NCBI RefSeq assembly: GCF_003387475.1
Contig: NZ_QUNO01000004.1
Location: 62,001-126,000, forward strand
DNA length: 64,000 nt
Direction: 5' to 3'
From: Kutzneria buriramensis
GTDB lineage: Bacteria; Actinomycetota; Actinomycetes; Mycobacteriales; Pseudonocardiaceae
Of the stretch, positions 1-64,000 are shown piece after piece. The number at the start of each line of letters is the position of its first letter. Position 1 is the first letter of the stretch. Position numbers and translations under genes: made by a program. The notes under the pieces were generated by a model. It did no database searches, was not told the origin of the DNA, and saw nothing but the letters and a program-made list of their open reading frames with translations.

Positions 1-1
1 C

Positions 2-115
2 TTCGGGCTCGTCGGCATGCGGGAGCGGGTCGAGCTGCTCGGGGGCCGGTTCAGCGCCGGTCCGAACGGCGGCAGCGGCTGGACGGTGGCCGCCGAGCTG
101 CCGCTGGGCGGATGA
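2..115 (+). CDS. Sensor histidine kinase, C-terminal end only
   Basis: Only the last 37 codons lie in the window; the reading frame is open from base 2 to the TGA at 113-115. The visible peptide contains GLVGMRERVELLGG followed by a glycine-rich turn and a strand ending AAELPLGG. This is the usual G2-box and final beta strand of the HATPase domain in NarL-system (HisKA_3) sensor kinases, in which the ATP lid leads into GMRERV. The sensor part and phosphoacceptor His are outside the window. Its response regulator would be expected upstream, because the next gene downstream is an unrelated amidohydrolase. The kinase-family call is confident; the stimulus is unknown. Confidence 0.8.
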   Translation, partial: FGLVGMRERVELLGGRFSAGPNGGSGWTVAAELPLGG

Positions 116-127
116 CAGAATCCCGTC

Positions 128-1459
128 ATGGTTGAGGCTTTCCGGCTCCGTGCCCCGGTTGTGCTGCCCTGCGACGCCGCCTGCTCCGTCGTCCGCGACG
201 CGGTCGTCGACGTCGGCGCCGACGGGCGGCTGGGCTACGTCGGGCCCGCCTCCAACGCGCCGGAGATCTCGCTGCCCGTACGGGATCTGCCCGGCATCCT
301 GATGCCCGGTCTGATCAACGCCCATGCGCACAGCCCCATGACCGTGCTGCGTGGGATGGGCGGCGACCTGCCGCTCATGGCGTGGCTCCAGGACGTCATC
401 TGGCCTGCCGAGGGGCGCCTCGACGGCGACGACGTGCGGGCCGGCATGCGGCTCGGGGCGTTGGAGATGCTTCGGCACGGCGTGACCACCAGCGTCGAGA
501 TGTACTTCTACGCCGAGTCCATCGTCGAGTCGGTGCTGGAGGTCGGTTCGCGGGTCGTGCTCACGCCGGCCGTGATCGCCGCGCCCGGCTGGGACCGGCT
601 CGGCAGTTGGCTGCACATGACCGACCAGATCAGCGCGTGGATCGACGCGGACGGGCTGCGGTTCGGGCCCGGGGAGCGGATCGAGCTCGGCTACGGGCCG
701 CACTCCGCGTACACGCTGCCCGCCGAGGCGCTGCCCGTCATCGCCGCCGAGGCCCGGCAGCGAGGGGCTCTGTTGCACATCCACGTAGCCGAGTCCCTCG
801 CCGAGGATCAGGCCGTGCGGGAGGCCCACGGCTCCGTGCCGCTGCTGCTCAATTCGCTGGGGGTGTTCGGCGGCCGGGTGCTGACCGCCCACTCCGTCCA
901 TCTGTCCGATGTGGACATTCAGCTCTACGCCGCCGGCGGCGTCGGCGTCGCCCACTGCCCCGGCTCCAACGCCAAGCTGGCCTCCGGCACCGCTCGGCTC
1001 CTGGACCTGCGCCGCCATGGCGTGCAGGTCGGCCTCGGCACCGACGGTCCCGCCAGCAACGACGACCTCGACCTCTGGCAGGAGATCCAGCTCGCCGCCA
1101 TGCTCGCCCGGCTCTCGTCCGCCGACGCCGCCGCCCTCACCGCCGCTCAGTCCCTGCTCATGGCCACCCGTGGCGGCGCCGCCGCCATCGGCCGTGACGA
1201 CCTCGGCACCCTCGCCCCCGGCGCGTGTGCCGACCTCGTGCACATAGACCTCGACGACCCCGCCTTCGCCGCCGGCCTCGACGTCCCCGACGCCCAACTC
1301 CTGTCCAACCTCGTCTGGGCCGCCGGCTCACGGCGTGTGCGCGAGGTCTGGGTCGCCGGCTCCCAGGTCGTCGCCGACGGCGAGGCCACGCAGGTCGACC
1401 GCGCCGCGGCGGCGGCGGAGGTCCGCAAGGTCACCCACCGCCTGCTGGCGGACGCCTGA
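128..1459 (+). CDS. Metal-dependent amidohydrolase (MtaD/TrzN/AtzA-like deaminase)
   Basis: This 443-residue cytosolic enzyme belongs to the amidohydrolase superfamily, subfamily of S-adenosylhomocysteine/methylthioadenosine deaminases, guanine deaminase and triazine hydrolases. Visible metal and catalytic motifs are HAH at 66-68, HIH at 217-219, the TAHS histidine at 255 and the GTDG aspartate at 306, in the order expected of a TIM-barrel hydrolase with a small flanking beta domain at each end. Length is typical. The ATG at 128 is 12 bases after the preceding kinase stop. The substrate is not fixed by these motifs: a purine- or pterin-type amino group is most likely. The gene converges with the EamA exporter, whose stop codon is directly adjacent. 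Confidence 0.85.
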   Translation: MVEAFRLRAPVVLPCDAACSVVRDAVVDVGADGRLGYVGPASNAPEISLPVRDLPGILMPGLINAHAHSPMTVLRGMGGDLPLMAWLQDVIWPAEGRLDGDDVRAGMRLGALEMLRHGVTTSVEMYFYAESIVESVLEVGSRVVLTPAVIAAPGWDRLGSWLHMTDQISAWIDADGLRFGPGERIELGYGPHSAYTLPAEALPVIAAEARQRGALLHIHVAESLAEDQAVREAHGSVPLLLNSLGVFGGRVLTAHSVHLSDVDIQLYAAGGVGVAHCPGSNAKLASGTARLLDLRRHGVQVGLGTDGPASNDDLDLWQEIQLAAMLARLSSADAAALTAAQSLLMATRGGAAAIGRDDLGTLAPGACADLVHIDLDDPAFAAGLDVPDAQLLSNLVWAAGSRRVREVWVAGSQVVADGEATQVDRAAAAAEVRKVTHRLLADA

Positions 1460-2380
1460 CTAAGCGGCCGCTTCGCAGGATTCCGCCGGGACCTGCGGGG
1501 CGGCCGTTTCGACGACTCGGGGCTTGCGGCGGCTGATGGCCACGCCGGCAAGGCACAGGGCGCCGCCGATCAGGCCGAGGGCCGTCGGCACCTCGCCGAG
1601 CGTCACCCACGACACCAGCACGGCGATGCCGGGGACGCACAGCGTCGTGGCGGCCATGCGACCGGCGTCGGTCCGGGCCAGGGCGTACGCCCACGTGGTG
1701 AATGCGATCGCGGTGGGTCCGACGCCCAGGAAGACGACGCCGGCGATCGACCCACCGGAGGCGTGGGCGAGTTCGACCACGGCCTGCGGGGCGAACGGCA
1801 GTGTGGCGACCAGGCCGGCGGCGCAGCCGACCCAGGTCGCGGTGACCGCGTCGACGGAGCGCAATGCGACCTTCTGCATCAACACCCCTGCGGCGTAGAG
1901 CACGGCGGTGACCAGGCCCAACACGATGCCCAGCGTGTCGACCACACCGCCGCCGTCACCGCCGACGGCGATCACGAGGACGCCGGTGAAGGCGACGAGC
2001 ATGCCGATCATGACCGGTCGGGGGAAGCCTTCGCGGAACACGACGCCGGCGACCACGGCGACCAGGATCGGCGCGACGTTGACCAGCAGCGCGGCGGTGC
2101 CGGCGTCCAGATGCCGTTCGGCCCAGTTGAGCACGACGGTGTAGCCGGCGAACCACAGCACGCCGTAGCCGAGCACGAAGGCGAGTGCCCGCCCACGGGG
2201 CAGCGGGCGGCGGTAGCGGAGGGCCACCACTGCGAGCGCGACCGTGCCGACGGCCAGCCGCGCGAAGGCCAGCGATCCGGGGGAGAGGTCCTCGCCGACG
2301 GCGCGGATGACCACGAAAGCGGAGGCCCAGAGCAGCACTGTCGTCAGGACGGCGGCCACGGCGCGGTATTTGGTCGGCAT
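1460..2380 (-). CDS. EamA/DMT-family transporter
   Basis: A 306-residue inner-membrane protein with about ten hydrophobic helices arranged as two five-helix EamA repeats. The first starts at TVLLWASAFVVIRA, where W-A-S-F is a typical DMT signature; the second half ends in a basic tail with RRKPR. The family exports small metabolites or amino acids. I start it at the ATG at 2380 (MPTKYRAV) because the upstream in-frame codons run into the promoter region shared with the divergent LysR gene. That arrangement suggests the LysR protein controls this exporter. The substrate is unknown. Confidence 0.85.
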   Translation of the reverse strand: MPTKYRAVAAVLTTVLLWASAFVVIRAVGEDLSPGSLAFARLAVGTVALAVVALRYRRPLPRGRALAFVLGYGVLWFAGYTVVLNWAERHLDAGTAALLVNVAPILVAVVAGVVFREGFPRPVMIGMLVAFTGVLVIAVGGDGGGVVDTLGIVLGLVTAVLYAAGVLMQKVALRSVDAVTATWVGCAAGLVATLPFAPQAVVELAHASGGSIAGVVFLGVGPTAIAFTTWAYALARTDAGRMAATTLCVPGIAVLVSWVTLGEVPTALGLIGGALCLAGVAISRRKPRVVETAAPQVPAESCEAAA

Positions 2381-2462
2381 GTCTTTGACGATGGCCCGCC
2401 GAAAGCGTAAGCACAAGCGAGAAAAACTGCCGCATTGTTCAGTCGCACTGTAGTGTTGCAGC
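2381..2462. promoter_or_regulatory. Divergent promoter region between EamA exporter and LysR regulator
   Basis: An 82-base AT-richer spacer separates the two divergent starts. It must hold both promoters, and as a LysR-type regulator gene adjoins it, probably a T-N11-A type regulator site. I do not see one unambiguous palindrome. Confidence 0.4.
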
Positions 2463-3368
2463 GTGGACATTCACCGGCTTCGCGTGCTGCGCGCGGTCGT
2501 GGCGGACGGATCCATCCGCGGCGCCGCGACCAGCCTCGGCTACACCCCGTCGGCGATCAGCCAGCACATCACCGCGCTGCAGAAGGAAACCGGGCTCACG
2601 CTGGTGCAACGCACCGGCCGGAGCATCGAGCCGACGGCGGCCGGCCGCACCGTGGCGGCGCAGGCGGCCCGGGTCTTCGAACGGATCGCCGAGCTGGAAT
2701 CGGTCGTGTCCGACCTGCGGGCGGGCCGGGTCGGAGCGCTGTCCGTGAGCTACTTCGCCTCCGCCGGGGCGGTCTGGATCCCGCCCATGGTCGCCACGCT
2801 GGCCCGCGAGTTCCCCGGGCTCCGTCTGGACCTGCGGCTGATCGAACTGGTCGGAGCGGACGCCGGCCCGCCGGACGTCGAGATCTTCGTCGACGGCACG
2901 GAGCCCGCCGACATCAGGGGCTATCGGGTGCGGTCCCTGCTCACCGAGCCGTACTTCGCCGTGGTGCCGCAGGGTTCCGCGCTGGCCGACCGGATCGAGG
3001 TGGACCTGGCGGAGCTGCGCGACGAGGCCTGGGTGGACAACGACGTGGCCCGTGGCGCGTGCCGGCAGGCGGTGCTCGACGCCTGCTCAACGGTCGGCTT
3101 CAGCCCGGCCTTCCACATCGAGACCCAGGACTACCCGACCGCGATCAAGTTCGTGGCCGAGGGCATGGGCATCACCGTGATCCCCCGGCTCGGCCTCGGC
3201 GCGCTGCCGGCCTCCACCGTCGCCGTGCCGATCGTGAACCCCACACCGCGGCGGAGCATCTCCGTCCGGGTCCGCGATGCGGTCGCCGATCACCCCGCCG
3301 CGGTCCGGCTGCTCGAACTACTCGACACCCACGTCCGCAGGACTAGTGCGATCGAGAGCGCACGTTGA
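2463..3368 (+). CDS. LysR family transcriptional regulator
   Basis: A 301-residue DNA-binding regulator. Residues 1-60 form the winged HTH of the LysR family (RAVVADGSIRGAATSLGYTP, then SAISQHI as recognition helix, then LVQRTGRSIEPTAAG). The rest is the two-lobed periplasmic-binding-like effector domain. The start is GTG at 2463. It is transcribed divergently from the EamA exporter, the classical position for a LysR protein controlling its neighbour. The 3' end overlaps the convergent SDR gene by 26 bases. The effector is unknown. Confidence 0.9.
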   Translation: MDIHRLRVLRAVVADGSIRGAATSLGYTPSAISQHITALQKETGLTLVQRTGRSIEPTAAGRTVAAQAARVFERIAELESVVSDLRAGRVGALSVSYFASAGAVWIPPMVATLAREFPGLRLDLRLIELVGADAGPPDVEIFVDGTEPADIRGYRVRSLLTEPYFAVVPQGSALADRIEVDLAELRDEAWVDNDVARGACRQAVLDACSTVGFSPAFHIETQDYPTAIKFVAEGMGITVIPRLGLGALPASTVAVPIVNPTPRRSISVRVRDAVADHPAAVRLLELLDTHVRRTSAIESAR

Positions 3369-4026
3369 CGTCCTGGACGTGGGCGTCCGGCGGCGCGAGC
3401 AGGGCGAAGGTGACGGCCTGGGCCACGGACTCGGGGGTCAGGTAGTCGTCGGGGCGGTACTCGCCGCCCTCGCTCTCGCGGACGGCGCGCTGCATGTCAG
3501 TGGCGGTCCGACCGGGGTACACGGTGGTGACGCGAAGCTGCGGCTCCTCGGCGCGCAGGACGTCGGCGAAGGCCCGCAGGGCGAACTTGCTAGCGGCATA
3601 AGCGCCCCAGTTGGGGTTGGCGCGCAGGCCGGCGCCGGAGTTGATGAGCACGACCTGGCCGGCGGCGGCGCGCAGCGCGGGCAGCAGGAGGCGCGTCAGC
3701 TCGGCGACGGCGACGACGTTGACCTCCAACGTGGTCCGCCACACCTCGACCGGCGTCTCGGCCAGCGACCCGAGCTTGGCCACGCCGGCGCTGTGCACGA
3801 GCACGTCAAGCCGGTCGATCGCGGCGGCGGCCTCGGCGACGGCCTCGGAATCGGTGAGCTCGACCGGCCACGGCGTGGCGGACGGGAAAGTGGCGGCCGC
3901 GGCCTTGAGCGCCTCGACGTCGCGGCCGCCGAGCAGCAGGTGGTGGGTGGGAGCAAGCGCGGCGGCCACGGCGGCGCCGATGCCGCGGGAGGCGCCGGTG
4001 ATCAGGGCGGTCGGTCGAGGCGTCAT
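3343..4026 (-). CDS. SDR family oxidoreductase
   Basis: A 227-residue NAD(P)-dependent short-chain dehydrogenase with a Rossmann fold. The cofactor motif TGASRGIG follows the start MTPRPTALI; a GGRD segment follows strand 2, where an arginine suggests NADPH preference; HSAG replaces the usual NNAG; the catalytic Ser (INSGAG) and YAASK motif are present. The start is ATG at 4026, because the longer frame reads through non-homologous promoter sequence. Its C-terminal codons overlap the LysR gene on the opposite strand. The substrate cannot be told from sequence. Confidence 0.88.
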   Translation of the reverse strand: MTPRPTALITGASRGIGAAVAAALAPTHHLLLGGRDVEALKAAAATFPSATPWPVELTDSEAVAEAAAAIDRLDVLVHSAGVAKLGSLAETPVEVWRTTLEVNVVAVAELTRLLLPALRAAAGQVVLINSGAGLRANPNWGAYAASKFALRAFADVLRAEEPQLRVTTVYPGRTATDMQRAVRESEGGEYRPDDYLTPESVAQAVTFALLAPPDAHVQDVNVRSRSH

Positions 4027-4259
4027 GATCCCCAAGCTAACTCGTTCGGTCGAACGGCCATAGTTCGGATGGACGTGCACAGGTGCGCATATGAGCATCG
4101 AGAGCGCCGACCGCGTTTTGTTTCACCCGCAACCACGCCGCCTAACCTGCGAAAACCCACCCGAAGCGGTGAAATCGGCCGCCGTCCGGCGGTCGGATCC
4201 CGGCGACGGTGTCAGGCTCGGAAGATCAATGGCGGCGACCGGACGGGAGGGATTCCGTC
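4027..4259. other. Intergenic region, divergent promoters
   Basis: This 233-base spacer lies between the SDR start and the secreted-protein start. Apart from an AT-richer stretch near 4040-4140 and the ribosome site GGAGG just before 4260, I see no gene or strong hairpin. Confidence 0.4.
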
Positions 4260-5240
4260 ATGCGCACACGGGCACTGGTCGTCGCGACGGTCGTCCTGCT
4301 CGCGGCGGCGCTCGCCGTCCCGGCGGCGGCCGATCCGGTCGCGTCGCCGGCCGTCTCCGGCGGCTCGAACTACGACTTCTATTACCTGGACGGCTGCTAC
4401 TACCAGCCGTACCAAGTGGTCGACGCGTTCAACAAGGCGCCGACGATCATCGCCTACCAGTTGGCCGGCCTGAAGCGCAGCGGCCAGAACCGGCTGTCCA
4501 TCGGCGTCTACCACCACCACGGCGCGGACAACGGCACCGCCATGGACTCCACCGGCGGCCGGCTTCCCCCACAGGACCAGGAGAACCTCGCCGGTCTGCT
4601 CGCCGACGTCAAGCAGGCCGGCTTCGCCGAGATCACGGTCGTGCTGCATCCCTCCGACGGCAACGACCCCAGCACCTGGGACACCTGGCAGGAAGCCATG
4701 TACCAGGAGAACTGGCAGCTCATCCAGTCGCTGCACCCGATCCTCGCCGCCGCCGGCGTGCCGTTCCACCTCGACCTGGGCAGCGAACTCACCGCGTCCG
4801 GCAACAACGAGCCCCTGGTGCTGCGCTACGACCAGCAGCTGTGGCAGACCTACACAGCCGCCTTCGGCCGCGCCGACACCGTCGGCTTCTCCATCTACGG
4901 CAACGATCCCGGCCAGGTGCTCAACGTGTCCAAGATCTACGGCAGCGCGCCACCGTCCATCTTGGACCTGCACATCTACGGCGACGAGGCCGCGCAGTTC
5001 ACCTACAACGACAACCAATTGCGGCAGCAGGGTCTCACCACCCAGCCGGTGATCATCGGCGAGGCCTACTACAACGACAAGGACGCTGCGGCCGGCTTCG
5101 CGCAGGCGGCGCGCAAGACCGGTCGGCAGATCTACTACCTGACGCAGTGGCCGAAGACGCGCGCCAACAACTCCGAGTGCAGCCGCGTCGACGTAGCCCC
5201 ACCGACCGACTACGCCGAGTACGCCGCCGCCGGCTTCTGA
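4260..5240 (+). CDS. Secreted protein with glycoside-hydrolase-like barrel, unknown function
   Basis: A 326-residue exported protein. Residues 1-21 are a Sec signal peptide (MRTRALVV, hydrophobic core, cleavage near PAAADP). The mature part has few cysteines and alternating strands and helices: VYHHHGADNG, ITVVLHPSDG, FHLDLGSELT, VGFSIYG, LDLHIYGDE and VIIGEAYYN. This resembles clan-A glycoside hydrolase barrels, with acidic residues at strand ends: E in LGSELT and E in IIGEAYY could be the acid/base and nucleophile. The start is set by GGAGG eight bases before the ATG at 4260. The last 31 bases overlap the convergent SGNH gene. The hydrolase assignment is inference; secretion is well supported. 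Confidence 0.6.
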   Translation: MRTRALVVATVVLLAAALAVPAAADPVASPAVSGGSNYDFYYLDGCYYQPYQVVDAFNKAPTIIAYQLAGLKRSGQNRLSIGVYHHHGADNGTAMDSTGGRLPPQDQENLAGLLADVKQAGFAEITVVLHPSDGNDPSTWDTWQEAMYQENWQLIQSLHPILAAAGVPFHLDLGSELTASGNNEPLVLRYDQQLWQTYTAAFGRADTVGFSIYGNDPGQVLNVSKIYGSAPPSILDLHIYGDEAAQFTYNDNQLRQQGLTTQPVIIGEAYYNDKDAAAGFAQAARKTGRQIYYLTQWPKTRANNSECSRVDVAPPTDYAEYAAAGF

Positions 5241-6181
5241 ACCAGCTCCGCCGCCAGCAGCGGCGAGATCCGGTCCGCCAGCGACTGGTAGCCGTCCGGG
5301 CCGAGGTGCAGGCCGTCGACCACCAGATCCGCGTACACCAGATCGCGCCCGTCGATCACGTGCACGCCGCCGGCCGCCTCCGCGACCAGGCCGCGAATAT
5401 CGGCCAGGGTCAGACCCAGCGCGTTGACCTCGTCCTCCCGGGCCGGCGCCAGCGGCGGGGTGATCACGACGACCGGCTGGTCCGCGATCACGTCCAGGAA
5501 GGACTCCAGCGCCGGACCGAGGGTCCGCCGGCTGAAGCTCGCCGCGTGGTGGATGTCCACGCCGACGCACAGCGTCACCAGGTCGGGACACTGCTCGTGG
5601 ATCGTCTGCGCGACCACCGGATCGAGATGGCATTCGCCGGAGAAGCCCAGGCAGGTCAGCCGCCACCCGTGCCGCCGCGCCAACTCCGCCGGCCAGGTCT
5701 GGCTCGGGCCGTCCACCAGCCGGCACTGCGTGATCGCGCTGCCGTACGCCACCCAGTGCGGACCGGTCCGGCTCAGCGGCCGAACCATGCTGTGCGCCGC
5801 CAGCCGCAGGCTGCCGACCTGGGTGCGGCCGTAGTTCGGCAGCCACACGTCCACGTTGGCCGGCTGGCCCGGCAATGCCACGGTCAGCACCTGCTCGCCC
5901 GGCTTGACCGCCATCCGGTGCGCCAGCTGACCGTCGACCACCACGTCCACCGGCGAGGAGTAGTCCGGGTCGCCGAACAGCGGCACCGACAGCAGGCGGG
6001 CGTCCGTGCGCAGACCGACGCGGACCCCAGCCGGCATCCTGGCCAACGCCGCCAGCCTCGGCGTCGGGATCCGGTCCGCCGGCAGCCGCCACGGCTGCCA
6101 CCAGTCGCCGGCGCGTCGAAGTTCGACCAGTCCGTCCCAGCTCAGCTGGGGGTCGTCCGGGTCGAGCCACACCTCCCGCAC
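5210..6181 (-). CDS. SGNH/GDSL-type esterase with N-terminal accessory domain
   Basis: A 323-residue protein with no signal peptide. Residues 1 to about 150 look like a beta-sandwich (carbohydrate-esterase CE2/GDSL accessory type), followed by an SGNH hydrolase domain. The block-I serine is in VAYGSAITQC, block II glycine in GFSGECHLDP, the block III Asn position reads CVGVDIH, and the Asp-His pair is in DGLHLGPDGY. The GTG at 6181 lies one base after the DJ-1-like gene stop, so the two are translationally coupled. Likely activity is deacetylation or ester hydrolysis of a small metabolite or sugar. The 3' end overlaps the secreted-protein gene on the other strand. Confidence 0.8.
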   Translation of the reverse strand: MREVWLDPDDPQLSWDGLVELRRAGDWWQPWRLPADRIPTPRLAALARMPAGVRVGLRTDARLLSVPLFGDPDYSSPVDVVVDGQLAHRMAVKPGEQVLTVALPGQPANVDVWLPNYGRTQVGSLRLAAHSMVRPLSRTGPHWVAYGSAITQCRLVDGPSQTWPAELARRHGWRLTCLGFSGECHLDPVVAQTIHEQCPDLVTLCVGVDIHHAASFSRRTLGPALESFLDVIADQPVVVITPPLAPAREDEVNALGLTLADIRGLVAEAAGGVHVIDGRDLVYADLVVDGLHLGPDGYQSLADRISPLLAAELVQKPAAAYSA

Positions 6182-6182
6182 G

Positions 6183-6896
6183 TCAGGTCGTGAGCAGCTG
6201 ATCGAACCGGCGCGCGAACAGGTAGGCGTCCCCCGGCCAGCGGGCCGAGAGGTAGTTGCCGTCCTGCACCGTGAAGGCCGGACCGTCGTCGGTGGCCGTG
6301 CCTCTCGCCGACCCCGCGAACGGCCCTCTCTCGAATCTCGCGCCGGCCTGGCGCACCTCGTCCTCGACGTACAGCGGATACGTCCGGTAGTAGCGTCCCA
6401 GCTTCCACGCAGTCCCGTAGTACGCCATCCGCTCCATGTACTTCGGCAGACACGTCGTGCGCCGACCCGCCAGCACCCCCGCGCGGGCCAGCACGATCGG
6501 GCCGTGGCAGATCGAGCCCACCGGCCGCTCCAGCCGCCAGAAGTCCGCGACCTTGGCGTGCAGGACCTCGCTGCCGAGGTACTGCCGCATGCCCGGCGCG
6601 TGGCCGCCGGCCAGCACCAATCCGTCGTACTCGGACGGCTCGATCGCCTCCCACGCGACCGTCCCCACGAACCCGGGATCCGCCTCGAGCTCCTGATAGA
6701 ACCGCTTCGGCTCCGGCTCGGCGCCCAGCTGCCCGAAGATCACGCCGGTGAGCAGCCGCGGATCCGCCGCCGGTCTGGTGCCGGCCCGCTCCGTGCTGAA
6801 CACGACCTGGTGGCCGGCGTCGGTCAGCAGCCGCCACGGCACCGCCACCTCGGTGACGTCGAAGTCGTGATCCGGCAAGGGCATCAGGATCCGCAC
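6183..6896 (-). CDS. DJ-1/PfpI family protein (class I glutamine amidotransferase-like)
   Basis: A 237-residue flavodoxin-like protein. It starts RILMPLPDHDFDVTEV and contains the glycine strand GLVLAGGHAP, the nucleophile elbow SICHGP with Cys as probable catalytic residue, and a late GNYLSARWP strand, all hallmarks of the PfpI/Hsp31 branch. I use GTG at 6896; ATG at 6884 is the alternative. The downstream SGNH gene begins one base after its stop. Function is probably deglycase, hydratase or stress-related; the exact reaction is unknown. Confidence 0.75.
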   Translation of the reverse strand: MRILMPLPDHDFDVTEVAVPWRLLTDAGHQVVFSTERAGTRPAADPRLLTGVIFGQLGAEPEPKRFYQELEADPGFVGTVAWEAIEPSEYDGLVLAGGHAPGMRQYLGSEVLHAKVADFWRLERPVGSICHGPIVLARAGVLAGRRTTCLPKYMERMAYYGTAWKLGRYYRTYPLYVEDEVRQAGARFERGPFAGSARGTATDDGPAFTVQDGNYLSARWPGDAYLFARRFDQLLTT

Positions 6897-6940
6897 CCGA
6901 GCATCCTGCCAGCACCCGAATGGGCGACACCAGCTACTGT

Positions 6941-6971
6941 GTCCGGCCGCCCGCCCCGCGGGCGGCCGGAC
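6941..6971 (-). terminator. Terminator hairpin downstream of ino1
   Basis: A perfect inverted repeat with 14-base arms (6941-6954 and 6958-6971) and a three-base loop lies six bases after the ino1 stop. No clear T-run follows, as is common in high-GC actinobacteria. Confidence 0.8.
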
Positions 6972-6976
6972 GTGCC

Positions 6977-8053
6977 CTAACGCTCCAGCTCGCCGCGGAT
7001 GAACTTCTCCACGGCGTCGTGCGCTTGCGCGTCGGAGTACTGCTCCGGCGGCGACTTCATGAAATAGGATGACGCGGACAGGATCGGGCCGCCGATGCCG
7101 CGGTCGAGGGCGATCTTGGCCGCGCGGACGGCGTCGATGATGATGCCGGCGGAGTTGGGGGAGTCCCAGACCTCCAGCTTGTACTCCAGGTTGAGCGGCA
7201 CGTCGCCGAAGGCGCGGCCCTCCAGGCGGACGTAGGCCCACTTGCGGTCGTCCAGCCACTGCACGTAGTCCGACGGCCCGATGTGCACGTTGCGGGCGCC
7301 CAGGTCACGGTCCACCTGCGAGGTCACCGACTGCGTCTTGGAGATCTTCTTCGACTCCAGCCGGTCCCGCTCCAACATGTTCTTGAAGTCCATGTTGCCG
7401 CCGACGTTGAGCTGCATGGTGCGGTCGAGCAGCACCCCGCGGTCCTCGAACAGCTTGGCCAGCACCCGGTGCGTGATGGTCGCCCCGACCTGCGACTTGA
7501 TGTCGTCGCCGACGATCGGCACGCCGGCCTCGGTGAACTTGGCCGCCCAGGCCGGGTCGGAGGCGATGAACACCGGCAGCGCGTTGACGAAGGCGACGCG
7601 GGCGTCGATGGCGCACTGGGCGTAGAACCGGTCCGCCTCCTCGGAGCCGACCGGCAGGTAGGAGACCAGCACGTCGACCTGGGCCTCGCGCAGCGCCCGC
7701 ACCACGTCGACCGGCTCCTGGTCGGACTCGTCGATGGTCTCCCGGTAGTACCGGCCGAGGCCGTCCAGGGTGTGGCCGCGCTGCACGGTCACCCCGAGCG
7801 GCGGCACGTCGGCGATCTTGATCGTGTTGTTCTCGCTGGTCACGATCGCCTCGGACAGGTCGAGACCGACCTTCTTGGCGTCCACGTCGAACGCGGCGAC
7901 GAACTCCACGTCCCGCACGTGGTAGTCGCCGAACTGGACATGCATCAGGCCGGGCACCCTGGTCCCCGGCTCGGCGTCACGGTAGTAGTGCACCCCCTGA
8001 ACCAGGGATGCGGCGCAGTTGCCGACACCCACGATGGCTACCCGCACACTCAT
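6977..8053 (-). CDS. ino1: Inositol-3-phosphate synthase
   Basis: A 358-residue cytosolic enzyme converting glucose 6-phosphate to 1L-myo-inositol 1-phosphate with NAD+. This is the first step towards mycothiol and phosphatidylinositol in actinobacteria. The NAD motif [10 protein letters not shown] is at residues 8-17, with family blocks ITSEN-like ([12 protein letters not shown]), [44 protein letters not shown], and the late [16 protein letters not shown]. Length and motifs match mycobacterial Ino1. The start is ATG at 8053 with a GGAGGAG ribosome site. In mycobacteria ino1 is flanked by a PadR regulator gene; none is present here. Confidence 0.97.
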
Positions 8054-8073
8054 CCGGACTCCTCCTCGGTGTG

Positions 8074-8094
8074 GTTGGCATTACCACTGCCAAC
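8074..8094. promoter_or_regulatory. Inverted repeat upstream of ino1
   Basis: GTTGGCA, seven bases, TGCCAAC forms a perfect 7+7 dyad 21-41 bases before the ino1 start codon. Its position suits an operator or a leader hairpin. The binding protein is unknown. Confidence 0.45.
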
Positions 8095-8258
8095 GCGACG
8101 CTGAGCACGTGCTGTTCCATCGCTGGTCAGCCCGGCTTTTCAGCCTCTCATGGCGACCTGTCGCCGACCTGTTGTTGTGGCGCGGGTGACACAGCGTGGC
8201 CGGGCACTGCCCTGAACGGCCCATCAGGGCTCAGGAGGCGCCACGTACTCTGTTGTGC

Positions 8259-8663
8259 GTGCGGACCCAGAGGCAGGTGGTGGACTACGCGTTGCAGCGC
8301 CGTGCGCTGCTCGCGGAGGTCTACTCGGGCCGGGTCGGCACGATGGAGGTCTGCGACGCGAGCCCGTACCTGGTGCGGGCCGCGAAGTTCCATGGGCAGC
8401 CGACGGAGACGAGCTGCCCGGTGTGCCGCAAGGAGCAGCTGACCCTGGTGTCCTGGGTCTACGGCGACGAGCTCAAGCACATAGCGGGTTCGGCGCGCAC
8501 ACCGGACGAACTGGACCGGATGAGCTCCCTGTACGAGGAGTTCACCGTGTACGTCGTCGAAGTTTGCCGTACATGTAGTTGGAACCACCTGGTGCAGTCA
8601 TACGTCCTGGGGACGGGCGGCTTGCGCGCACGCAAGCCGCGTCGGCGCACCGCTGCGGAGTGA
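8259..8663 (+). CDS. DUF5318 family protein, zinc-ribbon-like
   Basis: A 134-residue protein conserved at this locus in actinobacteria (the mycobacterial counterpart lies between ino1 and ponA1). Visible features are RQVVDYALQRRALL near the N-terminus, a CPVC pair followed about 60 residues later by CRTC (VEVCRTCSWNHL), which together can hold one zinc ion, and a basic tail RARKPRRR. Function is not established. The start is GTG at 8259, matching where the conserved RTQRQVVDYAL segment begins. It is divergent from ino1 and codirectional with the PBPs. Confidence 0.8.
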   Translation: MRTQRQVVDYALQRRALLAEVYSGRVGTMEVCDASPYLVRAAKFHGQPTETSCPVCRKEQLTLVSWVYGDELKHIAGSARTPDELDRMSSLYEEFTVYVVEVCRTCSWNHLVQSYVLGTGGLRARKPRRRTAAE

Positions 8664-8700
8664 ACACCCTCCTGAGCAGCGGCGTCTAACAGTAGAGACG

Positions 8701-8760
8701 ATGGACGTGCACGACTGGTTGCCTACCTGGTGGGTACCGATCTGGAAGGCCGTTTGGTGA
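8701..8760 (+). CDS. Putative Trp-rich 19-residue upstream ORF coupled to ponA
   Basis: ATG at 8701 opens a 19-codon frame with five Trp codons (positions 6, 10, 11, 15 and 19). Its TGA overlaps the GTG start of the PBP in a GTGA junction. There is no strong ribosome site before the ATG. It may be a coupling ORF or leader peptide, or chance in GGT/TGG-rich DNA. Confidence 0.3.
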   Translation: MDVHDWLPTWWVPIWKAVW

Positions 8761-11558
8761 GTGACGAGCGTGGTGACGAGGCCCAGTGGCCGAGCTTCGA
8801 CGAGTCGGAGCAACCCGGCCGCCGGGGCGGCGGTCAGCCGGCGTGGCCGGGTGACCAGCCGACGAGTCGAGGGCCCGGCGGTCGACCGCCGGTGCCGCCC
8901 GGACAGCAGCCGACCATGCGGGGTCCCAACACCCCGCCGCGGGGCTACCCACAGCAGCCGCCCCGCCGCCCGATGGGCCCGGGCGGTCCCGGTGGCCCTG
9001 GTGGTCCGCAGCAGCCCCCGATGGGTCGGGGCGGGCGCCCTGTCGGTCCCGGTCCGAACGGGATGGGCGGCCGGCCGCCCGGCCCCGGCCAGCGCGGCGG
9101 CGGCCCGAACGCGCCGACCCAGCGCACCCCGTTCAACCAGCCCACGGACATGCTGCCGCCGGTGCACGAGGAGTACCAGCGCGAGCCGGAGCTGATGACG
9201 CACCGCGAGCACGACCTGCCGCCGGGTGCCAACGACTTCATCGAGCCCGACGAGTACCTGGACAACGAGTACGACGAGGCGACGCTGCGCAAGAAGCGCA
9301 TCTGGCGCCGGGTCCGCCGCACCGCCTACGTGCTGGCCGCCGTCGGCTTCGTCGGCCCCATCGTCGCGTTCATCATCACGTACTTCCTCGTCACGCCGCC
9401 GGACCCGCAGACGGCGCTGAGCCAGCAGCAGACCATGACCATCTACTACAAAGATGGCAGCGTGATGGCCTCGCTCGGCCCGCAGAGCGGCGGCGACCGC
9501 ACGTATCTGACCATCGACAAGATCCCGAAGATGGTGCAGCACGCGGTCGAGGCGGCCGAGGACGAGACGTTCGAGACCAACAGCGGCTTCGACATCAAGG
9601 GCATCGGCCGCGCCGTGCTGAACCAGCTGCGCGGCAACGGCGGCGGTGGTTCGGGCATCTCGCAGCAGTACGTGAAGAAGGCCACCGGCAACGAGGACCA
9701 CACGTACAGCCGTAAATGGGTCGAGCTGGTGCAGTCGATCAAGATGAACCAGGTCCAGTCCAAGGACCACATCATGGAGTCCTACCTCAACATCGTCTAC
9801 TTCGGCCGCGGCGCGTACGGCATCCAGGCCGCGGCGCAGGCCTACTTCGGCAAGAACGTCGGCGACCTCAACCCGTCCGAGGCCGCGTTTCTCGCCGGCT
9901 GCATCAACGTGCCAAGCCTCAACGAGGACCCGGCGCACACCAACGACCGCTGGACGTACACGATGGGCCGGATGGTCGCCAACGGCTGGATCAGCCAGGC
10001 CGACCGGGCCAAGTACCCGCAGCAGCCGAAGCCGATCCCGAACAACAGCGACGACGGCGGCGCGCTGCCCGGCCCGACGACGTTCGTGGTCCGGCAGATC
10101 ATCGACGAGGCGGGCAAGCAGGACTTCGCCGGCCTCGACCGGCCCGCCCTCCAGCAGGAGGGCGCGAAGATCTACACCACCATCGACAAGGCGGCGATGG
10201 ACAAGGCGGTCACCGCCAACCAGACGGTGATGGCCAAGGACACCCCGCACAATCCGAGCATCGCGTCGGCGCAGGTGTCGATCGACCCGCAGACCGGCGG
10301 CATCGTGGCCTGGTACGGCGGCCCCGATCCGAAGAAGTTCAGCTACGACATGGCAGTCACCCCGAACCAGCCGGGCTCGTCGTTCAAGCCGTTCGTGTTC
10401 ATGGCCGGCATGCAGAACAACCCGCAGATCGGCCTCCAGTCGCTGTACAACGGCAAGGGCCCGCAGCAGTTCGGTCAGGGCCAGGACAAGGTCACCATCA
10501 ACAACTCCGACGGCGAGGAGTGCCCGACGGAGCCGTGTTCGGTCCAGACCGCGATGACGCTGTCGATCAACACGGTGTTCTACAAGATGACCGACGACGT
10601 CGGCCCGACCAACGTGCGCAAGGCGGCGCTGGCCGCGGGCATCGCCCCGACGCAGACCTTCGGCAACCAGACGGTGCCGTCGCTCCAGGCGATCGGCAGC
10701 AACGGGCCGGCCGACGGTATCGGCATCGGCCAGTACGAGGTGCGGCCGCTGGACATGGCCCAGGGCTACGCCACGCTGGCCAACAACGGCATGTACATCC
10801 CGGCGCACTTCATCACGAAGATCGATAACAGCAACGGCGACACCAAGTACGACGCCAAGGCCAACCCGAAGCTGACGCCGACGCCGGCGTTCGACAAGGC
10901 GAACGCGCAGCACAACGCGCAGCTGGCCCGCAACGTCACGGAGTCGATGCTGAAGGTGGCGGGCAGCTCCTGCGCCGACCTGGCCCACACGCAGTGCGCC
11001 AGCCTGTCCGGTAACCGCCCGGTCGCCGCGAAGACCGGCACCGCCGGCTACATCGGCCCGGACGGCATCGACCACAACGAGAACGGCAACGCGTGGATGG
11101 TGGGCTACACGCCGCAGGTCGTGACCGCGGTGTGGGTGGGCAACAACGACCACCTCGGGCCGATCAAGGGCTTCTACCTCAACCGGATCGGTTCCCAGAC
11201 GCAGAACTACAACATCTTCGGTCGTGAGGAGCCCGCGTACATCTGGAAGATGTTCATGGACGCCTACCTCCAGGGCCAGCCGGTCGTGCCGTTCCCGACG
11301 TTCACGGACCTCGGTGGCAAGGGCAACTTCAGTGGGATGACCACGACGACCACGACGACCGCCACCACCGACGCCACGACGACCGACACCACGACGACCA
11401 ACGAAGACCAGCCGACGACGACCACCAAGCACACCAAGACGACCGATCCCTGTATCCCCGGCCTCAACTGCACGACGACCACCACCACGACCACCGACAA
11501 CGGGAACGGTCATGGCGGCGGAGGCGGTCCGGGCGGTGGCGGGGTACCCACGGGCTGA
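8757..11558 (+). CDS. ponA: Class A penicillin-binding protein (transglycosylase/transpeptidase)
   Basis: A 933-residue bifunctional peptidoglycan synthase. Layout: proline/glycine-rich acidic cytoplasmic tail (about 1-175); one membrane helix near 185-210; GT51 glycosyltransferase with catalytic Glu268 in AAEDETF and the RKWVE glutamate; transpeptidase with S541-S-F-K544, S603-I-N605 and K759-T-G; then a threonine-rich and glycine-rich C-terminal tail. All catalytic motifs are intact. The start is GTG at 8757, with GGAAGG seven bases upstream; an in-frame GTG at 8730 is less likely. It corresponds to mycobacterial PonA1 by locus. A second class A PBP follows after 35 bases. Confidence 0.95.
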   Translation: MSDERGDEAQWPSFDESEQPGRRGGGQPAWPGDQPTSRGPGGRPPVPPGQQPTMRGPNTPPRGYPQQPPRRPMGPGGPGGPGGPQQPPMGRGGRPVGPGPNGMGGRPPGPGQRGGGPNAPTQRTPFNQPTDMLPPVHEEYQREPELMTHREHDLPPGANDFIEPDEYLDNEYDEATLRKKRIWRRVRRTAYVLAAVGFVGPIVAFIITYFLVTPPDPQTALSQQQTMTIYYKDGSVMASLGPQSGGDRTYLTIDKIPKMVQHAVEAAEDETFETNSGFDIKGIGRAVLNQLRGNGGGGSGISQQYVKKATGNEDHTYSRKWVELVQSIKMNQVQSKDHIMESYLNIVYFGRGAYGIQAAAQAYFGKNVGDLNPSEAAFLAGCINVPSLNEDPAHTNDRWTYTMGRMVANGWISQADRAKYPQQPKPIPNNSDDGGALPGPTTFVVRQIIDEAGKQDFAGLDRPALQQEGAKIYTTIDKAAMDKAVTANQTVMAKDTPHNPSIASAQVSIDPQTGGIVAWYGGPDPKKFSYDMAVTPNQPGSSFKPFVFMAGMQNNPQIGLQSLYNGKGPQQFGQGQDKVTINNSDGEECPTEPCSVQTAMTLSINTVFYKMTDDVGPTNVRKAALAAGIAPTQTFGNQTVPSLQAIGSNGPADGIGIGQYEVRPLDMAQGYATLANNGMYIPAHFITKIDNSNGDTKYDAKANPKLTPTPAFDKANAQHNAQLARNVTESMLKVAGSSCADLAHTQCASLSGNRPVAAKTGTAGYIGPDGIDHNENGNAWMVGYTPQVVTAVWVGNNDHLGPIKGFYLNRIGSQTQNYNIFGREEPAYIWKMFMDAYLQGQPVVPFPTFTDLGGKGNFSGMTTTTTTTATTDATTTDTTTTNEDQPTTTTKHTKTTDPCIPGLNCTTTTTTTTDNGNGHGGGGGPGGGGVPTG

Positions 11559-11593
11559 GCAACTCCGCCACGGGGGTCGGCGTCTGACCTGAT

Positions 11594-13555
11594 GTGGCGG
11601 AGGAGCAGCTAGAGGACAAGCGGGACAACAGAAAACGGGTTTGGCGGCGGGTCCGGCGCACGTGCTACGTGCTGGTGTCCGCCGCCTTTCTCGTGCCCGT
11701 GATCGGGTTCGTGATCACCTACCTGACGGTCGACGTGCCCGATCCGGACACGCTCGCGGCGCGGGAGACGCAGACGGTCTCGCTGTACTACTCCGACGGC
11801 AGCAAAATGGTGGACATCGCCCCCGGCGGCACCCGGTCGAAGGTCACGTACGCGCAGATCCCCGACCTGGTCAAGCACGCGGTGTTCGCCGCCGAGGACG
11901 CCACCTTCGAGGAGAACGCCGGCTTCGACGTGAAGTCGATCGTGCGGGCGTTGTGGATCCAGCTCTCCGGCGGGCACAGCGGCGGCTCCGGCATCACCCA
12001 GCAGTACGTCAAGGCGGCCACTGGTGACGACGCCCCCACGCTGGGCCGCAAGTGGGAAGAACTGGTGACGGCGTTCAAGATGAACAACGAGAAGTCCAAG
12101 GAGGACATCTTCACGGCGTACGCGAACACCGTCTACATCGGACGCGGCGCGTACGGGATCGCCGCCGGCGCGCAGGCCTACTTCGGCAAGAACCTCAATC
12201 AGCTCAACGCTTCCGAGGCGGCGCAGCTGGCCGGCATGATCCAGGGGCCGAGCAAGAGCGAGGACGGCGCGTACCGGTCGCGGCGCTGGACGAACGTGAT
12301 GACACAGATGGTGGACAAGGGCTGGCTGTCGGCGGGCGACCGGGCCCGCTTCACCGCGCCGCCGGGGCTGATCGCCCTGGACAAGGCGCGGCCGACGACG
12401 CTGACCGGCACCCGGGAGGCGATCGAGGACCAGGTGCTTGACGAGCTCAGTCAGCAGCCGTTCGGCATCAGCGAGGACCAGGCCGAGCGGCAGGGCGTGA
12501 AGATCTACACGACCATCGACCCCAAGGCTCAGGATGCCGCCGAGCAGGCCGTCGCCGGTGTGATGAACGGTCAGCCGCGGGCGCTTCAGCAGGCGCTGGT
12601 GGCCGTGAATCCCAAGACCGGCGGCGTCACCGCCTACTGGGGCAACGCCGGACCCGGCACCACCGACAACGCGCAGACCCTCCAGCAGCCGGGGACCGCG
12701 TTCGAGCCGTTCGACCTCGTCGCCGCGCTGCAACAAGGCATCGGCCCGAGTTCGGTGTTCCCGTCGACCTCGCCGCAGACGTTCGACAACCGGCAGATCG
12801 CCAACGCCACCGACCACTATCCGTGCCAGCCGAAGTGCACCCTCGCGCAGGCGCTCCAGTACTCGATCAGCACCGAGTTCGCGAACCTCGTCTACAACCG
12901 GGTCAGCACCAGGTCGGTCGCCGACGCCGCGCACCAGGCCGGCATTCCCGGCGAGGTCGACGGGACCAAGCTGCTCGTCGGGGAGAACGGCGGCAACCCG
13001 GACATCAACATCGCCACCGGCGGCGGCTCCACCCAGGTGCGGCCGCTCGACATGGCCGCCGCCTACGCCACCCTCGCCGCCGACGGCCAGCGCCGTGCGC
13101 CGCACTTCATCAGCAAGATCACCTTCTCCGGCGGGGCCGCCATCAGCCGTCCGGATGACGCCGCCGCCGCGTTCGGTTCCACCAGCCAGCAGATCGCCGA
13201 CCAGGTCACCGCCACCATGACCGACGGCGCGCAGCAGAACGGGCTCGGGCTGGCCGGGCCGTGGCCGACCGCCGTGAAGACGGGTGCCATGCCGTTCGCC
13301 GGCGCCGACAACGCCAAGGCCTGGACCGTCGGCTACACCCGCTCGGTCGCCGCCGCGGTGTGGGTCGGCTCCGACCGGTACGACGCCATCCACGACAAGG
13401 ACGGCAACCCCGTCGCCGGCAACGGCCTGCCCGGCAAGATCTGGCAGGCCTTCATGAACGGCTACCTCAAGGCGGTGAACGCGCCGGTCGAGCAGTTCCC
13501 GGCTCCTCCGGGATCCGCCGTGCTGACCACGCCCACGTCAGGCCCGACCAGGTGA
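11594..13555 (+). CDS. Class A PBP paralogue with degenerate transpeptidase (probable glycosyltransferase-only)
   Basis: A 653-residue relative of the upstream PBP without the long N- and C-terminal tails: short basic N-terminus, one membrane helix (about 23-45), GT51 domain, then a transpeptidase-fold domain. GT51 looks functional: Glu101 in AAEDATF and the RKWEE glutamate are kept, although the usual ILExYLN motif reads IFTAYAN. The transpeptidase has lost its nucleophile motif: SxxK is T368-A-F-E371 and SxN is S424-I-S426; only K562-T-G remains. It therefore should not acylate penicillin or crosslink by the usual mechanism. GTG at 11594 directly follows an in-frame stop. It probably arose by tandem duplication. 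Confidence 0.88.
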   Translation: MAEEQLEDKRDNRKRVWRRVRRTCYVLVSAAFLVPVIGFVITYLTVDVPDPDTLAARETQTVSLYYSDGSKMVDIAPGGTRSKVTYAQIPDLVKHAVFAAEDATFEENAGFDVKSIVRALWIQLSGGHSGGSGITQQYVKAATGDDAPTLGRKWEELVTAFKMNNEKSKEDIFTAYANTVYIGRGAYGIAAGAQAYFGKNLNQLNASEAAQLAGMIQGPSKSEDGAYRSRRWTNVMTQMVDKGWLSAGDRARFTAPPGLIALDKARPTTLTGTREAIEDQVLDELSQQPFGISEDQAERQGVKIYTTIDPKAQDAAEQAVAGVMNGQPRALQQALVAVNPKTGGVTAYWGNAGPGTTDNAQTLQQPGTAFEPFDLVAALQQGIGPSSVFPSTSPQTFDNRQIANATDHYPCQPKCTLAQALQYSISTEFANLVYNRVSTRSVADAAHQAGIPGEVDGTKLLVGENGGNPDINIATGGGSTQVRPLDMAAAYATLAADGQRRAPHFISKITFSGGAAISRPDDAAAAFGSTSQQIADQVTATMTDGAQQNGLGLAGPWPTAVKTGAMPFAGADNAKAWTVGYTRSVAAAVWVGSDRYDAIHDKDGNPVAGNGLPGKIWQAFMNGYLKAVNAPVEQFPAPPGSAVLTTPTSGPTR

Positions 13556-13642
13556 TGCCGCGGAGGGACACAACCGACAATCGGCCCGATCGAACGCGCC
13601 GCGACCTGCCGCTGACCCAGCGCACACGTCGGTGCCCGTAGC

Positions 13643-15229
13643 ATGCGCCGGGTGTCAGGTGAACCGGAGGGGAACCAGTCCGAGCAGCCGACCGGCACCT
13701 CCCTGCTGGAGGACACCGAGTCGCTGGGCCCGGACGAGCGTGTCGCGCCCACCTGGACGGAGCCGCTGGTCCGGTCGCTGAGCCGGCCGTTCGGCGGGCC
13801 GCTCGGCCGGCACGCGTCGGTGGGCCGGCAGTGGTTCTGGACGTCGGCGCGGGTGATCCTGCTGCTGGCGGTGGTGGTGCTGGCGCTGGGCTGGCTCCAG
13901 AAGTCGCCGTGCATCCAGACGTACAAGGACGACAAGGGCGTCCTCCAGCTGGACTGGAGCGGCAACCGGCAGTACGTGGCGATGTGCTATTCGGACATCG
14001 TGCCGCTGTACACGGCCGAGCGCCTCGACCAGCCGGGCACGTTCCCGTACAAAACGTCGTGGATCGACGGGCAGGGCACGCCGAGCGCGCACATCCGGTA
14101 CATGGAGTACCCGGTGCTGACGGGCGTGTTCCAGTGGTTCAACGCCAAGCTGGCGCAGGGCTACATCTCCATCGCCAGCAGCGGGATCCTGCCGTTCACC
14201 ATGACGGTGGTCGCCTACTTCGACTTCATCGCCTTCTTCCTGGCCCTGGCCTGGCTGGTGGTGGTGTGGTCGGTGATGCGAATAGCCGGCCGGCGGATGT
14301 GGGACGCGGCGCTGGTGGCTGTGTCGCCGCTGGTCATCGTGCAGGCGTTCACCAACTTCGACACGATCGCGGTCGCGTTCGCCACCGCGGGCTTGCTGGC
14401 CTGGGCGAAGAAGAAGCCGGTGCTGGCGGGCATCCTGCTCGGGCTCGGCGGCGCGGCGAAGCTGTATCCGCTGTTCCTGCTGGGACCGCTGCTGCTGCTC
14501 TGCTGGCGCGGCGGGCGGATGAAGGCCGGCTGGACCACCACGGCGTCGGCGCTGATCACGTGGGTCGCGGTGAACGCGCCGATCTACCTCCTGTACCGGC
14601 CCGGCTGGTGGGAGTTCTTCCGCCTGAACACCGAACGCGGCGTCGACCCCGACTCGCTCTACAACGTCGTCCAGTACTTCACGGGCTGGATGGGGTTCGA
14701 CGGCGTCCTCGCGCAGAACCAGGTGCCGACGATCCTGAACACGGTCAGCGCGATCCTGTTCATCCTCTGCTGCATCGGCATCACCTGGGTGACGATGTCC
14801 GCGCCCACGCGGCCCCGGCTGGCACAGATCTGCCTGCTGGTGGTGGCGGCGTTCCTGCTGACCAACAAGGTGTGGAGCCCGCAGTACTCGCTGTGGCTGG
14901 TGCCGCTGGCCGTGCTGGCGATCCCGCGCTGGAAGCCGCTGCTCGCGTGGATGACGATCGACGCCCTGGTCTGGGTGCCGCGCATGTTCTTCTACCTGGG
15001 CACGGACAAGAAGGGTCTGCCCGCCGGGCCGTTCCTCACCTTCGTCTGCCTGCGCGACCTGGCCGTGATCGGCCTGTGCGTGCTGGTGATCCGCGAGATC
15101 TACCGGCCGGAACTGGACCTGGTGCGCCGGACCGGCGACGACGACCCGATGGGCGGCTTCCTGGACGGCGCCCCCGACAAGTTCACGTTCGGCCGGCGTC
15201 AGCGCTTGATGACGGCGTCGGTGAGCTGA
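13643..15229 (+). CDS. GT87 family polyprenyl-phosphate-mannose mannosyltransferase
   Basis: A 528-residue integral membrane glycosyltransferase of the GT-C type (formerly DUF2029). After about 60 cytoplasmic residues there are ten or more membrane helices. The large extracytoplasmic first loop carries MCYSDIVPLYTAERLD, an acidic motif typical of the family. Conserved RYMEYPVLTG, GAAKLYPLFLLGP and NKVWSPQYSLWL follow. Related mycobacterial proteins add mannose from decaprenyl-phosphate-mannose to lipoglycans or proteins; the actinobacterial locus neighbour Rv0051 is the same family. The start could be ATG 13643 or GTG 13652. The 3' end overlaps the convergent membrane protein by 31 bases. Confidence 0.88.
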   Translation: MRRVSGEPEGNQSEQPTGTSLLEDTESLGPDERVAPTWTEPLVRSLSRPFGGPLGRHASVGRQWFWTSARVILLLAVVVLALGWLQKSPCIQTYKDDKGVLQLDWSGNRQYVAMCYSDIVPLYTAERLDQPGTFPYKTSWIDGQGTPSAHIRYMEYPVLTGVFQWFNAKLAQGYISIASSGILPFTMTVVAYFDFIAFFLALAWLVVVWSVMRIAGRRMWDAALVAVSPLVIVQAFTNFDTIAVAFATAGLLAWAKKKPVLAGILLGLGGAAKLYPLFLLGPLLLLCWRGGRMKAGWTTTASALITWVAVNAPIYLLYRPGWWEFFRLNTERGVDPDSLYNVVQYFTGWMGFDGVLAQNQVPTILNTVSAILFILCCIGITWVTMSAPTRPRLAQICLLVVAAFLLTNKVWSPQYSLWLVPLAVLAIPRWKPLLAWMTIDALVWVPRMFFYLGTDKKGLPAGPFLTFVCLRDLAVIGLCVLVIREIYRPELDLVRRTGDDDPMGGFLDGAPDKFTFGRRQRLMTASVS

Positions 15230-15672
15230 CCGGCGCCGACCGGGTCCAGCACCCGGTGCAGCGCAACGAGGAAGTTGTCGGTGCGCAGCCACCACGTGTA
15301 CAGCAGCACCGTCGTGGCCAGGCCCGCGAGCAGCGGCGTCTGGTCGTTCACCACCACGCCGACGCCCAGGCCGACGATGATCGCTGCCTCGCCGGTGATC
15401 AGCCGGGCGAAGAACATCGACCGGGCCAGCTCCACCACCGCCTCGCGGTCCGGCCGCTTGGCCGGGGCCTTGCGCGGGTCCAGCACCTGCTGCACGACCA
15501 TCGCGCCCACCACACCCACCACCGGCGCGATCAGCGCGTACGGCGTGAGCGTCACCGGCGCGCCCGGGAGCAGAACCACCAGGCCGAGTGCGACGAACAG
15601 CAGACACCCCAGGAACACGGGCTGGGCCAGCCGCCGGAACGCGCCGAACGCCGATGACTTCGGTTCGAACAT
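15199..15672 (-). CDS. Small integral membrane protein
   Basis: A 157-residue protein with four predicted membrane helices (around 18-40, 45-68, 93-113 and 117-137), with a basic cytoplasmic loop KAPAKRPDRE between the second and third. No catalytic motif is visible. I start at ATG 15672 (MFEPKSSAF); the longer frame adds 14 residues with no supporting signal. Uncharacterised proteins of this size occur beside the GT87 gene in related actinomycetes, but I cannot name a function. Confidence 0.6.
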   Translation of the reverse strand: MFEPKSSAFGAFRRLAQPVFLGCLLFVALGLVVLLPGAPVTLTPYALIAPVVGVVGAMVVQQVLDPRKAPAKRPDREAVVELARSMFFARLITGEAAIIVGLGVGVVVNDQTPLLAGLATTVLLYTWWLRTDNFLVALHRVLDPVGAGQLTDAVIKR

Positions 15673-15766
15673 GCCGCGATCCTCGCACCCGTCCACTGCG
15701 ATGGACGCAGTCACCCATTCGTGGCTACATTTGGAACGCTAGAGTGGCCACGTGAGTGAGGACGTC

Positions 15767-16021
15767 ATGGACATCGGAATTCGCGAACTGCGGGACGGAC
15801 TGAGCCGGCACCTGGCCGAGGTCCGCAAGGGCCACACGCTGACCGTCACCGACCACGGCCGGCCGATCGCGATGATCGTGCCGGTCCAACAGCCGACCAC
15901 ACTGGAGCAGCTGATCGCCGAGGGACTCGTTCGCCCGGCACGGTCCACCAAGGGCGAGCTCCCGACGCCCGCCAAGGCGACCGGCTCGGTCAGCGAACTG
16001 GTGGCGGAGCAGCGAGGATGA
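15767..16021 (+). CDS. Phd/YefM-type antitoxin (VapB-like)
   Basis: An 84-residue antitoxin. The N-terminal half MDIGIRELRDGLSRHLAEVR followed by TVTDHGRPIAMIVP is the Phd/YefM DNA-binding fold. The C-terminal half is the flexible toxin-neutralising tail. ATG 15767 is preferred because homologues begin at this residue and a GTGAGG site lies just upstream; GTG 15752 would add five residues. Its stop overlaps the toxin start in an ATGA junction, as usual for such operons. Together the pair should repress its own promoter. Confidence 0.88.
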   Translation: MDIGIRELRDGLSRHLAEVRKGHTLTVTDHGRPIAMIVPVQQPTTLEQLIAEGLVRPARSTKGELPTPAKATGSVSELVAEQRG

Positions 16022-16452
16022 TCTGCTATTTCGACACTTCCGCGATCGTCCCGTTGCTTGTCGACGAGCCGGGCCGGGCAGCGGCCACGAGGCTGTGGCA
16101 GAAGGCCGATCGGCGAGTTGCCTCGCAGCTGATCTACGTCGAGGCCGCAGGCGCGTTGGCCAAGGCACGGCGAATGGGTCGGCTCGACGACCAGGAGCAC
16201 GGCGTCGCCCTGGCCGCGCTGGACTCCGTGTACGACAACCTCTACATCACCGGGTTCTCCGAGGCACTGGTCCGCCGAGGTGCCGTACTCACGCACGAGT
16301 TCGGACTGCGGGGTTACGACGCCATGCACTGCGCCACTGCAGAACGCCTGGCCGTGCCGGAGTTCGTCTTCGCCTCGGGCGACAAGAAGCTGCTCTACGC
16401 GTGCGAACAACTCGGTATGACCACCGCCGACACGAACGCGGCGCTCGGCTGA
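16018..16452 (+). CDS. vapC: PIN-domain toxin (VapC-like ribonuclease)
   Basis: A 144-residue PIN endoribonuclease. The four acidic metal ligands are at Asp6 (YFDTSA), Glu42 (YVEAAGA), Asp100 (GYDAMHCATA) and Asp121 (ASGDKKL), so the active site is intact. It is translated from an ATG overlapping the antitoxin stop by four bases. VapC toxins cut tRNA or rRNA at specific sites; the target here is not predictable. The stop codon sits in the loop of a strong hairpin. Confidence 0.92.
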   Translation: MICYFDTSAIVPLLVDEPGRAAATRLWQKADRRVASQLIYVEAAGALAKARRMGRLDDQEHGVALAALDSVYDNLYITGFSEALVRRGAVLTHEFGLRGYDAMHCATAERLAVPEFVFASGDKKLLYACEQLGMTTADTNAALG

Positions 16453-16465
16453 ACGAGCGCCGCGT
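16436..16465. terminator. Bidirectional terminator over the vapC stop codon
   Basis: Twelve-base perfect arms (16436-16447 and 16454-16465) with a six-base loop carrying the vapC TGA. It also lies just beyond the 3' end of the convergent GDSL esterase, so it can serve both genes. Confidence 0.75.
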
Positions 16466-16473
16466 CCGACCAG

Positions 16474-17673
16474 TCAGAGTGAGTTGGGGTCGACGGCGTA
16501 GGCCATGGCCTGGTAGCCGGCGTCGCCCGGGTGCAGGTGGTCGCCGCAGTCGTAGACGGGAAGCATGCGCTCCGGGTCGGACGGGTCGCGGACGACCTGG
16601 TCGAAGTCGACGACGGTGTCGTAGACGCCGCTGGTGCGGATCCACTGGTTGACGGCCTGGCGCACGGTCTCCAGCTGCGGGGTCCAGGTGTCGAAGCCCT
16701 TGAACGGCAGGATGGTGGACGCGATGGTGCGGATGCCGCGGGCGTGGGCCCGCTGGGCGATGTCCTGCAAGGCGCCCTCGATCTTGGTGGGGTCGAGCTG
16801 GTGCGGGCTCTGCTGGATGTCGTTGACGCCGAGCAGCACGATCATGCTGTGCACGTCCGTCCGGGACAGCACGTCCTCGTCGAGCCGCTTGACGGCGGCC
16901 TCGCCGGCGGGACCGCCGTCGAGCAGCAGCCGGTTGCCGCTGATGCCGGCGTCAATCACGCCGTAGCGCTGGCCGATCCGCTCGGACAGGTAGTTGGGCC
17001 AGCGGTGGTTGGCATCGGGTGTGGAGCCGTAGCCGTCGGTGATGGAGTCGCCGAACGCCACGACGGTGCCCTTGGCGTTGGGACTGAGCACGTCGATGCC
17101 GGTCACGTAGTGCCACACGTTGGTGGTCTGGGTGTAGGCGGTGCCCCAGGCGTCGCCGCTGTGATCGCCGTTGGGCGTGAAGAACGAGGTCTGCATGGCC
17201 AGCGGGTGATAGGTGACGGGTCCGGACGGGGTCGGCACGTAGGTCGTGACCAGCAGGTTCGAGTTGGACGGCACCCGCAGCGGCACGGCGTCGCTGACGA
17301 TGTCGGCCCCGGCGGCGACAGTGGTGGACGTCTTGCCGTGAAAGGTCACGTTGACCAGCGACGCGGCGTCGGCGGTGCCGACGCGGGCCTGCACGCCGAC
17401 GGTGACGTGACCGAACGTGACAGGCGCGGCGCCCCACCGGTTGCTGAGCCGGATCCGGGTCTGCGACCCGCCTACGGTGGTGTGCACGACGTTGCGGATC
17501 GAGTAGTTGGTGTACCCGCCGGGGGTGTTGTCGACGCCGCTGGCCGGCGCCGCCTCCCACGTCCCCACCCAGGTACTGCTGGCGCTGCTTAAAGTCCCCG
17601 CGGTCGCCAGTCCCGAGGTGACACCGAACGTGAGCATCGCGACCAGCGCGACTCGTCCGAATCGGGTTCGCAT
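16474..17673 (-). CDS. Secreted SGNH/GDSL hydrolase
   Basis: A 399-residue exported esterase. Residues 1-26 form a signal peptide. A beta-rich N-terminal domain of about 180 residues (WVGTWEAAP, IRNVVHTTVGG, IRLSNRWG) precedes the hydrolase domain, with block I AFGDSITDGYG, block II GISGNRLL, block III LLGVNDI and a terminal catalytic dyad DHLHPGDAGYQ. All four SGNH residues are present. It is typical of actinomycete extracellular esterases or rhamnogalacturonan acetylesterase-like enzymes. A GGGGAG ribosome site lies before ATG 17673. The polymer acted on is unknown. Confidence 0.9.
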   Translation of the reverse strand: MRTRFGRVALVAMLTFGVTSGLATAGTLSSASSTWVGTWEAAPASGVDNTPGGYTNYSIRNVVHTTVGGSQTRIRLSNRWGAAPVTFGHVTVGVQARVGTADAASLVNVTFHGKTSTTVAAGADIVSDAVPLRVPSNSNLLVTTYVPTPSGPVTYHPLAMQTSFFTPNGDHSGDAWGTAYTQTTNVWHYVTGIDVLSPNAKGTVVAFGDSITDGYGSTPDANHRWPNYLSERIGQRYGVIDAGISGNRLLLDGGPAGEAAVKRLDEDVLSRTDVHSMIVLLGVNDIQQSPHQLDPTKIEGALQDIAQRAHARGIRTIASTILPFKGFDTWTPQLETVRQAVNQWIRTSGVYDTVVDFDQVVRDPSDPERMLPVYDCGDHLHPGDAGYQAMAYAVDPNSL

Positions 17674-17781
17674 GGCAGCTCTCCCCTCCGCGGCGGCGGA
17701 TCTCCACCATCACTCGGAGAGGAGGAACCAGCTATCGCCCACTGGGGTGGTGCTGATCACAACGGGGCGTGTTCGCCCCGG

Positions 17782-18552
17782 TCAGCCGCCGAGCTTGGCG
17801 CGCAGGAACTCGATGTCGGCGGCCTGCCCCTCGTCGGGCGTCTCCACCACGGCCGGCGCCTGCGCCGCGGCCAGCACGGCCACCAGCTGCTCCGGCTCGA
17901 TCGTGCCGTCGGCGATGTTGGCGTGCCGGTCCCGGGCCGAGTTGAACTCGTCACGGGAGCTGTTCAGGTGCACGAGGTCGATACGGCCGGTGATGGCCTT
18001 GACCCGCTCCACGATGCCGACCAGGTCCTCGCCCGCGGCGAACGCGTGGCAGGTGTCCAGGCAGAAGCCCGCGCCGAATTCGCCGACCGCGTCCCACAGC
18101 CGGGCCAGCGCGTCGAACCGGCGGGCCATCGCGTTGTCGCCGCCGGCGGTGTTCTCGATCAGGATCGGCACGTCGAAGCCGCCGGTCTCGGCCTGCCGCT
18201 CGAACAGCTTGCGCCAGTTCTCGAAGCCGGCCTCGGCGTCCTCGCCCTTGGTCACGTGGCCGCCGTGCACGATCAGGCCCTGCGCGCCGACCTTCTTGGC
18301 CGCGGTGGCGTGCTGCTGGACCAGCTTGCGGGACGGGATCCGGATCCGGTTGTTGGTCGACGCCACGTTGATGATGTACGGCGAGTGCACGAACACCGTC
18401 AGGTCCCCGGCCAGCAGTTCCTCGGTCTGCGGGTGGGCCTTCGGGGCCTTCCAGCCCTGCGGGTCGGCCAGGAAGAACTGCACCACCTCGGCGCCGCGCT
18501 CCCTGGCGGCGCCGATCGGGTCGTCGTCGCGGACGTGGGCTCCGATGCGCAT
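17782..18552 (-). CDS. nfo: Endonuclease IV (AP endonuclease, deoxyribonuclease IV)
   Basis: A 256-residue TIM-barrel zinc enzyme of base-excision repair that cuts DNA 5' of abasic sites. Metal-binding blocks in order are RIGAHV at the start, VHSPY, VHGGH, LIENTAGG, CLDTCHAFAAG and HLNSSRDEFNS, followed by DRHANIADG. All trinuclear zinc ligands expected of the family are recognisable. The start is ATG 18552 (MRIGAHVRDDD), where family members begin; the longer frame has no homologous N-terminus. It is a little shorter than E. coli Nfo. Confidence 0.93.
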   Translation of the reverse strand: MRIGAHVRDDDPIGAARERGAEVVQFFLADPQGWKAPKAHPQTEELLAGDLTVFVHSPYIINVASTNNRIRIPSRKLVQQHATAAKKVGAQGLIVHGGHVTKGEDAEAGFENWRKLFERQAETGGFDVPILIENTAGGDNAMARRFDALARLWDAVGEFGAGFCLDTCHAFAAGEDLVGIVERVKAITGRIDLVHLNSSRDEFNSARDRHANIADGTIEPEQLVAVLAAAQAPAVVETPDEGQAADIEFLRAKLGG

Positions 18553-18671
18553 GACCGGCAGGGTAGTCCAAGATCGAACCTGAATTGGGTATGGCATCGC
18601 GTCACCAATTGCACGTACCGTCGTTCTCCACTACGTAAGTTACTGACGGGTTACGCGGTTGCGGGGTGGGC

Positions 18672-19697
18672 ATGCGAGGGCGAATCGGCACGCTGACGAC
18701 GGCAGCGACGCTCGTGCTCGCCACCAGTTCGCTCGGCCTGGCCGCGACGGCCGGCACCGCGGAGGCCGCGACGCCGATCGTCATCGGCAGCTGCGCCACC
18801 TCCATCCAGGGCGAGCCCGGCCAGCCGGTGTCGCTGAGCCCGAGCGCGGTCGTGCAGCCCATCACCACCGTGCTGAACTCCATCCCGCTGCTCGGCCCGC
18901 CGCTGGCCCAGCCGTTCCAGCAGGCGTTCACCGCGCTGCCGCCGATCCCGATCGGCGCGCTGCCCACCGGTAGCGGCTACATCAGCGGCGGCACCATCGC
19001 GACCCAGGTGGTCGCCCAGCTCAAGAACATCCCGCTGCTCGGCCCGGTGATCGGGCTGCTGGTCGGCGGCGTGCAGCAGGCGCTCACCGCCGGCTGCGGC
19101 GTCACCGTGCAGGGCGTGAATGCCGCCGCGGCGCCCGTCCAGGACGGCGCCAGCAAGGTCGCCGGCGCGATCAGCGGCGCCTCCGGCGGCGGTTCGACCG
19201 GCGGCGGTGGGACCACCGGTGGCGGGGGCACGACCGGCGGTGGCGGCGGTGCCACGGGCGGCGGCGGTTCGACCGGCGGTGGCGGGGCCACCGGCGGCTC
19301 GGGCGGTGGCGGCGGCGTGAACTTCCCCACGTCCGGCGGCCTGTCCAACACCGGCGTGCAGCTCTACCAGTTCAACGGCACGAACGCGTACGACTACGGT
19401 CGCGTGCCGCTGTTCTCGTACACCAACCTGCCGTTCGCGGTGCCCGGCGACTTCTCGCCGTCGCCCGGCGTGCTCTACGGCGGCAACGTGCCCGGCTACG
19501 CCCCCCAGATCGGCTCCCTCGGCGGCATCAGCCCGTCCAGCGACGGCGTGCAGACCGCCGGCCGCGCGCAGGCCCTGCCCGGCAGCGGCACCACCGCCGG
19601 CGTGGCCGCACCGGTGCTGATCGCCGTGCTCGCGCTGGCCGGCGTGACCGCCGCGCTGGTGCGCACCTGGGTGCTGCGCCGACTGGTCGCGCTCTGA
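18672..19697 (+). CDS. Glycine-rich cell-surface protein with C-terminal membrane anchor
   Basis: About 341 residues. There is a signal peptide (about 1-33, ending AEA-ATP), then a hydrophobic proline-rich domain with two repeated segments NSIPLLGPPLAQ and KNIPLLGPVIGL. A low-complexity linker of GGGGT/GGGGS/GGGGA units follows at about 175-220, then a tyrosine-containing domain, and a final helix VAAPVLIAVLALAGVTAALV with a short basic tail. This is a type I surface protein tethered to the membrane. ATG 18672 follows a GGGG(T)GGG ribosome site; GTG 18666 is possible. No enzymatic motif is visible. It sits between nfo and rpsF. Confidence 0.7.
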   Translation: MRGRIGTLTTAATLVLATSSLGLAATAGTAEAATPIVIGSCATSIQGEPGQPVSLSPSAVVQPITTVLNSIPLLGPPLAQPFQQAFTALPPIPIGALPTGSGYISGGTIATQVVAQLKNIPLLGPVIGLLVGGVQQALTAGCGVTVQGVNAAAAPVQDGASKVAGAISGASGGGSTGGGGTTGGGGTTGGGGGATGGGGSTGGGGATGGSGGGGGVNFPTSGGLSNTGVQLYQFNGTNAYDYGRVPLFSYTNLPFAVPGDFSPSPGVLYGGNVPGYAPQIGSLGGISPSSDGVQTAGRAQALPGSGTTAGVAAPVLIAVLALAGVTAALVRTWVLRRLVAL

Positions 19698-19763
19698 CGC
19701 GATTTCGGCCGACCGGCCCCCGGCTGTTACCCTCTTCGGGTTGCTGACGCAACAGGCCCTCCT

Positions 19764-19782
19764 GCCACGGAACGACCGTGGC
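19764..19782 (+). promoter_or_regulatory. Leader hairpin before rpsF
   Basis: GCCACGG, five bases, CCGTGGC forms a 7-base-pair hairpin in the rpsF leader, 30 bases before the start codon. rpsF leaders in several bacteria bind the S6:S18 complex for autoregulation. That this hairpin does so is only a suggestion. Confidence 0.35.
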
Positions 19783-19812
19783 CGCCAAGTCCACAGGAGG
19801 TGAGTGGTCTTC

Positions 19813-20109
19813 ATGCGTCATTACGAAGTGATGGTCATCCTCGACCCCAGTCTCGACGAGCGCACCGTCGCCCCGACCCTGGACACCTTTCTCAACGTGA
19901 TCCGCACGTCCGGCGGCAACGTGGAGAAGGTCGACGTCTGGGGCCGTCGCCGGCTCTCCTACGAGATCAAGAAGCAGCCGGAGGGCATCTACGCCCTGCT
20001 CGACGTGAACGCCGAGCCGGCCGCGGTCAAGGAGCTGGACCGCCAGCTGTCGCTCCAGGACACGGTGCTGCGCACCAAGGTCCTTCGTCGCGACGCCGCC
20101 AGGGGCTGA
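19813..20109 (+). CDS. rpsF: 30S ribosomal protein S6
   Basis: A 98-residue protein of the small-subunit platform, where it pairs with S18. The N-terminal [17 protein letters not shown] and central [15 protein letters not shown] are family signatures. ATG 19813 is chosen over the in-frame GTG at 19804 because the strong AGGAGGTGA site ends ten bases before the ATG. It is the first gene of the rpsF-ssb-rpsR-rplI cluster; the gap to ssb is four bases. Confidence 0.97.
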
Positions 20110-20113
20110 TCCC

Positions 20114-20605
20114 ATGGCGGGCGAGACGACGATCACCGTGGTCGGGAACCTGACCGCCGATCCCGAGCTCCGCTTCACGCCCTCCGGCGCCGCTGTCGCC
20201 AGCTTCACCGTCGCGGCCACGCCGCGCACGCTGGACCGGCAGACCGGCGAGTGGAAGGACGGCGACGCGCTGTTCATGCGCTGCAACATCTGGCGCCAGG
20301 CCGCCGAGAACGTCGCCGAGTCCCTCACCCGGGGCGCGCGCGTGATCGTGACCGGTCGGCTGCGCCAGCGGTCCTACGAGACCAAGGAAGGCGAGAAGCG
20401 CACCGTCGTGGAGCTCGAGGTCGACGAGGTCGGCCCGTCGCTGCGGTACGCCAACGCCAAGGTCAACAAGGTCCAGCGCGCAGGTGGCGGTGGCGGCGGT
20501 GGTGGGTTCGGCGGCAGCGGTGGCGGCAGCGCCCCGGTCGACGACCCGTGGGGCTCCGCGCCCCCGGCGAGCTCCGGCGGTTTCGCCGACGAGCCGCCGT
20601 TCTGA
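20114..20605 (+). CDS. ssb: Single-stranded DNA-binding protein
   Basis: A 163-residue SSB. The OB-fold occupies about 1-115 ([52 protein letters not shown]). A glycine-rich flexible linker follows, then the acidic C-terminal tip DEPPF that recruits replication and repair proteins. As the second gene of the ribosomal cluster it is likely co-transcribed with rpsF and rpsR, the arrangement used to couple SSB supply to growth. Confidence 0.97.
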
Positions 20606-20655
20606 TCGCGGCCCACACGACCTCATTCACGTAGAAGTTCTCCAGGAGAAGACCC

Positions 20656-20898
20656 ATGGCGAAGCCGCCTGTGCGCAAGCCCAAGAAGAAGGTTTGCGTT
20701 TTCTGCAAGGACAAGAGCAGCGCGAACCTGATCGACTACAAGGACACCACGCTGCTGCGCAAGTACATCTCCGACCGCGGCAAGATCCGCGCGCGTCGGG
20801 TGACCGGCAACTGCTCGCAGCACCAGCGGGACATCGCCATCGCCGTGAAGAACTCGCGCGAGATGGCGCTGCTGCCCTACACCTCGACCGCTCGCTGA
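20656..20898 (+). CDS. rpsR: 30S ribosomal protein S18
   Basis: An 80-residue basic protein that binds S6 on the 30S platform. It has a CVFC motif at 14-17 plus a further Cys in TGNCSQHQR, which suggests the zinc-binding (C+) paralogue type rather than the zinc-free one. The conserved [19 protein letters not shown] and the C-terminal REMALLPYT are present. An AGGAGA ribosome site precedes ATG 20656. Confidence 0.97.
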
Positions 20899-20914
20899 CG
20901 AAGGGAGTGCACCG

Positions 20915-21370
20915 ATGAAGCTCATCCTCACCACCGATGTCAGCGGTCTCGGCGGCCCCGGCGACCTGGTCGAGGTCAAGGACGGCTACGGCCGCAACTA
21001 CCTGCTGCCCCGCGGCTTCGCGATCCTCGCGACCCGTGGCGCGCAGAAGCAGGTGGCGACCATCCGCCGCGCCCAGGAGACGCGCCGGGTGCGCGACCTG
21101 GACCACGCCAAGGAGATCAAGGCCGCGATCGACAACCTCGGCCCGATCACGCTGAACGCGAAGGCCGCGGCCAACGCCAAGAAGCTGTTCGGCTCGGTCA
21201 CCTCCGCCGACATCGTCGCCGCCGTGAAGTCCGCGGGCGGCCCGGTGCTCGACAAGCGGTCCCTGGACACCGCCGGTCACATCAAGACCGCCGGCAAGCA
21301 CACCGTGAACGTCCGGCTGCACCCGGACGTGACGGTCGCGCTGACCCTCCAGGTCGTGCCGACCGCCTGA
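20915..21370 (+). CDS. rplI: 50S ribosomal protein L9
   Basis: A 151-residue two-domain large-subunit protein: N-terminal globular domain with [24 protein letters not shown], a long connecting helix (about 41-75), and a C-terminal 23S-binding domain ending [19 protein letters not shown] before ATG 20915 is the ribosome site. It is the last gene of the rpsF cluster, closed by a strong terminator seven bases downstream. Confidence 0.97.
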
Positions 21371-21376
21371 TTCACC

Positions 21377-21415
21377 CGAAAGCTCCGCCCGGGGACGCCC
21401 CGGGCGGAGCTTTCG
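21377..21415 (+). terminator. Terminator of the rpsF-rplI operon
   Basis: A perfect 18-base inverted repeat (21377-21394 and 21398-21415) with a three-base loop, followed by a T-rich stretch. It is one of the longest perfect hairpins in the window and separates the ribosomal operon from dnaB. Confidence 0.92.
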
Positions 21416-21445
21416 CTCGTTTGCAGCAGCGCCGACACGAACGGC

Positions 21446-21659
21446 TGTGGACAGTCCCGGCGTGCCCGCCGGCCGCGACACGCCGAGGAACCGGTCGAAC
21501 GCGACACGCCGTGTCGGCGTCGGGCAAGTTTTTCCACAACTTACCCACAGCCTCTGACCTGCGGTTCCGCGCATACCCCCGGCTGTTGTCCACAAGCTGT
21601 CCCCAGGCGTCCGGCGGCCTGTGCCCCACCCTCGCGGAGGCGTCCACAGGTTGTCCACA
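21446..21659. promoter_or_regulatory. Cluster of DnaA-box-like sequences upstream of dnaB
   Basis: Two perfect copies of TTGTCCACA (the Streptomyces-type DnaA box) lie at 21586-21594 and 21651-21659. One-mismatch copies are CTGTCCACA (minus, 21446-21454), TTTTCCACA (21530-21538) and, against the E. coli TTATCCACA, TTACCCACA (21541-21549). A two-mismatch copy is at 21640-21648. The 361-base gap from the terminator (ends 21415) to the dnaB start is otherwise gene-free. DnaA may regulate dnaB here or be titrated. Confidence 0.65.
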
Positions 21660-21776
21660 GCTGCGTGCACAGGCTGGTTTGCCTGCTCCGGACGGGGGAC
21701 CTAGCGTGCACGCCCGGAACTGTCAGGGGTGCCGGGTACAAACGAGCACGACAACCTTCGACTTGGGGAGTTCGGC

Positions 21777-24383
21777 GTGGCGCTGGTCGACGACCGTGGC
21801 ATGGGTGAGCCGGGATTCGAACGGCAGCCGCCACAGGACCTCGCCGCCGAGCAGTCGGTGCTCGGCGGCATGCTGCTGAGCAAGGACGCCATCGCCGACG
21901 TCGTCGAGGTGCTCAGCCCCAACGACTTCTACCGGCCCGCGCACCAGGCCGTGTACGACTGCGTGCTCGACCTCTACGGCCGGGGTGAGCCCGCCGACCC
22001 GATCACCGTGTCCGCCGAGCTGGAGCGGCGCGGCGAGCTGATGCGCGTCGGCGGCGCGCCATACCTGCACACCCTGATCGCCACCGTGCCCACCGCGGCC
22101 AACGCCAGCTACTACGCCGAGATCGTCGCCGAGAAGGCGGTGCTGCGCCGCCTGGTCGAGGCCGGCACCCGCGTCGTGCAGCTCGGCTACAACGGCGCCG
22201 ACGGTGCCGACGTCGACGAGGTGGTGGACCGCGCGCAGGCCGCCATCTACGAGGTGACCGAGCGGCGCACGTCCGAGGACTACTCGGTGCTGGAGGACAT
22301 GCTCCAGCCCACCATGGACGAGATCGACGCCATCGCCTCCCGCGGCGGCCAGTCGCTCGGCATCCCCACCGGCTTCGCCGACCTCGACGCCGTCACCAAC
22401 GGCCTGCACCCCGGCCAGATGATCATCGTCGCGGCCCGGCCCGGCGTAGGTAAGGCGCTGGCACTGGACACGCTGCTGCCCACACCGTCCGGCTGGACCA
22501 CCATGGGCGAGGTCCGGGTCGGCGACGAGCTGATCGACGCGACCGGTCGGCCGACCCGGGTGGTCGCGGCGACCGACGTGCTGCGCGGCCGGCCGTGCTA
22601 CGAGGTCGAGTTCTCGGACGGCTCCGTCATCGTCGCGGACGCCCACCACCAATGGCTGACCGAGACGCGGGCATCCCGGCGGTCGGCCCAGCAGGAGGCG
22701 ACCGGGCACAACAGGTACCGCAACCAGCGGACATTCGCCGAGGTTCGGACGACCGAAGAGATCGCCGCCACGCTGCGGTGTGACACCGCGGACGGCCGGT
22801 TGAAGCACTCGGTGACCAACACACAGCCGCTCAATCTGCCCGAGCGGGATCTGTTGCTGCCCCCGTACACGCTCGGCGTCTGGCTGGGGGACGGGCATTC
22901 GGCGTCGTCGCGGTTCACCACCGCCGACCCGGAGATCACCTGGCACATCGAGGCCGAGGGCATCGAGGTGATCCACCGTGACGACCTCCGCTACAGCCTT
23001 CGGCTGCCCGCCCGCGAGGGCATTCCCGCCCGACCCTGCGTCGTCTGCGGCGAGGTGTTCCAGCCCCAGACCAGTCAGGTCCGCACGTGTGGCCGTTCGT
23101 GCGGCGGCAAGGCACGGTTCGTCTCCGCCGCCGTGCCCGCACCGGTGTGTGTCGACTGCGGCGGCCCCTCCTGCGGTCTGGCCCAGTGCCAACAGTGCCG
23201 CAATCACCACGGCACCGTGCAGGCGATCCTCCGCACGCTCCGAGTGCTCGGCGACAAGCACATTCCCGCTGAATATCTGCGTGCTTCGGAGAATCAGCGC
23301 CGCGCATTGCTGGCCGGCCTGCTCGACACCGACGGCACGGTGACCGCGGGCGGCAGCGTCCAGTTCGCGGTGACCAACAAGCGGCTGGCCGACGATGTTC
23401 GCGAGCTCATTACGAGCCTGGGCTACCGCTGTTCGATGACTACCAAGCAGGTGCGCGGACGCACCGCCGAGTCCTCGATCGCGTACGTGATCACCTTCGG
23501 CACCGAGGACGAGGTCTTCCGCCTGGAGCGCAAGCGGTTGGTGCACAAGGACCGGCGGCGGGCCACGAGCACAGTCCGGACCGGATCGCGATACATCGTC
23601 GATGTACGGCCGGTGGCGAGCGTGCCGGTGCGGTGCGTGGAGGTGGACAACTCGGCGCACCTGTACCTGGCCGGGCGGTCGATGATCCCGACGCACAACT
23701 CGACCTTGGGATTGGATTTCGCACGGTCGTGCTCCATTCGGCACGGGCTGACCAGCTGCATCTTCTCGCTGGAAATGAGCAAGACGGAGATCGTCATGCG
23801 CATGCTCTCGGCGGAGGCGAAGATCCGGCTGGGGGACATGCGCGGTGGCCGGATGACCGACGACGACTGGACGCGGCTGGCCCGGCGGATGAGCGAGATC
23901 AGCGAGGCGCCGCTGTTCGTGGACGACTCGCCGAACCTGACGATGATGGAGATCCGGGCCAAGGCTCGACGGCTCAAGCAGCGCAACGACCTGCGGCTGA
24001 TCGTGGTGGACTACCTCCAGCTGATGACCTCGGGCAAGCGGACCGAGTCCCGGCAGCAGGAAGTCTCCGAGTTCTCCCGGCACCTGAAGCTGATGGCCAA
24101 GGAGCTGGAGGTGCCGGTGATCGCGATCAGTCAGCTGAACCGTGGTCCCGAGCAGCGGACCGACAAGCGGCCGATGCTGTCCGACCTGCGTGAGTCCGGC
24201 TCGCTGGAGCAGGACGCGGACGCGGTGATCCTGATCAACCGGCCCGACGCGTGGGAGCGGGACGACCCCCGCGCCGGCGAGGCGGACCTGATCCTGGCCA
24301 AGCACCGTGCCGGCCCGACGGCGACGATCACGGTGGCCCACCAGCTGCACTACAGCCGTTTCGCGGACCTCGCCCAGGGCTGA
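21777..24383 (+). CDS. dnaB: Replicative DNA helicase DnaB with intein
   Basis: An 868-residue precursor; splicing would leave a 453-residue hexameric helicase, the normal DnaB length. The N-terminal domain begins QPPQDLAAEQSVLGGMLLSKDAI. The RecA-type motor has Walker A RPGVGK interrupted at K226 by the intein (227-641) and resumed STLGLDFARS; Walker B is LIVVDYLQLM, with the late ISQLNRGPEQR and DLRESGSLEQDAD motifs intact. GTG 21777 is chosen because GGGGAG lies six bases upstream and homologues begin at ALVDDRG; an in-frame GTG at 21729 would add 16 residues. Without splicing the ATPase site is broken, so helicase activity depends on the intein. Confidence 0.95.
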   Translation: MALVDDRGMGEPGFERQPPQDLAAEQSVLGGMLLSKDAIADVVEVLSPNDFYRPAHQAVYDCVLDLYGRGEPADPITVSAELERRGELMRVGGAPYLHTLIATVPTAANASYYAEIVAEKAVLRRLVEAGTRVVQLGYNGADGADVDEVVDRAQAAIYEVTERRTSEDYSVLEDMLQPTMDEIDAIASRGGQSLGIPTGFADLDAVTNGLHPGQMIIVAARPGVGKALALDTLLPTPSGWTTMGEVRVGDELIDATGRPTRVVAATDVLRGRPCYEVEFSDGSVIVADAHHQWLTETRASRRSAQQEATGHNRYRNQRTFAEVRTTEEIAATLRCDTADGRLKHSVTNTQPLNLPERDLLLPPYTLGVWLGDGHSASSRFTTADPEITWHIEAEGIEVIHRDDLRYSLRLPAREGIPARPCVVCGEVFQPQTSQVRTCGRSCGGKARFVSAAVPAPVCVDCGGPSCGLAQCQQCRNHHGTVQAILRTLRVLGDKHIPAEYLRASENQRRALLAGLLDTDGTVTAGGSVQFAVTNKRLADDVRELITSLGYRCSMTTKQVRGRTAESSIAYVITFGTEDEVFRLERKRLVHKDRRRATSTVRTGSRYIVDVRPVASVPVRCVEVDNSAHLYLAGRSMIPTHNSTLGLDFARSCSIRHGLTSCIFSLEMSKTEIVMRMLSAEAKIRLGDMRGGRMTDDDWTRLARRMSEISEAPLFVDDSPNLTMMEIRAKARRLKQRNDLRLIVVDYLQLMTSGKRTESRQQEVSEFSRHLKLMAKELEVPVIAISQLNRGPEQRTDKRPMLSDLRESGSLEQDADAVILINRPDAWERDDPRAGEADLILAKHRAGPTATITVAHQLHYSRFADLAQG
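22455..23699 (+). other. DnaB intein, class-3 type, with LAGLIDADG endonuclease and Cys-rich insert
   Basis: A 415-residue intein beginning Ala1 (ALALDTLLPTPSG) rather than Cys or Ser, and ending His414-Asn415 before extein Ser+1. The noncontiguous W67 (block B, HHQW), C394 (block F, PVRCVEV) and T413 (IPTHN) match the WCT triplet of class 3 inteins, in which the block F Cys replaces the N-terminal nucleophile. Endonuclease motifs are at 139-148 (TLGVWLGDGH) and 286-294. Between them lie nine cysteines at 195, 198, 212, 216, 232, 235, 240, 245 and 248, which resemble two zinc knuckles. Confidence 0.9.
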
Positions 24384-24403
24384 GACCCTACAGGTGGTGC
24401 TGC

Positions 24404-24970
24404 TCAGCGCCTGGTCTCGTACCTGGCCAGGACCACGCCGCCGGGAAACGTCCGCGTCTCCACCAGGTTCAGGTTCACCCAGCTGTCCAGCGCGGTGAAG
24501 AACGGCGTGCCGCCGCCCACCAGGACCGGATGGGCGGCGATCGCGTACTCGTCGATCAGCCCGGCGCGCATGGCCGCCCCGGCGAGCGTCGCGCCGCCGA
24601 TGTTCATCGGGCCGCCGTCCTCGGCCTTGAGCCGGGTGATCTCGGCGACCGCGTCGCCGGTGACCAGGCGGGTGTTCCAGTCGACCTTGTCGATCGTCGA
24701 GGAGAACACCACCTTCGGCGTGTCCCGCCAGTTCCGCGCGAACTCGATCTGCGCCGGGGTGGCATCGGGCTGCTGGTCGCCGGTCGGCCAGTAGGAGCTC
24801 ATCGTCTCCCACAACCTGCGCCCATACAGCGACAGGTCACTCGCCTGCTCGTGGTCCAGCCACCACTGGAACAGCTCGTCGCTCGGCGGTCCGCTCCAGC
24901 CGATGTCGTCGCCGGCCGCGGCGATGTAGCCGTCCAGGCTCAGGTTCATGCCGTAGATCAGTTTCCGCAT
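24404..24970 (-). CDS. Dihydrofolate reductase-like / RibD C-terminal domain protein
   Basis: A 188-residue protein of the RibD-C/DHFR fold. It starts MRKLIYGMNLSLDGYIA, continues with LYGRRLWETMSSYWP, KVVFSSTIDKVDWNTRLV, a nicotinamide-cofactor loop MNIGGATLAGAAMRAGLIDE and VLVGGGTPFF. These features indicate an NADPH-dependent reductase of the YyaP/YwjB group. ATG 24970 is preceded by GGAAGG. The substrate is unknown; it is not the housekeeping DHFR. It is convergent with dnaB, 20 bases away. Confidence 0.85.
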   Translation of the reverse strand: MRKLIYGMNLSLDGYIAAAGDDIGWSGPPSDELFQWWLDHEQASDLSLYGRRLWETMSSYWPTGDQQPDATPAQIEFARNWRDTPKVVFSSTIDKVDWNTRLVTGDAVAEITRLKAEDGGPMNIGGATLAGAAMRAGLIDEYAIAAHPVLVGGGTPFFTALDSWVNLNLVETRTFPGGVVLARYETRR

Positions 24971-25163
24971 GGCGCAGCCTTCCGTCCGTGCGTGTCCGGC
25001 GTAGGGACCAGCGCGGCGCGGGAAACTCATCGGTGCGCGATCTGGCTCGCCGGCAGTCCTCGTGCTCGGGGCTCAGCGTGGTGTACTCGGCCGACTCGGA
25101 CAAGCCACCTGATCTCGCCGGCACGAGCCTGCGTACGGTGCGGCCGGCTCCCTCACGGCATGG

Positions 25164-26299
<1,136 letters not shown>

Positions 26300-26303
<4 letters not shown>

Positions 26304-26716
26304 TCGACCACCGCGGGCGGCTCGGCCAGGAACGGCCGCACCTCGAGCCACTCGTTGATGGGCTCGCCACCGGGGCCGGGCGCCGCCGACAGCTCCCCGG
26401 CCAGCTCGACCGCCCGTTCCCAGGACTCCACGTCGATGATCATCCAGCCGGCGATGAGGTCCTTGGTCTCCACGAACGGACCGTCGGTCACCGGCGGCCG
26501 CCCCTCGCCGTCGTGCCGGACCCACGCGCCCTCCGGCGCTAGCGCCTGCCCGTCGACAAACTCGCCCGTCTGCTCCAGGCGGCCGGCGAAGTCGCGCATG
26601 TACTGGATGTGCGCGTCGACCTCCTGCGGCGTCCACTGGTCCATCGGCTTGCAGTTCACCGTCGGGGTCGTCGGGTTCGGGCCACCGCGGTAGTGCTTGA
26701 GCAGCAGGTACTTCAC
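26300..26716 (-). CDS. YCII/DGPF-domain protein, partner of the ECF42 sigma factor
   Basis: A 138-residue ferredoxin-like-fold protein. It starts VKYLLLKHYRGG and includes the family signature VTDGPFVETKDLIAGWMIIDV, which contains the D-G-P-F residues. GTG 26716 has GGAG six bases upstream. Its last codons overlap the sigma factor start (GTGA), so the two are co-translated. In streptomycetes such genes are targets and genomic partners of ECF42; the biochemical role is not established. Confidence 0.9.
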
Positions 26717-26853
26717 GACGTTCTCCTTCTCGTTCGGGCCGATCGTGCCCCAGGGACGGAGCCGCCGCGCGGTTCTCGACAGCACCTCCACGACTATGCC
26801 TGTGACGCCGATCACAGATGTGGCGCCCCGGTCGACCTGAGTACCGTGAGGGC

Positions 26854-26889
26854 ATGTCGAAGAGAATCGAGTTCATCCCCAACCGGTGA
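26854..26889 (+). CDS. Possible 11-residue leader ORF
   Basis: ATG 26854 opens MSKRIEFIPNR and stops at a TGA overlapping the next gene's GTG by four bases. It could be a coupling ORF, or the true N-terminus of the next gene displaced by a frame difference. The evidence is weak. Confidence 0.25.
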   Translation: MSKRIEFIPNR

Positions 26890-28616
26890 GCGTGTCCGAC
26901 GAGCGCAGTGCGCTCGACCGCCCGGTTTCCCTGTTCGATCACGCCCAGCGGCTGCACCGGCGTACGCCGGACGATCCGCTGCCCGACGGCGGCCGCCCGT
27001 TCCCCGATGACGACGCCCAGCCCCGCACGCAGGTCCGAGCCCAGAGATCCCTGCTCCGGGAGCTCCTGGCCGATCCGTCTCTGCCAGCCCAGGAACTGCA
27101 CAACCGCTGTCTTCGCCTGCCGATCAGCATCGTGGCCACGCTGATCGTCGGGGAAGTGGTGTCCACGCCGTCCGAGCAGCTCCTGGAGACAGCACGGTGG
27201 CTTGTGCGTCACGGCACGGATCGCCGTCCGGTGGCGATCGGGATCGGCCTGCTCATCGGTCGTGCCGAGCCTCGTGACGTCACCCTGTTGAAGACGATCG
27301 GTCGGTTGCGGTTCGTGGATCGGCCGGCCGTCTTGGCACTGGCGAGGATTCCCGGCGCGGGCCGAGACGCGATCTGGCTGGCCGAGCGATCACGCCCTCA
27401 CGCCAGGCTCGAAGCCGTGGAATGGCTGGTCGGGGACCAGGATCCGGCCGTGAAGGCTTGGGTTCGGGCCACGCCACGCCACCTGCTGTCCAGCGATCTG
27501 GCCCGCAAGATCGCCGAAACCCATGGATTGGTCGACCTGTCGACCGACGATGCCCAGTGGGACCAGGTGGGCAACCTCCTGCTGGCGATGACCTCCCCAC
27601 GGAACTACCAGGCCCAGGTCGGTCGCTACGCGGACGCCGCCGAGACCTACCGCAGGTGGGTGACGGTCGCCGAGCGGCGGACGCCGTCCCTCGACGGGGC
27701 CGCGATGCTGGCGATGGTCGCCGAGGACCTCCGCACCGGCTTTGCCGCTCCGGTCCTGGGGGACGATCACGAACGCCTGATCGACCGGATCGGCGGCGTG
27801 CTGTCCGCTCCGCCGTGGCTGGAGTTCCTGCACCGGTCCGCCGAGTCCGACGATCCGGTCGAGGCCAGGCGCGCGGCGTGGGCCATCGCCGAGTCCGCCA
27901 AGGGGGGTGTGCCGACCGGGCGGTTCGCGGTTCGGGTGGTGGTGCCGGATCCGACGCCGACGAGCTTCTCGCAGATCGAGACCAGGATCCTGATCGACGG
28001 CGCGCCGGTGATCGCCCAGCACTTCGACAAGGGCGCCGCCGAGGATCCCGAATACCTGGTCCACGGCGGTCGACTGCGGGCCTTGGACCACGTCAAGAAG
28101 GTCCGCCTGGCCGAGGCGTACTGCACCGAGGGCTGCTGCGGGGCGCTGTACGCGACGATCACCCGCGAGGGATCGGAAGCGGTCTGGCAGCTCGAAGGGC
28201 ACGAGTTCCGGTTCGACGCGGCCGAGTACGACCGCGAGATCGCACGGGCGGAACGTGACCACGGGTGGGAGTGGCCGGCCCGGACGGCGGCACGGCTCAT
28301 CGGGGAGCGGCTCCGGACCGAGCCTCAGGTCCTGACGCAGTGGGACTGCCGGTTGAACTGGTGCACCGCGTGGCTGAGGGACTTCGACACCGTGCGCCTG
28401 ACCTTCGAGCACCCGGCGGCACGGGCGTCGTTCGACGACCCCTCCGTGCAGTTCGGGCTGGTCATCGACGTCGACGGGGACCCTACGACCGTGGCCGCCG
28501 ACGTCGTCGAGTCCCTGCGGACCGTCGATCCGAAGTCCACCGCGGAGATTGTCGGCGGCAGCAAGGACGGGGCCGAGAAGCTCGGGCTCACCGATCGGGC
28601 GTCGAAGCGCTGGTAG
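26886..28616 (+). CDS. Conserved actinobacterial protein of unknown function, HEAT-like N-terminal half
   Basis: A 576-residue soluble protein I cannot name. Roughly residues 50-320 are alpha-helical, with short repeating amphipathic pairs (for example LLIGRAEPRDVTLLKTIGRL and LEAVEWLVGDQDPAVKAWV) that look like HEAT-type repeats. From about 345 the protein is beta-rich: VRVVVPDPTPTSFSQIETRILIDG, then the striking cysteine motif AYCTEGCCGALYATI near 410, then WQLEGHEFRFDAAEYDREI. A final domain contains LNWCTAWLRDF. No signal peptide or membrane helix. GTG 26886 overlaps a mini-ORF stop. The Cys motif could bind a metal; this is inference. Confidence 0.7.
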   Translation: MSVSDERSALDRPVSLFDHAQRLHRRTPDDPLPDGGRPFPDDDAQPRTQVRAQRSLLRELLADPSLPAQELHNRCLRLPISIVATLIVGEVVSTPSEQLLETARWLVRHGTDRRPVAIGIGLLIGRAEPRDVTLLKTIGRLRFVDRPAVLALARIPGAGRDAIWLAERSRPHARLEAVEWLVGDQDPAVKAWVRATPRHLLSSDLARKIAETHGLVDLSTDDAQWDQVGNLLLAMTSPRNYQAQVGRYADAAETYRRWVTVAERRTPSLDGAAMLAMVAEDLRTGFAAPVLGDDHERLIDRIGGVLSAPPWLEFLHRSAESDDPVEARRAAWAIAESAKGGVPTGRFAVRVVVPDPTPTSFSQIETRILIDGAPVIAQHFDKGAAEDPEYLVHGGRLRALDHVKKVRLAEAYCTEGCCGALYATITREGSEAVWQLEGHEFRFDAAEYDREIARAERDHGWEWPARTAARLIGERLRTEPQVLTQWDCRLNWCTAWLRDFDTVRLTFEHPAARASFDDPSVQFGLVIDVDGDPTTVAADVVESLRTVDPKSTAEIVGGSKDGAEKLGLTDRASKRW

Positions 28617-28624
28617 AGCCACCT

Positions 28625-28709
28625 ATGGCACCACCCTGAGCCACACATGATGCCAAGCTGAGCCAAGATGGCTTGCCTTGGTGCCATGCGTGTGCCATAG
28701 TGGTGCCAT
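28625..28709 (+). promoter_or_regulatory. Phased GTGCCAT repeats: likely operator of the RHH gene
   Basis: GTGCCAT occurs at 28681, 28692 and 28703, exactly 11 bases apart, the last overlapping the ATG of the RHH gene. An inverted copy, ATGGCAC, lies at 28625-28631. Ribbon-helix-helix repressors bind such heptad arrays on one DNA face, so autorepression is likely. Confidence 0.6.
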
Positions 28710-29226
28710 GGACCTGACGGCGTATGTGAACAACCTCGGACGCGAGTTCGCCACGCTCGCCGAGGCCAGCGGCGACGAGGCGCGGGCGCTGGTCGAGCGC
28801 CTCACCGGCTCACTCGAGTCGGCGATCCGGATGACGCTGTTGGACGCGCTGTCGGCCGCCACCGACGAGATCACCCAGGACCTGGCCCCGGGGTCGGTGG
28901 AGCTGCGGTTGCGGGGACGTGACCCGCAGTTCGTGGTCACGGCGCCGCCGGCCGAGCCGGTGACCGCGGCGGCCGCGGACGAGCCGGCGGAGAGTGGACC
29001 GGAGGGGAGCCCACTTTTCGCCGAGGACGGCCCGTCGTCGCGGATCAACGTCCGGCTGCCGGAGGCGCTCAAGGCCGCCGTCGAGGAGGCCGCCGCCAAG
29101 GAGGGCCGGTCGGTCAACGCCTGGCTGGTCCGGGCGGCCTCCGCCGGCCTCCAGAAGGCCGAGCAGCGTCCGGAGCGGCGCGCCGTCAAGCGCACCTCCC
29201 AGTCCATGACCGGCTGGGTTCGCTAA
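28708..29226 (+). CDS. Ribbon-helix-helix (HicB/Arc-like) DNA-binding protein
   Basis: A 172-residue protein. The N-terminal 80 residues are helical (LTAYVNNLGREFATLAEAS, ALVERLTGSLESAIRMTLLDALS). A disordered acidic linker of about 30 residues follows, then a C-terminal RHH domain: strand SRINVRLP, helix EALKAAVEEAAAKEGR, turn SVNAWLVRAASAGLQ, and a basic tail. ATG 28708 lies inside the third GTGCCAT repeat. The following DUF4097-ABC-P450 genes begin 61 bases later on the same strand, so it may regulate them as well as itself. No toxin partner is adjacent. Confidence 0.78.
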   Translation: MDLTAYVNNLGREFATLAEASGDEARALVERLTGSLESAIRMTLLDALSAATDEITQDLAPGSVELRLRGRDPQFVVTAPPAEPVTAAAADEPAESGPEGSPLFAEDGPSSRINVRLPEALKAAVEEAAAKEGRSVNAWLVRAASAGLQKAEQRPERRAVKRTSQSMTGWVR

Positions 29227-29287
29227 CCACCACCACACGTCCCTGACCTGCGGGGACGCTTCAACGACACCTTTCGAGGGGACAGCC

Positions 29288-30133
29288 ATGCCTATTTTCG
29301 AGACGCCCAAAGCCATCTCCGTCACCGTCGAACTCAGCGTCGGCAACGTGCGGGTCGCCGCGAGCGACCGCACCGACACCGTCGTCGAGGTGCATCCGAC
29401 GGACCCGGCCGACAACTCCGACGTGGAGGCGGCGCAGCGGGTGCGCGTCGACTACTCGAACGGCCTGCTGCAGATCGTCGGCCCGAAGGTCCGGATGTTC
29501 GACTTCTCCCGCAAGTCCCGGTCGGTCGAGGTGACCATCGAGCTGCCCAGCGGCTCGACGCTGTCCGGCGACACGCAGGTGGGCGACCTGACGGCGACCG
29601 GCCGGCTGGGCGAGACCCGGTTCCGCAGCGCCGCCGGCAGCATCCGGGCGGAGCAGACCGGCGCGCTGCGGGCGAGCACCTCGGCCGGCAGCATCGCCGT
29701 GGACGCGGCCGGCGGCGACGCCGACGTGCACACCGCCTCCGGCCGGATCCAGCTCGGCGACATCGACGGCGGCCTGGTCGTGAAGAACTCCAACGGCGAG
29801 ATCGAGGTCGGCGACGTCAACGGCAACGTTCAGGCGCGCTCGTCCAACGGCAGCATCATCGTCGACCGGGTCGGCGGCAACGTCGACGCGAAGACCGCCA
29901 ACGGCAGCGTCCGCGTCGGCCAGGTGTCGCGCGGCACGGCGACGCTGGCCACCTCCATGGGCGACCTGGAGATCGGCATCGCCAAGGGCACCGCCGCGTG
30001 GCTGGAGGTCGGCACCTCCTTCGGGCAGGTCAGCAACGAGCTCGACGACGTCAGCCAGCCCGGCGAGGCCGACGAGCGGGTCGAGGTCCGCGCGCACACC
30101 TCCTTCGGCGGCATCACGATCCGCCGGGCCTGA
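29288..30133 (+). CDS. DUF4097 family beta-helix protein
   Basis: A 281-residue protein made of short repeated beta strands (GDLTATGRLGETRFRSAAGS, LRASTSAGSIAVDAAGG, VHTASGRIQLGDIDGG, VKNSNGEIEVGDVNG, ARSSNGSIIVDRVGG, KTANGSVRVG). This is a right-handed parallel beta-helix typical of DUF4097 (putative adhesin domain). There is no signal peptide or membrane helix, so it appears cytoplasmic. A GAGGGGA ribosome site precedes ATG 29288. Members commonly sit beside ABC transporter or regulatory genes, as here, but the role is not known. Confidence 0.85.
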   Translation: MPIFETPKAISVTVELSVGNVRVAASDRTDTVVEVHPTDPADNSDVEAAQRVRVDYSNGLLQIVGPKVRMFDFSRKSRSVEVTIELPSGSTLSGDTQVGDLTATGRLGETRFRSAAGSIRAEQTGALRASTSAGSIAVDAAGGDADVHTASGRIQLGDIDGGLVVKNSNGEIEVGDVNGNVQARSSNGSIIVDRVGGNVDAKTANGSVRVGQVSRGTATLATSMGDLEIGIAKGTAAWLEVGTSFGQVSNELDDVSQPGEADERVEVRAHTSFGGITIRRA

Positions 30134-30147
30134 AAGGGAAATCGACC

Positions 30148-31074
30148 ATGACCATCTCCGTTTCCGGCCTGCGCAAGGCGTTCGGCGAGCACGTGGTGCT
30201 GGACGGCCTCGACCTGGCGGTGCCGCAGGGCACCGTGTACTCCCTGCTCGGCGCGAACGGCGCCGGCAAGACCACCACCGTCCGGATCCTGTCCACGCTG
30301 ATCAGCGCGGACGGCGGCGACCTGCGGGTCGCCGGGCACGACGTCGTCCGCGAGGCCGACGCGGTGCGGGCCGCGATCGGTGTCACAGGTCAGTTCTCGG
30401 CGGTGGACAACCTGCTCACCGGCGAGGAGAACCTGCTGCTGATGGCGGACCTGCACCACCTGCCCCGGCGGGACGGCCGTCGCCGCGCCGCCGAGCTGCT
30501 GGCGCAGTTCGACCTGGTCGAGGCCGGCCGCAAGCCGGCGTCGACGTACTCCGGCGGCATGCGCCGCCGGCTCGACCTGGCGATGACGCTGGTCGGCAGC
30601 CCGCGGGTGATCTTCCTGGACGAGCCGACCACCGGCCTGGACCCGCGCAGCCGGCGGGGCATGTGGCAGATCGTCCGGAACCTGGTCGCCGACGGCGTCA
30701 CGATCTTCCTGACCACGCAGTACCTGGAGGAGGCCGACGAGCTGGCCGACCGGATCGGGGTCCTCGACCACGGCCGGCTGGTCGCCGAGGGGACCGCGGA
30801 CGAGCTCAAGCGGCGCATCCCCGGCGGGCACGTGCGGCTGCGCTTCGCCGACCCGAGCGGCCTCGACCGGGCGATGAGCCTGCTGGCCGACGCCGACCGT
30901 GACGACGACGCGCTGGCCCTGCGGGTGCCCAACGACGGCAGCATGCGTGCGCTGAAGACGCTGATCGACCGGCTCGACGGGCGCGTCGAGGTCGAGGAGC
31001 TCTCGGTGCACACCCCCGACCTGGACGACGTCTTCCTCGCCCTGACCGGCCAGGAGAAGGTGAGTGCCCGATGA
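30148..31074 (+). CDS. ABC transporter ATP-binding protein, DrrA family
   Basis: A 308-residue nucleotide-binding subunit of a drug-type exporter. Walker A is GANGAGKTT (35-43); the signature is YSGGMRRRLDLA; Walker B is VIFLDEPTTGLDP; the switch position reads TTQYLEEAD, with Gln in place of His as is usual for DrrA-type ATPases. A C-terminal extension of about 90 residues is also family-typical. The start is ATG 30148, 14 bases after the DUF4097 stop. Its stop overlaps the permease start (ATGA). The likely cargo is a hydrophobic natural product or lipid. Confidence 0.93.
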   Translation: MTISVSGLRKAFGEHVVLDGLDLAVPQGTVYSLLGANGAGKTTTVRILSTLISADGGDLRVAGHDVVREADAVRAAIGVTGQFSAVDNLLTGEENLLLMADLHHLPRRDGRRRAAELLAQFDLVEAGRKPASTYSGGMRRRLDLAMTLVGSPRVIFLDEPTTGLDPRSRRGMWQIVRNLVADGVTIFLTTQYLEEADELADRIGVLDHGRLVAEGTADELKRRIPGGHVRLRFADPSGLDRAMSLLADADRDDDALALRVPNDGSMRALKTLIDRLDGRVEVEELSVHTPDLDDVFLALTGQEKVSAR

Positions 31075-31862
31075 GCACCGTGGACCTGCGGTTCCATCCG
31101 CTGCGCGACTCGGCGACGATGCTGCGCCGCAACATAAGGCACATGCTCCGCTACCCGTCGATGACGCTCATGCTCGTCGGGATGCCGATCATCTTCCTGC
31201 TGCTGTTCGTGTACGTCTTCGGCGGCACGCTCGGCGCGGGCCTGGGCGGCGATCGCGCGTCCTACGCCACCTACGTCGCGCCGGCGATCATCATCATGGC
31301 CATCGCGGCGACGGTGCAGGGGACCGCGATCTCCATCGCGATGGACATGACCGAGGGCGTGATCGCCCGGTTCCGGACCATGCACATCGCCCGCGTCTCC
31401 GTGCTGACCGGGCACGTGCTCGGCAGCGTGATCCAGGCGGTGATCAGCCTGGCCATCGTGATCGGCGTGGCGCTGCTGGTCGGGTTCCGGCCGCAGGCGA
31501 GCCTCGCGGAGTGGCTGGCCGCCGGCGGTTTCCTGATCGTCGTCACCTTCGCGCTGGTGTGGCTGGCGGTGGCGCTGGGTCAGGTGTCCAAGAGCGTGGA
31601 GACGGCCAGCAACCTGCCCATGCCGTTGACGCTGCTTCCCTTCCTGGGCAGCGGTTTCGTGCCCACTGACTCGATGCCGGCCGGGCTGCGCTGGTTCGCC
31701 GAGTACCAGCCGTTCACGCCGATCATGGAGACCCTGCGCGGCCTGCTGATGGACCGTCCGCTCGGCGACAACGCGTGGCTCGCGCTGGCCTGGTGCGCGG
31801 TGATCGCGCTCGGCAGCTACCTCTGGTCCAAGCGCCTGTTCAACCGTGAATACGCCCACTGA
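31071..31862 (+). CDS. ABC-2 type permease, DrrB-like
   Basis: A 263-residue membrane subunit with six predicted helices: about 33-53, 65-85, 108-132, 143-165, 172-190 and 230-250. The N-terminal amphipathic region RDSATMLRRNIRHMLRYPSM and the late loop FVPTDSMPAGLRWFAEYQPFTPIMETLRGLL are characteristic of DrrB/ABC-2 exporters. It is translationally coupled to the ATPase by a four-base overlap, and the P450 start lies 12 bases downstream, so the three form one operon. Confidence 0.92.
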   Translation: MSTVDLRFHPLRDSATMLRRNIRHMLRYPSMTLMLVGMPIIFLLLFVYVFGGTLGAGLGGDRASYATYVAPAIIIMAIAATVQGTAISIAMDMTEGVIARFRTMHIARVSVLTGHVLGSVIQAVISLAIVIGVALLVGFRPQASLAEWLAAGGFLIVVTFALVWLAVALGQVSKSVETASNLPMPLTLLPFLGSGFVPTDSMPAGLRWFAEYQPFTPIMETLRGLLMDRPLGDNAWLALAWCAVIALGSYLWSKRLFNREYAH

Positions 31863-31874
31863 CAGGAGTTGAGT

Positions 31875-33059
31875 GTGTCTCACATCGATGACTTACCGCT
31901 GGCCCGCCCGCAGGGCTGCCCGTTCGATCCGCCGAGCGAGCTCGGCCGGCTCCAGGCCGAGAACCCGTTGGTGCGCATGACCTATCCGGACGGACACGTC
32001 GGCTGGCTGGCCACCGGTTACGCCGAGGTCCGCGCGGTGCTGGCCGACCAGCGGTTCAGCTCGCGGTACGAGCTGATGCATCATCCCCTGCCCGGCATGG
32101 AGGAGATCGGCGAGCTGCCGCCGGCGCCGGTCGGCGACATGATCGGCCTCGACGCCCCGGAGCACACCCGCTATCGGCGGCTGCTGGTCGGCAAGTTCAC
32201 CGTACGCCGGATGCGGCAGCTCAGCGAGCAGGTGGAGCGGGTGACCGCCGAGCACCTGGATGCCATGCGGCGCAAGGGTCCCGAGCTGGATCTGGTGGCG
32301 GAGTTCGCCCATCCGGTGCCGGCGGTGATGATCTGCGAGCTGCTCGGCGTGCCCTACTCGGACCGGGACACGTTCCAGGGCTACGTCACGGCGTTGTTCG
32401 CCGCGGACGGCCCCCCGGCGGAGAAGTTCGCCGCATACCAGAATTTGCAGGAATACATGGGAAGGCTGGTGTCGGCCAAGCGGGCCGACCCCACCGACGA
32501 TGTGCTCAGTGAACTGACCACCAGCGACCTCAACGACGAGGAGCTGGCCGGCGTCGGCGGTGTGCTGCTGGCCGCCGGCCTCGACACCACCGCCAACATG
32601 ATCGCGCTCGGCGCCTTCGCGCTGCTCCGTCATCCCGAGCAGATCGCCGGCCTGCACGCCGATCCGGACAAGGCCGTCGAGGAACTGCTGCGCTACCTGA
32701 CCGTCGCCAACCTCAACATCCGGGCCGCGCGGGAGGACGTCGAACTCGGCGGACAGCTGATCAAGGCCGGCTCGACCGTCACTCTCGCGATGCACACCGC
32801 CAATCGCGACCCGCTGCGATTCGCCGACCCCGACGCCCTAGACCTGAGCCGCGACGCCGTGGGGCACCTGGCCTTCGGTCACGGCATCCACCAGTGCCTC
32901 GGCCAGCAGCTGGCCCGGGTGGAGATGCGAGTGGCGATTCCCGAGCTGTTCAAGCAGTTCCCGACGCTGCGGCTGGCGGTCGCGCCGGAGGAAGTGCCCT
33001 TGCGCCCCGTGCACCAGAGCATCTACGGCGTGCACCGGCTGCCGGTCACCTGGAGCTGA
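31875..33059 (+). CDS. Cytochrome P450
   Basis: A 394-residue soluble bacterial P450 of the CYP105/107-like size class. The I-helix oxygen motif is AAGLDTTAN (233-241), the ExxR motif is E270-LL-R273, and the haem ligand is Cys341 in FGHGIHQCLGQ. GTG 31875 is set by AGGAG six bases upstream; a TTG at 31869 is also in frame. Codon 7 is TTA (31893-31895), rare in such genomes and a bldA-dependent control point in streptomycetes. In operon with the ABC exporter it probably hydroxylates a compound that is then exported or detoxified. Confidence 0.95.
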   Translation: MSHIDDLPLARPQGCPFDPPSELGRLQAENPLVRMTYPDGHVGWLATGYAEVRAVLADQRFSSRYELMHHPLPGMEEIGELPPAPVGDMIGLDAPEHTRYRRLLVGKFTVRRMRQLSEQVERVTAEHLDAMRRKGPELDLVAEFAHPVPAVMICELLGVPYSDRDTFQGYVTALFAADGPPAEKFAAYQNLQEYMGRLVSAKRADPTDDVLSELTTSDLNDEELAGVGGVLLAAGLDTTANMIALGAFALLRHPEQIAGLHADPDKAVEELLRYLTVANLNIRAAREDVELGGQLIKAGSTVTLAMHTANRDPLRFADPDALDLSRDAVGHLAFGHGIHQCLGQQLARVEMRVAIPELFKQFPTLRLAVAPEEVPLRPVHQSIYGVHRLPVTWS

Positions 33060-33102
33060 TATTCGCTGGAGTCGGCCGCCCGGGAGGCCGACACTGCGGC
33101 TC

Positions 33103-34206
33103 GTGACCACGAGCGAGGGGTTCGCCGCTGACGAGTTCGCGGCGGTACGCGAAACGTTTGAGCAGAACGACGAGGTTGGCGCTTCCTACTGCGTCACCGT
33201 CGAGGGGGAGACCGCGGTCGACCTCTGGGGAGGGTTCGCCGATCAGGCCGGGACCCGACCGTGGCAGCGGGACACGATCGTCAATGTCTACTCGCTGACC
33301 AAGACCATGACCGCGCTGACGGCACTGCTGGTGGCCGACCGGGGTGAGCTGGAGTTCGAGGCGCCGGTGGCCAAGTACTGGCCGGAGTTCGCGGCCGGCG
33401 GCAAGGAGTCCGTCACGGTGGCGCAGGTGATGAGCCATTCCTCGGGCCTCGCCGGCTGGCGGGAGCCGATCACCACCGAGGACCTGTACGACTGGGAGAA
33501 GGCGACGTCGTTGCTGGCCGCCCAGGAACCGTTCTGGGAGCCGGGGACCGCCTCCGGCTATCACGGGCTCACCCAGGGATACCTGGTGGGCGAGGTGATC
33601 CGGCGGATCACCGGCCGGACCGTGGGCACGGTGTTCCGGGAGGAGATCGCCGAGCCGCTGGGGGCCGATTTCCACATCGGGCTGCCGGCGTCGGAGGACG
33701 GCCGGGTGGCGGAGCTGATCCCGCCGAAGATGTCGCCGTTCGGCGACGACGCGACCGAGCTCCAGATCAGTGTGGCGACCAACCCGGAGGTGGACCCGGC
33801 GGTCGTCGGCACGCGGGCCTGGCGGGGCGCGGAGATTCCCGCGGGCGGCGGCACGGGCAATGCCCGGTCGGTGGCGGAAATCCTCGCCGTGCTGGCCAAC
33901 GGCGGCGTCGCCAAGGGCCGGCAACTGCTGTCGGAGGCGGGCTGTCGGCGGGCGCTGGAGGTGCAGGTCGAGGGCCCGGACCTGGTCCTCGGCATGAAGA
34001 TCCGATGGGGCCTGGGCTTCGCCGTGAACAGCGGCATGATGCCGAATCCGAACACCATCTACTGGGGCGGCGCCGGCGGCTCGCTGGCCCTCGTCGACAT
34101 GGACGCGCACCTGACGCTCGCCTACGCCATGAACAAGATGGGCGGCGGGACCACCGGCGACGAGAGGGGCATGGGCCTGCTGATGGCTACTATGCTAGCA
34201 TCCTAG
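33103..34206 (+). CDS. Beta-lactamase-fold serine hydrolase (class C/EstB-like)
   Basis: A 367-residue serine hydrolase of the beta-lactamase/D-Ala carboxypeptidase clan. The nucleophile motif is S64-LTK67 ([11 protein letters not shown]). Tyr153 in SGYHGLTQG lies where the general base Tyr belongs. The third motif is GGAGGS in place of KTG, as in esterases of this clan. No signal peptide, so it is cytosolic and probably an esterase rather than a secreted beta-lactamase. GTG 33103 is the first start after the P450; it may be an operon member. Confidence 0.88.
34192..34201. promoter_or_regulatory. TGCTAGCA palindrome before the small RHH gene
   Basis: ATGCTAGCAT is a perfect 10-base palindrome immediately followed by a degenerate half copy (CCTAGC) and the RHH start at 34208. 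It overlaps the 3' end of the beta-lactamase-fold gene. It is a candidate operator for the RHH protein. Confidence 0.45.
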
Positions 34207-34207
34207 C

Positions 34208-34378
34208 GTGGGTGAGGACGTCAAGCAGTTCAACGTGTACCTGCCGATCGAGCTGATCAAGCAGGTGAAGCATCACGCCGTCGAGGAGGGGCTGTCCCTG
34301 TCGGCGCTGGTCGCCGACGCGCTGCGGGCCTACCTCGAGACCCACGACGAGAACGCGCGAGCGGAGGGATCGGCATGA
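34208..34378 (+). CDS. Small ribbon-helix-helix (CopG-like) regulator
   Basis: A 56-residue protein. The strand [18 protein letters not shown], a turn with [18 protein letters not shown] and an acidic tail make a minimal CopG/Arc RHH domain. GTG 34208 lies one base after the upstream stop. Its stop overlaps the ATG of the glyoxalase-fold gene (ATGA), so the two are coupled. By size and layout it should repress this two-gene unit. Confidence 0.82.
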
Positions 34379-34713
34379 GCACCAACGGCATCGGCGCGGT
34401 CTTCGTGACCACGCACAACTGGGGACGGACGGCGAAGTTCTTCCAGGCGATGGGCTACGAGCTCGACTTCGAGACCGACCACAACTCGGGCCAGCTGCGC
34501 AACGGCGACGGCCCGTACGTGTTCGTCGCGGAGGTGCCGAACCAGGAGCCGAGCACCCGGCTGGTGCTGATGGTCGACGACGAGGAGAAGGTCGAGCTCG
34601 ACCCGGGCGTCGAGGTGGTCACGCCGTTCGAGGACACGCACTACGGCACCCGGGAGATGGTGGTGCGCGACCCGGACGGCCGGGACTGGACGCTGCTGGC
34701 GCCGAAGAAGTGA
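34375..34713 (+). CDS. VOC/glyoxalase superfamily protein
   Basis: A 112-residue single-domain protein with two beta-alpha-beta-beta-beta halves: [28 protein letters not shown] and [26 protein letters not shown]. The [14 protein letters not shown] segment is the family's C-terminal metal/ligand strand. It could be a resistance-type (bleomycin-binding) protein, a dioxygenase-like enzyme or a methylglyoxal enzyme. Coupling to an RHH repressor suggests ligand-inducible expression. Confidence 0.82.
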
Positions 34714-34827
34714 CCCGTTTTCGGTTGCCGTGACGGCTAAGGTGATGACGTGATCACCGGAACGGCCTCGCGCCACTCACGGGAAGGCGATCCGGTGGAC
34801 CGCTGACCGGGCGCTCGCGTGGGCCTC

Positions 34828-34855
34828 CGGATCGGGGACGACAACCCCCGATCCG
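34828..34855 (+). terminator. Stem-loop between two VOC genes
   Basis: Ten-base perfect arms (34828-34837 and 34846-34855) around an eight-base loop, 30 bases before the next start. It could end the RHH-VOC unit or act as a leader hairpin. Confidence 0.55.
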
Positions 34856-34885
34856 TGAGACCACAACAGAAAGCGAGCCAACCCA

Positions 34886-35260
34886 GTGTCAGCGACGTTC
34901 AATCACACCATCATCGCGTCCACGAACCGCGAGGAATCCGCGCGGTTCTACCGGACGATCCTCGAGGCGGCCGAGGCGCCGTCCTGGGGCCCGTTCACCA
35001 ACGTCCAGCTCGCCGACGGCGTGCTGCTCCAGTTCGCCGAGCCGCCGGTGGACATCCAGATGCAGCACTACGCCTTCCTCGTCGACGACGAGCTGTTCGA
35101 CCGGGCCTACCAGCGGCTGGTCGACCAGGGCATCGAGCACTGGGCCGACCCGTTCGGCAAGCGGCCGGGCGAGACCAACACCGAGCACGGCGGGCGCGGG
35201 GTGTACTTCCGCGACCCCGCCGGACACGGGCTGGAACTGCTCACCCGGCCGTACCTGTAG
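34886..35260 (+). CDS. VOC/glyoxalase superfamily protein
   Basis: A 124-residue single VOC domain: FNHTIIASTNREESARFYRTIL (first metal His and helix), LLQFAEPPVDIQMQHYAFLVDDELF with a central His, and the final strand GRGVYFRDPAGHGLELLTRPY with Glu as the usual third ligand. Metal ligands look complete, so enzymatic activity is plausible. The start is GTG 34886. It is not closely similar to the preceding VOC protein. The stop codon directly abuts the convergent SDR gene stop. Confidence 0.85.
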   Translation: MSATFNHTIIASTNREESARFYRTILEAAEAPSWGPFTNVQLADGVLLQFAEPPVDIQMQHYAFLVDDELFDRAYQRLVDQGIEHWADPFGKRPGETNTEHGGRGVYFRDPAGHGLELLTRPYL

Positions 35261-36160
35261 TCACGGCGTGAAGCGGTAGGCGACCTCGGTCAGGCGCTCC
35301 GACTTCTCCCACAGGCGCCGCGCCACCGCGGCGTCGTGGGAGCGGAGCGCCGAGGCGGTGCGGACGGGATGCCCCTTGAACCCGTTCCAGCCGTCGGGAC
35401 CGTAGTAGTCGCCACCGCGCACGGCGGGGTCGGTGGCGGCCCGCAGCGTCGGCAGGGCCGCCTGGTCGCTTTCCTGCACCATCCACGACATCAGCGGCGA
35501 GGCCATCACCGTCCGCACCGCCCGCGGCGTGTCCCGGGCGAGTTCGGTGCGCGCCGAGCCGGGGTGCACGGCGACGGAGATGGTCATCGCCTTGGCGGCG
35601 GCCAGCCGGCGCTGGAGTTCGTACGCGAACAGCAGGTTGGCCAGCTTGGACTGGGCGTAGGCGGCCATCGGCCGGTAGCGGTCGCGCGAGTTCAGGTCGT
35701 CGAAGTTGATCTCGCCGGCCCGATGCGCGTTGCTGGACACGGTGACCACGCGCGAGCCGGGCGCCCCCAACATCGCCGGCAGCAGCAGGCCGGTGAGCGC
35801 GAAGTGGCCGAGGTGGTTGATGCCGATCTGGAGCTCGAACCCGTCCTGGGTGCGGCCGCGGGGAGTCATCATCACGCCGGCGTTGTTGATCAGCAGGTCC
35901 ACCCGCGGGTGCGCGGCGACGATCTGCTCCGCCCCGGCCCGCACCGAGTCCAGCGAGCCGAGATCGACCAGCACCGGCTCGCCGCCCGTGTCGGCCGCCG
36001 CGGCGTCGGCCCGGTCCCGGTCGCGGCAGGCCAGCACCACCGTCGCGCCGGCCTTGGCCAGCGCACGGGCGGTGGCCAGGCCGACACCGGTGTTGGCCCC
36101 GGTGACCACGGCGACACGTCCCGACTGATCGGGCATGTCGGCCGTGGTCCATCTGGTCAT
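35261..36160 (-). CDS. SDR family oxidoreductase (retinol dehydrogenase-like)
   Basis: A 299-residue short-chain dehydrogenase of the longer group. The cofactor motif is TGANTGVG, NNAG is present in LLINNAGVMM, the catalytic serine is in VTVSSNAHRAG, and the YAQSK motif carries Tyr and Lys. VHPGSARTEL follows. ACRDRDRA after strand 2 with an Arg suggests NADP(H). The family is often annotated as protochlorophyllide/retinol dehydrogenase-like in actinomycetes; the natural substrate is unknown. ATG 36160 is the first start. Confidence 0.88.
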   Translation of the reverse strand: MTRWTTADMPDQSGRVAVVTGANTGVGLATARALAKAGATVVLACRDRDRADAAAADTGGEPVLVDLGSLDSVRAGAEQIVAAHPRVDLLINNAGVMMTPRGRTQDGFELQIGINHLGHFALTGLLLPAMLGAPGSRVVTVSSNAHRAGEINFDDLNSRDRYRPMAAYAQSKLANLLFAYELQRRLAAAKAMTISVAVHPGSARTELARDTPRAVRTVMASPLMSWMVQESDQAALPTLRAATDPAVRGGDYYGPDGWNGFKGHPVRTASALRSHDAAVARRLWEKSERLTEVAYRFTP

Positions 36161-36182
36161 GCCCCAACACTAAGGCCAGAAG

Positions 36183-36869
36183 TCAGCCGGCCAGGTCAGC
36201 GAGCAGCTCCGGGTGGTCGGCGAGTCCTGCCTGGAGCCAGCCGTCCACCAGCGGGCGGCGGGCGGCGATGTCCACGTCGGCCCAGTCGATGCCGCCCAGC
36301 GGCGGCTGCGGGTCGTACTCGATCAGCAGCTGCACCTGGCGGGCGACGTCCTCGCCGGCCAGCTCCTGCACCATGAACAGCGCCATGTCGATGCCGGCCG
36401 CGACCCCGGCGGCGGTGACCACCTTGCCGTCACGCACCCAGCGCTCGGCGACGGGCGTGGCCCCGAACTTGGGCAGCAGGTGCCGGCACATCCAGTGCGT
36501 GGTGGCGCGGCGGCCGTCCAGCAGGCCGGCGGCGCCGAGGATGAGCGAGCCGGTGCAGACCGAGCCGACGATCTCCGCGTGGTCGGCCATGGCCCGGATC
36601 CGGTCCAGCAGCTTCTCGTCGCCGAGGGCGGCGATGGTCGGCACGCCGCCGCCGGGCACGAACACGGCGTACGGCTCGGGCACCTCGTCGAAGGTGTGGC
36701 TGGCCGTGACGCCGAGCGGGGTGTCGGTGCCGACCGGCCCCCCGTCCTCGCCGAGCACCACGGTCCGGTACTGCGGGTCGAACGCGGCCAGCGCGCTGAG
36801 CACCTGGAGCGGCCCGACCATGTCGAGGATCGTGAAGCCCGGGTACAGCACGAATGCGATGTCCTTCAT
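36183..36869 (-). CDS. DJ-1/PfpI family protein (isonitrile hydratase-like)
   Basis: A 228-residue protein. It starts DIAFVLYPGFTILDMVGPLQVL and contains YAVFVPGGG and the nucleophile elbow GSVCTGSLILGAAGLL with catalytic-type Cys. THWMCRHLLPKFGA and AAGVAAGIDMAL match the isonitrile hydratase (InhA)/AraC-partner branch. It is divergent from the GlxA-type regulator, which carries a homologous N-terminal domain, so the two probably form a regulator/enzyme pair. Confidence 0.88.
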   Translation of the reverse strand: MKDIAFVLYPGFTILDMVGPLQVLSALAAFDPQYRTVVLGEDGGPVGTDTPLGVTASHTFDEVPEPYAVFVPGGGVPTIAALGDEKLLDRIRAMADHAEIVGSVCTGSLILGAAGLLDGRRATTHWMCRHLLPKFGATPVAERWVRDGKVVTAAGVAAGIDMALFMVQELAGEDVARQVQLLIEYDPQPPLGGIDWADVDIAARRPLVDGWLQAGLADHPELLADLAG

Positions 36870-36970
36870 GGCGTCGACGATCTTCCTCGCGGCCGGCCGT
36901 CGGCAATGGAGTCGCGCGGCGATGTCCTGAATCCTGGTATCCCTGTCTTTCGGACGAGTATCGTCGGCCC

Positions 36971-37918
36971 ATGAGGCGGGTGGTGATCGTCGGATATCCG
37001 GACGTCGAACTGCTCGACGTGGCCTGCGTGGCCGACACCTTCGACGCGGCCAATCGGGTCGGAGCCTCTCCGCAGTACACGATCGAGTTCGCCACGCTCG
37101 GCGCGCAGCCCGCGATCAGCGGCTCCGGCCTCGTGCTGGCCGGCCAGCACGCGCTGGAGCGGGTCACCGGACCGTTGGACACGCTCGTCGTGTCCGGCGG
37201 TCTGGGCCACGAGACGGCGGCGGCCGATCCGGTGCTGGTGGCGCATGTCCGAAGGCTGGCGAGGGAAAGCCGGCGCGTGTCGTCGGTCTGCTCGGGGGCC
37301 AGTGTGCTGGCGGCGGCCGGGTTGCTCGACGGCCGGCGCTGCACCACGCACTGGGTCGTCGCGCCGGGCCTGGCCGAGCGGTATCCGCGCATCAACGTCG
37401 ACCCGAAACCCTTGTACATCAAGGACGGCAACGTCTACACGGCCGCCGGCGTGACCAGCGGGCTCGACCTCTCGCTGGCCTTCGTGGAGGAGGACAACGG
37501 CGCGGAGATGGCGCGGACGGTGGCCCGCGCGCTGGTGACCTACCTTCAGCGGCCGGGAAACCAGGCGCAGGTCAGCATGTACGTGCAGGCCCCGACGCCG
37601 GAGAACTCCGTGGTGCGCAAGCTGGTCACACACATCGCCGCCAATCTGGACGACGACCTCGGCACGACCGCGCTCGCCGGTCGCGCCGGCGTCAGCGAGC
37701 GGCACCTGACCCGGCTGTTCCTCGACCACATCGGCCGCCCACCGGCGAAGTACGTGCGGGAGACCAGGACCGAGGCGGCGGCCCGGCTGCTGACCTCGAC
37801 CCCGCTGCCGCTGGCCGCGATCGCCCGCCGCTGCGGCTTCGGCTCGGCCGAGACGCTGCGGCAGGCGTTCGTCGGCCGGTACGGAATCGCGCCGAGCCGC
37901 TACCGGAACCTGACATGA
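36971..37918 (+). CDS. GlxA family transcriptional regulator (DJ-1 domain plus AraC HTH)
   Basis: A 315-residue regulator. Residues 1 to about 190 are a DJ-1/PfpI sensor-like domain (RRVVIVGYPDVELLDVACV, SSVCSGASVLAAAGLLDG, THWVVAPGLAERYP, AAGVTSGLDLSLAFV). Residues about 215-315 are an AraC-type double HTH (ALAGRAGVSERHLTRLF and IARRCGFGSAETLRQAF, ending YGIAPSRYR). ATG 36971 is preferred; the upstream extension is unlike the family. It is divergent from the PfpI-type gene 101 bases away, which it likely activates. Confidence 0.92.
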   Translation: MRRVVIVGYPDVELLDVACVADTFDAANRVGASPQYTIEFATLGAQPAISGSGLVLAGQHALERVTGPLDTLVVSGGLGHETAAADPVLVAHVRRLARESRRVSSVCSGASVLAAAGLLDGRRCTTHWVVAPGLAERYPRINVDPKPLYIKDGNVYTAAGVTSGLDLSLAFVEEDNGAEMARTVARALVTYLQRPGNQAQVSMYVQAPTPENSVVRKLVTHIAANLDDDLGTTALAGRAGVSERHLTRLFLDHIGRPPAKYVRETRTEAAARLLTSTPLPLAAIARRCGFGSAETLRQAFVGRYGIAPSRYRNLT

Positions 37919-37949
37919 CCTGTCAGGTATGGCTGCCAGAGTCGTCCCC

Positions 37950-38309
37950 ATGAGCACGTTCAGATACACCCGCTGGGACGAGAAGGTCGTCGCCGAGGCC
38001 GAGGGTGGCCCCAAGGTGGCGCACGCCGACGTGGACTTCGTCTACGACGGCCCGCTGAAGGGCGAGAGCCGGGCCCAGATCCTGTTGCACTACCGGCCGG
38101 ACGGCACCGGCACGTTCGTCGGCTACGAGCTGCTGACCGGCTCCTTCGACGACGAGCCGGGCAGCTACGTGTTGGCGCACAAGGGAACCTTCGACGCCGC
38201 CGGCATCGAGTCCACGTTCGAGGTGCTGGCCGGCAACGAGATCCGAGCCACCGGGAGCTACAAGTCCGGCCCGAGCCAGGAGGTGCCGTACACCATCACT
38301 TCCCGGTGA
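37950..38309 (+). CDS. DUF3224 family protein
   Basis: A 119-residue beta-barrel protein: FRYTRWDEKVVAE, then VDFVYDGPLKGESRAQILLHYRPDGTGTFVGYELLTGSF and HKGTFDAAGIESTFEV. These are the conserved strands of DUF3224, a single-domain fold resembling the allene oxide cyclase barrel. It is cytoplasmic; function unknown. The start is ATG 37950. The last 14 bases overlap the convergent zinc-ribbon membrane protein. Confidence 0.85.
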   Translation: MSTFRYTRWDEKVVAEAEGGPKVAHADVDFVYDGPLKGESRAQILLHYRPDGTGTFVGYELLTGSFDDEPGSYVLAHKGTFDAAGIESTFEVLAGNEIRATGSYKSGPSQEVPYTITSR

Positions 38310-38598
38310 GCAGGTGCACGACCACGATGCCGATCACCGGCCCGGTGGCCAGCGCGCCCACGGTGAACAGCACCCGGGTGACGATGTGGTTCTGCTCGCG
38401 GACGAGGTCGCGGCCGCAGTTGGCGCAGGCCTTGAGCCCCGTCCACTCCGCGCCGCAGTAGGGACAGCCCTTGCCCTCCAGGGCGGCCTTCTCCCGGGGG
38501 CGCACCAGCAGGAACTCGAAGACGCCGGCCGCGACCCAGAACACGATCACCGCGACCAGCCACGGCGTGGACGCTTCGAGCCACCTCACGATCGTCAT
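38296..38598 (-). CDS. Small membrane protein with a zinc ribbon
   Basis: A 100-residue protein: membrane helix at about 12-32, then a cytoplasmic four-cysteine zinc ribbon (C45-P-Y-C48 and C58-A-N-C61), then a second membrane helix at about 73-97. The helix-ribbon-helix layout is clear, but no function is known. It is divergent from the exonuclease gene across 26 bases and convergent with DUF3224. Confidence 0.75.
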   Translation of the reverse strand: MTIVRWLEASTPWLVAVIVFWVAAGVFEFLLVRPREKAALEGKGCPYCGAEWTGLKACANCGRDLVREQNHIVTRVLFTVGALATGPVIGIVVVHLLTGK

Positions 38599-38624
38599 CG
38601 TGGCACAGCTTGTAACTTGCAGGC

Positions 38625-39500
38625 GTGTCGGATGGCTATGCGGTCGTTGACGTCGAGACGACGGGATTCGCGGCCGCCGGCCGTGATCGGGTGGTCGAGG
38701 TGGCGGTGGTCGGCGTCGATCGGGACGGCGCGATCACCGACGAGTGGTGCACCGTCGTCAACCCGGGCCGCGATCTCGGGCCGCAGCACATTCACCGGAT
38801 CAGCGCAGGGGATGCCCGCCGCGCGCCGTCGTTCGCGCAGGTGGCGGGCGCGTTGGCGGCGCGGCTGGCCGGCCGGGTGCTGGTGGCGCACAACCTCGCC
38901 TTCGACGCGCGGTTCCTCGCCGCCGAGTTCGACCGCCTGGGGTTGCCGGCGCCGGTGTCGGCGGAGTTCGGCCTGTGCACGATGGCGCTCGGCGCGGCGT
39001 ATCTGCCGCATCGCGGCGGGCGGTCGCTGCGCGCAAGTTGCGATGCGGCGGGCGTCGAACTGCGTGATGCGCACTCCGCGTTGGACGACGCCCACGCCGC
39101 CGCTGGGCTGCTGGCGCACTACCTGACCCGCGCCGGCCGCCCCGAGCCGTGGACGGATCTGCTTGCCGCCGCGTCAACCTGGCGGTGGCCGGCACTGCCC
39201 GACGACGAGGTGGCGGAGTACCGGCGGGGCAGCTACGTGCCGCCGACGCCCACAGGTGAGGTTCCCTCACTCCGCCTCGGGGACCTGGTCGTCTTCACCG
39301 GACAGGCCCACCTGCCCCGCGCCGAGCTGGTCGAACGGACACTCGCGGCGGGACTGCGGGTCAATGCGGGCTATGTCACCAGGCAGACCGCGCTGGTCGT
39401 CGCCGCGGACCCGGAGACCATGTCGACCAAGGCCAGGACGGCCCGCCGGTACGGCGTGCCGATCGTGTCGGCCGAGCTGTTCGAGACGCTGATCACCTGA
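38625..39500 (+). CDS. DEDDh 3'-5' exonuclease with C-terminal BRCT domain
   Basis: A 291-residue protein. Residues 1-175 form a DnaQ/PolC-epsilon-type exonuclease: Asp9 and Glu11 in VVDVETTGF, the second Asp in AHNLAFDARFL, and a final His-Asp pair in DAHSALDDAHAAAGLL, so all DEDDh residues are present. Residues about 215-290 form a BRCT-like domain (LRLGDLVVFTGQAHLPRAEL, VTRQTALVVAADPETMSTKARTA, GVPIVSAELFETLI). The fusion suggests a proofreading or repair nuclease recruited to DNA-damage sites. The start is GTG 38625. Confidence 0.88.
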   Translation: MSDGYAVVDVETTGFAAAGRDRVVEVAVVGVDRDGAITDEWCTVVNPGRDLGPQHIHRISAGDARRAPSFAQVAGALAARLAGRVLVAHNLAFDARFLAAEFDRLGLPAPVSAEFGLCTMALGAAYLPHRGGRSLRASCDAAGVELRDAHSALDDAHAAAGLLAHYLTRAGRPEPWTDLLAAASTWRWPALPDDEVAEYRRGSYVPPTPTGEVPSLRLGDLVVFTGQAHLPRAELVERTLAAGLRVNAGYVTRQTALVVAADPETMSTKARTARRYGVPIVSAELFETLIT

Positions 39501-39608
39501 AACCGGCCAAAGATCACCGGTACGGGTGGATCGGGCCCCTTGTTAACGGGCCACCTCGGGGGCAGGCTCATCGTGAAAGCGTGCCTGCGAGGAAGGTGCG
39601 AAACGCCG

Positions 39609-40463
39609 ATGAGTGCCGTGGACACGGCGGCACCGATCATCACGGGGACCGTCTGGGACGAGCTGGTGTCCGAGCTTCCCGTGGGGGTGCTGCTTCAGGA
39701 CGAACGCGGGGCGGTGCTGGCGGCCAACAGCCTGGCCGGGCACCTGCTCGGGCTGAGCCGGGCCGATCTGCTCCGCAACCGCCGGCCCGCAGGCTGGCGG
39801 ATCTGCGACGACTCCGGCGCGCCGCTGCCGCATGGCGCCGAGCTCGCCGCGCAGGTGTTGCGGGGCAACGGCCGGCTCGCCGTGCCGATGGTGGTGGTGC
39901 GCGACGGCGTCGCCGCCTCGCGGCTGTGGGCCGACTTCCATGCCGTCAGCCACCGGGGCCGGCCGAGCGTGCTGACCGTGCTGCAACCGGTGCACACCGA
40001 CGTGCCGCACAGCCGGGGACTGGTCGACCCGCTGACCGGGCTGCCGAGCCGGGCGCTGCTGCTGGACCGCCTGGAGCAGTCGCTGACCCGGTCCCGCACC
40101 AACGGCTCGCTCAGCACGTTCGTGCTGGTGGACGTGCGGAAACTCGCCGAGGTCAACGCCGAGCACGGCTTCGCCGTGGGCGACGGGCTGCTCACCGTGC
40201 TGGCCGGTCGACTGCGGCAGGGGCTGCGTGACGACCACACCGTCGCCCGCTACGGCGGCGACGAGTTCGCGGTGGTGGCCGAGCATCCGTGCGGCGACGG
40301 CGAGCCCATCGCGGCCCGGGTGCGGGAGCTGACCGAGCGGGCGGTGATGGTGGGCAAGGTGCGGCTGCACCCGAAGGTGCGGGTGTGCTGGGCGACCAGC
40401 GACGGCTCCGCCCCCGCGCACCAGGTCATCGGCCACGTCGAGAAGAGACTCCGAACGCCATAG
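39609..40463 (+). CDS. PAS-GGDEF protein (putative diguanylate cyclase)
   Basis: A 284-residue cytoplasmic protein. A PAS-like sensor (about 14-110: LPVGVLLQDERGAVLAANSLAGHLLGL, DLLRNRRP) precedes a GGDEF domain with DPLTGLPSRALLLDRL and the intact active loop G216-G-D-E-F220 in RYGGDEFAVV. The domain is somewhat short at its C-terminus and ends HVEKRLRTP. It should make cyclic di-GMP if the shortened C-terminus still folds; no EAL domain is present. The start is ATG 39609. Confidence 0.82.
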   Translation: MSAVDTAAPIITGTVWDELVSELPVGVLLQDERGAVLAANSLAGHLLGLSRADLLRNRRPAGWRICDDSGAPLPHGAELAAQVLRGNGRLAVPMVVVRDGVAASRLWADFHAVSHRGRPSVLTVLQPVHTDVPHSRGLVDPLTGLPSRALLLDRLEQSLTRSRTNGSLSTFVLVDVRKLAEVNAEHGFAVGDGLLTVLAGRLRQGLRDDHTVARYGGDEFAVVAEHPCGDGEPIAARVRELTERAVMVGKVRLHPKVRVCWATSDGSAPAHQVIGHVEKRLRTP

Positions 40464-40500
40464 CTGGCCCCTCGCGAGGCCCCGCCCCTGCTTCGCCCGG

Positions 40501-40573
40501 TTGCTGGATTTTCGAGGTCCGCCGCCCGACGCGCCCCACCACCTAGCCGAAGCGGGCCTCGAAAATCCAGCAA
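40501..40573. repeat. 17-base inverted repeat (longer imperfect arms) in intergenic region
   Basis: TTGCTGGATTTTCGAGG at 40501-40517 is repeated inverted at 40557-40573 around 39 bases. Outside these perfect arms the similarity continues with a few mismatches for about 15 bases each way. It may be a small mobile palindromic repeat or a large RNA hairpin. Confidence 0.65.
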
Positions 40574-40580
40574 GGGCGAG

Positions 40581-40612
40581 GCAGGGGGCTCAAAAGGGGC
40601 CGAGCCCCCTGC
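40581..40612 (+). terminator. Hairpin downstream of the PAS-GGDEF gene
   Basis: GCAGGGGGCT at 40581-40590 pairs with AGCCCCCTGC at 40603-40612 around 12 bases. It probably contributes to termination of the plus-strand gene. Confidence 0.55.
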
Positions 40613-40634
40613 CGGAACGGGCGGCAAAAATACA

Positions 40635-40665
40635 GAACCCCCGGGACTGGCTGTCCCGGGGGTTC
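40635..40665 (-). terminator. Intrinsic terminator of the 51-residue-repeat protein gene
   Basis: Thirteen-base perfect arms (40635-40647 and 40653-40665) with a five-base loop. Read on the minus strand the hairpin is followed by TGTATTTTT, a canonical Rho-independent terminator 18 bases past the stop codon. Confidence 0.9.
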
Positions 40666-40683
40666 TCGCTAGCTATTCGGAGC

Positions 40684-43600
40684 TCAGCCCAGGTGCAGGC
40701 CCTCGGTCATCGAGCCCAGGTCGCCCAGCAGCTCCTGGCCCGGCAGGTCGCGAGCGCCCGCGTTGGCCAGACCCGGCTGCACGTGCAGGCCGTTCAGGCT
40801 CGGCAGCTGCGCCAGGTGCGCGCCCGGGATCAGGTTGTCCGTGGGCAGCGTGCCCGACAGCGTCGGCAGGTCGCGCTCCTGGGCCGGCAGGCCCGGCAGG
40901 GACTGCGACAGGCCGCCCAGCGGCAGCAGCTTGAACAGGCCCATCACGCTGTCCACGCCCAGGCCGGCCAGCGGCAGGCCGGCGGCGGTGGGCAGGTCGC
41001 GCTGCGTCGGCAGCTCGGCGGCGCCCAGCAGGCGGTTGCTCACCGGAACGTCGATCAGCGGGTGCTCCTCGCCCACGACGGCCGAGGTGACGTTCGCGCC
41101 GTGCGCGAGCGCGGTGCCGAACACCTCCACCGGCACGTCGAAGATCTGCACCAGGGCGCCGATCGGCAGGTGCCCGTTCAGGCCCGACAGCTGCTTCATC
41201 GCGCCGGCCGTGGTCTGGCTGCCGCCGGACGCCAGCTCGGTGACGTTGACGCCCTTGGTGGCGGCGATGCCGCCGACGGTCACGGCGTCCTCGAACACGC
41301 CCGCGATGGCGCCGACCGGGACCTGGAGCAGGTCGCCGGAGATGGAGCCGCCCGTGCCGTTGGTGGCGACGTCGCCGCCGGCCAGGTCGACGACCTTGTT
41401 GAAGCCGGAGTGGTAGGCCTGGCCCAGCGCGGACACCGCGTCCTGGGTGACCTGCGCGTCGGCGGCCGCCGGCACGGAGAGCAGGTTGCCGGCCACCGAG
41501 CCGAACACGCCGGAGGTGGACGAGTCGCCACCGGCGGTGTTGATCGCGGTGGTTGCGTCCTTGTCGGCGGCGTTGCCGGCCGCGCCCACCGAGTCGTCCA
41601 GCACCTCGGCACTGCCCACGAGCGGCACCTGGGCCAGGTTGCCGGCCACGGAGCCGAACTTGCCGTCGGTGTGGGTGACACCGCCGGCGAAGTTGCCGGT
41701 CCACGCGGTGGTCTCGCCGACCGCGTTGCCGGCCGCGCCCACCGAGTCGCCGAGGACCTCCGCGTTGATCGCGGCGGGCACCTGCGCGACGTTGCCGGCC
41801 CACGAGCCGGCGGTCCCCGAGGTGGTGGTGTCGCCACCGGCCGACGGGTCGATGTAGCTGTGCGCCATCGCCTTCGCGAGGCCACCGAGGGTGACGGCGT
41901 CGCCGAGCACGGCGGCGGTCGCGGCGGCCGGCACCTTGGCGACGTTGCCGGAGATCGCGGCGTCGCTGCCGTCGGTGGTGGTCTCCTTGCCGGCGGTGTC
42001 GAACACCTTGTTGTCGGCGATCGAGTTGCCGACGCCCGCGGCGGTGACGGTGTCGCCGAGCACGGAGACGACCGGCGCCAGCGGCACCTGGGCGATGTTG
42101 CCCGCGACCGAGCCGTCGTGGCCGGACGTCAGGTCGCTGCCACCGGCCATCGAGCTGGTCAGGTTGGTGGCGGTGGCGTTGTCCACGCCGGCGCCCGCGA
42201 TGGCCCCGCCGAAGCCCTGGATCGCGCCGGCGACCGGCACGTCCGCGATGTTGCCGGTGATCGAACCGCCCTTGCCGCTGGCGTCGATGTCGCCGCCCGC
42301 GGTGGAGCTGGTGATGCCCTTGGCGATGGCGTCGCCGTTGCCGACCAGGGTGGCGGTGTCGCCGAACAGCTGCGTGGGCAGCGTGACCGGGACGGCGGCG
42401 ACGTTGCCGGAGCCGCTGCCCTTGTCGCCGTTGGCCTGCATGTCGTGGCCGGCGGTGGTGGTCGTGGTCGACTGCGCGCTGCCGCTGACGTTGGCGATCA
42501 GGCCGGCCGCGTCGCCGAAGGCCTGCACCGGCGCGGTGGCCGGGACGGCGGCGATGTTGCTGCTCAGGGTGCCGCGGTCGTCCTGCGTGTTGACCTTGTC
42601 CCCGGCTTCGACGTCCTTGACCTCCTTGGCCAGGCCGTCGGCGTTGCCGGTGAGGCTGGCGCCGGCGCCGAAGATCTCGACGGGCAGCGCGAGCGGCACG
42701 TTGGCCTCGTTGCCGCCGGCCATGCCGCCGTTGCCGAGGGTGCCGTTGTAGCCGCCGTCGTTGACCTTGGAGTCGTTGCCGGCCTTGCCCCAGGCGTTGC
42801 CGATCCACGACACGGCCGAGCCGAACACGTCGACCGCGCCGGCGACCGGCACGCTCGCGTCGTTGCCGCCCAGCGTGGAGTTGTCGCCGTCGGTGTAGGT
42901 GGCGCCGCCGGCCAGCGCGGTGACCTTGTTCAGGTCGGCCGCCTCGGCGGTGCCGATCCAGGTGACGCCGTCGCCGAAGACCTCGACGGGCAGCGCGAGC
43001 TCGGGGTCGACGATGTTGCCGGAGCCGGTCGACTTGATGCCGTTGGTGGCGGCGTTGCCACCCGCGCGCAGGTCGTTCTCGGTGACGCCGAGCGCGGTGG
43101 TGTTGCCGATCCAGGACACCGCGTTGCCGGCCAGCAGGGCCTTGCTGACGAGCGGCGCCTGCACGATGTTGCCGGACAGGGTGCTCGGGTCGCCCTCGGT
43201 CCGGGTGTAGAAGCCGTCGATGGTGTCGCCGGCCTGCACCCAGCCGCTGCTGTGGTTCTTGGCGTCGGCGTTGCCGACCCAGGAGATGGCGTTGCCGTTG
43301 GCCTCGACGGGCAGGGCCACCGGGATGCCGCCCAGGTTGCCCGACAGCGTGCCGCCGTCACCGGTGCTGTTCAACGAGCCGCCGGTGGCCACGTCGGTGG
43401 AGGCCTTCGAGGCGGTCTCCGAGTTGCCGCCGACGCCGATCGCGTTGCCGGTCAGCTGGACCGGGGTGCCCAGGGCGGCGTCGATGATGTTGCCGGCCAG
43501 GGTGCCGCGGGTGCCGTTGCTGTTGAACGGCGTGGTGCCGGTCGCGGTCATCGCCTCGGCGGAGCCGGCGGCGGCCGCGTTGCCCGCGGCGGCGATCGCG

Positions 43601-44124
43601 TTGTTGTCCAGCTGGACCGGCAGGCCCCAGTCGACGCCGACGATGTTGCCGGCGATCGAGCCGTTGCGGCCGTCGGTCGAGGTGACCGACTGGGCCTCGC
43701 AGCCGATGCGCGAGTTGTTGTACGTGGCCGCGTCGCCGGTGGCGCCGATGGCGTTGCCGGAGATGTCGATCGGCACGCACACGTCGAGCGGGATCGTGTT
43801 GCCGCGGCTGATGTTCTGCGGCACCGCGACCGGGATGTTCTTCGCCTGCGTGGCCAGCGGGTGCGGGGCCAGCTTGCCGGTGAGCTGGCGCGTGCTCACG
43901 GTCTGGCTGACGCCGGGCAGGTTGGTCTTGCCCAGCACGGTGCCCAGCTGGTTGTTCTGCTCGCTGATCGGCACCTTGACGTTGACGTCGACCAGGTCCG
44001 TCGCGGGGACACCGAGCGGGTGCGTCGGCGCGGCCTCGGACGCGTTGGCGATGCCAGCGCCCAGGGCGAACATGCCGCCGGTGAGGAGCGCGGCCTGAAT
44101 ACCGCGCTTCGCCCACGTCTGCAT
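40684..44124 (-). CDS. Large secreted protein of tandem 51-residue chaplin-like repeats
   Basis: A 1146-residue exported protein. There is a signal peptide at 1-28 (GIQAALLTGGMFALGAGIANA), a preface of about 130 residues, sixteen tandem units (161-982), and a proline/leucine-rich tail with repeated RDLP and LPxL words. Units follow a pattern of VPxxxPVxxFGDAVxxxGNA, then a polar stretch, TxGxxGSxxGN; thirteen consecutive units are exactly 51 residues. The strand GNAIGxxGN resembles the chaplin hydrophobic motif, and the first degenerate unit carries two cysteines like a chaplin domain. Only those two cysteines are present. An AAGGAGAAG site precedes ATG 44124. Surface coat or matrix role is inferred. 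Confidence 0.8.
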   Translation of the reverse strand: MQTWAKRGIQAALLTGGMFALGAGIANASEAAPTHPLGVPATDLVDVNVKVPISEQNNQLGTVLGKTNLPGVSQTVSTRQLTGKLAPHPLATQAKNIPVAVPQNISRGNTIPLDVCVPIDISGNAIGATGDAATYNNSRIGCEAQSVTSTDGRNGSIAGNIVGVDWGLPVQLDNNAIAAAGNAAAAGSAEAMTATGTTPFNSNGTRGTLAGNIIDAALGTPVQLTGNAIGVGGNSETASKASTDVATGGSLNSTGDGGTLSGNLGGIPVALPVEANGNAISWVGNADAKNHSSGWVQAGDTIDGFYTRTEGDPSTLSGNIVQAPLVSKALLAGNAVSWIGNTTALGVTENDLRAGGNAATNGIKSTGSGNIVDPELALPVEVFGDGVTWIGTAEAADLNKVTALAGGATYTDGDNSTLGGNDASVPVAGAVDVFGSAVSWIGNAWGKAGNDSKVNDGGYNGTLGNGGMAGGNEANVPLALPVEIFGAGASLTGNADGLAKEVKDVEAGDKVNTQDDRGTLSSNIAAVPATAPVQAFGDAAGLIANVSGSAQSTTTTTAGHDMQANGDKGSGSGNVAAVPVTLPTQLFGDTATLVGNGDAIAKGITSSTAGGDIDASGKGGSITGNIADVPVAGAIQGFGGAIAGAGVDNATATNLTSSMAGGSDLTSGHDGSVAGNIAQVPLAPVVSVLGDTVTAAGVGNSIADNKVFDTAGKETTTDGSDAAISGNVAKVPAAATAAVLGDAVTLGGLAKAMAHSYIDPSAGGDTTTSGTAGSWAGNVAQVPAAINAEVLGDSVGAAGNAVGETTAWTGNFAGGVTHTDGKFGSVAGNLAQVPLVGSAEVLDDSVGAAGNAADKDATTAINTAGGDSSTSGVFGSVAGNLLSVPAAADAQVTQDAVSALGQAYHSGFNKVVDLAGGDVATNGTGGSISGDLLQVPVGAIAGVFEDAVTVGGIAATKGVNVTELASGGSQTTAGAMKQLSGLNGHLPIGALVQIFDVPVEVFGTALAHGANVTSAVVGEEHPLIDVPVSNRLLGAAELPTQRDLPTAAGLPLAGLGVDSVMGLFKLLPLGGLSQSLPGLPAQERDLPTLSGTLPTDNLIPGAHLAQLPSLNGLHVQPGLANAGARDLPGQELLGDLGSMTEGLHLG
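41179..43644 (-). repeat. Sixteen tandem repeats of about 153 bp (51 residues)
   Basis: Unit lengths in order are 52, 51, 56 and then thirteen times 51 residues. The invariant spine is S/A-G-N at each unit end, VP at positions 4-5, and a G-D/N-x-V block near 14-17. Units diverge in DNA, but two late neighbours share a 27-base identical block exactly 153 bases apart, showing recent duplication. Confidence 0.85.
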
Positions 44125-44192
44125 TACTTCTCCTTCGGGTTGTCCCTTGCGGGGCTAACGGGTGGCCGGGGGCAACGGCCACCCGGGGAAGT

Positions 44193-44227
44193 GGGATGCA
44201 CCCGGCTGAGGGGGGTGGGTGCATCCC
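44193..44227. terminator. Hairpin between two exported-protein genes
   Basis: GGGATGCACCC at 44193-44203 pairs with GGGTGCATCCC at 44217-44227. It probably terminates the gene ending at 44323 (minus strand). A second hairpin (GGGTGGCC/GGCCACCC) lies beside it; the 198-base spacer holds no gene. Confidence 0.65.
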
Positions 44228-44322
44228 GGGTCGTTAGCGCGGCTGGGACGGCGCAGAAGAATGCGCACGGACCGAGAACGGTGCGGGGCAATGCCCCTGC
44301 GACCGCCAGCCGCGCGCGGGAA

Positions 44323-45216
44323 TCAGTCAGGCGTGATGCCGGCTTGCTTGCCGGTCAACACGGACACCGACTGCGAGGTGGCCACGACGGACCTGCGCGC
44401 AGCGGCGCCGAGGGTGGAGCCGAACGGAAGCTGCCCGGCGGTGGGGGAGCCGGGCGTGCCGGCGCCTCCGTGTCCGAAGCAGCACGGGGCCGACGGGGCC
44501 TGGGCAGGCACGGCCGGCATCGGCGTGGAGTTCCTCGGGCCGGACAGGTCCGAGCTCCGGTGCGGCGGCAACGAGTGCCGCACGATGTACACGGTGTCGG
44601 CGGACGCGCCGACGACGGCGGCGAGCGGGCCGGCGAGCACACCGGCCGGGTCGAGCCCGGCCGAGGTGACGGACTGCCGGCCGTCGGTCGTCGTGGACGC
44701 GCCGTTGAGGTCGCCGATCACCGGGATCGGCAGCCGCACCGGCAGGGTGGCCAGCGGGAACTGGACCACGTGGCGCACCAGCGTGACCGAGTCCCCCACC
44801 AGGGCGGCCGGGGCCGGCGTGGCCACGTGCCGCCCCACCTGGACGAAGTCGTCCTGGACCTGGTGGGCGAACCGGTCGAAATCGGCGGAGGAGGGCAGGT
44901 TCGCCCCACTCGCCACGATCTGGTGCCCGTCGGCGAGAGAGCCCACGGCCGGCTTGCTCGCGGTCGCGACGGTGCGGGCCATCTCGTGCACCCCGGCGTC
45001 CGCTGATGCGGTTTCCGGCGAGTGGCCGTGCGTCACGGCCGCGGGGTTCGCCGTGGCGGCCTGGTGGCCGTCGAGGGTTCCCGCGGACGCGCAGGCGGTG
45101 GAGAGGCACCACGCGGCGACCGTCAGGCCCGCCGCGCCGCCGACGGTCAGCAGCGCACGGGTGAGCGCGCGGCGCAGCCGGCCGCCCCCCGTGATCACGT
45201 GCCCGTCCGTCGACAA
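44323..45216 (-). CDS. Exported protein of unknown function
   Basis: About 297 residues from the TTG at 45216 (AGAGGA eight bases upstream), or 291 from the GTG at 45198. A basic N-terminus RRLRRALTRALL leads to a signal sequence TVGGAAGLTVAAWCLSTACASAG. The mature part is Ala/Val/Pro-rich and without recognised domains: HEMARTVATASKPAVGSLADG, LVRHVVQFPLATLPVRLPIPVIGD, a repeated SVTSAG/ADTVYIVRHSLPP segment, and a CC pair near APCCFGHGG. It lies upstream and in the same direction as the repeat protein gene, so the two may serve the same surface structure. I do not recognise the family. Confidence 0.65.
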   Translation of the reverse strand: MSTDGHVITGGGRLRRALTRALLTVGGAAGLTVAAWCLSTACASAGTLDGHQAATANPAAVTHGHSPETASADAGVHEMARTVATASKPAVGSLADGHQIVASGANLPSSADFDRFAHQVQDDFVQVGRHVATPAPAALVGDSVTLVRHVVQFPLATLPVRLPIPVIGDLNGASTTTDGRQSVTSAGLDPAGVLAGPLAAVVGASADTVYIVRHSLPPHRSSDLSGPRNSTPMPAVPAQAPSAPCCFGHGGAGTPGSPTAGQLPFGSTLGAAARRSVVATSQSVSVLTGKQAGITPD

Positions 45217-45363
45217 AATGAAGATCCTCTTCCGCTCGCCTGGGGAAACGCCGACATCACCGGCGGAACGCGAAGGCGTCCGCGATGTCGACGCCGAGAG
45301 ACTGTCAGTTTCGGAACGGTCCTCGCAGCTCCGACACCCCAAGATCCCCTGAAGGTGTGAACG

Positions 45364-46536
45364 ATGCCTTCGGGCGGTTCGGGCGGCTACGGTGATCTCG
45401 TGACTTCTGCCCGGCCCGGTCGCCCCGAGGACGTCAGCCAGTCCGTGCCCAAGGTGCTGCGGGTCAGCGCCGCGCTGAGCTGGCGGCTGGTGGCCGTCGC
45501 CGCCGCGGTCTGGCTCATCTCCTGGATCGTCGGCTACCTGGCCGTCGTCATCATCCCGGTGGCCATCGCGCTGCTGATGTCCGCGCTGCTCGCGCCGGCG
45601 GTGGCCCAGCTGGTGCGCTGGCGGCTGCCGCGCGGGCTGGCCACCGCGATCGTCGTGGTCGGCGGCATCGCCCTGGTCGTCGGCGTGCTCTACGGCGTGA
45701 TCAACGCCTTCATCGGCGGCCTGCCCGACCTCCAGAAGCAGGTGGCCGGCTCGGTCAAGGCGATCCAGACCTGGCTGGCCGGGCCGCCGCTGCGCGTGTC
45801 CACCGACCAGCTCACCGGCTTCACCAACCAGATCGTGAAGCTGATCCAGGACAACCAGCTGACCATCACCACCAGCGCGCTGTCCACCGCGGCCACCCTC
45901 ACCGAGGTGCTCACCGGCGTCCTGCTGGTGCTGTTCACCACCATCTTCTTCCTGCACGACGGCGGCGGCATCTGGTCGTTCCTGATCAAGATCATCCCGG
46001 CCGACGTGCGGCCGCGGGTGGACGTGGCCGGCCGCCGCGGCTTCGCCTCGCTGGTCCGCTACGTGCGGGCCACCGCCGCGGTGGCGGTGGTGGACGCGCT
46101 CGGCATCGGGATCGGCATCGGCATCGTCGGCGTGCCGCTGGCGGTGCCGCTGGCCGCGCTGGTGTTCCTCGGCGCGTTCATCCCGATCGTCGGCGCGGTG
46201 ATCGCCGGCACGGTGGCGGTGCTGGTGGCGCTGGTGGCCAAGGGCTTCGTGTCGGCGCTGATCGTGCTGGCCATCGTGATCGCGGTGATGCAGCTGGAGA
46301 GCCACATCCTCCAGCCCCTGCTGCTGGGCCGCGCGGTGCAGCTGCACCCGCTGGCGGTGGTGCTGATGATCGCCGCCGGCTTCACCTTCGGCGGCATCGC
46401 CGGCGCACTGATGTCCGTGCCGATCCTGGCCGTGCTGAACTCGGGGATCCGGTCGCTGCTGCACGACCAGGGCGTCGATCCGTCCGAAGTGGACCCGACC
46501 CGGCCGCCGAAGGTGGAGCCGGGGCACGGCAAGTAG
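45364..46536 (+). CDS. AI-2E family transporter (TqsA/PerM-like)
   Basis: A 390-residue membrane protein with about eight helices. N-terminal helices LVAVAAAVWLISWIVGYLAVVIIPVAIALLMSALLAP; a long amphipathic segment between (about 120-180); the family signature region TTIFFLHDGGGIW, GIVGVPLAVPLAALVFLGAFIPIVGAVIAG; and the final FTFGGIAGALMSVPILAVLN. Such permeases export autoinducers, ions or lipids; some are Na+(Li+)/H+ antiporters. ATG 45364 has GAAGG upstream; GTG 45400 is an alternative. It is divergent from the exported protein. Confidence 0.9.
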   Translation: MPSGGSGGYGDLVTSARPGRPEDVSQSVPKVLRVSAALSWRLVAVAAAVWLISWIVGYLAVVIIPVAIALLMSALLAPAVAQLVRWRLPRGLATAIVVVGGIALVVGVLYGVINAFIGGLPDLQKQVAGSVKAIQTWLAGPPLRVSTDQLTGFTNQIVKLIQDNQLTITTSALSTAATLTEVLTGVLLVLFTTIFFLHDGGGIWSFLIKIIPADVRPRVDVAGRRGFASLVRYVRATAAVAVVDALGIGIGIGIVGVPLAVPLAALVFLGAFIPIVGAVIAGTVAVLVALVAKGFVSALIVLAIVIAVMQLESHILQPLLLGRAVQLHPLAVVLMIAAGFTFGGIAGALMSVPILAVLNSGIRSLLHDQGVDPSEVDPTRPPKVEPGHGK

Positions 46537-47733
46537 CTACGCCATCGCGACGAGATTGCGGCCGTAGCCCTTGGCGGACAGCAGGGCCGAGTCGGCGGCG
46601 ACCAGCAGCGCCGACACGTCGTAGCCGTAGCGGTCCGATGTGGACACTCCGATGCTGACGGTCAGGCCCGACAGCGTGTGCGCCTGGCCGTCGGCGGCGG
46701 TGGTCGACACCCGCAGCAGCGAGATGGCGTGCCGGACCCGTTCGGCCACCGACTCGGCGACGCCCGGACCGGTGTCGGGCAGCAGCACCACGAACTCCTC
46801 GCCGCCGAACCGCCCGACCAGGTCGCCGTGCCGGACGCTGCCACGCAGCTCGCGGGCCACCGCGGCCAGCGCCGCGTCGCCGGCCAGATGCCCGACCTGG
46901 TCGTTGACCCGCTTGAAGTGGTCCAGGTCCAGCAGCATCATCGCGACCGGCCGGCCGCGTCCGGACGCCTTGGCCAGCTCCTCGCGGGCCTGCACGTCCC
47001 AGTGCACGGCGTTGGACAGCCCCGTCTTGGCGTCCCGCTGCGCGGAGCGACGCCACTGCGGCAGCTGGGCGGCCCGTTCCAGCAGGAACATCGGCGGCCC
47101 GGCGAGCAGCGCTCGGATCGGGTCGGCCAGCACGGCGGCGGCCATCAGCCCGCCGGTGCTCGCCGCGACGATGCCCAGCACCACGTCGATCGGCTCGCCG
47201 AACACCTCGTCGGCGCCGGCGGACGGGGCGCGCAGCCGCAGACCGATGGCCACCAGCGCGAAGCGGGTCAGCAGCAGCACCGCGCCGGCGAGCACGAGCA
47301 TGCCGAAGTCCCAGTTCGGGTGGTCCCAGCCGATGACGAGCCGGGCGGCGAACACCGACAGCGTGGTCGCGGCCAGCGTGAACAGCCAGCGGTGCGCCTG
47401 CGGTCCCGGGCCGAGCACGCCGTAGAGGGCGGGGCCGAGCAGGAGCAGCAGCACCAGGTTCGGCGGCAGCAGGAGCAGGCCCGCCGACAGGTAGCAGATG
47501 TGCAGCGCCCAGGGGTTGCGCCGGGACTCGTTGGAGAGCTGGGTGGCGATCGCCGTGATCACGACGACCACCACGCCGGTGCCCGCGACCGCGCCGAAGC
47601 GGCCGAGGTCGGCGAGCTGCGGCGGCGGGGTCGCGGCCAGGACGTAGCCGCCCAGCGCCACCGCGGCGAGGTCCACTGCGAGCCAGTAGACCAACGCGGG
47701 CCTCGGCAGGGTCCACATCGACCAGTCGCGCAC
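46537..47733 (-). CDS. Membrane-bound GGDEF protein (putative diguanylate cyclase)
   Basis: A 398-residue protein. Residues 10-185 contain about six membrane helices in a MASE-like sensor block. A cytoplasmic stretch follows, then a GGDEF domain from about 230: RDAKTGLSNAVHWDVQA, MMLLDLDHFKRVNDQVGH and the active loop RFGGEEFVVLLPDTG, followed by SIGVST. The GGEEF loop and substrate-binding residues are intact, so cyclic di-GMP synthesis is likely. GTG 47733 is used. It converges with the AI-2E permease with adjacent stops. Confidence 0.9.
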   Translation of the reverse strand: MRDWSMWTLPRPALVYWLAVDLAAVALGGYVLAATPPPQLADLGRFGAVAGTGVVVVVITAIATQLSNESRRNPWALHICYLSAGLLLLPPNLVLLLLLGPALYGVLGPGPQAHRWLFTLAATTLSVFAARLVIGWDHPNWDFGMLVLAGAVLLLTRFALVAIGLRLRAPSAGADEVFGEPIDVVLGIVAASTGGLMAAAVLADPIRALLAGPPMFLLERAAQLPQWRRSAQRDAKTGLSNAVHWDVQAREELAKASGRGRPVAMMLLDLDHFKRVNDQVGHLAGDAALAAVARELRGSVRHGDLVGRFGGEEFVVLLPDTGPGVAESVAERVRHAISLLRVSTTAADGQAHTLSGLTVSIGVSTSDRYGYDVSALLVAADSALLSAKGYGRNLVAMA

Positions 47734-47863
47734 GTGAGTTCCGTTTCCGACACGTCACCGGATGTCGTTGAGCCTCGCACACGTCGTGACGTGAGCAGAA
47801 GTCCACCGGTCAGGGATACCCGGATCCACCCGGTCACGGCAGGATGTCCGCGGGGAGGAGCAC

Positions 47864-49021
47864 GTGGTGAGGAACAGACCAGCCATTCCGGGGATCAGTC
47901 CCGACGACGATCCGGCCACGCCGTTCTGGCGGGGCCTGATCGTGCTACGCATCGTGACATGGGCGTTCGCGCTCGGCAGCATCTGGCTCAACGCCCACAC
48001 CTTCGCGGTGGCGTGGGCCGGGTGGCTTGTCGCCGGCGTGATGACCGTGTGGACCGGCGTGCTCACGTTCTTCTACGTGACGCCGCCCGGCCGCCTGCCG
48101 CAGCTCGTGATCGCCGACCTCGTGCTGAACACCGTGCTGATGCTGTCGTCGGTGCCGATCGTCGGCCCCGCGCAGTTGCAGGGCGGCGCGCAGACCATCA
48201 CCACCCTGTGGTCCGCAGCCGTGCCGGTCGGCGGCGCGATCTACGGGGGCCGGTACTGGGGGCTGCTGTTCGGCGGCATCACCGCCGTGGCCAACGTGCT
48301 GCCGCGCGGCTACTTCAACATCTACCTCGCCGAGGACACCGTGCTGCTGATCGGCGTCAGCTTCGTGGTCGGCGTGGCGACGGAGGCGACCCGCAACTCG
48401 GCGGACCGGGTGCGGCAGGCGCTGCGCACCGAGGCGGCGACCGCGGAGCGGGAGCGGCTGGCGCGGTCCATCCACGACGGCGTGCTCCAGGTGCTGGCCC
48501 GGGTGCGCAAGCGCGGCCTGGAGGTCGGCGGCGAGGCGGCGGAGATCGCGGAGCTGGCCGGCGAGCAGGAGATCGCGCTGCGGTCGCTGATCGCGTCCGG
48601 GCCGCTGGAGTCCACTGTGGATGGCGACACCGACCTGCGGCAGTGGTTGCAGCTCATGGCCACGCCGTCGATCTCGGTGGCCGCGCCGGCGACGCCGGTG
48701 CTCGTGCCGCAGGTGACCGCCGGCGAGCTCGCGGCCGCCGTGCGCGAGGCGCTGTCCAATGTGGACAAGCACGCCGGGTCGGCGGCGCGGGCGTGGGTGC
48801 TGCTGGAGGATCTCGGCGGCGAGGTGGTGCTCAGCGTCCGTGACGACGGCGTGGGCATCGCGGACGGCCGGCTGGCCGCCGCCGAGGCCGAGGGCCATCT
48901 CGGTGTCTCCCAGTCGATCCGGGGACGGATCGCCGACCTGGGTGGCACCGTCGAGCTGACGACGGCGCCCGGCGAGGGCACCGAGTGGGAGTTGCACGTG
49001 CCGACAGGGGGATCCAGGTGA
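47864..49021 (+). CDS. NarL-type sensor histidine kinase (HisKA_3)
   Basis: A 385-residue membrane kinase. Four or five helices occupy about 22-175 with little extracytoplasmic sequence. The dimerisation/phosphoacceptor segment ERLARSIHDGVLQVL holds His204. The HATPase domain follows, with the N-box EALSNVDKHAG, the G1-box VRDDGVGIAD and the lid region GHLGVSQSIRGRI. A GGGAGG site precedes GTG 47864. Its stop overlaps the response regulator start (GTGA). It probably senses membrane-linked stress. Confidence 0.93.
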   Translation: MVRNRPAIPGISPDDDPATPFWRGLIVLRIVTWAFALGSIWLNAHTFAVAWAGWLVAGVMTVWTGVLTFFYVTPPGRLPQLVIADLVLNTVLMLSSVPIVGPAQLQGGAQTITTLWSAAVPVGGAIYGGRYWGLLFGGITAVANVLPRGYFNIYLAEDTVLLIGVSFVVGVATEATRNSADRVRQALRTEAATAERERLARSIHDGVLQVLARVRKRGLEVGGEAAEIAELAGEQEIALRSLIASGPLESTVDGDTDLRQWLQLMATPSISVAAPATPVLVPQVTAGELAAAVREALSNVDKHAGSAARAWVLLEDLGGEVVLSVRDDGVGIADGRLAAAEAEGHLGVSQSIRGRIADLGGTVELTTAPGEGTEWELHVPTGGSR

Positions 49022-49671
49022 GCGTGTCGGTGATGGTCGTCGACGACCATCCGATGTGGCGGGCCGGCGTGGCCCGCGACCTGCAGGAGCGGGGCTTCGA
49101 GGTGGTTGCCACGGCCAGCGACGCGGCGTCGGCGGTGCGGATCGCCGGCACCGTCCGGCCGGACGTGGTGCTGATGGACCTCAACCTGGGTGCGCAGACC
49201 GGCGTGGAGGCGACCCAGCAGATCATCGCCGCGCGGCCGGAGACGCGGGTGCTGGTGCTGTCGGCCAGCGGCGAGCAGAGCGACGTGCTGGAGGCGGTGA
49301 AGGCCGGCGCCTCCGGCTACCTGCTCAAGTCGGCGTCGGTCGAGGAGCTGGTGGACGCGGTCAACCGGACCGCCGAGGGCGCGGCGGTGTTCACCGCCGG
49401 CCTGGCCGGGCTGGTGCTCGGCGAGTACCGGCGGATGGCCGCCGCGCCGGCCGGGCCGGAGCCGGCCCCGGAGCTGACCGACCGGGAGACCGAGGTGCTG
49501 CGCCTGGTGGCGAAGGGCATGACCTCCCGCCAGATCGCCACCAAGCTGGTGATCTCGCACCGGACCGTGGAGAACCACGTCCAGTCCACGCTGCGCAAGC
49601 TCCAGCTGCACAACCGGGTCGAGCTGGCCCGCTACGCCATCGAGCACGGCCTGGACGCGGACCAGCACTGA
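49018..49671 (+). CDS. NarL/LuxR-family response regulator
   Basis: A 217-residue regulator. The receiver domain (1-120) has the acidic pocket VVDDHP, phosphoacceptor Asp54 in VVLMDLNLG, conserved Ser/Thr in LVLSASG and Lys in YLLKSAS. The LuxR-type HTH (about 150-212) reads LTDRETEVLRLVAKGMTSRQIATKL, HRTVENHVQSTLRKL. GTG 49018 overlaps the kinase stop by four bases; the upstream in-frame extension lies inside the kinase gene. It is the cognate partner of the adjacent kinase. Confidence 0.95.
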   Translation: MSVSVMVVDDHPMWRAGVARDLQERGFEVVATASDAASAVRIAGTVRPDVVLMDLNLGAQTGVEATQQIIAARPETRVLVLSASGEQSDVLEAVKAGASGYLLKSASVEELVDAVNRTAEGAAVFTAGLAGLVLGEYRRMAAAPAGPEPAPELTDRETEVLRLVAKGMTSRQIATKLVISHRTVENHVQSTLRKLQLHNRVELARYAIEHGLDADQH

Positions 49672-49673
49672 CC

Positions 49674-51332
49674 TCAGTGGTTGCGGCGCGGCGTGAGCGC
49701 CGCCCGCGCCGCCAGGCGCGCGTGCTCCGGGTCGTGCGTGGCCACGGCCGCCTTGGCCGCGAGCTGGCACTGGTCGAAGTGCACCTCGGCCAGGCCGGCA
49801 CCCACCCGCTGCAACGCGCTCGCGTTCATCGACAGGCTGGTCATGCCGAGGCCGACGAGCACCGCCGCCAGGTGCGGATCGGCCGCCGCCTCGCCGCAGA
49901 CGCCGGCCGGCTTGCCGGTCTCGCCGGCGGCCTTGCCGACCAGGGCGATCAGCCGCAGCAGCGCCGGCTGCCAGGGGTCGTTGAGCGCCGCCACGGCGCC
50001 GACCTGCCGGTCCGCCGCGAACGTGTACTGGGCCAGGTCGTTGGTGCCGAGGCTGACGAAGTCGACGGCGTCGAAGACCTCGCGGGCGGTCAGCGCGGCC
50101 GCCGGCACCTCGATCATCACGCCGGCCTTCGCGATGCCGGCGGCGCGGACCCGCTCGGCGAACCAGCCCGCCTCCTCGGCGGTGGCCACCATCGGCGCCA
50201 TGACCTGGACCAGCGCGCCGGTCTCGGCGGCGGCCGCGGCGATCGCCTCCAACTGCCGGTCCAGCACGTCGGTACGGGTGAACGCGACCCGCAGGCCGCG
50301 CACGCCCAGCGCCGGGTTGGGCTCCGGGTCGGGGGCGAGGAAGGCCAGCGGCTTGTCCGCGCCGGCGTCCAGCGTGCGGACGGTCACCGGCTTGCCGGCG
50401 AACGGCTTGAGCACCGCTGTGTAGGCGGCGGTCTGCTCGGCCACCGAGGGCTCGTTGGTCGCCGACAGGTAGCAGAACTCGGTGCGGAACAGGCCCACGC
50501 CCTCGGCCCCGTTGGCCGCGGCGGCCGTCGCGTCGGCGGCGGAGCCGACGTTGGCCAGCACCTTGATCCGGTTGCCGTCGAAGGTGATGCCGACGCCGTC
50601 CCAGTGCACTTCCTTGCCCGCGGCGGCGGCGAGCACCTCGACGCGGCCGGCGGGGACCTCGACGACACCGGTGTCGCCGTCGACGATCAGGCCGCGGACT
50701 TCGCCCAGCGCCAGCAGGCCGGTGGTGGCGACGACGGCCGGGATGCCCAGCGCCCGCGCGAGGATGGCGGTGTGGCTGGTCGGCCCGCCTTCCTCCGTCA
50801 CGAGGGCGAGCACCTTGCTCGGGTCGAGGCCGGCGGTGTCGGCCGGCGCCAGGTCGCGGGCGACCAGCACGGACGGCCCGGTCAGCGTCGGCACGCCGGG
50901 CGGCTCCACGCCCATCAGCTCGGCGACGATGCGGTCGCGCACGTCCCGGATGTCGCGGACCCGCTCGGCCATGTAGCCGCCGGCCGCGGCCAGCGCGGCC
51001 GCGAACGTCTCGGCGGCCTCGAACACGGCTCGGGTCGCGGGCAGCGACTTGGTGGTCACGAGCTTCTCGGCCTGGCTGGCCAGCGACGGGTCGGCGGCCA
51101 TCGCGGCGGTGGTCTCCAGGACCTCCTTGGCCTCGCCGGTCGCGGCGTCGGCGCGCTCGGTCAGCCGGGCGACGACGGCCGCCGCGGCCGGCTTGATCCG
51201 GGCGGCCTCGGCCGCCGGATCGGCGGGCGCCGGCGTCGCCGCCGGCTCCGGCAGCGGGTCAGCGACCCGCACGACGGGGCCGGAGGCCCGGCCCGCACTC
51301 ACCCCGACACCCTTGAGTCGCGCGCTCGACAT
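49674..51332 (-). CDS. ptsI: Phosphoenolpyruvate-protein phosphotransferase (PTS enzyme I)
   Basis: A 552-residue enzyme I, slightly shorter than the E. coli protein. It takes phosphate from PEP onto His187 in EEGGPTSHTAILARALGIP and passes it to HPr. The N-terminal HPr-binding helical domain is alanine-rich. The PEP-binding barrel has GLFRTEFCYLS, PVTVRTLDAGADKPLAF, ALGVRGLR, GVMIEVPAA, VSLGTNDLAQYTFAADR and GKPAGVCGEAAADP, all intact. It starts three bases after the rbsK stop, so both lie in one operon. No HPr or sugar-specific enzyme II gene is visible nearby. Confidence 0.95.
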   Translation of the reverse strand: MSSARLKGVGVSAGRASGPVVRVADPLPEPAATPAPADPAAEAARIKPAAAAVVARLTERADAATGEAKEVLETTAAMAADPSLASQAEKLVTTKSLPATRAVFEAAETFAAALAAAGGYMAERVRDIRDVRDRIVAELMGVEPPGVPTLTGPSVLVARDLAPADTAGLDPSKVLALVTEEGGPTSHTAILARALGIPAVVATTGLLALGEVRGLIVDGDTGVVEVPAGRVEVLAAAAGKEVHWDGVGITFDGNRIKVLANVGSAADATAAAANGAEGVGLFRTEFCYLSATNEPSVAEQTAAYTAVLKPFAGKPVTVRTLDAGADKPLAFLAPDPEPNPALGVRGLRVAFTRTDVLDRQLEAIAAAAAETGALVQVMAPMVATAEEAGWFAERVRAAGIAKAGVMIEVPAAALTAREVFDAVDFVSLGTNDLAQYTFAADRQVGAVAALNDPWQPALLRLIALVGKAAGETGKPAGVCGEAAADPHLAAVLVGLGMTSLSMNASALQRVGAGLAEVHFDQCQLAAKAAVATHDPEHARLAARAALTPRRNH

Positions 51333-51335
51333 GGT

Positions 51336-52229
51336 CTAGACCATACCCTCCGCCCGGTCGACCTCACCACGGGTCGGGTAGGAAGCCTGCGCACCCGGCC
51401 GCGTCACCGAGACGGCCGCCACCCGCACCGCCCGGCGAGCCGCCGCGACCAGGTCGTCCCCGGCCGCCAACTGCGTGATCAACGCTCCCACGAAGGCGTC
51501 GCCCGCGCCGGTCGTGTCGACCGCCCTGACGCTCGGCGAGGACACCTCCGTCGTGCCGGCGGACTCGATCACCAGCGCCCCGCGGCTGCCCAGCGTCACC
51601 ACCGCCGAGCGCGGTCCGAGGCCGAGCAGCTTGGTCACATCGGTCGCGCCGTCCAGCAGCCACTGCGCCTCGTGCTCGTTCACCACCAGCGGATCCAGTG
51701 CCGCAAGCGTTTGCGACGACAGCTTCGCCACCGGCGACAGGTTCAGCACCGCCCGAGTCCCGGCCTCGGCCGCCAGCGCCACCGCCCGCTCGATGGCCGG
51801 CAGCGGCACCTCCAGCGAGGCCAGCAGCACCTTGGCCCCCGCGATCGTTTTCCGCGCCGCCTCGACCTGGTCGACGTCCACCGCCGAGTTCGCACCGGGG
51901 GACACCACGATCGTGTTCTCCCCGTCCGGCGTGATCGTGATGTAGGCGGCCCCGGTCGGCCGATCCACCGTGCGCACCAGGTCGAGCTGCACGCCGGCCC
52001 GGCTCATCGACCCGCGCAGCAGCTCGCCGTGCTGATCGCCGCCCACCGCACCCAGCAGCGCGACCCGGCCGTCCTGCAACGCCGCCGCCACCGCCGCGTT
52101 CGCGCCCTTGCCGCCGGCGGCCAGCACCGTGTCCGATCCGAGCACCGTCTCGCCCGGGCCCGGGCGGCGTTCCACCTGCACCACGACGTCGGCGTTCGCC
52201 GATCCGATCACCACCACCTCAACGGTCAC
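51336..52229 (-). CDS. rbsK: Ribokinase (PfkB family)
   Basis: A 297-residue sugar kinase that phosphorylates ribose to ribose 5-phosphate. It has N-terminal VIGSANADVVVQVERRPGPGET, the first PfkB motif GGKGANAAVAAALQDGRVALLGAVGGDQHGE, and the second motif DTTGAGDAFVGAL with catalytic base Asp244. The substrate-pocket Asn-Asp residues near the N-terminus and the glycine hinge GGKGAN fit ribokinase better than fructokinase. The start is ATG 52229. It is followed at three bases by ptsI, an uncommon pairing. Confidence 0.88.
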   Translation of the reverse strand: MTVEVVVIGSANADVVVQVERRPGPGETVLGSDTVLAAGGKGANAAVAAALQDGRVALLGAVGGDQHGELLRGSMSRAGVQLDLVRTVDRPTGAAYITITPDGENTIVVSPGANSAVDVDQVEAARKTIAGAKVLLASLEVPLPAIERAVALAAEAGTRAVLNLSPVAKLSSQTLAALDPLVVNEHEAQWLLDGATDVTKLLGLGPRSAVVTLGSRGALVIESAGTTEVSSPSVRAVDTTGAGDAFVGALITQLAAGDDLVAAARRAVRVAAVSVTRPGAQASYPTRGEVDRAEGMV

Positions 52230-52296
52230 ATCACAACCCTGCCACGTGAGTAGTGCTACGGATCCATTCGGCGGCGGCAGAACTCATCCTGACGGC

Positions 52297-54099
52297 ATGA
52301 CCACTTCGGAACCGCTGGCGCGACTGGCCGCCGAGCTGGACTTCATCGGGCGGCGGCTCCAGGTCGTCAGCCAGGAGTTGCAGCGCACGCAGGTCGTGGG
52401 CCCCGCGCCGTCGTTCGTGCAGACCTCGATGCCGATGCCGATGCCGGTCCCGGTCCAGCCGCCCGGCGCGCCCATGCCCGCACCCGTGCCCGGCCAGATG
52501 CCGCCGCCCAGGTACGTCCCGCCGCCTCCGCTGCCGGAACGCCTCGGCCGCGAGGGCGCCGGCAGCAAGGTCGTGGCCTGGGTCGGCGGTTCCGTCACGC
52601 TGCTCGGCATCGTGCTGCTGATGGTGCTGGCGGTGCAGCGCGGCTGGCTCGGACCGGAGCCGCGGGTGGTCGTCGGCGGTGGGCTGGGGCTCGCGCTGAT
52701 CGCCGGCGGCCTGTGGGTGCACCGGAATCCCGCCGGCCGCAGCGGTGCGTACGCGCTGGCCGCGACCGGTATCGCGGTCCTCTACCTGGACATCGCCGCC
52801 GCGACCTCGCTGTACGGGCTGATGCCGCAGTGGGCCGGGCTGCTCGTGGCCCTGCTGGTCGCCGCCGGTGGACTGCTGCTGGCCGCGCGCTGGAACGCCC
52901 AGTTCATCGCCATCTGGGTGATCCTCGGCTGCGCGGTGTGCGATCCGGTGCTGACGCACGGGTTCACGGCGCTGCTGGTGGCATTCCTGGTGGTGTTGCA
53001 GATCGGCGCGATGCCGGCCCAGTTGCTGCGGAGCTGGCCGGCGCTGGCGCTGGTCGCCGGCATCCCGCCCGTGCTGGCCAGCCTGGTGACCACAGTGTTC
53101 AGCGCCGGGCCCGGCGACCGCATGCAGACCGCCGGCGTGGCGCTGGCGGCGACGGTGGTCGGCGTCGCCGTCGCCGTGGTGGCGACGCTGCGCGACCGCG
53201 AGAACGTCGCGATGCCGGCGATCCTGCTGGCCACCGCCCCGGTTGCCGCGCTCGTCGCCGGCGTCACGCTGACCAAGTCGGAGGCCACGTGGCTGGCGGT
53301 GATCGTCGCCGTGCTGATGCTCGCGGTGGCGGTCTGCGACCGCTGGCTGGGCACACCGATCACGGTCACGGCGGCGGTCCTTGGCTCGGTCGCCGTCGTG
53401 GACGCGACCGTGCACGCGCTGACCGGCCCCACCCAAGCCGTCACCCTTCTGGGTGAATCTTTGGTGCTGGTTCTGGCCGCCGATCTCGTCCGGCACCGGG
53501 CTGCGCTGCTCGCCGCGCTGCTGACCGGCGGATTCGGCCTGCTCTGGGGCCTGACGACAGTCACGCCGGCCATGCTGGTCGTCTACCGGCCCGAGCAGGA
53601 GCTGACCGTCAGCACCGCGCTGACGGCCCTGCTGGTGGCCGTCGTGGCGATCGCGATTCCGCTGGTCGGGTACCGGATGAAGGTCATCGGAGCGCCGATC
53701 CGCCAGGCCGCGCCGTGGATCGTCGCCGGCGTCGTGATGCTGTACGGCGCGGCCGGCGCGGTGCTGTCCACCGCCCTGCTGATCGAGCCCGACCGGACCG
53801 GATTCGTGTTCGGGCACGCCGTGATCACCGTGTCGTGGACCGTCGCCGCCATCGCGTTGCTACTGCTCGGCGTCCGCTCCGCGGCGCTGCGCGCGGTCGG
53901 ATTGGTGCTGGTCGGGGCCGCTGTCGTGAAGCTCATCCTGTTCGACCTGGCGACCTTGGACGGGCTCGCCCGCGTGCTCGCCTTCTTGGCCGCAGGCCTG
54001 CTACTGCTGCTGGCGGGCACGCGGTACGCCCGTCTGGTCTCACGTGAAGGAGTCATAACGGATGAGTCGCGGGGCGTAACAAATCAGGTGCAGGACTGA
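52297..54099 (+). CDS. DUF2339 family multi-helix membrane protein
   Basis: A 600-residue membrane protein. Residues 1-95 are cytosolic with an N-terminal helix (LAAELDFIGRRLQVVSQELQR) and a Met-Pro/Pro-rich linker. The remaining approximately 500 residues are nearly continuous hydrophobic helices (about 15-18), with an early GREGAGSKVVAWVGGSVTLLGIVLLM and the later KLILFDLATLDGLARVLAF, both typical of DUF2339. Function is not established. ATG 52297 is used; the longer frame starts inside the rbsK coding region on the other strand. Confidence 0.85.
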   Translation: MTTSEPLARLAAELDFIGRRLQVVSQELQRTQVVGPAPSFVQTSMPMPMPVPVQPPGAPMPAPVPGQMPPPRYVPPPPLPERLGREGAGSKVVAWVGGSVTLLGIVLLMVLAVQRGWLGPEPRVVVGGGLGLALIAGGLWVHRNPAGRSGAYALAATGIAVLYLDIAAATSLYGLMPQWAGLLVALLVAAGGLLLAARWNAQFIAIWVILGCAVCDPVLTHGFTALLVAFLVVLQIGAMPAQLLRSWPALALVAGIPPVLASLVTTVFSAGPGDRMQTAGVALAATVVGVAVAVVATLRDRENVAMPAILLATAPVAALVAGVTLTKSEATWLAVIVAVLMLAVAVCDRWLGTPITVTAAVLGSVAVVDATVHALTGPTQAVTLLGESLVLVLAADLVRHRAALLAALLTGGFGLLWGLTTVTPAMLVVYRPEQELTVSTALTALLVAVVAIAIPLVGYRMKVIGAPIRQAAPWIVAGVVMLYGAAGAVLSTALLIEPDRTGFVFGHAVITVSWTVAAIALLLLGVRSAALRAVGLVLVGAAVVKLILFDLATLDGLARVLAFLAAGLLLLLAGTRYARLVSREGVITDESRGVTNQVQD

Positions 54100-54112
54100 T
54101 ACACACTGGTGT

Positions 54113-54134
54113 ACCGGCTGTTTTGGCAGCCGGT
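54113..54134 (+). terminator. Hairpin downstream of the DUF2339 gene
   Basis: Eight-base arms (54113-54120 and 54127-54134) enclose TTTTGG. A second, longer-range repeat (GTGCCCTGG/CCAGGGCAC) lies at about 54139-54197. The 167-base spacer otherwise carries the promoter of the next gene. Confidence 0.5.
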
Positions 54135-54266
54135 TGGGTGCCCTGGCGCCGATCGCGTAGCCCCCCGAGCGATACGGCACCAGGGCACTTATGCGTTCTC
54201 GGCCGTGGGCAAACGTTCACCCGTCCCGGGTGCGCGAGTGGCCGGGACCATGGTCAAAATGCTCCC

Positions 54267-55307
54267 ATGCGCCTTGTGACCACCACGCGCTGCCAGCGTC
54301 GGTTCGGCGCTCGGCGACTGCGAGCACTGGTGGCGGTCGGAATCGCGTGCGCGCTGCTGGCCGCCGGGCTGGAGGCCGAGCTACCGGTGGAGATCCAACC
54401 CGCGGTGAACGCCGCCGCGGTGCACGCGTTCGTCGCCGGGGACACCGGTGAGCTCCAGATCCTGGACATCGCCGCCGGCGATGTCACCGCCGTGGTGGAC
54501 ACCGGCGGCAAGGTCACCGGCCTCGCGGCGAGTCCCGACGGCCGCACCGTGTACGTGGTCAACGGCTGGACCGGCTCGGTAGCCGTCGTCGATGTGGCCC
54601 AGGCCAAGGTGGTCAAGCGGTTCCAGGTCAAAGCCGAGCTCGACTCGGCCGTGGTGCGGCCGGACGGCAAGCGCCTCTACGTCACCGGCACCGCGGGCGG
54701 GCAGGGCGTGGTGCTCGGCTTCGACACCGCCACCGACACGCTCGCCGCCGTGGTGCAGGTCGGCAGCGTCCCGACCGGCATCGCCGTCACGCCCGACGGC
54801 AATCACCTCTACGTGACGAACAACCAGAGCGCGACCGTCACCGTGATCGACCCGCGGATCGCGACCGTCACCCGCACCGTGCCCGTGGACCTGCTGCCTC
54901 AGTACGTCGCGATCAGCCCCGACGGCGCCACCACCTACGTCACGCACACCAGCCAACTGTCCAACACGGACGGTTCGGTCACCGTGCTGGACAACAAGAC
55001 CGACAAGGTCGTCGCGCGCATCCCCGTCGGCGTCGGCGCGTGCGCGCTCGCCGTCACCGCCGACCGGCTGTACGTCGCCAACCTCCAGGACCGCACCGTG
55101 TCCGTTGTGGACACGGTGACCCGACGCCTGGTGCAGACGCTCGTGTTCCCCGTGTACGGCATCGCCGTCTCCAACCGGGACCACAGCGTCTACCTGGCCA
55201 CCGGCCACACCACCGCCGTCGTCGACGGCGGCACCGGCCAGCTCACCTCGACGATCCGCATCACCGGCGAGAAGCAGCCGGCGACCGTCGTCGCGGTCAC
55301 CGGCTGA
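54267..55307 (+). CDS. Exported YVTN-family beta-propeller protein
   Basis: A 346-residue protein with a basic N-terminus and signal/anchor helix (RALVAVGIACALLAAGLEAEL), followed by about seven propeller blades with the YVTN words: DGRTVYVVNGWTGSVAVVDV, DGKRLYVTG, DGNHLYVTNNQSATVTVID, DGATTYVTHTSQ, DRLYVANLQDRTVSVVDT and HSVYLATGHT. Such proteins bind surfaces or partner proteins outside the membrane; no catalytic residues are evident. ATG 54267 is chosen because the signal peptide starts there. Confidence 0.85.
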   Translation: MRLVTTTRCQRRFGARRLRALVAVGIACALLAAGLEAELPVEIQPAVNAAAVHAFVAGDTGELQILDIAAGDVTAVVDTGGKVTGLAASPDGRTVYVVNGWTGSVAVVDVAQAKVVKRFQVKAELDSAVVRPDGKRLYVTGTAGGQGVVLGFDTATDTLAAVVQVGSVPTGIAVTPDGNHLYVTNNQSATVTVIDPRIATVTRTVPVDLLPQYVAISPDGATTYVTHTSQLSNTDGSVTVLDNKTDKVVARIPVGVGACALAVTADRLYVANLQDRTVSVVDTVTRRLVQTLVFPVYGIAVSNRDHSVYLATGHTTAVVDGGTGQLTSTIRITGEKQPATVVAVTG

Positions 55308-55310
55308 GCC

Positions 55311-55577
55311 TCACTGCTGAGGGAGGAGCTCCGGCGCCTCGGCCTGCACGGCCGCCAGCACCTGCTGGATCGAGGGGTTGACCATCCAGGTGCTGCCCAC
55401 GTTGACCGTCGGCACCGTCTCGTTGCCGTTGGCCGCCGCCCGCACCGCCGCCGCCGCGTCCGGGTCCTGCCAGATGTCCAGCTCGCGGTAGGGCAGGCCG
55501 CTGCGCTTGAGGTTGGACCGCAGCATGTCGCAGAAGGGGCAGCCCGGCCGCACGTGTACAAGCACTTCAGTGGTCAC
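55311..55577 (-). CDS. Glutaredoxin-like protein (mycoredoxin type)
   Basis: An 88-residue thioredoxin-fold protein: strand TEVLVHVRPGCPFCDML with active-site C-P-F-C, helix, LPYRELDIWQDPDAAAAVRAAANGNETVPTVNVG with the cis-Pro TVPTV motif, and a C-terminal helix. Actinobacterial proteins of this type (mycoredoxins) reduce mycothiol mixed disulfides; ino1 in the same window supplies mycothiol's inositol. GTG 55577 is used because homologues begin at this point; the longer frame is not conserved-looking. Confidence 0.85.
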   Translation of the reverse strand: MTTEVLVHVRPGCPFCDMLRSNLKRSGLPYRELDIWQDPDAAAAVRAAANGNETVPTVNVGSTWMVNPSIQQVLAAVQAEAPELLPQQ

Positions 55578-55692
55578 TCGATGGCCAACCTCTCGCCCGG
55601 AACCGATATTCCATCCCCCACCCATCCCTGGGGGGCGTCCCTCGCTCAGCGTACCGAGCCGAGGGCCGCTCCCGGGGCGGCGAAGATCCACA

Positions 55693-55719
55693 TGTGGACA
55701 ACTCCGGCCCTGTGGACAA
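55693..55719 (-). promoter_or_regulatory. Two perfect DnaA-box sequences
   Basis: TGTGGACAA, the reverse complement of TTGTCCACA, occurs at 55693-55701 and 55711-55719 in the same orientation, 18 bases apart. They lie in the 148-base spacer between the glutaredoxin start and the MMPL stop. Confidence 0.5.
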
Positions 55720-55725
55720 CCGCGG

Positions 55726-57885
55726 TCAGTGCACGAGCTCCGGCTCCCGCACAACCGCCACGTCGTCGTCCGGCTCGTCCGACTCCTGGATGCCGACCCG
55801 CTCCTGGAGCCGGCGCAGCGGACCGGGGGCCCACCACGCGGCGTTGCCGAGCAGCCGCAGCACGGCCGGCACCAGCAGCAGCCGCACCACCGTCGCGTCC
55901 AGCACCAGCGCGACGATCATGCCGACGCCGATGAACCGCATGATCACGATGCTGGACAGGCCGAAAGCGCCGGTGACGACGATCAGCAGCAGGGCGGCGG
56001 CGCTGATCATCCGACCCGTGCGGACCAGGCCGGTGCGCACGGCCTCGGGCGTGGACATGCCCTTGTTCCGGGCCTCGACCATCCGCGACAGCAGGAACGT
56101 CTCGTAGTCGGTGGACAGGCCGAACACGAGCGCACCGATCAGCACCATCACGCCGACCTGCATCGGCTGCGGCGTCACGTCGAGCACCCCGGCGCCGTGC
56201 CCCTCCTGGAACACGAACGTCAGCACGCCGAAGGTCGCCGACAGGCTCAGGGCGCTCATCAGCACGGCCTTGATCGGCAGCAGCACGGAGCCGAACGCCA
56301 GGAACATCAACAGCAGCGTCGCGCCGACGAGGATGGCGACCATCCACGGCAGCCGGTCGAAGATCGACTGGGTGCTGTCGGCCAGCTTGGCCGTGAAGCC
56401 GCCGACCAGCACCTCGGTGCCTGCCGGGTGGGGCAGCGCCCGCAAATCCTTGACGGCATCCTTGGCCTGGTCGCCGAGCGGGTCACCGGGCAGGTTGCCG
56501 GTGAACACGTACACGTCGCCCTTGGCGCCGACCGGGTGCACGTCACTGGCGACCTTGCCGGCGTCCTGGACGAACTTCGCCATGTCGGCCTGGCCCAGCG
56601 TCTTGCCCCGCAGCACGATCGAGGCGACGTCGTTGCCGGTGGACGGGAACGCCTTGGTGATGGACTCGATGGCCTGACGCCCGGGGTCGCTGGGCGGCAG
56701 CTGCTTCTCGTCGGCGGCGCCGAACTTCACGTTCAGGAACGGCGCGCCGAGCACCAGCAGCACGGCGACGATCGGCACCACGAACAGCGCCGGCCGCTTC
56801 ATCACGGTGCCGGCCACGCGGTTGAGCCAGCGCGGCTCCGGGTTGGCGGCCTTGCCCCGCCGCCACGGCACCGACAGCTTGTCGATACGGGGACCGAGCA
56901 CGCTCAGCATCGCCGGCAGCAGCGTCAGCGACACGATGGCGGCGATGGCCACCGCGGACATGCCGCCGTAGGCGACGGCCTTGAGGAAGTCGAGCGGGAA
57001 CACCATCAGCCCGGCCAGGGCGATCACCAGCAGCGTCGCGGAGAAGGCGACGGTCCGTCCGGCGGTGGCGACGGTGCGGCGCACGGCCTCGGCGGTGTCG
57101 CGACCGGCGGCGAGTTCCTCACGGAACCGCCCGACGGTGAACAGGCCGTAGTCGATGGCCAAGCCCAGCCCCAGCAGCGACGCCACGTTCACCGCGAAGG
57201 TGTTCACGTCCAGGCCGAGGGAGATCAACCGCAGCACGCCCAGCGCGCCGAGGATGGACAGGCCGCCGACGAGCACCGGCATCAGCGCCGCGACGACGCT
57301 GCCGAAGATCACCACCAGCAGCACGAGCACCACCGGCAGCGAGACGAACTCGGCGAACTCCACGTCGGTCATGGACTTGTCGGTGATCGTCTTCTGGAGC
57401 GGCGCCTGGCCGCCGATCTGGGTCTGCACGCCGTCGACCGCGAGCTTGTCGGCGATCGCCGCGTACTGCGCGCTCTGCTTGCTCTGGTCGGCGGAGGCAA
57501 GGGTGATGGTGGCCAGACCGTGCGTCCTGCTCGCGTCGGCGAGCTGCGGCACGTGGGTGTTCCAGTACGAGACGACCTTGCTCACGTCGTCCTTGGGCAG
57601 CGCCGCCAGCTTGTCGTTGATCTTGCGGGCCAGTGCCGGGTCGTCGACGGTGGTTCCGGCCGGCGCGGTGTACAGCACGACGACGTCGCCGCCCTGCTTG
57701 CCGATGGAGTCCTCGATCACCTTGTCGACCTGCGCGGCCTGGCTGCCGGGATCGTCGTAGCCGCCCTGGGTGAGGCTGCCGGTCACCCCCGCACCCCAGG
57801 CGCCGCCGATCACCGTCAGCAACAGCACGCCGATGATCACGATCCAGCGGCGTCGGTACGCCAGCGTTCCCCAGGAAGCGAACAT
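55726..57885 (-). CDS. MMPL/RND family exporter
   Basis: A 719-residue membrane transporter with twelve helices in two six-helix halves, each preceded by a large extracytoplasmic domain (about 30-180 and 390-530). The first half contains GLAIDYGLFTVGRFREEL and the second FGLSTDYETFLLSRMVEA, the two Asp-Tyr signatures that carry proton coupling in MMPL proteins. Related mycobacterial proteins export lipids or drugs. The gene is divergent from a TetR regulator whose dyad operators fill the spacer, indicating drug- or lipid-inducible expression. The start is ATG 57885. Confidence 0.93.
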   Translation of the reverse strand: MFASWGTLAYRRRWIVIIGVLLLTVIGGAWGAGVTGSLTQGGYDDPGSQAAQVDKVIEDSIGKQGGDVVVLYTAPAGTTVDDPALARKINDKLAALPKDDVSKVVSYWNTHVPQLADASRTHGLATITLASADQSKQSAQYAAIADKLAVDGVQTQIGGQAPLQKTITDKSMTDVEFAEFVSLPVVLVLLVVIFGSVVAALMPVLVGGLSILGALGVLRLISLGLDVNTFAVNVASLLGLGLAIDYGLFTVGRFREELAAGRDTAEAVRRTVATAGRTVAFSATLLVIALAGLMVFPLDFLKAVAYGGMSAVAIAAIVSLTLLPAMLSVLGPRIDKLSVPWRRGKAANPEPRWLNRVAGTVMKRPALFVVPIVAVLLVLGAPFLNVKFGAADEKQLPPSDPGRQAIESITKAFPSTGNDVASIVLRGKTLGQADMAKFVQDAGKVASDVHPVGAKGDVYVFTGNLPGDPLGDQAKDAVKDLRALPHPAGTEVLVGGFTAKLADSTQSIFDRLPWMVAILVGATLLLMFLAFGSVLLPIKAVLMSALSLSATFGVLTFVFQEGHGAGVLDVTPQPMQVGVMVLIGALVFGLSTDYETFLLSRMVEARNKGMSTPEAVRTGLVRTGRMISAAALLLIVVTGAFGLSSIVIMRFIGVGMIVALVLDATVVRLLLVPAVLRLLGNAAWWAPGPLRRLQERVGIQESDEPDDDVAVVREPELVH

Positions 57886-57927
57886 CCACCCCTCCGTCGT
57901 TGTACCGTTCCCCTAGGACAGCCACCT

Positions 57928-57978
57928 GTAAACACTGTTAACTCGGTCCGACGGTACGGGATGGTTAACGGCGTTTAC
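57928..57978. promoter_or_regulatory. Paired inverted operator between MMPL exporter and TetR
   Basis: GTAAACACTGTTAAC at 57928-57942 and its near-perfect inverted copy GTTAACGGCGTTTAC at 57964-57978 share the word GTAAAC-N3-GTTAAC. They lie between the two divergent starts, and are very probably bound by the TetR protein. Confidence 0.75.
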
Positions 57979-57996
57979 AACACGATGGGGTGAACT

Positions 57997-58752
57997 ATGA
58001 CGGAGACCACGCGACGTGATCGGCCCCGCGCCGACACCGAGCGGGAAATCCGCCAGCAGGCGCGCAGGCTACTGGTGGAGCAGGGCCGCGAGGCCGTCAC
58101 GCTGCGCGCGATCGCCCGTGAGCTGGGCATCACCGCGCCCGCGCTGTACCGGTACTACGACTCGCGCGAGGACCTGCTGCGGCGCGTGATCGACGACATC
58201 TGCGTCGACCTGGGCGCGGAGCTGACCGCCGACATCGGCCAGATCGACGAGCACGACGCGGTCGGCGGCGTGCTGGCCGTCTGCCGCGGTTTCCGCCGCT
58301 GGGCGCTGGCCCACCCGCAGGAATTCACCCTCGTCTTCGCCTCGCCCGACGACTCCGCGCACTGCGTGGTCGACGACTCGACGGGCAAGATGCTGCGGCC
58401 GGCCAAGGACCAGTTCGGCCGGATCTTCCTGAACATGGCCGGCAAGCTGCTGGCCGCCCACGAGCTGCTGCTGCCCGACGAGGAGCACGTGCCCGAGGAG
58501 CTGCGCGGCGACCTCATCGCCTTCCGCGGCACCCTGCTGGCGCAGATCAAGCAGGAGGGCATCGAGCTGCCCGAGCAGGCGCTCAACCTGTCCGTGGTCT
58601 ACCTGATGCTCCAGTTCTGGGTCCGCCTGTACGGCCAGGTGGCCCTGGAGGTGTTCGGGCGGTTCCCGTTCGCGGTGACCAACCCGGAGCCGCTGTTCGA
58701 ATCCATGCTCACCCAGCTGCTGGACGACATCGGCCTGGCCGACGCGGCCTGA
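57997..58752 (+). CDS. TetR family transcriptional regulator
   Basis: A 251-residue repressor. The N-terminal HTH spans about 15-62 (IRQQARRLLVEQGREAVTLRAIARELGITAPALYRYYDSREDLLRRV, with ITAPALYRYY as recognition helix). The ligand domain contains RRWALAHPQEFTLVFASP, a WHG-type region. It is divergent from the MMPL exporter with paired dyads in the spacer, so it probably represses the exporter and itself. The start is ATG 57997. The stop codon begins a strong terminator shared with leuS. Confidence 0.94.
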   Translation: MTETTRRDRPRADTEREIRQQARRLLVEQGREAVTLRAIARELGITAPALYRYYDSREDLLRRVIDDICVDLGAELTADIGQIDEHDAVGGVLAVCRGFRRWALAHPQEFTLVFASPDDSAHCVVDDSTGKMLRPAKDQFGRIFLNMAGKLLAAHELLLPDEEHVPEELRGDLIAFRGTLLAQIKQEGIELPEQALNLSVVYLMLQFWVRLYGQVALEVFGRFPFAVTNPEPLFESMLTQLLDDIGLADAA

Positions 58753-58779
58753 GGGGTCCCGCGAGCGGGACCCCTCAGG
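58748..58779. terminator. Bidirectional terminator between tetR and leuS
   Basis: Fifteen-base perfect arms (58748-58762 and 58765-58779) overlapping the TetR stop codon and ending three bases before the leuS stop. It serves both converging genes. Confidence 0.88.
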
Positions 58780-58782
58780 GAC

Positions 58783-61587
58783 TCACGCGACGATGTTGAC
58801 CAGCCGGCCCGGCACCACGATGACCTTGCGCGGCTCCTTGCCGCCCAGCAGCTCGGCCACCTTCGCGTCGGCCAGCGCGACCGCCTTGACCTGCTCCTGG
58901 TCGGCGTCGGCGGCCACGGTGATCCGCGCCTTCACCTTGCCGTTGACCTGGATCGGGTACTCGACCGTGTCGTCGACCAGGTAGCGCTCGTCGGCCACCG
59001 GGAACGGCCCGTGCGCCAGCGAGGTGTCGTGGCCCAGCCGCTGCCACAGCTCCTCGGCGATGTGCGGGCACAGCGGCGCCAGCATCAGCACCAGCGGCTC
59101 GGCGACCGACCGCGGCGTGACGCCGGCCTTGGTCAGGAAGTTGTTCAGCTCGATCAGCTTCGCGCCGGCGGTGTTGTAGCGCATCTCCGCGTAGTCCTCG
59201 CGGACGCCGGCGATCGCCTTGTGCAGCGCGCGCAGCGTCGCCTCGTCCGGCTCCGCCTCGCTGACCCGCAGCTGCCCGGTCTCCTCGTCGACCATGTTGC
59301 GCCACAGCCGTTGCAGGAAGCGCTGCGCGCCGACGACGTCCTTGGTCGCCCACGGCCGGGAGACCTCCAGCGGCCCCATGGACATCTCGTACAGCCGGAA
59401 GGTGTCGGCCCCGTAGTTGTCGCACATCTCGTCGGGGGTGACGACGTTCTTCAGGCTCTTGCCCATCTTGCCGTACTCGCGGTTGACCTCCTGGTCCTGC
59501 CAGAAGTACTTGCCGTCCCGCTCGACGACCTCGTCGGCCGGCACGTACACGCCGCGCGCGTCGGTGTAGGCGTAGGCCTGGATGTAGCCCTGGTTGAACA
59601 GCCGGCGGTACGGCTCGTCCGAGCTGACCTCGCCCAGGTCGAACAGCACCTTCTGCCAGAACCGGGAGTACAGCAGGTGCAGCACGGCGTGCTCGACGCC
59701 GCCGATGTACAGGTCCACGCCGCCCGGGTCGGCGGAGCCGTGGATCTCCGGGCGCGGGCCCAACCAGTACTTCTCGTTGACCGCGTCGACGAACCGGTCG
59801 GTGTTCTCCGGGTCCACGTAGCGCAGCTGGTACCAGCAGGAGCCGGCCCAGTTGGGCATGGTGTTGGCGTCGCGCCGGTACATCTTCGGCCCGTCGCCCA
59901 GGTCCAGCTCCACGTTCAGCCACTCGGTGGCGCGGGACAGCGGCGGCGACGGCTCGGTGTTCGGGTCGTTCGGGTCGAAGGTCCGCGGCGAGTAGTCGTC
60001 CACCTCGGGCAGCTCGACCGGCAGCTGGTCGACGGGGATGTCGTGGGCGACGCCGTGCTCGTCGTAGACGATCGGGAACGGCTCGCCCCAGTAGCGCTGC
60101 CGGGAGAACAGCCAGTCGCGCAGCTTGTACTGCACGGTGCCCTCGCCGGCGCCGCGCTCGGCCAGCCACTCGGTGATCGCCTTCTTGGCCTGCACGACGT
60201 CCATGCCGTCCAGGAAGCCCGAGTTGATGGCGGGGCCCTCGCCGGTGAAGGCCTTGCCGTCGAAGCCTTCCGTGGGCTGCACGGTGCGGATGATCGGCAG
60301 CCCGAACACCTCGGCGAAGTCCCAGTCGCGGGTGTCCTGACCGGGCACCGCCATGATCGCGCCGGTGCCGTAGCCCATCAGCACGTAGTCGGCGACGAAC
60401 ACCGGGATGCTCGCGCCGTTGACCGGGTTGACCGCGTACGAGCCGGTGAACACACCGGTCTTGTCCTTGTTCTCCTGACGGTCCAGTTCGGACTTGCGGG
60501 AGGCCGCCAGCCGGTACGCCGCAACGGCTTCCGCCGGGGTGGCCGCGCCACCGGTCCACCGGTCGTCCACATCGGACGGCCAGGCGTCGGCGGTCAGCGA
60601 GTCCACCAGCGGGTGCTCCGGGGCTACTACCAGGTAGGTCGCGCCGAACAGGGTGTCGGGCCGGGTGGTGAAGACCTCGATGCTGTGCTCGCCGGACGCG
60701 AAGCGGACCCGGGCGCCGTGCGAGCGCCCGATCCAGTTGCGCTGCATCGACTTGATCTTCTCGGGCCAGTCCAGCCGGTCCAGGTCGTCGACCAGGCGGT
60801 CGGAGTAGGCGGTGATGCGCATCATCCACTGGCGCAGGTTGCGCCGGAACACCGGGAAGTTGCCGCGCTCGCTGCGGCCGTCCGCGGTGACCTCCTCGTT
60901 GGACAGCACGGTGCCCAGGCCCGGGCACCAGTTCACCGGCGCCTCGGACAGGTAGGCCAGCCGCCGTGAGTCGATCTTCGCGCGGCGCTCGTCGTCGGAC
61001 AGCGTCGCCCAGGACGGGTCCTTGGCGTACTCGGCCTCCAGCTCGGCGATCGGCCGCGCCCGCCCGGCCGACTCGTCGTACCAGGAGTTGTAGATGCGCA
61101 GGAAGATCCACTGCGTCCACCGGTAGTAGCCCGGGTCGATGGTGGAGATCCGGCGGCGCTCGTCGTGGCCCAGCCCCACCCGGCGGATCTGCCGCAGGTA
61201 GGTGGCGATGTTGTCCTCGGTGGTCTTGCGCGGGTGCTGCCCGGTCTGCACGGCGTACTGCTCGGCCGGCAGGCCGAACGCGTCGAAGCCCATGGTGTGC
61301 AGCACGTTCCGGCCGTTCATCCGGTGGAACCGGGCGAACACGTCGGTGCCGATGAAGCCCAGGGGGTGGCCGACGTGCAGGCCCGCGCCCGACGGGTACG
61401 GGAACATGTCCTGCACGAACATCTTGTCGGCGGGCAGCGGCGCGTCGCTGCTCAGCGCGCCGACCGGGTTCGGCGCGTGGAAGGTGCCGTGCTCCTCCCA
61501 GTGCTGCTGCCAGCGGCGCTCGAACTCGCCGGCCAGTTCGGCGGTGTAACGGTGGGCCGGCGCCGCCTCAGCGGTCTGCTCGGTCAT
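58783..61587 (-). CDS. leuS: Leucyl-tRNA synthetase
   Basis: A 934-residue class I synthetase that charges tRNA-Leu. The HIGH motif is H71-VGH74 in [17 protein letters not shown]. The editing (CP1) domain carries [17 protein letters not shown] and [19 protein letters not shown]. The KMSKS loop is K707-MGKS711 in [12 protein letters not shown]-terminal anticodon domain follows with [13 protein letters not shown]. Length and motifs match actinobacterial LeuRS, with an extended insert before the anticodon domain. ATG 61587 follows GAGAGGGA. Transcription is probably controlled by the leader-peptide attenuator just upstream. Confidence 0.97.
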
Positions 61588-61623
61588 CGAAGTCCCTCTC
61601 GTCGTACCTGCCCCTGACAACAC

Positions 61624-61734
61624 AAAACCCCCCAGCCCGGATGGGCATGGAGGGCTGCCGCGTCGACCACTTCGTCAGGAGGTCAACGCGGCTAAATAAG
61701 GAGCAGGCGGACCGTGCTCATGGGCCGAAGTTTA
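61624..61734 (-). promoter_or_regulatory. Leader-peptide transcription attenuator of leuS
   Basis: On the minus strand, in order: a possible -10 box TAAACT (61729-61734); a leader ORF beginning eight bases later; a stem 61681-61691 with 61658-61668 (11 pairs, one G-U); and a terminator at 61624-61654 of CCCTCC/GGGGGG plus GCCC/GGGC arms followed by TTTT. Stalling at the Leu codons would favour an alternative structure and leuS expression. The parts are visible; the mechanism is inferred. Confidence 0.82.
61692..61721 (-). CDS. leuS leader peptide with three consecutive Leu codons
   Basis: A nine-residue ORF, MSTVRLLLI then TAG. The codons CTG, CTC and CTT (three different Leu codons in a row) lie two codons before the stop. 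The ATG is eight bases past a possible -10 box, so the message may be leaderless. The following hairpins place it as a ribosome-stalling sensor of charged tRNA-Leu. Confidence 0.8.
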   Translation of the reverse strand: MSTVRLLLI

Positions 61735-61752
61735 GCGCACACTCTGTAGGTC

Positions 61753-63093
61753 ATGCGCTGGGTTTGGATCTGCCTGGTTCTGTCGCTGGCCGCCTGCACC
61801 GCGACGCCCCCGCCCCCTCCGGCGCCGAGTACCACCACGACCACCGTCCTGCCCGCCATCGCGGCCGGCGACTGGCCCACGTACCACTTCGACAACCAGC
61901 GCACCGGCTGGAAGGACGATCTGCACATGGTGGGCACGCTCGCGCTCGCCTGGCACGCCAATCTGGACGGTCCCGTGTACGGCCAGCCGCTGGTCGTCGG
62001 CACGCACGTGCTGGCCGCGACCGAGAACGACACGGTCTACGCGCTGGATCCGGCGACCGGCCAGGTGCAGTGGCACACCCACCTGGGCACGCCGATGCCG
62101 AAGCAGGGCCTGCCGTGCGGGGACATCGATCCGCTGGGCATCACCGGCACCATGGCGTACGACCGGCTCACCGGCCGGCTGTTCGCGGTGGCGGAGACCG
62201 CGGGCGGCAGCCACACCCTGGTCGGCCTGGACGTCGACACCGGCACGGTCGAGGTGCAGGCGATCGCCGACCCGCCCAAGGGAGACACGGTCGCCTACGA
62301 GCAGAGCGCCGCCCTTGCGGTGAACGATGGCCGGGTCTTCATCGCCTACGGCGGCCTGACCGGCGCCTGCGGCAACTACGTCGGCACGGTGCTGTCGGTC
62401 CGCACCGATGGCACCGACGCGCACAGCTATCTGGTGCCGACCAGGGGCAAGGCGGGCTTCTCCGGTCCCGCCGGCGGCATCGTCGACAACTCGCGGCTGC
62501 TGTTCGCCGCCGGCGCCGGCGCGTCGACCGGCGGCCAGTACGACGACAGCGACTCGGTGCTGGCGCTGACCACCGACACGTTGAACCGTACCGACATCTT
62601 CACCCCGCCGACCTGGGACGACGACAATGCGCACGCGGTGGATCTCGGCGCGACGAGTCCGGTCCTGATGGGCACGCACGTGATCGTCACGGGCAAGCGC
62701 GGTGTCACGTACGTGCTAGAACAGGCCGATCTCTCGCATGTGGTCTCGCAGGTGCCGACCTGTCCATCGCAGGGCGCGCCGGTGGTGGCCGCCAACACGC
62801 TGGTCCTCCCGTGCCAGACCGGCCCCAAGGCGTTCAGCTACGCCAACAACGGGACGTTGACGCCGCTCTGGACCTCGCCGGTCGCGGCGGCCGGCTCGCC
62901 CGCGGCCGGTGGTGCGGCGTTCTGGGTGATCGACCCGGCCAGTGGCGTGCTGTACGCGCTGGATCCGGCGACCGGCGCGGTGCGGAGCCAGCTGTCGATC
63001 GGCCCCACACCGCGCTACGCCTCGCCGACGCTGTCCGTCGACCACGCCTACGTGGGAACGATGGACGGCGTCGTTGCGGTGGCCGGCGCCTAG
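61753..63093 (+). CDS. PQQ-like beta-propeller lipoprotein
   Basis: A 446-residue lipoprotein. A signal peptide with lipobox LAAC (Cys15) is followed by a Pro/Thr-rich spacer (TPPPPPAPSTTTTTV) and about seven PQQ-like propeller blades with the words DNTVYALDPATGQVQW-like (NDTVYALDPATG), RLFAVAETAGG, and VLYALDPATGAV, and a WPTYHFDNQRTGW opening. Such proteins are scaffold or binding modules on the outer face of the membrane; no quinone ligands are evident. The 3' end overlaps the phytase-like gene by four bases on the opposite strand. Confidence 0.85.
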   Translation: MRWVWICLVLSLAACTATPPPPPAPSTTTTTVLPAIAAGDWPTYHFDNQRTGWKDDLHMVGTLALAWHANLDGPVYGQPLVVGTHVLAATENDTVYALDPATGQVQWHTHLGTPMPKQGLPCGDIDPLGITGTMAYDRLTGRLFAVAETAGGSHTLVGLDVDTGTVEVQAIADPPKGDTVAYEQSAALAVNDGRVFIAYGGLTGACGNYVGTVLSVRTDGTDAHSYLVPTRGKAGFSGPAGGIVDNSRLLFAAGAGASTGGQYDDSDSVLALTTDTLNRTDIFTPPTWDDDNAHAVDLGATSPVLMGTHVIVTGKRGVTYVLEQADLSHVVSQVPTCPSQGAPVVAANTLVLPCQTGPKAFSYANNGTLTPLWTSPVAAAGSPAAGGAAFWVIDPASGVLYALDPATGAVRSQLSIGPTPRYASPTLSVDHAYVGTMDGVVAVAGA

Positions 63094-64000
63094 CGCACGG
63101 CCAGCGCGATCACCTGGGTGACCTGGGCGGCGCTGAAGTTGTTGTCGCTGACCAGCAGCAGGGTCCGCTCGCCGTCGGGCAGCGTCAGCCCCCAAGTGAT
63201 GCCCTCGATGTTGTCCACCTTGGGCAGGCCGAGCGTGTCCAGGTCGACCAGCAGCTTCTTGCTCACCGGCTTGATCTTCTTGCCGGCGATGGAGGCGACG
63301 TCCTTGATGTTGGTCGCGCCCTTGGTGTCGATCTCGTACACGCGGACCTTGTTGCCGACGCCGGTGACGAACGCCCGCTCCACCATCAGGTAGCGGGTGG
63401 GGTCGAAGGGGTCGTAGGCGACCATGCTCGACACACCGTTGGTGTCGTTGGCGTTCGGCGACGCCGCGAACAACGGGTCGATCGGGTACGCGTACTGCGC
63501 CAGCACCGGGCCGAACCGGCTCTGCACGGTGATCCGGGTCAGCGCGCCGGCGGTCGCCGTCGGGTTGGGGCCGTCCTGGAGCAGCGGGTCCTCCAGCTCG
63601 CTGACCAGCAGCGTGCCGGCGGCGGCGTAGGTGATGCCCTCCAGCGTCTGGTTCTGCCGCGGGCCGACGTTGTCGGTGGTCATCCGCTCGTTCGCGGGCA
63701 GCGGGTACTGGCCGACGTAGCTGCCGTCCGGCCGGACCTGCCGGATCGACGGGTCGAGCAGGGCGGTGGGGGGCGTCAGGATCCGCTCGCCCTCCTGGCT
63801 CCAGGTGATGTTCCCGGTCCACGGGTCGACCCGCAGCTCCTCCGGGTCGACGGTGCCGTCCCGGTCGCAGACCTCGCGCGAGGCGGCGCACGGCGTGGCG
63901 GTCCACTCCTTGATCGGCGGATACGTCTTGCCGTCCGGCCGCAGGAACGGGTGGGTGCCGGTGAAGTCCACTGAGTGGATGCCGGCGGCGTCCACATCGA
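63090..64000 (-). CDS. Esterase-like/phytase-like family protein, N-terminus cut by window end
   Basis: At least 301 residues are visible; the gene runs off the right edge, so the start and any signal peptide are missing. Visible features: THPFLRPDGKTYPPIKEW, DPEELRVDPWTGNITWSQEGER, LEGITYAAAGTLLVSELEDPL, and VDNIEGITWGLTLPDGERTLLLVSDNNFS near the C-terminus. The NIEGI/SDNNFS words are the signature of the phytase-like (esterase-like activity) six-bladed propeller family, usually secreted. Convergent with the PQQ-like lipoprotein. Confidence 0.85.
   Translation of the reverse strand, partial: DVDAAGIHSVDFTGTHPFLRPDGKTYPPIKEWTATPCAASREVCDRDGTVDPEELRVDPWTGNITWSQEGERILTPPTALLDPSIRQVRPDGSYVGQYPLPANERMTTDNVGPRQNQTLEGITYAAAGTLLVSELEDPLLQDGPNPTATAGALTRITVQSRFGPVLAQYAYPIDPLFAASPNANDTNGVSSMVAYDPFDPTRYLMVERAFVTGVGNKVRVYEIDTKGATNIKDVASIAGKKIKPVSKKLLVDLDTLGLPKVDNIEGITWGLTLPDGERTLLLVSDNNFSAAQVTQVIALAVR

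Follow-up and report, generated by a model that had tools for sequence, protein, structure and literature searches.

The short stretch of DNA upstream of leuS raises the question of whether this synthetase gene is governed by the supply of its own amino acid and, if so, by what kind of switch. The locus lies in a window of 64,000 nucleotides of Kutzneria buriramensis DNA, the whole stretch that was analysed. Our answer, held at a probability of roughly 0.82, is a ribosome-mediated transcription attenuator through which leuS responds to charged tRNALeu, mainly via tRNALeu(GAG). A first-pass annotation had likewise proposed a leucine attenuator before leuS on the minus strand; all of its pieces are present, and a check of relatives supports the interpretation, with conservation extending to the leader and its Leu codons, to the two stems and to the leaderless spacing.

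The controlled gene occupies 58783..61587 on the minus strand and encodes 934 aa by the start used, the annotated start being suggested by a GAGAGGG sequence at 61600-61594. The nearest named relatives of its product belong to Kutzneria (95 per cent identity to Kutzneria sp. CA-103260). Upstream on the same strand stands the annotated nine-residue leader, MSTVRLLLI*, at 61692..61721 (A of the ATG at 61721), a short ORF with control codons for the amino acid of the gene's product. Its Leu codons CTG CTC CTT fill 61698..61706, and the CTT at 61700-61698 is the proposed sensor codon. An extended -10 element, TAAACT, is found at 61729..61734 (minus strand) as had been noted, although 7 nt rather than eight bases separate it from the ATG, and the leader is probably leaderless. 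Of the 82 distinct leaders aligned, 42 have 6 nt and 40 have 7 nt between the -10 element and the start codon, which fits a leaderless start; TANNNT was itself a search criterion, and the element is informative only by this spacing and its flanks. In 80 of 81 loci the second base upstream of TANNNT is a G (61734-61736 in the window), and a conserved -35 element was not seen in the promoters of the same 81 loci. On the plus strand a divergent 446-codon ORF (61753-63093) starts just 31 nt from the leader start, and the two promoters may therefore overlap.

The leader runs directly into a helix, here called stem A, whose 5' arm (X, GCCGCGTTGACC) lies at 61681..61692 and whose 3' arm (Y, GGTCGACGCGGC) lies at 61657..61668, both on the minus strand. 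Both arms are identified by the fold and by pair counts, and the 5' arm also by the swap test described below. A stem had been claimed here with 11 pairs beginning one base past the leader stop; the stem is real, but it has 12 pairs (GCCGCGUUGACC / GGUCGACGCGGC) and overlaps the stop codon, its first nucleotide being the G of the TAG. The minus-strand terminator hairpin (61656-61626) starts without a gap after stem A and is followed, as annotated, by a U run, UUUU at 61624..61627, the first two U of which are paired in the hairpin. Beyond the terminator, CAGGGGCAGG (61607..61616, minus strand), seen by eye, recurs in many Pseudonocardiaceae leaders and could pair with the run of Leu codons, a pairing that is weakly supported. 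Folding the 99-nt window leader gives -56.5 kcal/mol, whereas 200 shuffled versions average -34.5 (sd 2.9), so that z is -7.5 and 0/200 fold as well. No Rfam family, T-box included, matched at gathering score when the whole library was run over the whole window, and a T-box riboswitch was rejected for want of a match to the Rfam T-box model.

Relatives were gathered in two ways. The first set started from 110 leuS loci (sets of 30 and 80, a few places counted twice), and its leaders were picked out by LeuS homology, a -10 element and an LL run, with no covariance model involved. A leaderless Leu leader candidate with LL was found at 89 of the 110 loci and was lacking at 21; removal of five duplicates and of two Cellulomonas loci without a terminator (L087, L093) left the 82 distinct leaders. 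A covariance model built from these, with matches counted at E <= 0.01, finds the window and Streptomyces-like loci alike, the layout of leader, stem and terminator being common to both, and the window locus thus carries a homologous leader, stem and terminator in the Streptomyces-type position before leuS. Matches occur in 226/394 genomes of the class and in 93/138 genera; among genomes without a match, the 20 listed all fall in one family (f8), and there are 148 further. The genome containing the window has a single strong match, the leuS leader itself (1.1e-22), the next being at 0.16. LeuS is encoded in 114 of 120 fetched match regions (tblastn), and the other six are a LeuS recognized by eye (L125), a region at a contig end (L151), a leuA gene (L222) and three without a leader. 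Dropping L212, L214, L218 and L221 (leader not found), L222 and three duplicates left 112, which with the 82 gives 194 leaders, and 191 once three unparsed leaders (L030, L040, L216) are set aside.

The locus might instead be an ordinary constitutive terminator preceded by a chance ORF and free of regulation. A leaderless ORF with LLL stands upstream of 72/110 leuS loci and appears in 0/2180 dinucleotide shuffles of these regions, and together with the codon register and the covariation given below this makes such an account barely credible.

The leaders obey a simple codon rule. In 186 of the 191 parsed leaders a CTY codon ends 5 nt before a conserved GCCG of stem A and is in frame, just as the window CTT ends 5 nt before stem A. 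The codon at this register is CTT in 177, CTC in 9 and CTG in 0 of the 186, and the three unparsed leaders each show CTT there by eye. The model was trained mostly on CTT leaders, which biases the second set towards CTT; in the first set, gathered without it, the last Leu of the run is CTT in 79/82 leaders, against 26/5708 Leu codons in the leuS genes, where CTG makes up 5290/5708 (93 per cent). In the long ORFs of the window the figure for CTT is 27/1394. The five parsed leaders out of frame, of Pseudonocardia type (L059-L062, L102), are not counted in the rule; by eye, placing the stem one base earlier lets CTT, CTC, CTC, CTT and CTT fit. When the stem start is instead taken greedily as the longest stem, which admits chance outward pairs, 150/194 leaders are in frame and in 44 the stem extends outwards, so that the rule concerns the conserved GCCG.

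What surrounds the register codon is variable. It may be anywhere from the 6th to the 9th codon of a leader of 7-17 aa, it is preceded by CTC (97), CTT (54), CTG (33) or a non-Leu codon (two), and the residue after it may be T, S, I, R, A, P, G or V. One leader, VASQQQRLIGPR (L198), has a single Leu codon, which is the register CTT. Given the variable surroundings and this single CTT, the sequences argue that the codon, and not the nascent peptide, would be what is sensed. The alternative that CTT is kept as an RNA-pairing constraint was unsupported by the swap test against the terminator. The stop codon lies at base +7 of stem A in 147/186 leaders and overlaps the first base of stem A in 28/186. 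The short MSTVRLLLI* form is common to four Kutzneria-type loci (L001-L004), while in L005 and L006 CAG replaces TAG and the leader extends as ...LLLIQPR* to a later TGA. Since the early TAG is also found outside Kutzneria-type loci, early and later stop positions appear interchangeable.

A GAG anticodon reads CTT through wobble. The window's own genome yielded 53 tRNA matches, whose Leu anticodons are gag (two), cag, taa, tag and caa; aag is absent among them, and on this gene list CTT would thus be read only by tRNALeu(GAG), by a G-U wobble. Selective charging theory, as presented in the available part of PMC1183508, holds that the best control codon is that of the isoacceptor losing its charge first. 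Published work on ribosomes, again in the portion available, states that the bacterial mRNA channel accommodates 11 nt beyond the first base in the P site and describes two frameshift stem-loops that strongly slow A-site tRNA binding when placed 11 or 12 nt downstream, and not at 13 (PMC7282821). When CTT occupies the A site, the GCCG begins 11 nt beyond the first base of the codon in the P site (position +12). From this geometry and the published channel length, a waiting ribosome would leave stem A whole, positioned at the mRNA entrance, and by analogy stem A might delay decoding at that codon still more. A ribosome at the stop would instead cover the 5' arm of stem A.

How the two helices act on one another is less obvious. 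The leu attenuator of E. coli and Salmonella works by a classical exchange of pairings. The annotation had called the present arrangement a complete attenuator, which is correct for leader, stem and terminator, but a classical antiterminator pairing with the terminator is not evident: here the stems are compatible and abut. A consensus fold of the 82 leaders contains exactly two stems, and covariation extends over both (97.1 per cent of cells pair; 59 are double-changed against 18.1 in column shuffles, with 0/500 reaching that number; further pair types are no more numerous than in the shuffles, 117/500 of which reach the observed count). One such change is CCGCGC:GCGCGG to CCGUGC:GCACGG in Micromonospora-type loci. 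An intrinsic terminator between leader and leuS is thus supported by both the consensus fold and covariation. The swap test joins every 5' segment to 3' segments taken from other species, over 2000 permutations; in it, stem A (X:Y) scores z -12.1 and the terminator z -9.9, each with 0/2000 permutations as low. Within the Micromonospora set, where the sequences are nearly alike, X:Y is weakly better than swapped (105/2000).

In 81/82 leaders the minimum-energy fold contains stem A and the terminator at the same time. For 188 of the 191 leaders the gap that separates stem A from the first pair of the terminator could be measured; it amounts to 0 nt in 93, 1 nt in 82, 2 nt in 8 and 3 nt in 5, so that 175/188 have a gap of 0-1 nt, while the span of stem A ranges from 21 to 68 nt. 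Minimum-energy folds of the 82 loci give 0 in 62, 1 in 18 and 2 in 1, with one not resolved. An earlier fold with a short cut-off had returned gaps of 4-6 nt in 46/191 leaders (in full, 0 in 73, 1 in 59, 2 in 8, 3 in 5, 4 in 36, 5 in 9 and 6 in 1); the pattern used there clipped the terminator, and these long gaps were judged an artefact.

Among the chosen segment pairings tested, none was an antiterminator that would exclude the terminator by base pairing. Pairing of the Leu codons with the 3' arm of the terminator (W), and of Y with the segment Z, looked plausible by eye as classical antiterminators and lacked consistent swap-test support; X:W reached 33/2000 over all loci and 1799/2000 in Pseudonocardiaceae, and was unsupported within either family set. 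Because both stems coexist and the alternative pairings have no consistent support, a plain exchange of base pairs is unlikely to be how the switch works, and a classical antiterminator is not evident.

Three other ways of using the same parts have to be weighed. The first keeps the sensor and has stem A and the terminator compete for pairing partners where they meet, a scheme put forward for ilvBNC of Corynebacterium glutamicum, where, in the available text, such competition has mutational support (PMC11857589). The 44/194 leaders in which stem A can extend outwards past the standard start, into terminator-adjacent bases (e.g. L002, L003), would suit such a scheme; yet the two stems share zero bases in the minimum-energy fold of the window, and most relatives have no overlap under the standard register. 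We consider this possible, if doubtful.

Stem A might instead be a pause hairpin or an anti-antiterminator that times polymerase and ribosome, the true antiterminator being another pairing. In the E. coli trp leader, too, two stems (1:2 and 3:4) are compatible with each other, as stem A and the terminator are here, and the pairing tests covered chosen segments. Against this, neither the consensus fold nor the swap test returned any other conserved pairing, and we think this account unlikely.

Control might, thirdly, be translational, with the Leu-codon run pairing with a stretch before the leuS ribosome site, as the description of the leuA LEU element in the available part of PMC1262725 proposes for that element. 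The Leu codons do pair weakly better with their own post-terminator stretch than with swapped ones (7/2000 overall, 7/2000 in Pseudonocardiaceae), but the effect is 0.7 kcal/mol and is absent in the Micromonospora set (394/2000), and a terminator with a U run lies between the leader and the ribosome site. Such control is very improbable at this locus.

We favor transcription attenuation in which antitermination would come from abutment, since both stems coexist and the gap between them is near-constant while the span of stem A varies. Transcription would start at or beside the leader ATG, and a ribosome would translate eight codons, having to decode CTT with tRNALeu(GAG). When the charged tRNA is plentiful, the ribosome would go on to the stop, within or bordering the 5' arm, and block stem A; the terminator would then form and transcription would stop. 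When CTT is kept waiting, the ribosome would presumably stall where stem A begins immediately beyond the mRNA channel, and the complete stem A, standing against the base of the terminator, would hinder its closing inside RNA polymerase, such that leuS is transcribed. The predicted outcome is more leuS when charged leucine tRNA is short. A more specific form can be put forward tentatively, a one-codon gauge in which CTT (rarely CTC) waits in the A site with stem A at the channel mouth and charged tRNALeu(GAG) races against stem A closure; once closed, stem A might hinder A-site tRNA binding, an effect seen in vitro with stem-loops 11-12 nt downstream, lock the stall and crowd the terminator without any exchange of base pairs.

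Several loci depart from the common pattern. No attenuator was seen at L011, L034, L037, L046, L047 and L052 (Amycolatopsis-type) or at L079, L083-L086 and L088 (Cellulomonas), where by eye a TANNNT lies close before the leuS start; this proximity suggests a leaderless leuS at these loci, as though through a shift of the promoter or loss of the leader. In the Cellulomonas loci L087 and L093 the leaders, VLASTFLLRRRGETL / VLVRTLLLRRRGETP, lie some 135 nt ahead of leuS and lack a terminator. An 8-mer, CCGCGGCG, is present twice, once within the leader and once immediately ahead of the leuS AAGGA; an intervening CGUCGCGG could pair with either copy, possibly a translational version of the switch; folds of these two loci with a masked ribosome did not yield a clean exchange. 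One genome (G265) has two leuS loci (L144, L145), 42 per cent and 69 per cent identical to the window LeuS over matched parts, with an attenuator at each. The leuS model also matched a leuA gene, recognized by eye (L222 in genome G109). Its leader, MKHLLLIESARH (CTG CTC CTT), is located some 77 nt along the reverse strand and is accompanied by a stem and a terminator.

A synthetase attenuator that had been predicted in two Streptomyces species is now seen to be widespread in the class, and it comes with a sharp, testable rule, a codon of one isoacceptor at one register. If the abutment reading is true, a hairpin can block a terminator without sharing bases with it, and the geometry of the ribosome channel is linked to a gene switch. 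The codon register and the abutment of stem A on the terminator were not found described in the literature searched, whose coverage left out most subscription journals, and these regularities look new.

The locus shares features with several known systems, compared here through the parts of their published accounts that were available. The leuA LEU element is likewise an actinobacterial leader with a Leu-codon run, and differs in forming a pseudoknot without a terminator and in its proposed action on a ribosome site (PMC1262725). In ilvB1NC of Mycobacterium tuberculosis a ribosome at the stop likewise masks an antiterminator that stalling on branched-chain codons frees, and changes of the control codons, tested in vivo by the authors, abolished induction; that system has a non-leaderless 166-nt leader and other gene and codons (PMC13236596). 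The ilvBNC leader of C. glutamicum also has a conserved CUU control codon and antiterminator and terminator hairpins that touch at their bases. It differs in its operon, in combining Leu and Val control codons and in having three hairpins, and its boundary trinucleotide can join either hairpin, whereas shared bases are not seen in the window (PMC11857589). The leu operon of E. coli and Salmonella relies likewise on rare Leu control codons, CUA there, and exchange of CUA for CUG in the Salmonella leader lowered sensitivity (PMC1183508). That operon controls biosynthesis rather than a synthetase.

The closest counterparts are in Streptomyces. The first-pass annotation had singled out a Leu leader for leuS as being of interest, T-boxes (ileS) being better known for actinobacterial synthetase genes. 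Such a leader is not new in actinobacteria, being already known from Streptomyces: S. avermitilis and S. coelicolor were predicted to have leuS attenuators by Seliverstov and colleagues in 2005 (PMC1262725), and the leuL2 leader of S. lividans, MRAVRLLLSEPR, was mapped as leaderless by RNA-seq in 2021, a hairpin and U run following it (PMC8079986). Compared by text descriptions, the window has a leader of 9 instead of 12 codons, because its TAG stands before the stem, and a different terminator. The Streptomyces leuS attenuator likewise lies before leuS and has a leaderless leader with three Leu, a hairpin and a U run, and the S. lividans peptide is identical to leaders in the present set (e.g. 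L223).
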